A program made the position numbers and the translations under genes. Shown one piece after another: positions 1 through 25,492 of a stretch of DNA of 25,492 nt; position 1 is the first letter of the stretch, and each line of letters begins with the position of its first letter. The stretch comes from Tannerella sp. GTDB taxonomy: Bacteria; Bacteroidota; Bacteroidia; Bacteroidales; Tannerellaceae. The DNA is taken from the NCBI GenBank assembly GCA_031279875.1, contig JAITHS010000120.1:1-25492 (forward strand), read 5' to 3'. Under the pieces are notes generated by a model. It ran no database searches, was not told the origin of the DNA, and saw only the letters and a program-made list of their open reading frames with translations.

Positions 1-1620
1 GATGTTAACGCAAAGAAAATCGTTGAAACACCTATCCGCGTTTCCTTACAGCAACGTCCGGCGTCGCCCTACGAAGGCGAACAGGGACTGCGGATAATCA
101 CGAACAATATCCAACAATGGTTGCCGTCGCAAACGGCTATCATCATCTGCGATATGTGGGACAAACACTGGTGCGACGGGGCTACGGCTCGCGTGGCGGA
201 AATGGCGCCGCAACTTAACGAAGTGCTTAACATTGCCCGCGCAAAAGGGGTTAAAATCGTTCACGCACCGAGCGATTGCATTGATTATTACAAAGATTTC
301 AAAGGGCGCAAAGAGGCGGCAAAGTATCTCGACAAGAAACTTGCAGCGCTGGCTGCGGGCAACAAACTGCCTTCGGAAGAGGGCGCCGTATGGCCTGTTG
401 ACCAATCGGACGAAGGGTGCGAAGAGCCTGACTGCAAGCCGCACAGGGCGTGGAAGAAGCAGATCGATGCGCTCGAAGTTGCTGATAATGACCTTATCAG
501 CGATAACGGAGCTGAAATCGGATCTTATTTCAAAAAGAAAGGCATCAAAAACGTCATCCTCACAGGCGTACATACTAACATGTGCGTCATCGGGCGGTCG
601 TTCGGGCTGCGGGCAATGAAACGCATGGGAATGAACGTTGTGCTGATGCGCGACATGACCGACCTGATGTATAACCATCAAATGGCGCCGCGTGTAAATC
701 ATTTTTCGGGGCTCGACCTGATGATTGAGTATATCGAAACTTACGTGTGTCCGACAATCGTATCGACGGATTTCACCGATCGCAAACAGTTTGTTTTCAG
801 CGGCGACAAACGTCCGCGCGTAGCGTTTCTGACAGCCGAAAGCGAATATCGCGCCAACCAGCGACTGCCGGAGTTTGCTCACCAACTGACGCTCAAAGAC
901 ATACACTGCGATTTTGCGATCGGAATACCTATCATGAACGACGCCAAACCCGACGCCAACGCCGAAACAAAAGCCGAATATGCAGCTTACGGAATGCCTG
1001 TCGGCGGAACGGCTCTGACGGCAGCGCCAACACGTCATAACCTTGAAAACCTGCAAATTATTGACGACGCATCGCTGGCAGTGTTCTTCATTCGCCGTCG
1101 TGCGCTCGAACCGGAAAAGATGGCGAAAATAAAGGCTTATGTTGCAAGCGGACGTCCGGTAATCGGTATCCGTACGGCTTCACATTCGTTTGACGCCAAA
1201 GGCAATGTGCCGCGTTCGGGCGGCGGTATTGAGGCTGCGTCGGCAAGCGCTGCCGACATGATGGCACAATGGCCGGAGTTCGACCGAGATGTGTTTGGCG
1301 GCAACTATCAAGGGCATTACGGACATCTGAAAACGGGTACCGACGTGAAACTGACGCCCGGCATGGAAAATCACCCGCTACTGAAAGGCGTTACGCCTTA
1401 TAACAGTCCTAACTGGCTCTATCAAAACCGTCCGCTACGTACCGCAAAAGCACAAGTGCTGCTGATAGGAAGCAATCCGGGCGTCGCCGACGAACCCGTC
1501 GCATGGCTCAACGGCAATACGTTCTACACCTCGCTCGGACATTGGGACGATTGGAAATCGGAAAGCTTTCGCAATCTGATGTTCAACGCAGTAAACCATC
1601 TGTTAAAAATAACTAAATAA
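1..1620 (+). CDS. Isochorismatase-like hydrolase fused to ThuA-like domain (5' partial)
   Basis: The frame is open from base 1, so the gene begins left of the window; the TTG at 121 is an internal Leu codon. The N-terminal half is a cysteine-hydrolase (isochorismatase/nicotinamidase) fold: the acidic catalytic residue lies in CDMWD (Asp codon 151-153), and the nucleophile is Cys in HTNMCVIGR (codon 583-585). From about 810 a second domain resembles ThuA, the class-I-amidotransferase-like family found in sugar-utilisation operons, with VFFIRRRAL, GIRTASHSF, FGGNYQGHYGH and FYTSLGHWDDW. Stop is TAA at 1618-1620, and the next gene starts 6 bases later, so it is the first visible gene of a sugar operon. 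Reaction and substrate are not deducible. I see no signal peptide because the start is missing. Domain assignments are good; the role in sugar metabolism is inferred from ThuA and the neighbours. Confidence 0.85.
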   Translation, partial: DVNAKKIVETPIRVSLQQRPASPYEGEQGLRIITNNIQQWLPSQTAIIICDMWDKHWCDGATARVAEMAPQLNEVLNIARAKGVKIVHAPSDCIDYYKDFKGRKEAAKYLDKKLAALAAGNKLPSEEGAVWPVDQSDEGCEEPDCKPHRAWKKQIDALEVADNDLISDNGAEIGSYFKKKGIKNVILTGVHTNMCVIGRSFGLRAMKRMGMNVVLMRDMTDLMYNHQMAPRVNHFSGLDLMIEYIETYVCPTIVSTDFTDRKQFVFSGDKRPRVAFLTAESEYRANQRLPEFAHQLTLKDIHCDFAIGIPIMNDAKPDANAETKAEYAAYGMPVGGTALTAAPTRHNLENLQIIDDASLAVFFIRRRALEPEKMAKIKAYVASGRPVIGIRTASHSFDAKGNVPRSGGGIEAASASAADMMAQWPEFDRDVFGGNYQGHYGHLKTGTDVKLTPGMENHPLLKGVTPYNSPNWLYQNRPLRTAKAQVLLIGSNPGVADEPVAWLNGNTFYTSLGHWDDWKSESFRNLMFNAVNHLLKITK

Positions 1621-1626
1621 TAAATT

Positions 1627-2988
1627 ATGAACAGAAGACATTTTATTAAAAGTGGTATGTTAGCGTCGGTTAGCTACGCCGTCGGCGCTAACGCAGTGAT
1701 GAACGTTACCGCCTGCACGGGAGCAAACGACAAAATAGCCCTCGCGCTTATCGGATGCGGCGGACGCGGCTTGGGATGCATCATCAATTGCTGCAAAGTG
1801 AACGAAAACGTTGTAATAAAGACCGTTTGCGACGTCAACAAAACCAAACTCGCCAAAGCCGCCGCCGAAGTCGAAAAACAACTCGGCTACAAACCGGCGA
1901 CGTCCGACGAGATGAAGCAAGTATTTGACGATAAGGATATTGACGCCGTCTGGGTAGCCACTCCCGAACACTGGCACGTGCCGGCAACGATATGGGCTTG
2001 TCAGGCCGGCAAAGATGTTTATGTCGAGAAAAACCCGTCTATCAACATCTGGGAAGGCCGAAAGATGGTCGAAGCCGCTACCAAATACAAGCGCGTAGTG
2101 CAAGTCGGCTTCCAAAACCGTAGCGCGCCATACGGCTTCTCGGCACGAGAATATATCAGCAGCGGCAAACTCGGCAAAATAGTAACCGTAAAGTGTTACA
2201 ACATGCTTGGCGGCGGCAAATGCGGCGAAGCGCCCGAAACAGCCGTACCCGCATGGATAGACTGGGACAAGTGGCTTGGACCGGCGCCGATGCGCGGTTT
2301 CAGCCCTTCGATAGTTGACGAAAACGGACGCGGCGGCTGGAACAGTTATTGGGCTTACAGCGGCGGCTCGCTTGCCGACGACGCTTCGCATGTGATGGAT
2401 CTATGCCGCTTCGTTATCGGCGACCCGACAGCCCCACGCTCAATTTACGGCTGGGGCGGCAGCCATATCTTCGGTAGCTCGTGTGATACACCCGAATATC
2501 AGAGTATTGTGTATGATTTCGGCGATTTCTCGCTGACCTGCGACAACGGTAACGCGACCAACTACATGACAAAAACGCCCGGCGATATCCGCATGGACCC
2601 GACACGCTGGCCTAATTGGCGCAATAACTCTACCAGAACCGAAATATATGGCACAGAGGGACTTATGTATCTTGGTCGTCATGGCGGCGGCTGGCAAGTG
2701 TTAGGTAAAAACAACGAGATAGTGGCGCAGGAAGGCGGCGTATTCCCCGACAAAGAACATCAAATCAATTTCATCGAATGCCTGCGGTCGCGCAAACAGC
2801 CTAACGGCGACGTCGAACAGTGCCACCAGAGCGCCGTCCTTGTCCACCTCGGCAACATCGCTTACCGCGTCGGCAACAAACAGTTGTTTTACGACCCTGC
2901 AACCGAAAAATTCACCAACAGCGACGAAGCTAACATCATTGCTCGCGGCTCGTATCGCAAAGGCTACGAAGTGCCGGAGAAAGTATAA
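1627..2988 (+). CDS. Gfo/Idh/MocA-family oxidoreductase with Tat/lipoprotein signal
   Basis: A 453-residue NAD(P)-dependent sugar oxidoreductase. Residues 1-30 look like a Tat signal (RRHFIK at 3-8), ending in a possible lipobox V-T-A-C with Cys30, so the enzyme is probably exported folded with cofactor and may be lipid-anchored. The Rossmann glycine motif is GCGGRG (43-48). The usual EKP is E134-K135-N136 within a TPEHWH...GKDVYVEKN block, with Lys135 the expected catalytic residue. The C-terminal part contains DDASHVMDL and a GGGWQV...HQINFIECLRSRK stretch. Family members oxidise or reduce sugars and glycosides; some Bacteroidota members oxidise the C3 hydroxyl of glycosides, which would fit here but is not proven. 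The ATG is 6 bases after the previous stop. Its closest visible relative is the next gene. Confidence 0.9.
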   Translation: MNRRHFIKSGMLASVSYAVGANAVMNVTACTGANDKIALALIGCGGRGLGCIINCCKVNENVVIKTVCDVNKTKLAKAAAEVEKQLGYKPATSDEMKQVFDDKDIDAVWVATPEHWHVPATIWACQAGKDVYVEKNPSINIWEGRKMVEAATKYKRVVQVGFQNRSAPYGFSAREYISSGKLGKIVTVKCYNMLGGGKCGEAPETAVPAWIDWDKWLGPAPMRGFSPSIVDENGRGGWNSYWAYSGGSLADDASHVMDLCRFVIGDPTAPRSIYGWGGSHIFGSSCDTPEYQSIVYDFGDFSLTCDNGNATNYMTKTPGDIRMDPTRWPNWRNNSTRTEIYGTEGLMYLGRHGGGWQVLGKNNEIVAQEGGVFPDKEHQINFIECLRSRKQPNGDVEQCHQSAVLVHLGNIAYRVGNKQLFYDPATEKFTNSDEANIIARGSYRKGYEVPEKV

Positions 2989-3000
2989 AATTTAAAAAAA

Positions 3001-4239
3001 ATGGCTTATAATAAAGTAGTTCTTGCTTTGCTTGGCGCGGGAGGACGTGGCTCCCAAGTGATACTTAACATGTTACACTCATCCGATAAGGTTGAAGTTA
3101 AATACGTTTGCGACGTGGACGACACGCGCGGTGGCAGCGTCATTACGGAATTGGCTAAAATTCAAGGCTATGAGCCGAAACGTACCCGCGACATGCGCGA
3201 AACGTTTGCCGACAAAGATGTTGATGCTGTGGTGATTACGACGCCCGAACACTGGCATTCGTTGGCGACCGTTTGGGCTTGTAATGCAGGTAAGGACGTT
3301 TATGTTGAAAAAAACGTCTGCCTGTCGGCCGAAGAGGGGCGTCGGATGCTCGAAGCAGCGGAAAAAAACAAGTGTATCGTGCAGTGCGGCACCCAAAACC
3401 GCAGCGGCGACTATGCCTTTTCTGCCCGCGACTATATTGCCGACGGCAAATTGGGCGAGATTGTTACCGTCAAATCGTACTGCATGTTGCCCGGCACACG
3501 ACAGTGGGTTTTGAAACAGGATAGCCCTGTTCCCGAAGGACTTAACTGGGATATGTGGCTCGGCCCGGCGCCGTCGGTTCCATACAACGTATCGCGGCAC
3601 AAAGGGTGGTATGACTGGTGGGATTACTCTGGCGGCATCTCCATGTCGGGTGATGCTTCGCATGTGATTGACCTCGCACGAATGGCGCTTGGCGACCCGC
3701 CGCTGCCTCAAAACGTATTCTGTGCGGGAGGCAGAGTGATATTCGACGACAAACGCGAAATACCGGATAATCAGACCGTTGTGTTTGATATGGGAAAATA
3801 TGTCATCAGCCTCGAATCATCGCAGTTTGGTGATTATATGACCAAAACACCGCAAGAGATACGTTTCAGCGAGCGTTTTCCCGAATGGCGCAACAACGCG
3901 ACACGGACGGAGATTTACGGCACTAAGGGCGTGATGTTTCTCGGACGTCATGGCGGCGGCTGGCAGGTGTTCGGCGGCAAAGATTTCGGCGTCGTAGCCA
4001 AAGGCGTAGGTTATTTCCCCGACGAAGTGCATCACCGTAATTTCATCGACTGCATCCGCTCGCGCAAAATACCTAATGCGCCTCTGTTACAGGGAGTTAT
4101 GAGCGCTACAATGATAAACCTCGCCAATCTATCCTACCGTAGCGGCAAAAACCTCATCAACATTGACAGCGCTACCGGAGCAATTATCGGCAACGACAAC
4201 GCGGCACGGTTGGATATACGCAGTAACAGAATGGTTTAG
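3001..4239 (+). CDS. Gfo/Idh/MocA-family oxidoreductase, no signal peptide (paralogue of upstream gene)
   Basis: A 412-residue protein alignable along its whole length with the gene at 1627. It starts directly at the Rossmann strand with glycine motif GAGGRG (12-17), and it carries the same TPEHWH...AGKDVYVEKN block with E103-K104-N105 in place of EKP. It has no export signal, so it is expected to be cytoplasmic. Shared C-terminal blocks are GGGWQV and FIDCIRSRK. The paralogue's CHQSAVLVHL is here GVMSATMINL, so two histidines are replaced and substrate preference may differ. The start ATG follows an AT-rich leader 12 bases after the previous stop. The most likely origin is tandem duplication, followed by separation between compartments. 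The substrate is unknown. Confidence 0.9.
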   Translation: MAYNKVVLALLGAGGRGSQVILNMLHSSDKVEVKYVCDVDDTRGGSVITELAKIQGYEPKRTRDMRETFADKDVDAVVITTPEHWHSLATVWACNAGKDVYVEKNVCLSAEEGRRMLEAAEKNKCIVQCGTQNRSGDYAFSARDYIADGKLGEIVTVKSYCMLPGTRQWVLKQDSPVPEGLNWDMWLGPAPSVPYNVSRHKGWYDWWDYSGGISMSGDASHVIDLARMALGDPPLPQNVFCAGGRVIFDDKREIPDNQTVVFDMGKYVISLESSQFGDYMTKTPQEIRFSERFPEWRNNATRTEIYGTKGVMFLGRHGGGWQVFGGKDFGVVAKGVGYFPDEVHHRNFIDCIRSRKIPNAPLLQGVMSATMINLANLSYRSGKNLINIDSATGAIIGNDNAARLDIRSNRMV

Positions 4240-4261
4240 ATTATATTAACAGGTAAAATTA

Positions 4262-5002
4262 GTGAACAGAAAAAAGATATTTTCGCGGATAAAGAAGGCT
4301 TTCATCGGGTTGGTGATTGCAGGAACGGCAGGAGCGGCTTTCGTGCTGATACGTCAGTGGAATAAAGTGCTGATAGAGTTCGACATACATATCAATCGGC
4401 AGGCGATATACCTCTCGACATACGCCGAACCGCCGCAGTTCGCTATCTGGCTCGAAAACCCTAATAACGGTCGCAAGAAGCAGATTTTCGTAACCAAACG
4501 TGTCGGAATCGGCGACTGGGAAGGTAAAGCCGACGTGCCATCGGCTGTGCCTCAATGGGTTAAGGTGTTTCGCGACGGCAAACCGGACGAGGAGGATGAG
4601 ATAATCATATCGGGCGCTACGCCGAAAAGCGAAAATTTCCGCATCGACGCTGAAGTTTCGGGTGGTTCGGAGTGGATTTGTTGGATTGAAATGAACCTCG
4701 CAGGCGATTACAACGACTACTACCCGCAGTTTAACAGGCTGACGCATGAGGAAGACGAGTACGCCTGCGGACAGCCTGCGTTGTTGTATCGCGCTGATAT
4801 TAAGGCTGTTAAAGGCAGAGAGTTTAAGCCTGAAATCGAAGCAATGTCGCTCTGGGAGAACGGTATGACACGCCTCGCACCGTTAGATTCGACGATAACG
4901 TCCGCATACACGGTCTTCGACCGCATGAGTATCCGCATCGTAAAACCAAAATTCCGCATTATCAATCTCAAAAAGACTGATAATCAGGATGTATTAAATT
5001 AA
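4262..5002 (+). CDS. Membrane-anchored protein of unknown function in sugar operon
   Basis: A 246-residue protein. GTG at 4262 is the only reasonable start: an in-frame TAA lies at 4247-4249, and an AGG at 4251-4253 is suitably spaced. Residues 1-28 are a positive N-terminus (RKKIFSRIKK) followed by one hydrophobic segment (about 13-26), giving a signal anchor with an extracytoplasmic body. The body has a PQFAIWLENPNNG...KQIFVTKR...GDWEGK pattern and later DEIIISGATPKSENF, resembling small periplasmic proteins of the DUF2271-like kind that handle extracellular redox or sugar reactions. That similarity is from memory and weak. Two Cys residues (in WICWIE and EYACGQ) are visible. It lies 22 bases behind one oxidoreductase gene and 20 bases before the aldo/keto reductase, so it belongs to the operon. 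No function is claimed. Confidence 0.75.
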   Translation: MNRKKIFSRIKKAFIGLVIAGTAGAAFVLIRQWNKVLIEFDIHINRQAIYLSTYAEPPQFAIWLENPNNGRKKQIFVTKRVGIGDWEGKADVPSAVPQWVKVFRDGKPDEEDEIIISGATPKSENFRIDAEVSGGSEWICWIEMNLAGDYNDYYPQFNRLTHEEDEYACGQPALLYRADIKAVKGREFKPEIEAMSLWENGMTRLAPLDSTITSAYTVFDRMSIRIVKPKFRIINLKKTDNQDVLN

Positions 5003-5022
5003 CAAAAATTAACAAAACTACA

Positions 5023-6069
5023 ATGAAAAAGAAACAATTAGGAAAGTCGGACATTTACGTTACCGCGATGACTGTTGGCTGCTGGACATTCGGCGGCGGC
5101 GAGTATTGGGGTGAACAGCCGCAAAGGGACGTCAACGAAGTGGTGAACGTTGCGCTTGATATGGGCGTCAATACGTTTGACACAGCAGAAGTTTATAACA
5201 ACGGCGCAAGCGAAACATCTCTCGGTAAGGCACTTAAAGGTCGTCGCAACGAGGCTGTCGTTATCTCGAAAATCAGCCCGTCGAATTGTCATAACGTGCG
5301 CGAACATTGCATCGCAAGCCTCCGTCGGCTCGGAACAGACTATCTTGACGTTTATATGTTGCATTGGCCGATTAACAAACTGTCGGTTGAGCATTTTACC
5401 GCCGACAGCAGCCTCATAACCGCCCCGCCGACTGTGGAAGAAGCTTTTACGCAACTCGAAGCGCTTAAACGTGAGGGACTTATACGCTCTGTCGGCATCA
5501 GTAATTTCGGCGTCAAACAGATGACCGAAGTATTGACTGCGGGCATACATCCCGACGTGAACGAAATTACTTATAATATTGTATCGCGTGCGATTGAAGC
5601 CGAAATAGCGCCTTTTTGTATGACGCACAATATCAGTATTATAGGCTCGATGGGATTGATGCAGGGATTGCTGACAGGTAAGTACAAAACCCCAGCTGAC
5701 GTGCCTCCGCATCAGGCTCATTCGCGACATTTTGCACAGGATAGCGGCAAAGGCACTTCGCGCCATAATGAAGCGGGAGCAGAAAAAGAAATCTTTGAAA
5801 CGGTTGATGCTCTGCGTAATATATCATCCGAACAGCATCTCTCCATATCTCAACTTGCGATAGCGTGGATGCTGAAAAAGCCGTTTATTGCTTCGGCTCT
5901 TGTCGGTTCACGCAATATTAATCAGCTGAAAACCAATATCGAAGCCTGTACTGCGGAAATTTCCGACGCAACGGAAGCGCTGATCGACCGCCTCTCGCAA
6001 CCTGTCCTCGACATACTCGGCAATAACCCCGATTACTATGAACATTCGTCCAAATCCCGCATTTATTAA
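5023..6069 (+). CDS. Aldo/keto reductase
   Basis: A 348-residue (beta/alpha)8 NAD(P)H-dependent oxidoreductase. The AKR catalytic tetrad is complete: Asp53 and Tyr58 (TFDTAEVYNNG), Lys83 (VISK) and His114 (DVYMLHWP). Other family marks are the N-terminal LGKSDIYVTAMTVGCWTFGGG and the cofactor-end stretch ALVGSRNINQL. Family members reduce aldehydes or ketones or oxidise aldoses; D-threo-aldose (L-fucose) dehydrogenases are among them, which is interesting next to FucU and FucP, but the sequence alone does not fix the substrate. It has no signal peptide and is expected to be cytoplasmic. It sits 17 bases before fucU in the same operon. Confidence 0.93.
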   Translation: MKKKQLGKSDIYVTAMTVGCWTFGGGEYWGEQPQRDVNEVVNVALDMGVNTFDTAEVYNNGASETSLGKALKGRRNEAVVISKISPSNCHNVREHCIASLRRLGTDYLDVYMLHWPINKLSVEHFTADSSLITAPPTVEEAFTQLEALKREGLIRSVGISNFGVKQMTEVLTAGIHPDVNEITYNIVSRAIEAEIAPFCMTHNISIIGSMGLMQGLLTGKYKTPADVPPHQAHSRHFAQDSGKGTSRHNEAGAEKEIFETVDALRNISSEQHLSISQLAIAWMLKKPFIASALVGSRNINQLKTNIEACTAEISDATEALIDRLSQPVLDILGNNPDYYEHSSKSRIY

Positions 6070-6086
6070 TTTTTAAATTAAATATT

Positions 6087-6509
6087 ATGTTAAAAGGTAT
6101 TAGTGGAATTATTTCGCCTGACCTGCTGAAAAATCTTGCAGAGATGGGTCATGGCGATGAAATCGTGTTCGGCGACAGCAATTTTCCTGCCGCTACAAAT
6201 GCTCAACGCCTTATACGCGCTGACGGTCATACAATTACGGATTTGCTGCAAGCTATCTTGCCGTTGTTTCCGCTTGATTATGCAGTGGACTACACGGCGA
6301 TACTGATGAAATACGCAGGCGATGACGAGCCGAAAGTATGGAGCCGCTATCGAGAGATCCTCGCGCAGTTTCCCGACGGCAACAAGCAACTGCTCTTGCT
6401 TCCGAGGTTCGACTTCTACGAGCGTGCGCGGCAAGCGTATTGCATCGTCGCCACAAGCGAATCCGAAGCGTATGCAAATCTGATTATCACAAAAGGCGTA
6501 GTTAGATGA
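6087..6509 (+). CDS. fucU: L-fucose mutarotase (RbsD/FucU family)
   Basis: A 140-residue protein of normal length for FucU, which interconverts the alpha and beta anomers of L-fucose in the cytoplasm. Family marks are the opening MLKGISGIISPDLLKNLAEM, the GHGDEIVFGD block with His22 (the expected catalytic residue), PLDYAVDYTAIL, and the C-terminal PRFDFYERARQAYCIVAT...YANLIITKG. The YERAxxAY and YxNxIxxKG features favour FucU over the ribose pyranase RbsD. The stop overlaps the start of the next gene (ATGA at 6506-6509), indicating translational coupling. It is the strongest clue that the operon handles L-fucose or a stereochemically similar sugar such as L-galactose. Confidence 0.9.
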   Translation: MLKGISGIISPDLLKNLAEMGHGDEIVFGDSNFPAATNAQRLIRADGHTITDLLQAILPLFPLDYAVDYTAILMKYAGDDEPKVWSRYREILAQFPDGNKQLLLLPRFDFYERARQAYCIVATSESEAYANLIITKGVVR

Positions 6510-7537
6510 AAGCATTAGTTTTAGACGACTACAACAAGTTGGTTTACAGAGACATGCCTGATCCGCAACCAAATGTCGGCGAAGTGCTGGTTCGTGTGAA
6601 AGCCTGCGGCATCTGCGGCAGCGACGTTCACGGGATGGACGGCAGCACCGGACGTCGCCAACCGCCTCTCATCATGGGACACGAAGCGTCGGGCGAGATT
6701 GTCGGCGTCGGACAGGGCGTTACACGCTGGAAAGCAGGCGACCGCGTTACGTTCGACTCAACAGTCTATCCGTTAGACGATTGGTTCACGTTGCATGGGC
6801 GTTACAACCTCAGCGAAGGGCGCGAGGTAATAGGCGTTTCGCCGGTAGAATACAAGCGGCACGGCGCTTTTGCGGAATATCTGACCGTGCCGCAGCACAT
6901 CCTCTACCGCATACCCGAAAGCGTCGGTTACGAGCAGGCGGCGATGGTAGAACCGGCGGCTGTGGCTGCACATGCGGTTAAGTTGTCGGGCATTCAGGTG
7001 GGCGACAGCGCGATTGTCTTTGGTTGCGGAATGATAGGTACATTCATAATCAGCATGTTAAAGACGGCAGGAGCAACGCAGGTCATAGCCGTTGATATTG
7101 ACGGCGGGAAACTCAAAACGGCGAAAAACTACGGCGCATCGCTTACCGTCAACTCCGCAGAGCAGGACGTAACGGCGATAGTAAAGCAACACACCAAAGG
7201 ACGCGGTGCAGACTTCGGTTTCGAGGCTATAGGCATCTCTTCGACGGTCAATGCTATGATCGACACGTTAAGAAAAGGCGCAACGGCAGTGTTAGTCGGA
7301 AACATTACGCCTAAAATTGAGTTCCCTTTGCAGAAAATCGTAACGCAAGAGATTAAAATTCAAGGTAGTTGTGCCATCAACGGCGAGTATGAGATGGTTC
7401 TTGACATGATTGCCGGCGGCACGTTGAACGTTGACGACATGATTTCGGCCGTCGCGCCGTTGAGCGAAGGCGCCGAATGGTTCCGTCGTCTCTATAATCG
7501 CGAAAGTAATCTTAATAAAGTTATACTTGTACCATGA
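6506..7537 (+). CDS. Zinc-dependent medium-chain alcohol/polyol dehydrogenase lacking the structural-zinc cysteines
   Basis: A 343-residue MDR-family dehydrogenase. Catalytic zinc ligands are present: Cys37 (CGICGSD), His59-Glu60 (MGHEASGE) and Glu149 (MVEPAAV). The nucleotide fold shows GCGMIG (173-178) and an acidic residue (Asp197 in AVDID) that favours NAD+. The lobe that normally holds four Cys for a structural zinc (about 85-112) instead reads YPLDDWFTLHGRYNLSEG, with no Cys. Members oxidise sugar alcohols or aldoses (sorbitol, threonine, galactitol and similar). The start ATG overlaps the fucU stop, and its stop overlaps the start of the next gene (ATGA at 7534-7537). It is a candidate for the fucose-like sugar dehydrogenase step, by context only. 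Confidence 0.93.
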   Translation: MKALVLDDYNKLVYRDMPDPQPNVGEVLVRVKACGICGSDVHGMDGSTGRRQPPLIMGHEASGEIVGVGQGVTRWKAGDRVTFDSTVYPLDDWFTLHGRYNLSEGREVIGVSPVEYKRHGAFAEYLTVPQHILYRIPESVGYEQAAMVEPAAVAAHAVKLSGIQVGDSAIVFGCGMIGTFIISMLKTAGATQVIAVDIDGGKLKTAKNYGASLTVNSAEQDVTAIVKQHTKGRGADFGFEAIGISSTVNAMIDTLRKGATAVLVGNITPKIEFPLQKIVTQEIKIQGSCAINGEYEMVLDMIAGGTLNVDDMISAVAPLSEGAEWFRRLYNRESNLNKVILVP

Positions 7538-8673
7538 AGTCGTCATACAAAAATATTGCAATTATAGGATGCGGCAAAGTAGCACATCTTCATGCTAAAG
7601 CAGTTGAAAATCTGCACAATGCGAAGTTAGCGGCAGTATGGAGTCGGACTAAAGAATCGGCGGAAAGATTTGCCGCGCTTTATGGTGCGAAGCCTTACGA
7701 CGAGATTGAAACAATGATTGACGACAGTAAAATTGACCTCGTAATAGTCTGCAATCCTCATCCCTTTCACTGCGAAGTAACCGTCAAAGCGGCACAAGCC
7801 GGTTCCAATGTGCTTGTAGAAAAGCCGCTTGCGTCAACGTTGGAAGATTGTGACAAGATGATTGAAGCTTGTCGCAAGGCAGGTGTACGGCTCGGTGTTG
7901 TCAGCCAGCGCCGCTGGTACGCTCCGGTTCAGCGCATACGCCGCGCTATCGACGAGGGCAAGATAGGCACACCTCTGCTCGGCACGGTCAACATGCTCGG
8001 CTGGCGCGACAAAGCCTACTATGATTCAGACCCGTGGCGCGGAACATGGGATATGGAAGGCGGCGGCGTGCTTGTCAACCAAGCCCCGCACCAGCTTGAT
8101 ATTCTGCTGTGGATGATGGGTGACATCGACGAAGTTTACGGCGTTCAACGCAATCTCAATCATCCCTATATTGAGGTCGAGGATACGGCGGTGGCTGTCG
8201 TCAAGTTTAAGAACGGCGGCGTCGGCAACATCATAGTCAGTAATTCCGAGAAACCGGGCATATTCGGTAAGGTACATATACACGGTTCCAACGGTGCCTC
8301 GGCAGGCGTGCAGACCGACGGAGGAGCGATGTTCATAGCCGGTATGTCGTCGGTACTCGAACCGCCGGTCAATGACCTTTGGACTATTTCCGGTGAAGAA
8401 ACGATGTTGAGCGAGTGGGTGCGTCAAGACAGCGAACTGTTTAACAGCATCGACCCGACGGTTTATTACATGGAACGTCAAATTGAAGACTACCTGAATG
8501 CTTTGGATAATGGTCATGAGCCGCTTGTTACGGGCGAAGCAGGTCGCAAGACCGTCGAACTCTTCACGGCAATCTATCGCTCAACCCGCGACAACATGCC
8601 GATAAAATTTCCGCTCAAACCGGAATACGACAGAAAAGATATGGACGGAAGAATTATAAATAATGGAAAATAA
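7534..8673 (+). CDS. Gfo/Idh/MocA-family oxidoreductase (classical EKP type)
   Basis: A 379-residue cytoplasmic NAD(P)-dependent oxidoreductase from a different subfamily than the two at 1627 and 3001: it has the classical E96-K97-P98 motif (VLVEKPLAS), the Rossmann motif GCGKVA (12-17) and no signal peptide. A later NQAPHQLDILLWMMG segment carries the His/Asp pair typical of the family active site. Relatives act on myo-inositol, glucose-fructose, 1,5-anhydrofructose and other sugars. It is coupled to the preceding dehydrogenase by an ATGA overlap, and its last 11 bases overlap the permease gene. This places it in the same pathway; its substrate is unknown. Confidence 0.92.
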   Translation: MKSSYKNIAIIGCGKVAHLHAKAVENLHNAKLAAVWSRTKESAERFAALYGAKPYDEIETMIDDSKIDLVIVCNPHPFHCEVTVKAAQAGSNVLVEKPLASTLEDCDKMIEACRKAGVRLGVVSQRRWYAPVQRIRRAIDEGKIGTPLLGTVNMLGWRDKAYYDSDPWRGTWDMEGGGVLVNQAPHQLDILLWMMGDIDEVYGVQRNLNHPYIEVEDTAVAVVKFKNGGVGNIIVSNSEKPGIFGKVHIHGSNGASAGVQTDGGAMFIAGMSSVLEPPVNDLWTISGEETMLSEWVRQDSELFNSIDPTVYYMERQIEDYLNALDNGHEPLVTGEAGRKTVELFTAIYRSTRDNMPIKFPLKPEYDRKDMDGRIINNGK

Positions 8674-10042
8674 GAAACTTATTACACCGGGGTATGTGAT
8701 GACGTTCGTATTGGTAACGTTGCTGTTTTTTCTCTGGTCATGGCCGAATACGCTTAACGATTTTCTGATTACACAATTCAAAAAATCGCTTGAACTGAGT
8801 CTGGCACAGACGGGATTTCTTCCGTTTGCATTGAAGACAGGTTATTTTTGCCTCTCTATTCCGGCCGGTCTTTATATGCAGCGAAAAGGTTATAAGGCAG
8901 GCATTTTGTTCGGTTTGTTGCTGTTTGCAGCCGGTTGTTTGTTGTTCTATCCTGCTGCGAGTACGCAGGAATATATATTGTTTCTCGGCGGAATTTTCGT
9001 GATGGCGGGCGGATGTGCCTTTCTTGAAATAGGCGCAAACAGTTTTGTTGTCAGTTTGGGCGACAAGTCCACAGCCGAACGTCGCCTTAACTTTGCACAG
9101 TCGTTTAATCCTATCGGCAATATTCTGGCATCGACGGCGGCTACGGTATTTATTTTTTCCGGCATCGAACCTACATCGCAGGCTATCGAAGAAATGAAGC
9201 GTACCATAACCGCTACCGGCAATGCTTATTCTGACTTCCTGAAAGCCGAGAATGCTCGTGTATTTCCTGTTTATATTGCGCTTGCAGCCGTTGTTTTGCT
9301 CGTCGCGTTATTAATTCGTCGCGCCAAATTTCCGGAAGTAGCGGCAGAGAAAACAAGCGCCGAAAAAGGCAGTTTCAGGGCATTATTGAAATATCCTCAC
9401 TGGTGGGGCGCTATCATATCACAGTTTTTTTATCTCGGCGCTCAACTCGGAACGTGGAGTTATATCGTCCTGTATATCACCCAAAACAGCGATCTGGGCG
9501 AAAAAGCCGCCGGTGGATTTGTGATAGCCAATATGATACTCTTTATGACAGGACGTTTTGTTGCTACATGGCTGATGAAATACTTCAAACCTGCACGGCT
9601 GATGGGTGTTTATGCTATAATCAACTTATGTCTGATTGTAGTAGTAATACTTGGTTCGGCTTGGGGAGAAGAGCATATCGGACTTGGATTGCATAACATC
9701 TTTTTGCCTGTTCCGTTTGCCGGATTCTCTGTTCCCGTAAGCATTTACGCATTGATTTTTACGGCATTTTTTATGTCTCTGATGTATCCTACCAACTTTG
9801 CATCCGGCGTCAAAGGTTTAGGCCCTAATGCCAAACTCGGCGCATCAATATTAGTAATGAGCCTTATAGGAGGCGCTATCGGTTCGCTGATAATAAGCGG
9901 ATTATCTGCTACCGGATGGGGCCTTATTTCGAGTGGCGAACATCAAATTGCATCCGGCATGTGTTTTGTCTTTCTTGCCTACTGTGTGATAGCGTGGTAT
10001 GCTTTTGCCGGTTCGCGTCCGCGCGGGCCGCTGTATGATTAG
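8663..10042 (+). CDS. fucP: FucP-type L-fucose/hexose:H+ symporter (MFS)
   Basis: A 459-residue major facilitator protein with about twelve hydrophobic segments and no cleavable signal. It matches the FucP/GluP group: FFLWSWPNTLNDFLITQF carries Asp33 at the position of the proton-linked Asp of FucP, and GGCAFLEIGANSFVV carries Glu122, matching the second essential acid; RRLNFAQSFNPIGN follows. It imports L-fucose or a related hexose across the inner membrane. The ATG lies inside the end of the previous gene (11-base overlap), so the genes are translated together. It is the last gene of the operon; a stem-loop follows at 10055-10095. FucP-like proteins also carry glucose, galactose or other sugars, so the symbol is given for the family rather than a proven substrate. 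Confidence 0.85.
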   Translation: MENKKLITPGYVMTFVLVTLLFFLWSWPNTLNDFLITQFKKSLELSLAQTGFLPFALKTGYFCLSIPAGLYMQRKGYKAGILFGLLLFAAGCLLFYPAASTQEYILFLGGIFVMAGGCAFLEIGANSFVVSLGDKSTAERRLNFAQSFNPIGNILASTAATVFIFSGIEPTSQAIEEMKRTITATGNAYSDFLKAENARVFPVYIALAAVVLLVALLIRRAKFPEVAAEKTSAEKGSFRALLKYPHWWGAIISQFFYLGAQLGTWSYIVLYITQNSDLGEKAAGGFVIANMILFMTGRFVATWLMKYFKPARLMGVYAIINLCLIVVVILGSAWGEEHIGLGLHNIFLPVPFAGFSVPVSIYALIFTAFFMSLMYPTNFASGVKGLGPNAKLGASILVMSLIGGAIGSLIISGLSATGWGLISSGEHQIASGMCFVFLAYCVIAWYAFAGSRPRGPLYD

Positions 10043-10054
10043 CGGCAACATTAT

Positions 10055-10095
10055 ATTGGGAACCTCGAAAAACTCAATTTTTAGAGGTTCCCAAT
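10055..10095 (+). terminator. Stem-loop after the sugar operon
   Basis: A perfect 12-bp inverted repeat (10055-10066 against 10084-10095) encloses an inner 5-bp A/T stem (10068-10072 against 10078-10082) with a 5-base loop. It begins 13 bases after the permease stop. No U-run follows, so it may end transcription with Rho or protect the 3' end rather than act as a textbook intrinsic terminator. Confidence 0.5.
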
Positions 10096-10133
10096 TATTG
10101 CCGTTTGATAGAAAATGGATTACTTCCTGTATT

Positions 10134-10171
10134 CTGGATTGCTTCGTTCCTCGCAATGACGTGGTACCGTC
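10134..10171 (+). repeat. Dispersed repeat, copy A (38 bp identical to 21923-21960)
   Basis: The 38 bases are identical to 21923-21960, more than 11 kb away. The core (TTGCTTCGTTCCTCGCAATG) is known to me as a widespread intergenic repeat in many bacterial genomes. This copy has only one arm, whereas the distant copy is paired with an inverted partner and can fold. Confidence 0.85.
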
Positions 10172-10212
10172 ATCTCAACTCTCAACTCCTATCGTCCGGT
10201 TCTATCTTGGCA

Positions 10213-10255
10213 GGTTGCGCCTACCGATAAATCAATGGTTGCGCCTACCGATAAA
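10213..10255 (+). repeat. Short direct repeat, 19-bp unit at 24-base spacing
   Basis: The same 19 bases (GGTTGCGCCTACCGATAAA) occur at 10213-10231 and 10237-10255. The pair is flanked by an imperfect 12-bp inverted repeat (10203-10214 against 10271-10282, one mismatch), so the whole unit could fold into a large hairpin. Confidence 0.75.
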
Positions 10256-10280
10256 GCGATGTAAGCAAAGCCTACCAAGA

Positions 10281-10308
10281 TAAAACAGACAAGGTAGAAC
10301 CTTGTCTG
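10281..10308 (-). terminator. Intrinsic terminator of the OmpH-like operon
   Basis: Read on the minus strand, a perfect 10-bp stem (10308-10299 against 10295-10286) with a 3-base loop is followed by TTTTA. It lies 36 bases downstream of the OmpH-like stop codon, a normal place for an intrinsic terminator. Confidence 0.6.
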
Positions 10309-10339
10309 AACAACGAGTAGAACCTTGTCTGAACAACGA
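10294..10339 (+). repeat. Tandem duplication, 23 bp x 2
   Basis: Bases 10294-10316 and 10317-10339 are identical and adjacent. Each carries ACCTTGTCTG, the right arm of the hairpin at 10286-10308, so the duplication created a second possible pairing partner. It ends 4 bases before the stop codon of the minus-strand gene. Confidence 0.85.
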
Positions 10340-10343
10340 ACTC

Positions 10344-10961
10344 TTACTCCGGTTTCAACGGAGTAGTTTGATGTGTGCTGTTGAGATAATCAATTACTTC
10401 GGCGGTGATGTTGTAAACATCGTCGGCGTAGAGGATGTTGTCGCGCGATTTGCCGTAGATGATTTGATAGCCTTTGTCGCGGTTGTAGTTACGCACCTGC
10501 GATATTACAGTAGTACTCAAATCAATATTCATTCGCTGCTGGTCTTCTTGTATCTCCAGTGTCATTTTTTCCTCTAACTCCTTTATCTCTATGGCCTTAG
10601 TTTGCAGACGGTGCTGTTCGGCTTCCGCACGTTCACGATTAAGAAACGAGCCCGTCTCTAACTTTCGATCAAAATCGGCGGCTTCGGATTGAAGTTTACG
10701 TTTCTTCTCAGTCAGAGTAACATGAGCATTTTCAATTTTCTTAGCTAATTGCTCGTTAAGGTCTATCGACAGCGTGTAGTTTTGCATCAGCGAATCGATA
10801 TCGACATACGCAAACGGCAACGGCTTGCTGCACATTACGGCAGTATCGCTTACGCCGGTAACAACTTTCGAAACCGGCTTGTTGCCGGAACTGAGAACGA
10901 ATAAAATAACGACGGCTATTGCAAGTACCGCCTCAATTACATAATGTATAATATCTTTCAT
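10344..10961 (-). CDS. OmpH/Skp-family protein with N-terminal membrane anchor
   Basis: A 205-residue protein, choosing the Met at 10961. The open frame reaches back to 11048, but that extension overlaps the upstream gene in another frame and would put 29 polar residues before the hydrophobic segment. Residues 8-24 are one hydrophobic stretch without a clear cleavage site. Next comes the OmpH opening PFAYVDIDSLMQNY (49-62), then a charged helical region rich in K, E, Q and R (about 65-145) as in the Skp coiled-coil tentacles, and a final YQIIYGKSRDNILYADDVYNITAEVIDYLN typical of the family's beta body. Skp proteins chaperone outer-membrane proteins in the periplasm. This one looks tethered to the inner membrane. 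It follows the small gene at 11191 by 20 bases. Confidence 0.85.
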   Translation of the reverse strand: MKDIIHYVIEAVLAIAVVILFVLSSGNKPVSKVVTGVSDTAVMCSKPLPFAYVDIDSLMQNYTLSIDLNEQLAKKIENAHVTLTEKKRKLQSEAADFDRKLETGSFLNRERAEAEQHRLQTKAIEIKELEEKMTLEIQEDQQRMNIDLSTTVISQVRNYNRDKGYQIIYGKSRDNILYADDVYNITAEVIDYLNSTHQTTPLKPE

Positions 10962-10981
10962 ATTCAAATTATAAATGTTTC

Positions 10982-11191
10982 TTATTTGTTTATCTTTTCC
11001 GACAAATTTTGCCGGACTTGCGCTTCCATGTCCTGAGTTCGTGCGCACCCGATACCCTGTTTTTTCAATGCTTCGCTATCTCCGATATGACCGCCCGATA
11101 TGCGACCATCCCGTTTTGATAAGACTTTTATGCACATCAACACTGTGCTGAAAAGTAAAATTATTATGCCTAATATTACAATTTTGAGCAT
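10982..11191 (-). CDS. Small conserved-looking membrane protein
   Basis: A 69-residue protein with one N-terminal hydrophobic segment (2-20), a basic turn (KVLSKRDGR) and a cytoplasmic or periplasmic tail with GGHIGDSEALKKQGIGCARTQD. The GxNxAxxKxGIxC-like pattern resembles a short membrane protein I recall as common in Bacteroidota, with one conserved Cys (49 here). No function is known to me. Its start ATG lies 20 bases after a TATCTTTG -7 element on the minus strand, so it is the first gene of a two-gene operon with the OmpH-like protein. Confidence 0.7.
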   Translation of the reverse strand: MLKIVILGIIILLFSTVLMCIKVLSKRDGRISGGHIGDSEALKKQGIGCARTQDMEAQVRQNLSEKINK

Positions 11192-11211
11192 TTTTTTTTA
11201 TATTTGCGGCT

Positions 11212-11220
11212 GCAAAGATA
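11212..11220 (-). promoter_or_regulatory. Bacteroidota-type -7 element for the small membrane protein/OmpH operon
   Basis: Minus-strand TATCTTTGC fits the TAnnTTTG consensus. No clear TTTG -33 element is seen at the usual distance. The leader would be only about 20 bases. Confidence 0.6.
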
Positions 11221-11327
11221 ATATTTTTATATCATTTTACGTTCTTTTTTTACCGATATTTTTTCGTTTTTCGGTATTAATGACATTATTTGTAAATTAT
11301 TAACAACTCAAATACAATATTAACATT

Positions 11328-12779
11328 ATGAAAATCAATGAATTAGAACCAAAAATCGTCTGGAAGTACTTCGACGAAATTACGCGGATACCACGTCCGT
11401 CAAAGAAAGAAGAAAAGATAATAGCCTACATTGAGGATGTAGCCGCAAAGGCAGGCATTCCGGTAAAGAAAGACGCAGCAGGTAACTTGCTGCTAACCAA
11501 GCCCGCTACGAAAGGCTTTGAAGACCGTCCGACGGTGATTTTGCAGGCTCATTTAGACATGGTTTGCGAAAAAAACAGCGATGTAGTGCATGATTTCGAC
11601 AACGACCCCATCAAAACCGTTGTCGATGGTGACTGGCTGCGGGCGCAAGGTACGACGCTCGGCGCCGACAACGGCATCGGATTAGCGGCGGCGCTGGCGG
11701 TAGTGATGTCGGACGATATCGAACACGGCAAAATAGAATGTCTTTTTACCGTCGATGAGGAAACGGGGCTTACCGGCGCAAATGCCTTGCAATCAGGCTT
11801 TATGACAGGTAAGATACTGCTCAACCTTGACAGTGAAGACGAAGGTCAAATTTTTATCGGCTGCGCTGGCGGAAAAGGTACGATAGCGACGTTTAAATGC
11901 CCTGCGATAAAGGCTGACGATAGAAAGTCGTTTTTCCGCGTCGGCGTCAGCGGTCTCAAAGGCGGCCATTCGGGTTGCGATATTGAAAAAGGACGCGGCA
12001 ATGCCAACAAAATCCTTGCTCGTTTTTTGTATGCCGGAATGAAAAATTTCGACAATTTCGGTTTAAGCACCATCAAAGGCGGCAATCTGCATAACGCCAT
12101 TCCCCGCGAAGCAAGCGCCGTAATCGGCATCATGCCCGAAGACCGCGAACAGTTGAGCGTAGCGCTTAATGTTTTTGCCGCCGATATAGCCAACGAACTG
12201 AAAAAAACCGACCCGGATGTCAAGATAACTTTGGAATCGGTTGAAATGCCTCAATACGAGCTTATTAGCGACAATTTCCATCGCCTTGTATATGCACTCC
12301 TTACATGCCCGCACGGCGTTATCTCTATGAGCCGCGACATCGACGATTTGGTTGAAACTTCTACCAATCTGGCTTCCGTTAAGATGGCTGACGACGACAA
12401 AATAATTGTAGAGACAAGCCAGCGCAGCTCGATAGAATCGGCTAAACAGGCTATCGGAGAGCAGGTTGAGGCGGTTTTCCGATTTGCAGGCGCAGAAGTA
12501 ACATTCCGCGACGGATACCCCGGATGGGCGCCTAATCCCGATTCCAAAATCCTTAAAGTGGCGCTGGAAAGTTATCGCCGGTTGTTCGGCAAAGACGCTG
12601 AAATTAAGGCTATTCATGCCGGCTTGGAATGCGGACTATTCATGGAAAAATATCCCGACCTCGACATGATTTCGTTCGGACCAACGCTATACGGCGTTCA
12701 CTCACCCGACGAACGTATCGAAATACCCACCGTAGGTATGTGGTGGCAGCATTTACTCGATGTGTTAAGAAATGTATAA
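11328..12779 (+). CDS. pepD: Aminoacyl-histidine dipeptidase (M20 family, PepD)
   Basis: A 483-residue cytosolic zinc dipeptidase that splits Xaa-His and other dipeptides. It is of full family length. Metal and catalytic residues are visible: His75 and Asp77 (LQAHLDMV), Asp114 (LGADNGIG), Glu144-Glu145 (VDEETG), an aspartate in NLDSED, and a late His in YGVHSPDERI. The lid domain occupies about 190-390, with GLKGGHSGCDIEKGRGNA typical of PepD. The start follows an AT-rich leader. The last 8 bases overlap the start of the next lipoprotein gene, so the two are co-translated. Confidence 0.95.
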   Translation: MKINELEPKIVWKYFDEITRIPRPSKKEEKIIAYIEDVAAKAGIPVKKDAAGNLLLTKPATKGFEDRPTVILQAHLDMVCEKNSDVVHDFDNDPIKTVVDGDWLRAQGTTLGADNGIGLAAALAVVMSDDIEHGKIECLFTVDEETGLTGANALQSGFMTGKILLNLDSEDEGQIFIGCAGGKGTIATFKCPAIKADDRKSFFRVGVSGLKGGHSGCDIEKGRGNANKILARFLYAGMKNFDNFGLSTIKGGNLHNAIPREASAVIGIMPEDREQLSVALNVFAADIANELKKTDPDVKITLESVEMPQYELISDNFHRLVYALLTCPHGVISMSRDIDDLVETSTNLASVKMADDDKIIVETSQRSSIESAKQAIGEQVEAVFRFAGAEVTFRDGYPGWAPNPDSKILKVALESYRRLFGKDAEIKAIHAGLECGLFMEKYPDLDMISFGPTLYGVHSPDERIEIPTVGMWWQHLLDVLRNV

Positions 12780-14286
12780 ATATGTCATTTTATGTTTAGT
12801 CATTGTACTGTTGATGGTTCGATGCAACGACATCGACAGTTATTCGGTCAATCCCAAACATCAACCGCATTTTTCGACCGATACGCTGTCGTTTGATACG
12901 ATATTCACTACCGTAGGCTCTGTTACGGGCTTTTTTATGATATATAACAGCAATGATGAGGCGCTGAATATCAGCAATATAACTCTCGGCAGCGGAGGAA
13001 GTAGCGGTTTTCGTATCAATGTTGACGGGCGCAGCGGCAACGACTTCAACGACATCAATATTTGGAAGCACGACAGCATTTATGTAGCGGTAGAAGTTAC
13101 CGTTGACCCTACCGACGAAAACACGCCGTTTGTGATGTATGATTCCGTCATTTTTATCACAAACGGTGTACGGCAGGCGGTCATTCTCGAAGCTTACGGT
13201 CAGAATGCGCACATTTTAAGGGGTGGCGTCGTTTTCGAGCATGACACAACGCTGACAGCCGACCGACCATATCTCGTTTACGACAGCGTAAAAATCGCTT
13301 CCGGCGCTACTTTGACCGTCGCTTCCGGCGTATCATTTTATATGCACAAAGACGCCAGATGGGTAATTTACGGCACTTTGAAGACTTATGGTTCTCACGA
13401 TGAGCCTGTTACATTCAGGGGCGACAGGCTTGACCGTCTAAACACGGCGCTTTCTTACGACAATGTAGCGTCGCAGTGGCAAGGAATGTATTTCGATGCG
13501 GAAAGTTTTGATAACGAATTGAATTACACCATGATACGTAACGGTATCAACGGGCTGACTTTCGACGAATCTAATATAGAGCGTAAGAAAATCGACATCC
13601 GCAACTCGCAGATACGTAATATGGGAGGCACTCTGATGTTTGCAATCAACTGTTATATAGAGGCTTACAACACCGAGTTCAGTAATTCGGTCTCTTATTT
13701 AGTGCTTTTGGCGGGCGGTAAATACCGGTTTGCTCACTGCACGCTGGCAAACTATATGCCGTCGGCTATGGGCGGCAGTTCCGGCAAGAACTTTGTGCAA
13801 GCCTTAACGTTGGCTGACAATCTTGTTTACGTCCTGCCCGACGGAAGCGAACAAAAGCTCAATTACCCGCTTCGGCAGGCATTTTTCGACAATTGTATCA
13901 TCGACGGCAACTCGCGTCTCGATTCCACGCAGGAGGATAATATCGGCGAGTTAGGTCTTGTTACCGACCAATCTAACGTTTACGGCAACGATGAGACGTT
14001 TAATTATCGCTTTAATCACTGTCTGATAAAGATTTACGCGATTGAATCGGAGCGTTTTATCAAAAATATTTTTGAAAAAAGTCCTACTTATGTCAAAAGT
14101 ACTCCAAAGGCAGACGGCAATGTTTACGATTACGTTTATGACTTCCGTCCCGACAGTGTTTCGAGTGTAAGAGGCAAGGCAGACCGCACCATAGCGGAAG
14201 AATTTCCGACCGACCGCTTCGGAGTAAACCGCCTCGAAGCGTCCGAAGGAGCATCAATAGGAGCGTATGAATATGAAGCGGATTAG
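12772..14286 (+). CDS. Lipoprotein with parallel beta-helix-like repeats
   Basis: A 504-residue protein. Residues 1-18 are a lipoprotein signal ending at Cys18 (LLMVRC), with an unusual Arg just before the Cys. Residues 35-140 look like a beta-sandwich (SFDTIFTTVGSVTGFFMIYN, then ISNITLG and VEVTVDPTDE). From about 150 the chain has repeated short strands with Asn turns (LNYTMIRNGINGLTF, DIRNSQIRNMGG, and then CTLANYMPS and DNCIIDGN) as in right-handed beta-helix proteins. The C-terminus ends in ASIGAYEYE, a closing seen in polysaccharide-binding or lyase-like beta-helix proteins. No catalytic residues are assigned. It is probably anchored at the cell surface or in the periplasm. It overlaps pepD by 8 bases and the next gene by 20 bases (14 if that gene starts at 14273). 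Confidence 0.8.
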   Translation: MYKYVILCLVIVLLMVRCNDIDSYSVNPKHQPHFSTDTLSFDTIFTTVGSVTGFFMIYNSNDEALNISNITLGSGGSSGFRINVDGRSGNDFNDINIWKHDSIYVAVEVTVDPTDENTPFVMYDSVIFITNGVRQAVILEAYGQNAHILRGGVVFEHDTTLTADRPYLVYDSVKIASGATLTVASGVSFYMHKDARWVIYGTLKTYGSHDEPVTFRGDRLDRLNTALSYDNVASQWQGMYFDAESFDNELNYTMIRNGINGLTFDESNIERKKIDIRNSQIRNMGGTLMFAINCYIEAYNTEFSNSVSYLVLLAGGKYRFAHCTLANYMPSAMGGSSGKNFVQALTLADNLVYVLPDGSEQKLNYPLRQAFFDNCIIDGNSRLDSTQEDNIGELGLVTDQSNVYGNDETFNYRFNHCLIKIYAIESERFIKNIFEKSPTYVKSTPKADGNVYDYVYDFRPDSVSSVRGKADRTIAEEFPTDRFGVNRLEASEGASIGAYEYEAD

Positions 14287-15322
14287 TAATATAATTATTG
14301 TATCGACGTTCGTATTACTGCTTGGATGCGGCGGTTGCGGCGGTAATCACACGGTTTCCAAAATCGCAGGAACGTCGCACGCACCGGCTCTTCAAAGTAA
14401 TAGCCGGAAACAGAATTTCTGCGTGATGTTCTATAACGTTGAAAATCTGTTTGATATCTACGACGATCCGGATAAAAACGACGATGAGTTTCTTCCCAAC
14501 GGCGCTAATCGCTGGACGGCGCAACGCTATTACAATCACCTGCGCAATACGGCGCAAGTGATCACTGCCGCCGGAGAATGGGATACTCCGGCGCTTTGCG
14601 GGCTGTGTGAAGTCGAAAACGATACCGTCCTGACGCATCTCATTTCGCGTACTCCTCTGCGCGCACAGAATTATAACTACTGTATCACTACCGGCAGCGA
14701 CCGTCGAGGTATCAACAACGCCCTTATGTATCAGCGAGATAAGTTTCGCTATTTGAGCCACGCTTCGCGGCGTATTCCGTTTGGCAATAAGGCTAAACTG
14801 TCGCGCGACATCTTGCATGTAGAGGGCGAAATTATTACCGGCGAGCGGTTGCACGTCTTCGTATGCCACTTCCCGTCGCGTTCGGGAGGCGAAAAAGAAT
14901 CCGAACCCGACCGCATCGACGCCGCCACGTTTCTGCGTCACATCTGCGATTCTCTCCTCAATGCCGACCCTGCGGCCAACATCGTTGCGATGGGTGATTT
15001 CAACGATTCGCCGAATGACAAAAGTATTAAAATTTTGACGCAGGATGATCTTTTGGTCAATCTTTTCGGCAACCCCAACAAACTCAATTACTACGGCTCA
15101 CACAAGTTTCAAGGCGAGTGGTCGCAAATCGACCAGATGTTTGTGAGCCGTCATTTCTACTCTTATCTAAAAAAAGACGGACAGCGTATATTTGCTGCCG
15201 AGTTTCTTTTGACCCCCAAAAACAGTCGTGGCGAGCAGTCGCCCGCACGCAACTATCAAGGACCAATATACAAAAACGGTTACAGCGACCATCTCCCTAT
15301 TTTAGCAGATTTTGAAATGTAA
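14267..15322 (+). CDS. Endonuclease/exonuclease/phosphatase-family lipoprotein
   Basis: A 351-residue protein of the metal-dependent EEP (DNase I-like) fold. A lipoprotein signal ends at LLLGC (Cys21). EEP motifs are MFYNVENLFD (Asn metal/active-site segment), CEVEND (Glu), HVFVCHFPSRSGG, MGDFNDSPND (Asp/Asn) and SDHLPILADF (the catalytic His). Relatives cleave nucleic acids, phospholipids or phosphoesters; the substrate is not predictable. Start choice: the AGGAG at 14259-14263 is 3 bases from ATG 14267 but 9 bases from the in-frame ATG at 14273, so translation may begin at 14273 (349 residues). The gene lies within the end of the preceding lipoprotein gene, so both are likely made together. 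Confidence 0.85.
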   Translation: MNMKRISNIIIVSTFVLLLGCGGCGGNHTVSKIAGTSHAPALQSNSRKQNFCVMFYNVENLFDIYDDPDKNDDEFLPNGANRWTAQRYYNHLRNTAQVITAAGEWDTPALCGLCEVENDTVLTHLISRTPLRAQNYNYCITTGSDRRGINNALMYQRDKFRYLSHASRRIPFGNKAKLSRDILHVEGEIITGERLHVFVCHFPSRSGGEKESEPDRIDAATFLRHICDSLLNADPAANIVAMGDFNDSPNDKSIKILTQDDLLVNLFGNPNKLNYYGSHKFQGEWSQIDQMFVSRHFYSYLKKDGQRIFAAEFLLTPKNSRGEQSPARNYQGPIYKNGYSDHLPILADFEM

Positions 15323-15338
15323 CTATCCACTCATTATG

Positions 15339-15353
15339 CTGTCATTTTGTCAG
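15339..15353. promoter_or_regulatory. Near-palindrome upstream of dnaK
   Basis: CTGTCATTTTGTCAG is an interrupted palindrome with one mismatched pair, about 36 bases upstream of the sigma-54-like element. It could be an activator or heat-shock regulator site; this is inference only. Confidence 0.3.
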
Positions 15354-15374
15354 TATCAATGATATTTTCCCCTT

Positions 15375-15391
15375 TTGGCACACTGTTTGTA
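15375..15391 (+). promoter_or_regulatory. Sigma-54-like promoter of dnaK
   Basis: TTGGCACACTGTTTGTA resembles the -24/-12 consensus TTGGCACnnnnnTTGC: GG at 77-78 of this line (15377-15378) and GT at 15389-15390 are exactly ten bases apart. It deviates at one position (GT in place of GC). It would start transcription near 15401, about 60 bases before the dnaK ATG. No clear TAnnTTTG element is seen in this gap. Confidence 0.45.
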
Positions 15392-15407
15392 AATCAATGC
15401 AATGAAA

Positions 15408-15425
15408 GGTCGAACATTTTCGACC
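15408..15425 (+). promoter_or_regulatory. Small hairpin in the dnaK leader
   Basis: GGTCGAA (15408-15414) and TTCGACC (15419-15425) form a perfect 7-bp stem with a 4-base loop. If transcription starts near 15401, it sits at the very 5' end of the mRNA, where it could stabilise the transcript or bind a regulator. Confidence 0.4.
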
Positions 15426-15460
15426 CAAACCATAAAATTAACAATTAAAATAATAAAGAA

Positions 15461-17419
15461 ATGGGAAAAATTATCGGAATAGACTTGGGAACAACCAACT
15501 CGTGCGTTGCAGTGCTTGAAGGCAACGAACCCGTAGTGATAGCAAACAGCGAAGGCAAACGCACTACGCCTTCCATAGTGGCATTCGTCGAAGGTGGCGA
15601 ACGTAAGGTTGGCGACCCCGCCAAAAGGCAGGCTATTACCAACCCTAAAAAGACTATTTTCTCTATAAAACGCTTTATGGGAGAGACTTTCGACAAGGTG
15701 CAGAAAGAAATCGGACGTGTGCCGTACAGCGTCGTGAGAGGCGATAACAATACGCCTCGCGTTGACATCGACGGAAGGCTTTATACCCCGCAGGAAATAT
15801 CCGCTATGGTACTTCAAAAAATGAAAAAAACAGCGGAAGACTATCTCGGTCAGGAAGTTACGGAAGCCGTCATCACCGTGCCGGCGTATTTCAGCGACTC
15901 GCAACGTCAGGCTACCAAAGAAGCAGGCGAAATAGCAGGGCTTGTTGTTAAACGCATTGTAAATGAGCCTACTGCAGCATCGCTGGCTTATGGTCTCGAC
16001 AAAGCTAACAAGGACATGAAAATCGCCGTGTTCGACCTTGGCGGCGGCACATTCGACATCTCAATACTCGAACTCGGAGGAGGCGTCTTTGAAGTGAAAT
16101 CAACCAACGGCGATACCCACCTCGGCGGCGACGACTTCGACCATGTCATAATAGACTGGCTGGCAGACGAATTTAAATCAACCGAAGGCGTTGACCTCAA
16201 AGCCGACCCTATCGCCCTGCAACGCCTCAAAGAAGCTGCCGAAAAGGCAAAAATAGAACTCTCGTCGTCGATGCAAACCGAAATCAACCTGCCTTACATC
16301 ACAGCAACGGCGTCAGGTCCCAAACACCTTGTAACAAGCCTCTCACGTGCCAAATTCGAACAACTCGCCGACAAACTCATTCAAGCTTGTCTCGAACCAT
16401 GCAAAAAGGCTCTGTCTGACGCAGGAATGAATACTTCCGATATTGACGAAGTAATACTCGTAGGCGGCTCTACACGAATACCTGCCATTCAAGAATTGGT
16501 AGAAAAATTCTTCGGCAAAGCACCCTCAAAAGGCGTAAATCCCGACGAAGTAGTTGCCGTAGGCGCTGCTATTCAGGGCGGAGTGCTTTCGGGAGATGTT
16601 AAAGATGTTGTGCTGCTTGATGTTACACCGCTTTCGCTCGGTATCGAAACAATGGGTAGCGTGATGACACGCCTGATAGATGCCAATACGACCATCCCGA
16701 CAAAGAAATCGGAAGTATTTACAACAGCCGCCGACAATCAGCCGTCGGTCGAAATACACGTTTTGCAGGGCGAACGTTCTCTTGCACGCGACAACAAAAC
16801 CATCGGACGCTTCCATTTAGACGGCATCCCTTCCGCCATGCGCGGAGTGCCGCAGATAGAAGTAACTTTTGATATCGACGCCAACGGTATATTAAATGTA
16901 TCGGCCAAAGACAAAGGAACCGGCAAAGTACAAAGTATCCGCATCGAAGCTTCCAGCGGCTTGACTGACGACGAAATAAAACGCATGAAAGCCGAAGCCG
17001 AAGCCAATGCCGAAGCCGATAAAAAAGAAAAAGAACGTATTGACAAACTGAACCATGCCGACAGCACTATCTTTCAGACCGAAAAGCAGTTGAAAGAACT
17101 CGGCGACAAACTGCCGTCAGACAAAAAGTCGCAAATCGAAGCCGCTCTGCAAAAACTCAAAGATGCCCACAAAGCACAGGATATTGCCGCCATCGACGCT
17201 TCAATGGCCGAACTCAACACCGTCTTTCAAGCCGCAAGTCAGGATTTGTATAACGCCGCCAACGCACAAGGCGACCCGACCGGCGGCGGTGCAGGTGCAG
17301 GCGCAGGCAATCCGTTCGGACAAGGCGGACCGTTTGGCGCTCAAAACCCAAACGCCGGACAGCAACCACCAAAACAAGATGGCGGCGTAACGGATGTTGA
17401 TTTTGAGGAAGTGAAGTAA
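15461..17419 (+). CDS. dnaK: Chaperone DnaK (Hsp70)
   Basis: A 652-residue, full-length cytosolic Hsp70. The ATPase domain opens with [14 protein letters not shown] (5-18) and includes the signatures [14 protein letters not shown] and [14 protein letters not shown]. The substrate-binding domain follows ([39 protein letters not shown]), then the helical lid, and a Gly/Ala/Gln-rich linker (about 608-640) before the acidic tail DVDFEEVK. It uses ATP to bind and release unfolded proteins with DnaJ and GrpE, neither of which is encoded nearby. It is a single-gene transcription unit, bounded by a sigma-54-like element upstream and an intrinsic terminator at 17454-17496. Confidence 0.98.
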
Positions 17420-17453
17420 CGCCACTATTCACCAACGATAGATAAATATTAGT

Positions 17454-17496
17454 AAATCCCTGTAAACAGCAAGTTTACGGGGATTTTTGTTTTTTT
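17454..17496 (+). terminator. Intrinsic terminator of dnaK
   Basis: A 14-bp stem (17454-17467 against 17473-17486, one G-T pair) with a 5-base loop is followed by a T-rich run to 17496. It lies 35 bases after the dnaK stop. Its T-run also supplies the -33 TTTG of the next promoter. Confidence 0.85.
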
Positions 17497-17517
17497 GATA
17501 AAAAATAATTATCTTTG
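17486..17517 (+). promoter_or_regulatory. Bacteroidota-type promoter of the radical SAM cassette
   Basis: TTTG at 17486-17489 and TATCTTTG at 17510-17517 are 20 bases apart, matching the TTTG-N19/20-TAnnTTTG consensus. Transcription would begin around 17525, which rules out the upstream TTG at 17495 as the start of the next gene. Confidence 0.8.
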
Positions 17518-17545
17518 CGGTCGAATAAATCTAAATAGAACAATT

Positions 17546-18391
17546 ATGGAAATTAAATCTGTAAACAACACACAACAACCCAATTATCCTACTATTGAGT
17601 TGTTTGTAGAGCATCCGGAATTGTTGTCGCGGAACATTCCGAACAAATGGCTCAAAAATCAATTCGTGGCAACTTCTCTTGCTGCATTTATGCTTTCAAG
17701 TTGCGGAAAAAGTACCGCCGCAAAAATTGAAAAAATTGAAACAGTTGATACTTTGAAAGCAAATAGTCCGACAAGTACGCCACAGACACAAAAGAAAAAG
17801 GCAAAGAAAAATCTTGTTACAAATGTTGCACCTGTTTTTGCACACGGAGAAGGTCGAGGTTCGGTAGGTTGTATAGTATTCTCGCCGCCTGTTTTCATAT
17901 CCGAAGATGAAGCGATGAAAATCATTTTGGATAAATTGAAAGCCGAAGGATACAATTTCAGCAGGGAAAATTGCCCGACTATTCCGCTTGAAGTATTACC
18001 TATTGCAAATGAATGTAGAGCAAAAGAAGGTGCGCCGAAAGGAAACGTAAAAATCGAATTGAAAATGGAAGCTTATAATGAAAATTCCAATTGGTCAATT
18101 CAATTTATTGCGCGAAATGACTACGAGAAATTAAAAAATGATAATTGTTTCTCGTCTGCTACCAGTTACGACCTCAAACGTGCGGCAGAAGTTATCAATC
18201 AGGAGTTAAAAAAACAGAAAGAAACTAATGTAGTTGTTTTTTACGACCCCGTAGCGCAAATTAAATCTAACGATTGGACAAAGGATAAAGAAAACAGAGT
18301 ACTTGCACATAAAGATGAAAAAGAAATGTTGCTCGCACAAGTTGAAGATTTTATTAAATGGCTCAAAACAAATAAAATAACAATAGAATAA
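17546..18391 (+). CDS. Lipoprotein-like putative substrate/partner of the radical SAM enzyme
   Basis: A 281-residue protein. ATG 17546 is chosen because the earlier in-frame TTG (17495) lies inside the promoter. Layout: residues 1-36 are a polar, leader-like segment (NYPTIELFVEHPELLSRNIP), followed by hydrophobic 40-50 and a lipobox LSSC (Cys53) that sits unusually far from the N-terminus. Then come a Thr/Lys-rich linker (60-90), a striking block from Pro96 to Phe117 with HGEGRG and GCIVFSPP, and a mixed charged domain to the end. Cys residues are at 53, 109, 143, 157 and 201. It shares TAATG with the next gene (one-base overlap), so the two are co-translated. I do not recognise a named family. 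The leader-like N-terminus plus the maturase neighbour suggests it is modified by that enzyme; this is inference. Base composition is AT-richer than neighbours. Confidence 0.8.
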   Translation: MEIKSVNNTQQPNYPTIELFVEHPELLSRNIPNKWLKNQFVATSLAAFMLSSCGKSTAAKIEKIETVDTLKANSPTSTPQTQKKKAKKNLVTNVAPVFAHGEGRGSVGCIVFSPPVFISEDEAMKIILDKLKAEGYNFSRENCPTIPLEVLPIANECRAKEGAPKGNVKIELKMEAYNENSNWSIQFIARNDYEKLKNDNCFSSATSYDLKRAAEVINQELKKQKETNVVVFYDPVAQIKSNDWTKDKENRVLAHKDEKEMLLAQVEDFIKWLKTNKITIE

Positions 18392-19497
18392 TGCACGTTA
18401 CCTTGCATCTAACAACAGGCTGCAATTTGAATTGTCGCTATTGCTATTCGCCACCGACAAGTCGTAATGATATGTCGCAGCAAACGGCTTTTCAAACTAT
18501 TGATTTTATTTCCGAAAACTATCCTGTCAATACGGGAATTATATTTTTTGGCGGCGAGCCGCTTTTGAAAAAGGATTTAATTAAAGAAACCATTGCATAC
18601 AGCCATACAAAATCAGGATATTTTCATTACAAAGTTACTACAAACGGCATTTTACTTGATAATGATTTTTTGGAATATGCAAGCAAAGTAAATTTGCAAA
18701 TCTCTATTAGCGTTGACGGTAACGAGCAGGCACACAATACATTCAGACGATTTCCCGACGGCAGCACAACTTTCGGAATTGTAAACGAAAAAATTGATTT
18801 GCTTCTACATTATCAACCCTATTCCAAAGTATTAATGACTGTTTCGCCCGAAACGCTTGCGCATTATGCCGATTCGGTTGAGTTCCTTCTGAATAAAGGC
18901 TTCAAATATATAATTGTTTCGCTTGATTTTTCTTCAAAAAACTGGAATAACATCTCTCTCAAAGAATTAAAACGACAATACAAGCGCATTTCCGCAATTT
19001 ATGAAACACGCATTTTAAAAGAAGAAAAATTTTATTTTTCGCCTTTTGAAATGAAACTTGCAAGTCATATACGCAAAAACAATTTTGAATGTTATCAATG
19101 TCATTTAGCCCAAAGGCAAATTTCGGTTGCTTTTGACGGACTGATTTATCCTTGTGTGCAGTTTGTGAAAAACAGCGAATATGCTATCGGCTACGTTACG
19201 GAAGGAATTGACGGTGAAACACAAAATCGGCTTTATAAAGAATCGAAAACTCAAACGGAAGAATGTTTGAAATGTGATTATAATCCGCGCTGTAACAACA
19301 AATGCAGCTGTTTGAGTTGGCAACTTACAGGCACAATCAATCAAGTTTCGCCGCTTATCTGCGAAACGGAACGAATATTGATTCCGATAGCAGACAAGTT
19401 AGGCGAGAAACTGTTTAAGAAAGCTTCTCCAATGTTTATACAAAAACATTACAACGCCGTATTTCCCATTTTGTCAATGATTGAAGATATGCAATAA
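18391..19497 (+). CDS. Radical SAM/SPASM-domain enzyme (peptide/protein maturase type)
   Basis: A 368-residue enzyme. The radical SAM [4Fe-4S] motif CxxxCxxC is at Cys11, 15 and 18 (CNLNCRYC), and the SAM-binding FFGGEP is at 52-57. The C-terminal SPASM domain, which binds additional iron-sulfur clusters, is complete: CHLAQRQISVAFDG then GLIYPC, later CLKCDYNPRCNNKCSC (the CX2CX5CX3C spacing) and a final Cys in ICETER. SPASM enzymes mostly modify peptides or proteins using a 5'-deoxyadenosyl radical. The GGEP motif and the lack of HGGE-type sulfatase-maturase features argue for a peptide maturase. It starts at the stop codon of the 281-residue partner, the obvious candidate substrate. Sampled GC is low here (18 of 60 bases at 18961-19020) compared with dnaK (31 of 60 at 16201-16260), suggesting separate ancestry. 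Confidence 0.9.
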   Translation: MHVTLHLTTGCNLNCRYCYSPPTSRNDMSQQTAFQTIDFISENYPVNTGIIFFGGEPLLKKDLIKETIAYSHTKSGYFHYKVTTNGILLDNDFLEYASKVNLQISISVDGNEQAHNTFRRFPDGSTTFGIVNEKIDLLLHYQPYSKVLMTVSPETLAHYADSVEFLLNKGFKYIIVSLDFSSKNWNNISLKELKRQYKRISAIYETRILKEEKFYFSPFEMKLASHIRKNNFECYQCHLAQRQISVAFDGLIYPCVQFVKNSEYAIGYVTEGIDGETQNRLYKESKTQTEECLKCDYNPRCNNKCSCLSWQLTGTINQVSPLICETERILIPIADKLGEKLFKKASPMFIQKHYNAVFPILSMIEDMQ

Positions 19498-19509
19498 CAA
19501 AAATATTAG

Positions 19510-19517
19510 TATCTTTG
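19510..19517 (+). promoter_or_regulatory. Bacteroidota-type -7 element for argB
   Basis: TATCTTTG lies 25 bases before the argB ATG. No good TTTG -33 is seen at the standard spacing, because the region is inside the end of the radical SAM gene. Confidence 0.65.
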
Positions 19518-19542
19518 CATCCTCAAATTATCAAACCGACGA

Positions 19543-20313
19543 ATGAAACAACTGACAATAATTAAAGTTGGAGGCGCAATAGTTGAAGAAAACAGCGCCC
19601 TGAACATTCTGCTGGCAAGTTTTGCCGCTATTGATGGAGCAAAAATACTCGTTCACGGCGGCGGAAGACTTGCTACTGTGATGTGTAACCGTCTCGGAAT
19701 AGAAAGCCGCATGATAGACGGACGACGTATAACAGACGAGGAGACTTTGAACGTTGTAACGATGGTTTACGGCGGACTTGTAAACAAAAATATCGTAGCA
19801 CGGCTACAATCTCTCGGTGTCAATGCTGTGGGGCTGACCGGCGCAGATATGAACGTTATTCGCTCCGAAAAACGTCCCGTTAAGGATATTGACTATGGCT
19901 ATGCCGGTGATGTCAAAGAAGTTTGCATTGATGCTTTTAACATGCTGCTTGAAGGTGGTTTCATACCGGTATTGTCGCCTCTTACACATGACGGTAAAGG
20001 CCTGATGCTCAACACTAATGCCGACACTATTGCATCCGAAACAGCCAAAGCCATGTCGAAAGTTTACGACGTAACATTAATATATTGTTTTGAAAAAAGC
20101 GGTGTTCTGCAAGACGAACACGACGATACCTCCGTCATCTCCCGCCTTGACAGCGCGCTATATGCGGAGTATGTAAGTAAAGGAATTATAACCGGAGGCA
20201 TGATACCCAAATTAGATAACGCATTTCGAGCCATTGCTTCCGGCGTCCGTCGCGTTATAATAACAAAAGCATCCGCCCTCAACGCACCCGAACAAGGTAC
20301 TGTGATAGAATAA
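19543..20313 (+). CDS. argB: N-acetylglutamate kinase (or N-succinylglutamate kinase)
   Basis: A 256-residue amino-acid-kinase-fold enzyme of the arginine pathway, phosphorylating the gamma-carboxylate of an N-acylated glutamate with ATP in the cytosol. Visible residues: IKVGGAIV with Lys8, HGGG (38-41), [11 protein letters not shown] with Arg62, [20 protein letters not shown] (Asn/Asp) and [10 protein letters not shown] with the late catalytic Lys. Length and motif order are normal. Some Bacteroidota use succinylated rather than acetylated intermediates in arginine synthesis, so the natural acyl group may be succinyl. No other arg gene is present in the window. The sulfatase gene begins 16 bases after its stop and may be co-transcribed. 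Confidence 0.93.
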
Positions 20314-20329
20314 ATATACATTATATAAT

Positions 20330-21688
20330 ATGTCAAAATCAGTCAACACAATTCTTCTCGGTACGACAGCACTTACTCTATTTGCCGAAAATAAGCAAAA
20401 CTCAACTGCCGTAACAAAGTCCCCGCGTCCTAACGTTATCTTTGTTCTGACCGACGACCTCGGCTATTCCGACCTCAGTTGCTACGGCAATCCTGTTATC
20501 CACACGCCGTTTCTCGATTCTTTGGCAGCAAACGGCGTCAGAGCAACAAACTACTGCGTTACAAGCCCTTCCAGCACGCCTTCACGGGCATCGCTGCTAA
20601 CAGGACGCTATGCCACGCGCTCAAAACTGCCCACTCCGATAGGCCCCGGCTCTAAATTTGGTATAGCCGACGAAGAGATAACTATCGCCGAAGTACTTAA
20701 AAGCGTCGGCTACAATACCGCTATGGTCGGCAAATGGCATCTGGGCGATAACCGCACGTTTAACCATCCGAACTCACAAGGTTTTGATTCGTATTTCGGA
20801 CTTCTGTATAGCCATGACTATCGCCCTCCGTATGTCAATACCGATTCTACGCTGTACCTTTTCCGAGACCGCATACCGGAAAGAAAACTCACTACCGATA
20901 CGGTTCTGACAGCTCTTTACACCGATGAAGCGATACGTTTTGTGAGCCGACAGACTAATGACAAGCCGTTTTTCCTCTACCTTTCTTATAACATGCCGCA
21001 TCTGCCGATTGCTTTTGCGGCGCAGGCTTCGGCGCTTGCCAAAAAACGTGATTATAACGGTGAACTTGGCGCTATCGTCGAAGAAATGGATGAAAATCTG
21101 GCCCGATTGTGGCAAACACTTGAAAAACTTGGGCTTGATGATAATACCGTATTCATGTTTTCGAGCGACAATGGCCCATGGGTGGAATATCCCGAACGTA
21201 TGGCGGGCGACGGACAGACACTTCGTAACCATGTGGGCGCCGCAGGTATTTTCAGAGGCTCAAAAGGACAAACATACGAGGGTGGCGTCCGCGAACCGTT
21301 TATCGTTTACTGGAAAGACCGGTTGCAGAAAGGGCTGCTGTTCAATCCTGTCAGCAATTTGGACGTATTTCCTACTCTTACGGAATGGGCAGGCGCGTCT
21401 CCGAATGTCAATAAGCCGCTCGACGGTCAGTCGATTGCTACTCTTCTTACGGGTGAGGCCGACCGCAAAAACTATGTCCACCGTCCGTTTTATCTTGTCA
21501 ACGGAAAAGTAGAAGCCGTTCGCGACGGTCAGTGGAAATATCGCGAAGTATCTTCGTCGGGTCCCGAACTGTATAACGTCAACCGTGACCCAAGTGAGCG
21601 TGTCAATTTGATAGACATAGAACATGTCAAAGCCAAAGAGATGAAAAAACTCTTCGATGCCGCCGCCGCAGATGTAAATATGAAGTAA
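20330..21688 (+). CDS. Serine-type family S1 sulfatase
   Basis: A 452-residue arylsulfatase-like enzyme. The formylglycine site is S82-T83-P84-S85-R86 ([12 protein letters not shown]), so Ser82, not Cys, would be converted to formylglycine by an anaerobic radical SAM maturase. Calcium and active-site residues include TDDLG (Asp42-Asp43), GKWHLG (Lys135, His137), MPHLP (His224) and SSDNG (Asp280-Asn281), then [15 protein letters not shown], a typical S1 segment. The N-terminus ([16 protein letters not shown]) is a weak signal peptide; export is likely but not certain. Such enzymes remove sulfate from host or algal glycans, for example fucans or mucin. It is unlinked to the fucose-type operon but could feed it; that link is speculative. 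Confidence 0.93.
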
Positions 21689-21882
21689 ATAGTGCCTGTC
21701 CGCTACGTTTTTCGCTTAATCGCTTCATTACGAGGACGTTAACGCACAGAGCATTCGTAGTCCAGCAGGGACGACACTTTATTAACCGGTGACTTCAGTC
21801 TCCGGTGAGAGGAGTCATATCAACAATAGTCCCGCATGGGACGACACTTGGTTGCGCCGCTGATAATGACGCACAGGGCATT

Positions 21883-21950
21883 CGTCATTGCGAGGAACGA
21901 AGCAATCCAGAGAAAAGGCACGCTGGATTGCTTCGTTCCTCGCAATGACG
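21883..21950. repeat. Perfect 28-bp inverted repeat (dispersed-repeat hairpin)
   Basis: Arms 21883-21910 and 21923-21950 are exact reverse complements around a 12-base loop. The right arm is the start of the 38-base copy that recurs at 10134-10171. The element would form a long stable hairpin in RNA from either strand, and may serve as a terminator for the convergent sulfatase and cutC genes. Confidence 0.9.
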
Positions 21951-21960
21951 TGGTACCGTC
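21923..21960 (+). repeat. Dispersed repeat, copy B (38 bp identical to 10134-10171)
   Basis: All 38 bases match 10134-10171. Here the copy is the right arm of the 28-bp inverted repeat plus 10 further bases. Confidence 0.9.
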
Positions 21961-22023
21961 TGCTTTCTGCCGTCTGCTTTCTGCTTTCTGCTATCTGCCT
22001 TCTGCTTTCTGCCTTCTGCTTTC
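21961..22023 (+). repeat. Heptanucleotide array (TGCTTTC-like, nine units)
   Basis: Nine consecutive 7-base units fit TGCtTTC with small changes (TGCCGTC, TGCTATC, TGCCTTC), followed by TGCAAAC. The array directly abuts the dispersed repeat. Variation in unit number would be expected between strains; the array is non-coding, so phase-variable protein expression is not suggested. Confidence 0.9.
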
Positions 22024-22113
22024 TGCAAACCGCTTGCAGGGTTTAAAACCACTGCAAGGGTTTGGAGCGAAAAACGTCATAATTTTCCACCTTTGTCGGC
22101 AGCGTTATCTGAA

Positions 22114-22848
22114 TTACACCAGCAGCGCAGCGACCCGATGGCGGTCTGTTTGGACGGTCTCAAACTCCGAAGTCGGAGCGGCGGCGCCCATCGGGACATT
22201 GTCGTTGCGGTAAACCATTCGACTTTTAACAACGCTTCGCATCGAAGCATGAAACTCACGTGCGCCGGTCTCGGCCTCAATACGCGCGATATTATGTTCG
22301 TTAATGCCGCATCCGGGCATTATGATTATCCTCTCGTTGGCTTGTCGTATCAACTTTTCTATCAGCGGAATACCTGCTGTTGCGTCAGGCTGTTGACCGG
22401 AAGTCAGCACGCGGTCGCATCCGAGTAAAATCAGTTGTTCGAGAGCCTCAAAAGGGTTACGACAAACGTCAAAAGCCCGATGACACGTAACTGACAGCGG
22501 GCGTGCAGCCTTAATCAAAGTAGTCATCAACCCGACGTCGATAGAGCCGTCTTCCGTGAGACAGCCGAACACGACGCCGTGAACGCCAAGTTTTTTAGCC
22601 ATCTCAATGTCATGCAGCATAGTAGTAATCTCTGCATTGTTGTACAGAAAATCACCGCCACGCGGCCTGATAATCACGTTAATATCAATATGTTGCGTCA
22701 ACATTTGTGCCGTACGTATCATACCGTATGAAGGCGTTGTGCCGCCTTCCGGAATACCGGCGCACAATTCAACTCTTGCCGCGCCACCGGCCTCTGCTTC
22801 TACGCAACTCAAAGCCGAGTTTGCGCATATTTCAATAATTCTTGCCAT
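22114..22848 (-). CDS. cutC: CutC-family protein (copper homeostasis protein CutC)
   Basis: A 244-residue TIM-barrel protein with family marks at the N-terminus (IEICANSALSCVEAEAGGAARVELCA), then GGTTPSYGMI, VIIRPRGGDFLY, HGVVFGCLTEDG, TCHRAFDVCRNP, LTSGQQPDA and an MPGCGIN...REFHAS close. CutC was linked to copper tolerance, but its biochemical activity is uncertain. It is cytoplasmic and of normal length. It lies on the minus strand, divergent from the large plug protein with a 96-base shared control region, and convergent with the sulfatase across the repeat island. Confidence 0.93.
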   Translation of the reverse strand: MARIIEICANSALSCVEAEAGGAARVELCAGIPEGGTTPSYGMIRTAQMLTQHIDINVIIRPRGGDFLYNNAEITTMLHDIEMAKKLGVHGVVFGCLTEDGSIDVGLMTTLIKAARPLSVTCHRAFDVCRNPFEALEQLILLGCDRVLTSGQQPDATAGIPLIEKLIRQANERIIIMPGCGINEHNIARIEAETGAREFHASMRSVVKSRMVYRNDNVPMGAAAPTSEFETVQTDRHRVAALLV

Positions 22849-22908
22849 AATTTTTTTGTAAAAATAGCGATTTTTTTTTGAAAAACTTGCAAAATATAAA
22901 AAAAAGCA

Positions 22909-22917
22909 GTACTTTTG
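22909..22917 (+). promoter_or_regulatory. Bacteroidota-type -7 element for the plug-domain protein
   Basis: TACTTTTG at 22910-22917 fits TAnnTTTG, with a CTTG at 22886-22889 (20 bases upstream) as a partial -33. On the minus strand TATATTTTGC (22889-22898) is a weaker, overlapping candidate for cutC, so the two divergent promoters may interfere. Confidence 0.5.
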
Positions 22918-22944
22918 GCAAATTTTTTACCAAACATCATTCTT

Positions 22945-25492
22945 ATGAAAGTAATTGTTATTCTTGTATTTAGCTTATTTTGCGCCTCTTTGAGCGCTCA
23001 GGACGAAATTATGACGGATTCGATTTACTCGCTGTTTAACAAGCAGTTACAGTCTTATCCTATGGAAAAAATTTATGTCCGTACCGACAAACCATACTAT
23101 CTTGCCGGCGAAGATGTACGATTTCGTATTTATCTTGTTGACGCCATGTCGCATATCCCCGACACGATAAGCCGTTACGTTTATGCCGAGTTAATAAATC
23201 CGTGGAGCAATTTAATAAAACGTGTTAAAATAAGACCTGTTGAAGGCGCTTATCACGGCTATTTCGAGCTGCCGGAAGAACTTTACGAAGGAAGTTATGA
23301 GATACGTTTTTACACCCGTTTTATGGAAAATAACGGCGAAGAGTATTATTTTAAGCGTACTATCGACGTTGGAGACCCATTATCAGCATATTACACTACG
23401 AAAGCAGTCTTCAATACTACTGATAACGGTAAGCGAATAGAAGCCGAGTTTGAGTTTTTCGACGCCAAAGGCAATTATCGTATCATGCCCGAAAAAGTCA
23501 GGTTTCAAAGAGCCAAAGGAGAGCAACTCAAAGAATTAAAGATTGATGGCGACAGCGTCTTGCGCCATACCTTTGATGCCGATTTGAAAAAGCAGGTCAT
23601 TTACCTCGAATACGATTATAACGGCAAATTTCATAAAGCATTTTTGCCGTTAAAGATTGAAAATGACGATTTTAATGTACAGTTTTTCCCCGAAGGCGGG
23701 CAAGTACCGGAAGATTCACGCTGCAAAGTAGCGTTTAAAGCCGTCAATAAATCAGGTCTCGGAGAAAATATTAAAGGATATATACTAAGTAATACCGGCG
23801 ATACGGTAGAAGTGTTCAACTCGGCTCATCGGGGAATGGGCGTTATTACTTTCATCTCCGAAAAAGGAAAAACATATAACGCAGTATGTAAAAATGAGAA
23901 AGGGACAGAAAAAAAGATACCACTGCCGAAGGCTTCTCCTGCCGCCGTCAGTTTGAGCGTCAATTCACTAAAAGAACGAATGACGGTATCCATATCCCAC
24001 TCTCCCGAAATGCAACTGCCTGACAGTATGTATCTTATAATTCATCATTCCGGCCTCGTCCTCTCGGCGCATAAATGGGATAATTCAAAAGAATTTATAA
24101 TATTTAACAAAAGCGAGTTGCTGACGGGTATAAACCAGATACTGCTTACCGACGGACAGTTTAAGCCGTTGAGCGAGCGTTTAGTGTTTACTATCAATGA
24201 TATAGAAACGCCGCGAACAGCATTAACTACCGACAAGCCGGGATACGGCAAACGCGAAGCCGTAAATGCCGATTTTACTATCATGGACGCTGAAAACAGA
24301 CCGCTTGGAGGCGATTTCTCAGTATCCGTTACCGACAATCGGGATGTGCTGCCCGATACAACGGTTAATATCCTGTCGTCTATGCTGTTAACGTCCGAAT
24401 TAAAAGGCTTTATTGAAGATCCGGCTTATTATTTCACCGGCCGAGACAACACTCGATCGTATTTCCTTGATATTCTGATGATGACGCAAGGATGGCGACG
24501 TTATGACTGCGCCGAACTGCTCAAAGGCAATATTCAGCATCCTAAGGGCTTCCTTGAAGTCGGGCCGGTAGTTTCGGGCAAAGTCAACGGCGGACTGCTG
24601 ATGACTACTCCCGCAAAAGATTTTCCCGTAACGTTAGTCTCGTTTGAGGGCGGCCATTTCGACCAGACTAATACCAACGACAATGGGCAATATTATTTCA
24701 ATATACCCGAAATGCCCGACAGTAGCCGTTTTATCATTCAGGCAACGTCGAAAAAAGGCGGTGCGCGGGTAGAACTGCTTGTAGATACTATGATGTATCC
24801 CGCACCGCTTCATTCTTTACCGCTTAAACCGTTAGACAACAGCCTTTTTGCCGATTATATGGAGAAAGCCGACCAAGCTTTTACACAAGAGTTTGGTATG
24901 CGAACGATTTATTTGGATGAAGTAGTTGTAAGCGCCAAAAAGAAAGAGATAAAAGGCAAATCGTCGTTTTCATCGGCTTTTAACACAATAGTATCGACGG
25001 AAGATTATGAACGGATGCACCCACGCTCTATTTTCGATATTCTGCGTACTCTTGCGGGCGTAAACGTAACAGGCGAAACGGTAACTATCAGAGGAAACAG
25101 CGGGCCTCCTCTTGTATTAGTGGACGACACGCCTAACGAATCCGACATTCTGTCGTTTCTACCGGTAGAAGATGTAGATCAAATAGAAATAGTTAAAGAT
25201 GCCGGTGCCGCTATATTCGGCTCGCAGGGCGGTAACGGTGTGATTTTGATAACGACAAAACGAGGTTTTGACCAAACACAACGACGCTCGCCTACATTCA
25301 ACATCAAATCTATTCTTCCGTTAGGCTATCAGGCGCCCAAAGAGTTCTACACGCCCGTCTATGACACTCCCGAAGCCGTCGCCAATAAAAAATCAGACCT
25401 GCGCACAACGATTTACTGGAACCCTGACGTCAAAATAACCGAAGGTCGTGCGGCATTCAAATTCTATACCGCCGACGTAAATTCCCGCTATA
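22945..25492 (+). CDS. Large TonB plug-domain protein with alpha-2-macroglobulin-like N-terminus (3' partial)
   Basis: The frame is open from ATG 22945 to the window end (849 residues). Residues 1-19 are a Sec signal (ending SLSAQ). About 40-135 resemble a macroglobulin MG2-type domain (EKIYVRTDKPYYLAGEDVRF, later YEGSYEIRFYTRF). A carboxypeptidase-regulatory-like beta domain lies at about 542-602 (VSGKVNGG...DNGQYYFNIP). The TonB receptor plug domain is at about 653-774 (DEVVVSAKKKEIKG, SIFDILRTLAGVNV, VTIRGNSGPPLVLVDD, and IEIVKDAGAAIFGSQGGNGVILITTKRG). After it comes a short tail with TIYWNPDVKITEGRAAFKFYTAD, a stretch that in relatives lies close to the C-terminus. So a beta-barrel is probably absent. 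Likely cell-envelope; partner unknown. Confidence 0.88.
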   Translation, partial: MKVIVILVFSLFCASLSAQDEIMTDSIYSLFNKQLQSYPMEKIYVRTDKPYYLAGEDVRFRIYLVDAMSHIPDTISRYVYAELINPWSNLIKRVKIRPVEGAYHGYFELPEELYEGSYEIRFYTRFMENNGEEYYFKRTIDVGDPLSAYYTTKAVFNTTDNGKRIEAEFEFFDAKGNYRIMPEKVRFQRAKGEQLKELKIDGDSVLRHTFDADLKKQVIYLEYDYNGKFHKAFLPLKIENDDFNVQFFPEGGQVPEDSRCKVAFKAVNKSGLGENIKGYILSNTGDTVEVFNSAHRGMGVITFISEKGKTYNAVCKNEKGTEKKIPLPKASPAAVSLSVNSLKERMTVSISHSPEMQLPDSMYLIIHHSGLVLSAHKWDNSKEFIIFNKSELLTGINQILLTDGQFKPLSERLVFTINDIETPRTALTTDKPGYGKREAVNADFTIMDAENRPLGGDFSVSVTDNRDVLPDTTVNILSSMLLTSELKGFIEDPAYYFTGRDNTRSYFLDILMMTQGWRRYDCAELLKGNIQHPKGFLEVGPVVSGKVNGGLLMTTPAKDFPVTLVSFEGGHFDQTNTNDNGQYYFNIPEMPDSSRFIIQATSKKGGARVELLVDTMMYPAPLHSLPLKPLDNSLFADYMEKADQAFTQEFGMRTIYLDEVVVSAKKKEIKGKSSFSSAFNTIVSTEDYERMHPRSIFDILRTLAGVNVTGETVTIRGNSGPPLVLVDDTPNESDILSFLPVEDVDQIEIVKDAGAAIFGSQGGNGVILITTKRGFDQTQRRSPTFNIKSILPLGYQAPKEFYTPVYDTPEAVANKKSDLRTTIYWNPDVKITEGRAAFKFYTADVNSRY

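Follow-up and report, generated by a model that had tools for sequence, protein, structure and literature searches.

The window, a 25,492-nucleotide stretch of DNA from an 80% complete draft assembly of Tannerella sp., contains a two-gene unit on the forward strand downstream of dnaK. The first gene encodes a 281-residue protein, referred to here as the partner, and the second a 368-residue radical SAM/SPASM enzyme whose ATG overlaps the partner stop codon (TAATG), an arrangement that the initial annotation had described and that our analysis confirmed. The unit comprises the following features.

17454..17486, + strand: terminator hairpin after dnaK, the upstream border of the unit (RNA fold -18.7 kcal/mol, followed by a T run)
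17486..17517, + strand: match to the Bacteroidota-type promoter pattern TTTG-N20-TATCTTTG (pattern search)
17546..18391, + strand: partner gene (ATG at 17546, stop TAA at 18389-18391; 281 aa), product predicted to be exported and the probable substrate
17546..17656, + strand: leader, residues 1-37, with P12-x-Y14-P15 and W35, ahead of the signal/TM segment (from conservation)
17660..17704, + strand: hydrophobic signal/TM helix, residues 39-52, and lipobox LSSC ending at Cys53 (helix by model, lipobox by sequence)
17819..18370, + strand: folded domain, residues 92-275, predicted to be exported (from the structure model)
17843..17872, + strand: core loop HGxGxGxxGC, residues 100-109 (from conservation)
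18391..19497, + strand: radical SAM/SPASM enzyme gene (ATG at 18391; 368 aa)
18421..18444, + strand: CX3CX2C radical SAM cluster site, residues 11-18 (three Cys in 40/40 cassette enzymes)
19099..19362, + strand: SPASM region with Cys237, 255, 292, 295, 301, 305, 307, and 324 (all eight in 40/40)

The hairpin that borders the unit is strong, with a z-score of -5.25 and none of 200 shuffled sequences equally stable. The promoter pattern, which we take to be the Bacteroidota consensus, occurs four times in the window against 0.78 expected, and four matches were reached in 3 of 100 shuffles; the promoter proposed earlier just upstream of the unit thus has a pattern match behind the terminator that is only suggestive of a real promoter. 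The GC content of the partner and enzyme genes is 36.2% and 36.3%, compared to 45.4-53.5% in 12 other window genes that were hand-chosen among the longer frames, and their GC3 is 30.5% and 34.7% compared to 41.6-62.3%. The cassette is indeed AT-richer than its neighbors, and its foreign composition, together with the patchy spread described below, fits the transfer that had been suggested. Downstream, a gene for an AA_kinase protein, ArgB-like in looks (19543-20313), lies between the cassette and a sulfatase gene two genes after it (20330-21688; Pfam Sulfatase, 209 bits).

The enzyme matched Pfam Radical_SAM at 62.6 bits and Pfam SPASM at 16.5 bits, the latter below its cutoff of 21.5. Its initial description as a complete SPASM-type radical SAM enzyme is borne out by its cysteines: those of the CX3CX2C site and those of the SPASM region for two auxiliary clusters (3 + 8) are present in all 40 aligned cassette enzymes, the window's included, and all eight SPASM cysteines are also found in the L061 enzyme, which belongs to another group. 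The radical SAM motif starts at residue 11, so the enzyme has no N-terminal recognition domain. Cys307 is one cysteine more than SCIFF maturases or CteB have: it is kept in 40/40 cassette enzymes and, among the related enzymes described below, in 6/6 of the short type, in 3/3 at L160, L161, and L061, and in 2/2 of the LPH-GTG type, whereas position 307 is Ala in 4/4 SCIFF maturases and in CteB (5wgg). The top NCBIfam model for the enzyme was PapB (NF047865; 205.6 bits, cutoff 340), and no cutoff was reached among the best 25 of 87 matched models; the PapB model was matched by 41/41 cassette enzymes at 1e-20 or better. The earlier remark that no named system is known with exactly this layout agrees with these scores, no named family's cutoff having been reached among the matches listed, and a search of the titles and abstract openings of open-licence PMC papers, from which absence from print does not follow, found none describing the enzyme-partner pair. 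Two candidate functions were rejected, namely an anaerobic sulfatase maturase (TIGR03942; 106.3 vs 349 bits) for the downstream sulfatase and an antiviral viperin, for which the PADLOC pVip matches (65 bits) cover residues 3-116 only, the shared radical SAM core.

A protein search identified 126 relatives of the partner, of which the best 120 were taken on and 50 were aligned as a query (A1). With open frames from the loci described below, the pool comprised 197 reads, 181 of them at least 220 residues long; reads from loci run from stop to stop, and enzyme presence is known only for these. After rows at least 80% alike and rows of fewer than 150 positions were left out, 145 non-redundant rows remained, 121 of which cover the leader. 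Among the near-invariant parts of the partner are P12-x-Y14-P15, W35, VAPxFxHGxGxGxxGC, PPVFxSExE, FYDP, and the C-terminal QVxDFxxWL. In the leader, P12 is conserved in 118/121 rows, Y14 in 119/121, P15 in 117/121, and W35 in 117/119, and the pattern P-x-[YF]-[PA] occurs in 173 of the 181 long reads. In the loop, Cys is conserved in 142/144 rows, His in 139/145, and the four Gly in 144, 145, 136, and 144 of 145. The near invariance of the motif and leader columns in 145 relatives is far beyond chance. Residues 100-115 of the window partner, HGEGRGSVGCIVFSPP, contain the HGEGRG...GCIVFSPP block that had been singled out as unusual.

The polar, leader-like N-terminus of about 36 residues that had been recognized ahead of a lipobox corresponds to a leader of about 37 residues, with the lipobox LSSC ending at Cys53. 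Since it lies ahead of the hydrophobic helix, the leader would be the part of the partner still cytoplasmic when export begins. A simple lipobox pattern occurs in only 92 of the 181 long reads and a twin-arginine-like one in 18 of the 181, which means that lipidation does not define the family; the reading of the partner as a surface lipoprotein is consistent with the window partner and these 92 reads but does not hold generally. Nor is the partner a short precursor peptide, as its 281 residues include a confidently modelled domain: the AlphaFold model of residues 88-281 alone has a pLDDT of 92.7 and a pTM of 0.89. No clear structural relative of this fold was found, family searches gave no recurrent family match for the domain, and no NCBIfam cutoff was reached by the partner, the sole match at E 1 being EexN (12.8 vs a cutoff of 33). 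The D...(D/E)xK catalytic residues of a PD-(D/E)XK nuclease were sought in the domain and not found as a set: column 183 is Val/Ile in 140/145 rows, with no Lys; column 170 is Asp in 131/145 (Glu in the window), and column 181 is Glu/Gln in 124/145.

A search of contigs with the single partner sequence returned none, and the alignment query A1 identified 61 partner loci in one-per-species genomes, whose titles include Bacteroidetes, Clostridia, Planctomycetota, Armatimonadota, Acidobacteriota, Deltaproteobacteria, Hydrogenedentes, WOR-3, and others. The two-gene unit is patchy and spread over many bacterial phyla. Within the host genus, a search at 1e-60 found the enzyme in a single one of 41 genomes, and the partner was present in 1 of 37 (within 61 genomes searched); within the host class, the partner was found in 1 of 395 genomes and the enzyme in 2 of 395 (at 1e-90). 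This rarity, together with the composition, fits a recent acquisition by the host, with the caveat that the host assembly is an incomplete draft. A mobile element was considered and rejected, with no cassette match on plasmids or viral contigs. An empty-site comparison of 25 ArgB loci from 24 other genus genomes matched no dnaK, sulfatase, or cassette within the 1.9-3.8 kb covered, so synteny gave no insertion point.

Apart from six loci with glycoside hydrolase-like (GH2) fusions described below, the enzyme lies directly beside this conserved candidate substrate in 47 of 55 loci and within 3 kb in 49. The initial annotation had raised the question of whether proteins with the HGEGRG/GC block always sit beside the enzyme; most of the partners at these loci do, but the block does not accompany this enzyme family everywhere, as ten newly found clostridial enzyme genomes, described below, lack the motif. 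The 47 comprise 44 in which a script placed the enzyme immediately downstream, including a broken copy at L005, and three added by hand: L015, missed through an artefact of the open-frame limit; L050, with a broken enzyme on the other strand; and L053, where the enzyme piece is cut by the contig end. At L044 the enzyme lies 2.3 kb downstream of the partner and at L022 0.7 kb upstream, the contigs of L040 and L048 end at the partner, and L025, L039, and L041 have no enzyme nearby and the pair elsewhere in their genomes. Between two and four partner copies occur in 14 of the 44 adjacent loci, a count that leaves out L004 and L047, in which one gene was read in two frames (16 by script alone). 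When the neighbors in 62 stretches were clustered, the partner family was present in 57, the enzyme family in 45, and any other family in at most 7; none of the eight recurrent neighbor families listed looks by eye like a transporter or protease. Partner and enzyme distances across 32 pairs are correlated (Mantel r 0.78; 0 of 5000 permutations), a correlation that also reflects shared host ancestry.

The genomes of all 61 loci were searched with an enzyme profile (A2) built from the window enzyme and 40 locus enzymes, cut and near-duplicate ones being left out, at 1e-50 for 50 loci and at 1e-20 for 11. The enzyme was found in 49 of 52 non-GH2 host genomes (47/50 at 1e-50 and 2/2 at 1e-20); the A2 search did not find it in the genomes of L005, L048, and L052, absences that are weakened by draft genomes. 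The remaining six of the 61 loci (L054:5382-8606, L055, L057, L058, L059, and L060) encode Verrucomicrobial proteins with a copy of the partner domain at the C-terminus. All six carry GH2-type Pfam domains, of which the L058 and L060 frames hold only the later parts, and none of the six genomes has the enzyme (A2 at 1e-20). Wide occurrence of the partner without the enzyme had been named as counting against their relationship; the domain does exist enzyme-free as the C-terminus of GH2 glycosidases, but the non-GH2 genomes nearly all have the enzyme. The six GH2 copies keep VAPVFKHGxG, followed by HxDSxVASR, and have no GxxGC; being similar to one another and all from one phylum, they probably represent one event. 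At L052, whose genome gave no enzyme at 1e-50, the loop reads HGSGKGFMGQ, with Gln in the region of the Cys. The absence of GxxGC from the GH2 copies and L052, in genomes without the enzyme, indicates that the loop Cys and its Gly context travel with the enzyme. The L048 partner, which is cut by the contig end, keeps the motif although the search of its draft genome did not turn up an enzyme. In two further losses of the loop Cys (P0111 and one L011 tandem copy), the following Pro-Pro is also gone. The fusion to GH2 in Verrucomicrobia hints at a role of the surface domain near polysaccharide breakdown.

Related enzymes are found beside partners with other cores. Within the class to which Pseudobacteroides cellulosolvens belongs, which we take to be Clostridia, the enzyme occurs in 16 of 391 genomes at 1e-90, six of which were already in our set. 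None of the ten new genomes has HGxGxGxxGC, and nine have an adjacent leader-bearing protein (by eye); at L169 the enzyme is broken and no leader was seen by eye. The partners at L160-L162 have a diverged but recognizable domain without HGxGxGxxGC. Those at L163-L168 are adjacent leader-bearing proteins of 67-127 residues (L164, L165, L166, and L168), 155 residues (L167), or 216 residues (L163), with lipobox-like sites and, in many, repeated [L/Y]xG motifs. The short lipoproteins (L164-L168; P0241-P0265) combine an MKIxPxKxYKKPLYA-like leader, a lipobox, and repeated [L/Y]xG cores, and one to three of them lie beside one radical SAM enzyme. Scans of four of them against Pfam and three against NCBIfam reached no family cutoff; a search with one of them returned 25 relatives, every one of which has YKKPLYA in its leader, a result biased by the search's need for shared words. 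A third core, LPH...GTG.PARL, follows the same leader in G387 (L159) and L124, with the partner (L159:557-1468, L124:4139-5050) upstream of the related enzyme in one and downstream in the other. Against the PapB model, related enzymes scored 190.5 (L165), 172.8 (L159), and 176.9 (L163) bits. Inspection by eye showed no leader-bearing partner within 6 kb of the related enzyme at L127:999-2147 (361 bits), nor a partner for those at L125 and L126 (303 and 263 bits). The initial annotation had counted an enzyme beside unrelated precursors in relatives against the proposed relationship. Other cores are indeed present at L159-L168 and L124, but the leader is nevertheless retained, and we read these partners as one leader with several cores and not as evidence of no link.

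In a tree of the enzymes, made with one model only and containing a long branch to the short group, the short-type and L160-L162 enzymes fall inside the HGxGxGxxGC clade (28-row fork, support 98/96), the LPH-GTG enzymes fall outside it, and a 10-row fork (100/99) unites L162, the short types, L127, and two cassette enzymes. This nesting suggests that a large Cys-bearing domain came earlier in Clostridia and was then reduced. Of 19 partner copies inspected beside related enzymes, 8 have no exported Cys by script, or 9 if the one Cys counted in the first L162 copy is that of its lipobox, to which the sequence points; of 25 short-type homologs, 18 have a Cys downstream of the lipobox. No exported Cys was seen in any adjacent copy at L061, L053, L160, or L124. 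In L061:7965-8837 and L053:4422-5390, a common NYPGG insertion replaces the HGxGxGxxGC loop.

We consider it likely that the two genes form a self-contained maturation unit for leader-guided modification of a Gly-rich loop before export. The cytoplasmic radical SAM/SPASM enzyme would recognize the N-terminal leader of the partner, KPV...P-x-Y-P...W, and modify the HGxGxGxxGC loop of its folded domain; the partner would then be exported and tethered via its lipobox Cys or TM helix. We infer all four elements of this scheme, that is, the partner as substrate, the leader as docking site, the loop as target, and the timing before export. The scheme is favored by the enzyme-partner linkage across phyla and the enzyme-free GH2 and L052 copies without GxxGC; by the leader and loop being among the most conserved parts of the partner, with correlated distances; by the tandem partner copies and the persistence of the leader in partners with other cores; and by the absence of a transporter or protease look among the eight recurrent neighbor families listed. 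Counted against it are the L048 motif without an enzyme, the L125-L127 enzymes without a partner, and the probable single event behind the GH2 control. The loop could instead be conserved for folding or ligand binding. That the two genes are uncoupled neighbors spread jointly by chance transfer has next to no probability: the patchy distribution and foreign composition would suit it, but both genes recur in the same order in many phyla while other neighbors differ. It is improbable, to a lesser degree, that the partner is a membrane-bound helper, carrier, or sensor for an enzyme whose true target is elsewhere in the cell. Unlike a disordered core peptide, the partner domain is confidently modelled, with no recurrent family match, as a helper might be; several diverging partners per enzyme fit a substrate better, however, and extra partners occur away from the enzyme in genomes with the pair elsewhere, the GH2 copies without the enzyme have no GxxGC, and short lipoproteins replace the domain beside nested enzymes.

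Within the maturation unit, the likeliest product in the Cys-bearing branch, put forward tentatively by analogy to PapB and CteB, is a thioether that links Cys109 with a residue close by. The match to the PapB model says little about the chemistry, since SCIFF maturases score higher with it (273-289 vs 205.6 bits). In place of the repeated Cys-X3-Asp/Glu motifs of a PapB-family peptide substrate, the loop has a single near-invariant Cys, with no conserved acidic residue up to six residues after it; the most nearly conserved acidic position, 102, lies seven residues before Cys109 and is Glu/Asp in 119/145 rows, so a PapB-type bond is possible but would have the reverse order and a non-invariant acceptor. 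Moreover, the adjacent copies without exported Cys at L061, L053, L160, and L124 rule out a Cys thioether as the universal reaction. These copies, with the 8 (or 9) of 19 lacking such a Cys, point to the main rival, in which the partner is the substrate but no substrate Cys is used: a core C-alpha radical would be quenched from enzyme Cys307, giving D-residues, or carbons would be joined, and Cys109 would have a separate role. Cys307 is kept in all cassette, short-type, and LPH-GTG enzymes and is Ala in SCIFF maturases and CteB, and according to a review (PMC8326336), epimerases rely on a critical Cys of the enzyme, and what separates them from thioether formers is whether the radical encounters a Cys of the enzyme or of the substrate. 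On the other side, the loop Cys in 142/144 rows of the main branch would be hard to explain if unused, 18 of 25 short-type homologs have a Cys after the lipobox, and an eighth SPASM Cys is described in the accessible text of PMC10352776 for another radical SAM enzyme that is thought to make thioethers. We keep the thioether first for the Cys-bearing branch and regard the Cys-independent chemistry, mainly epimerization, as unlikely though well short of negligible.

We give about even weight to a broader view, that the pair represents an unnamed, widespread class of systems: a radical SAM enzyme would recognize a peptide extension preceding a signal sequence and, prior to export, alter a loop of a folded surface protein. 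In Clostridia, this enzyme lineage would have moved to short lipoproteins with repeated [L/Y]xG cores in which the leader and lipobox are retained; one clade would then span the maturation of proteins at one end and that of RiPP-like lipopeptides at the other, with chemistry that does not require a substrate Cys throughout. If this is true, bacteria would have a further means of placing unusual residues on their surface, through an enzyme that acts on a folded, tethered surface domain and docks on a sequence N-terminal to the signal peptide. With a Cys-bearing loop and Cys-free cores in related lineages, thioether formation and epimerization should be separable by one kind of co-expression experiment, and the pair is testable because it is small and present in named strains (Pseudobacteroides cellulosolvens, Hungatella hathewayi, and Bacteroides sp. 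214, whose partner lies in two frames).

Several known systems resemble the unit in part. The best solved relative of the enzyme by sequence is the SCIFF maturase CteB/ScfB (5wgg; 202.5 bits with the enzyme profile), which differs in having about 100 residues ahead of the aligned part and Ala at position 307; four SCIFF maturases of host genomes also branch apart in the tree. The rSAM_w_lipo model (TIGR04133), which we take to describe a lipoprotein-partner system, likewise concerns a radical SAM/SPASM enzyme, and its name implies a lipoprotein partner, but the window enzyme scores 76.2 bits against its cutoff of 425. The precursors on which radical SAM peptide maturases typically act are short and are cut afterwards; unlike RiPP precursors, the window partner is large, although its relatives at L164-L168 are short. 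PapB, the top-scoring named model, aligns with the window enzyme from the first residues of both, with no N-terminal extension, but the score falls short of the cutoff and of those of the SCIFF maturases. In the accessible text of PMC9413430, PapB joins Cys to Asp/Glu in Cys-X3-Asp/Glu peptide motifs and accepts Cys-Xn-Asp with n of 0-6, whereas the window pair would involve one loop of a large exported domain. The MNIO-modified bufferins carry Sec signal peptides, a feature described as rare for RiPPs; some of these signal peptides are of lipoprotein type, and some bufferin precursors are long (accessible text of PMC12452194). They are a precedent for signal peptides on modified precursors, but their enzymes belong to an unrelated class with partner proteins, and the signal peptides are described there as standing in place of leaders, not behind them. 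As far as the accessible text of PMC7876137 describes it, QhpD carries out cytoplasmic radical SAM work on a protein subunit, QhpC, that is held by a 28-residue leader, after which a protease removes the leader and QhpC exits through an ABC transporter encoded in the operon. QhpD is thereby a precedent for leader-held modification of a protein ahead of export; the window enzyme scores 119 bits against the QhpD cutoff of 453, and in contrast to QhpC, its partner has a leader that precedes a signal/TM segment and belongs to a unit beside which no recurrent protease or transporter gene was seen by eye.
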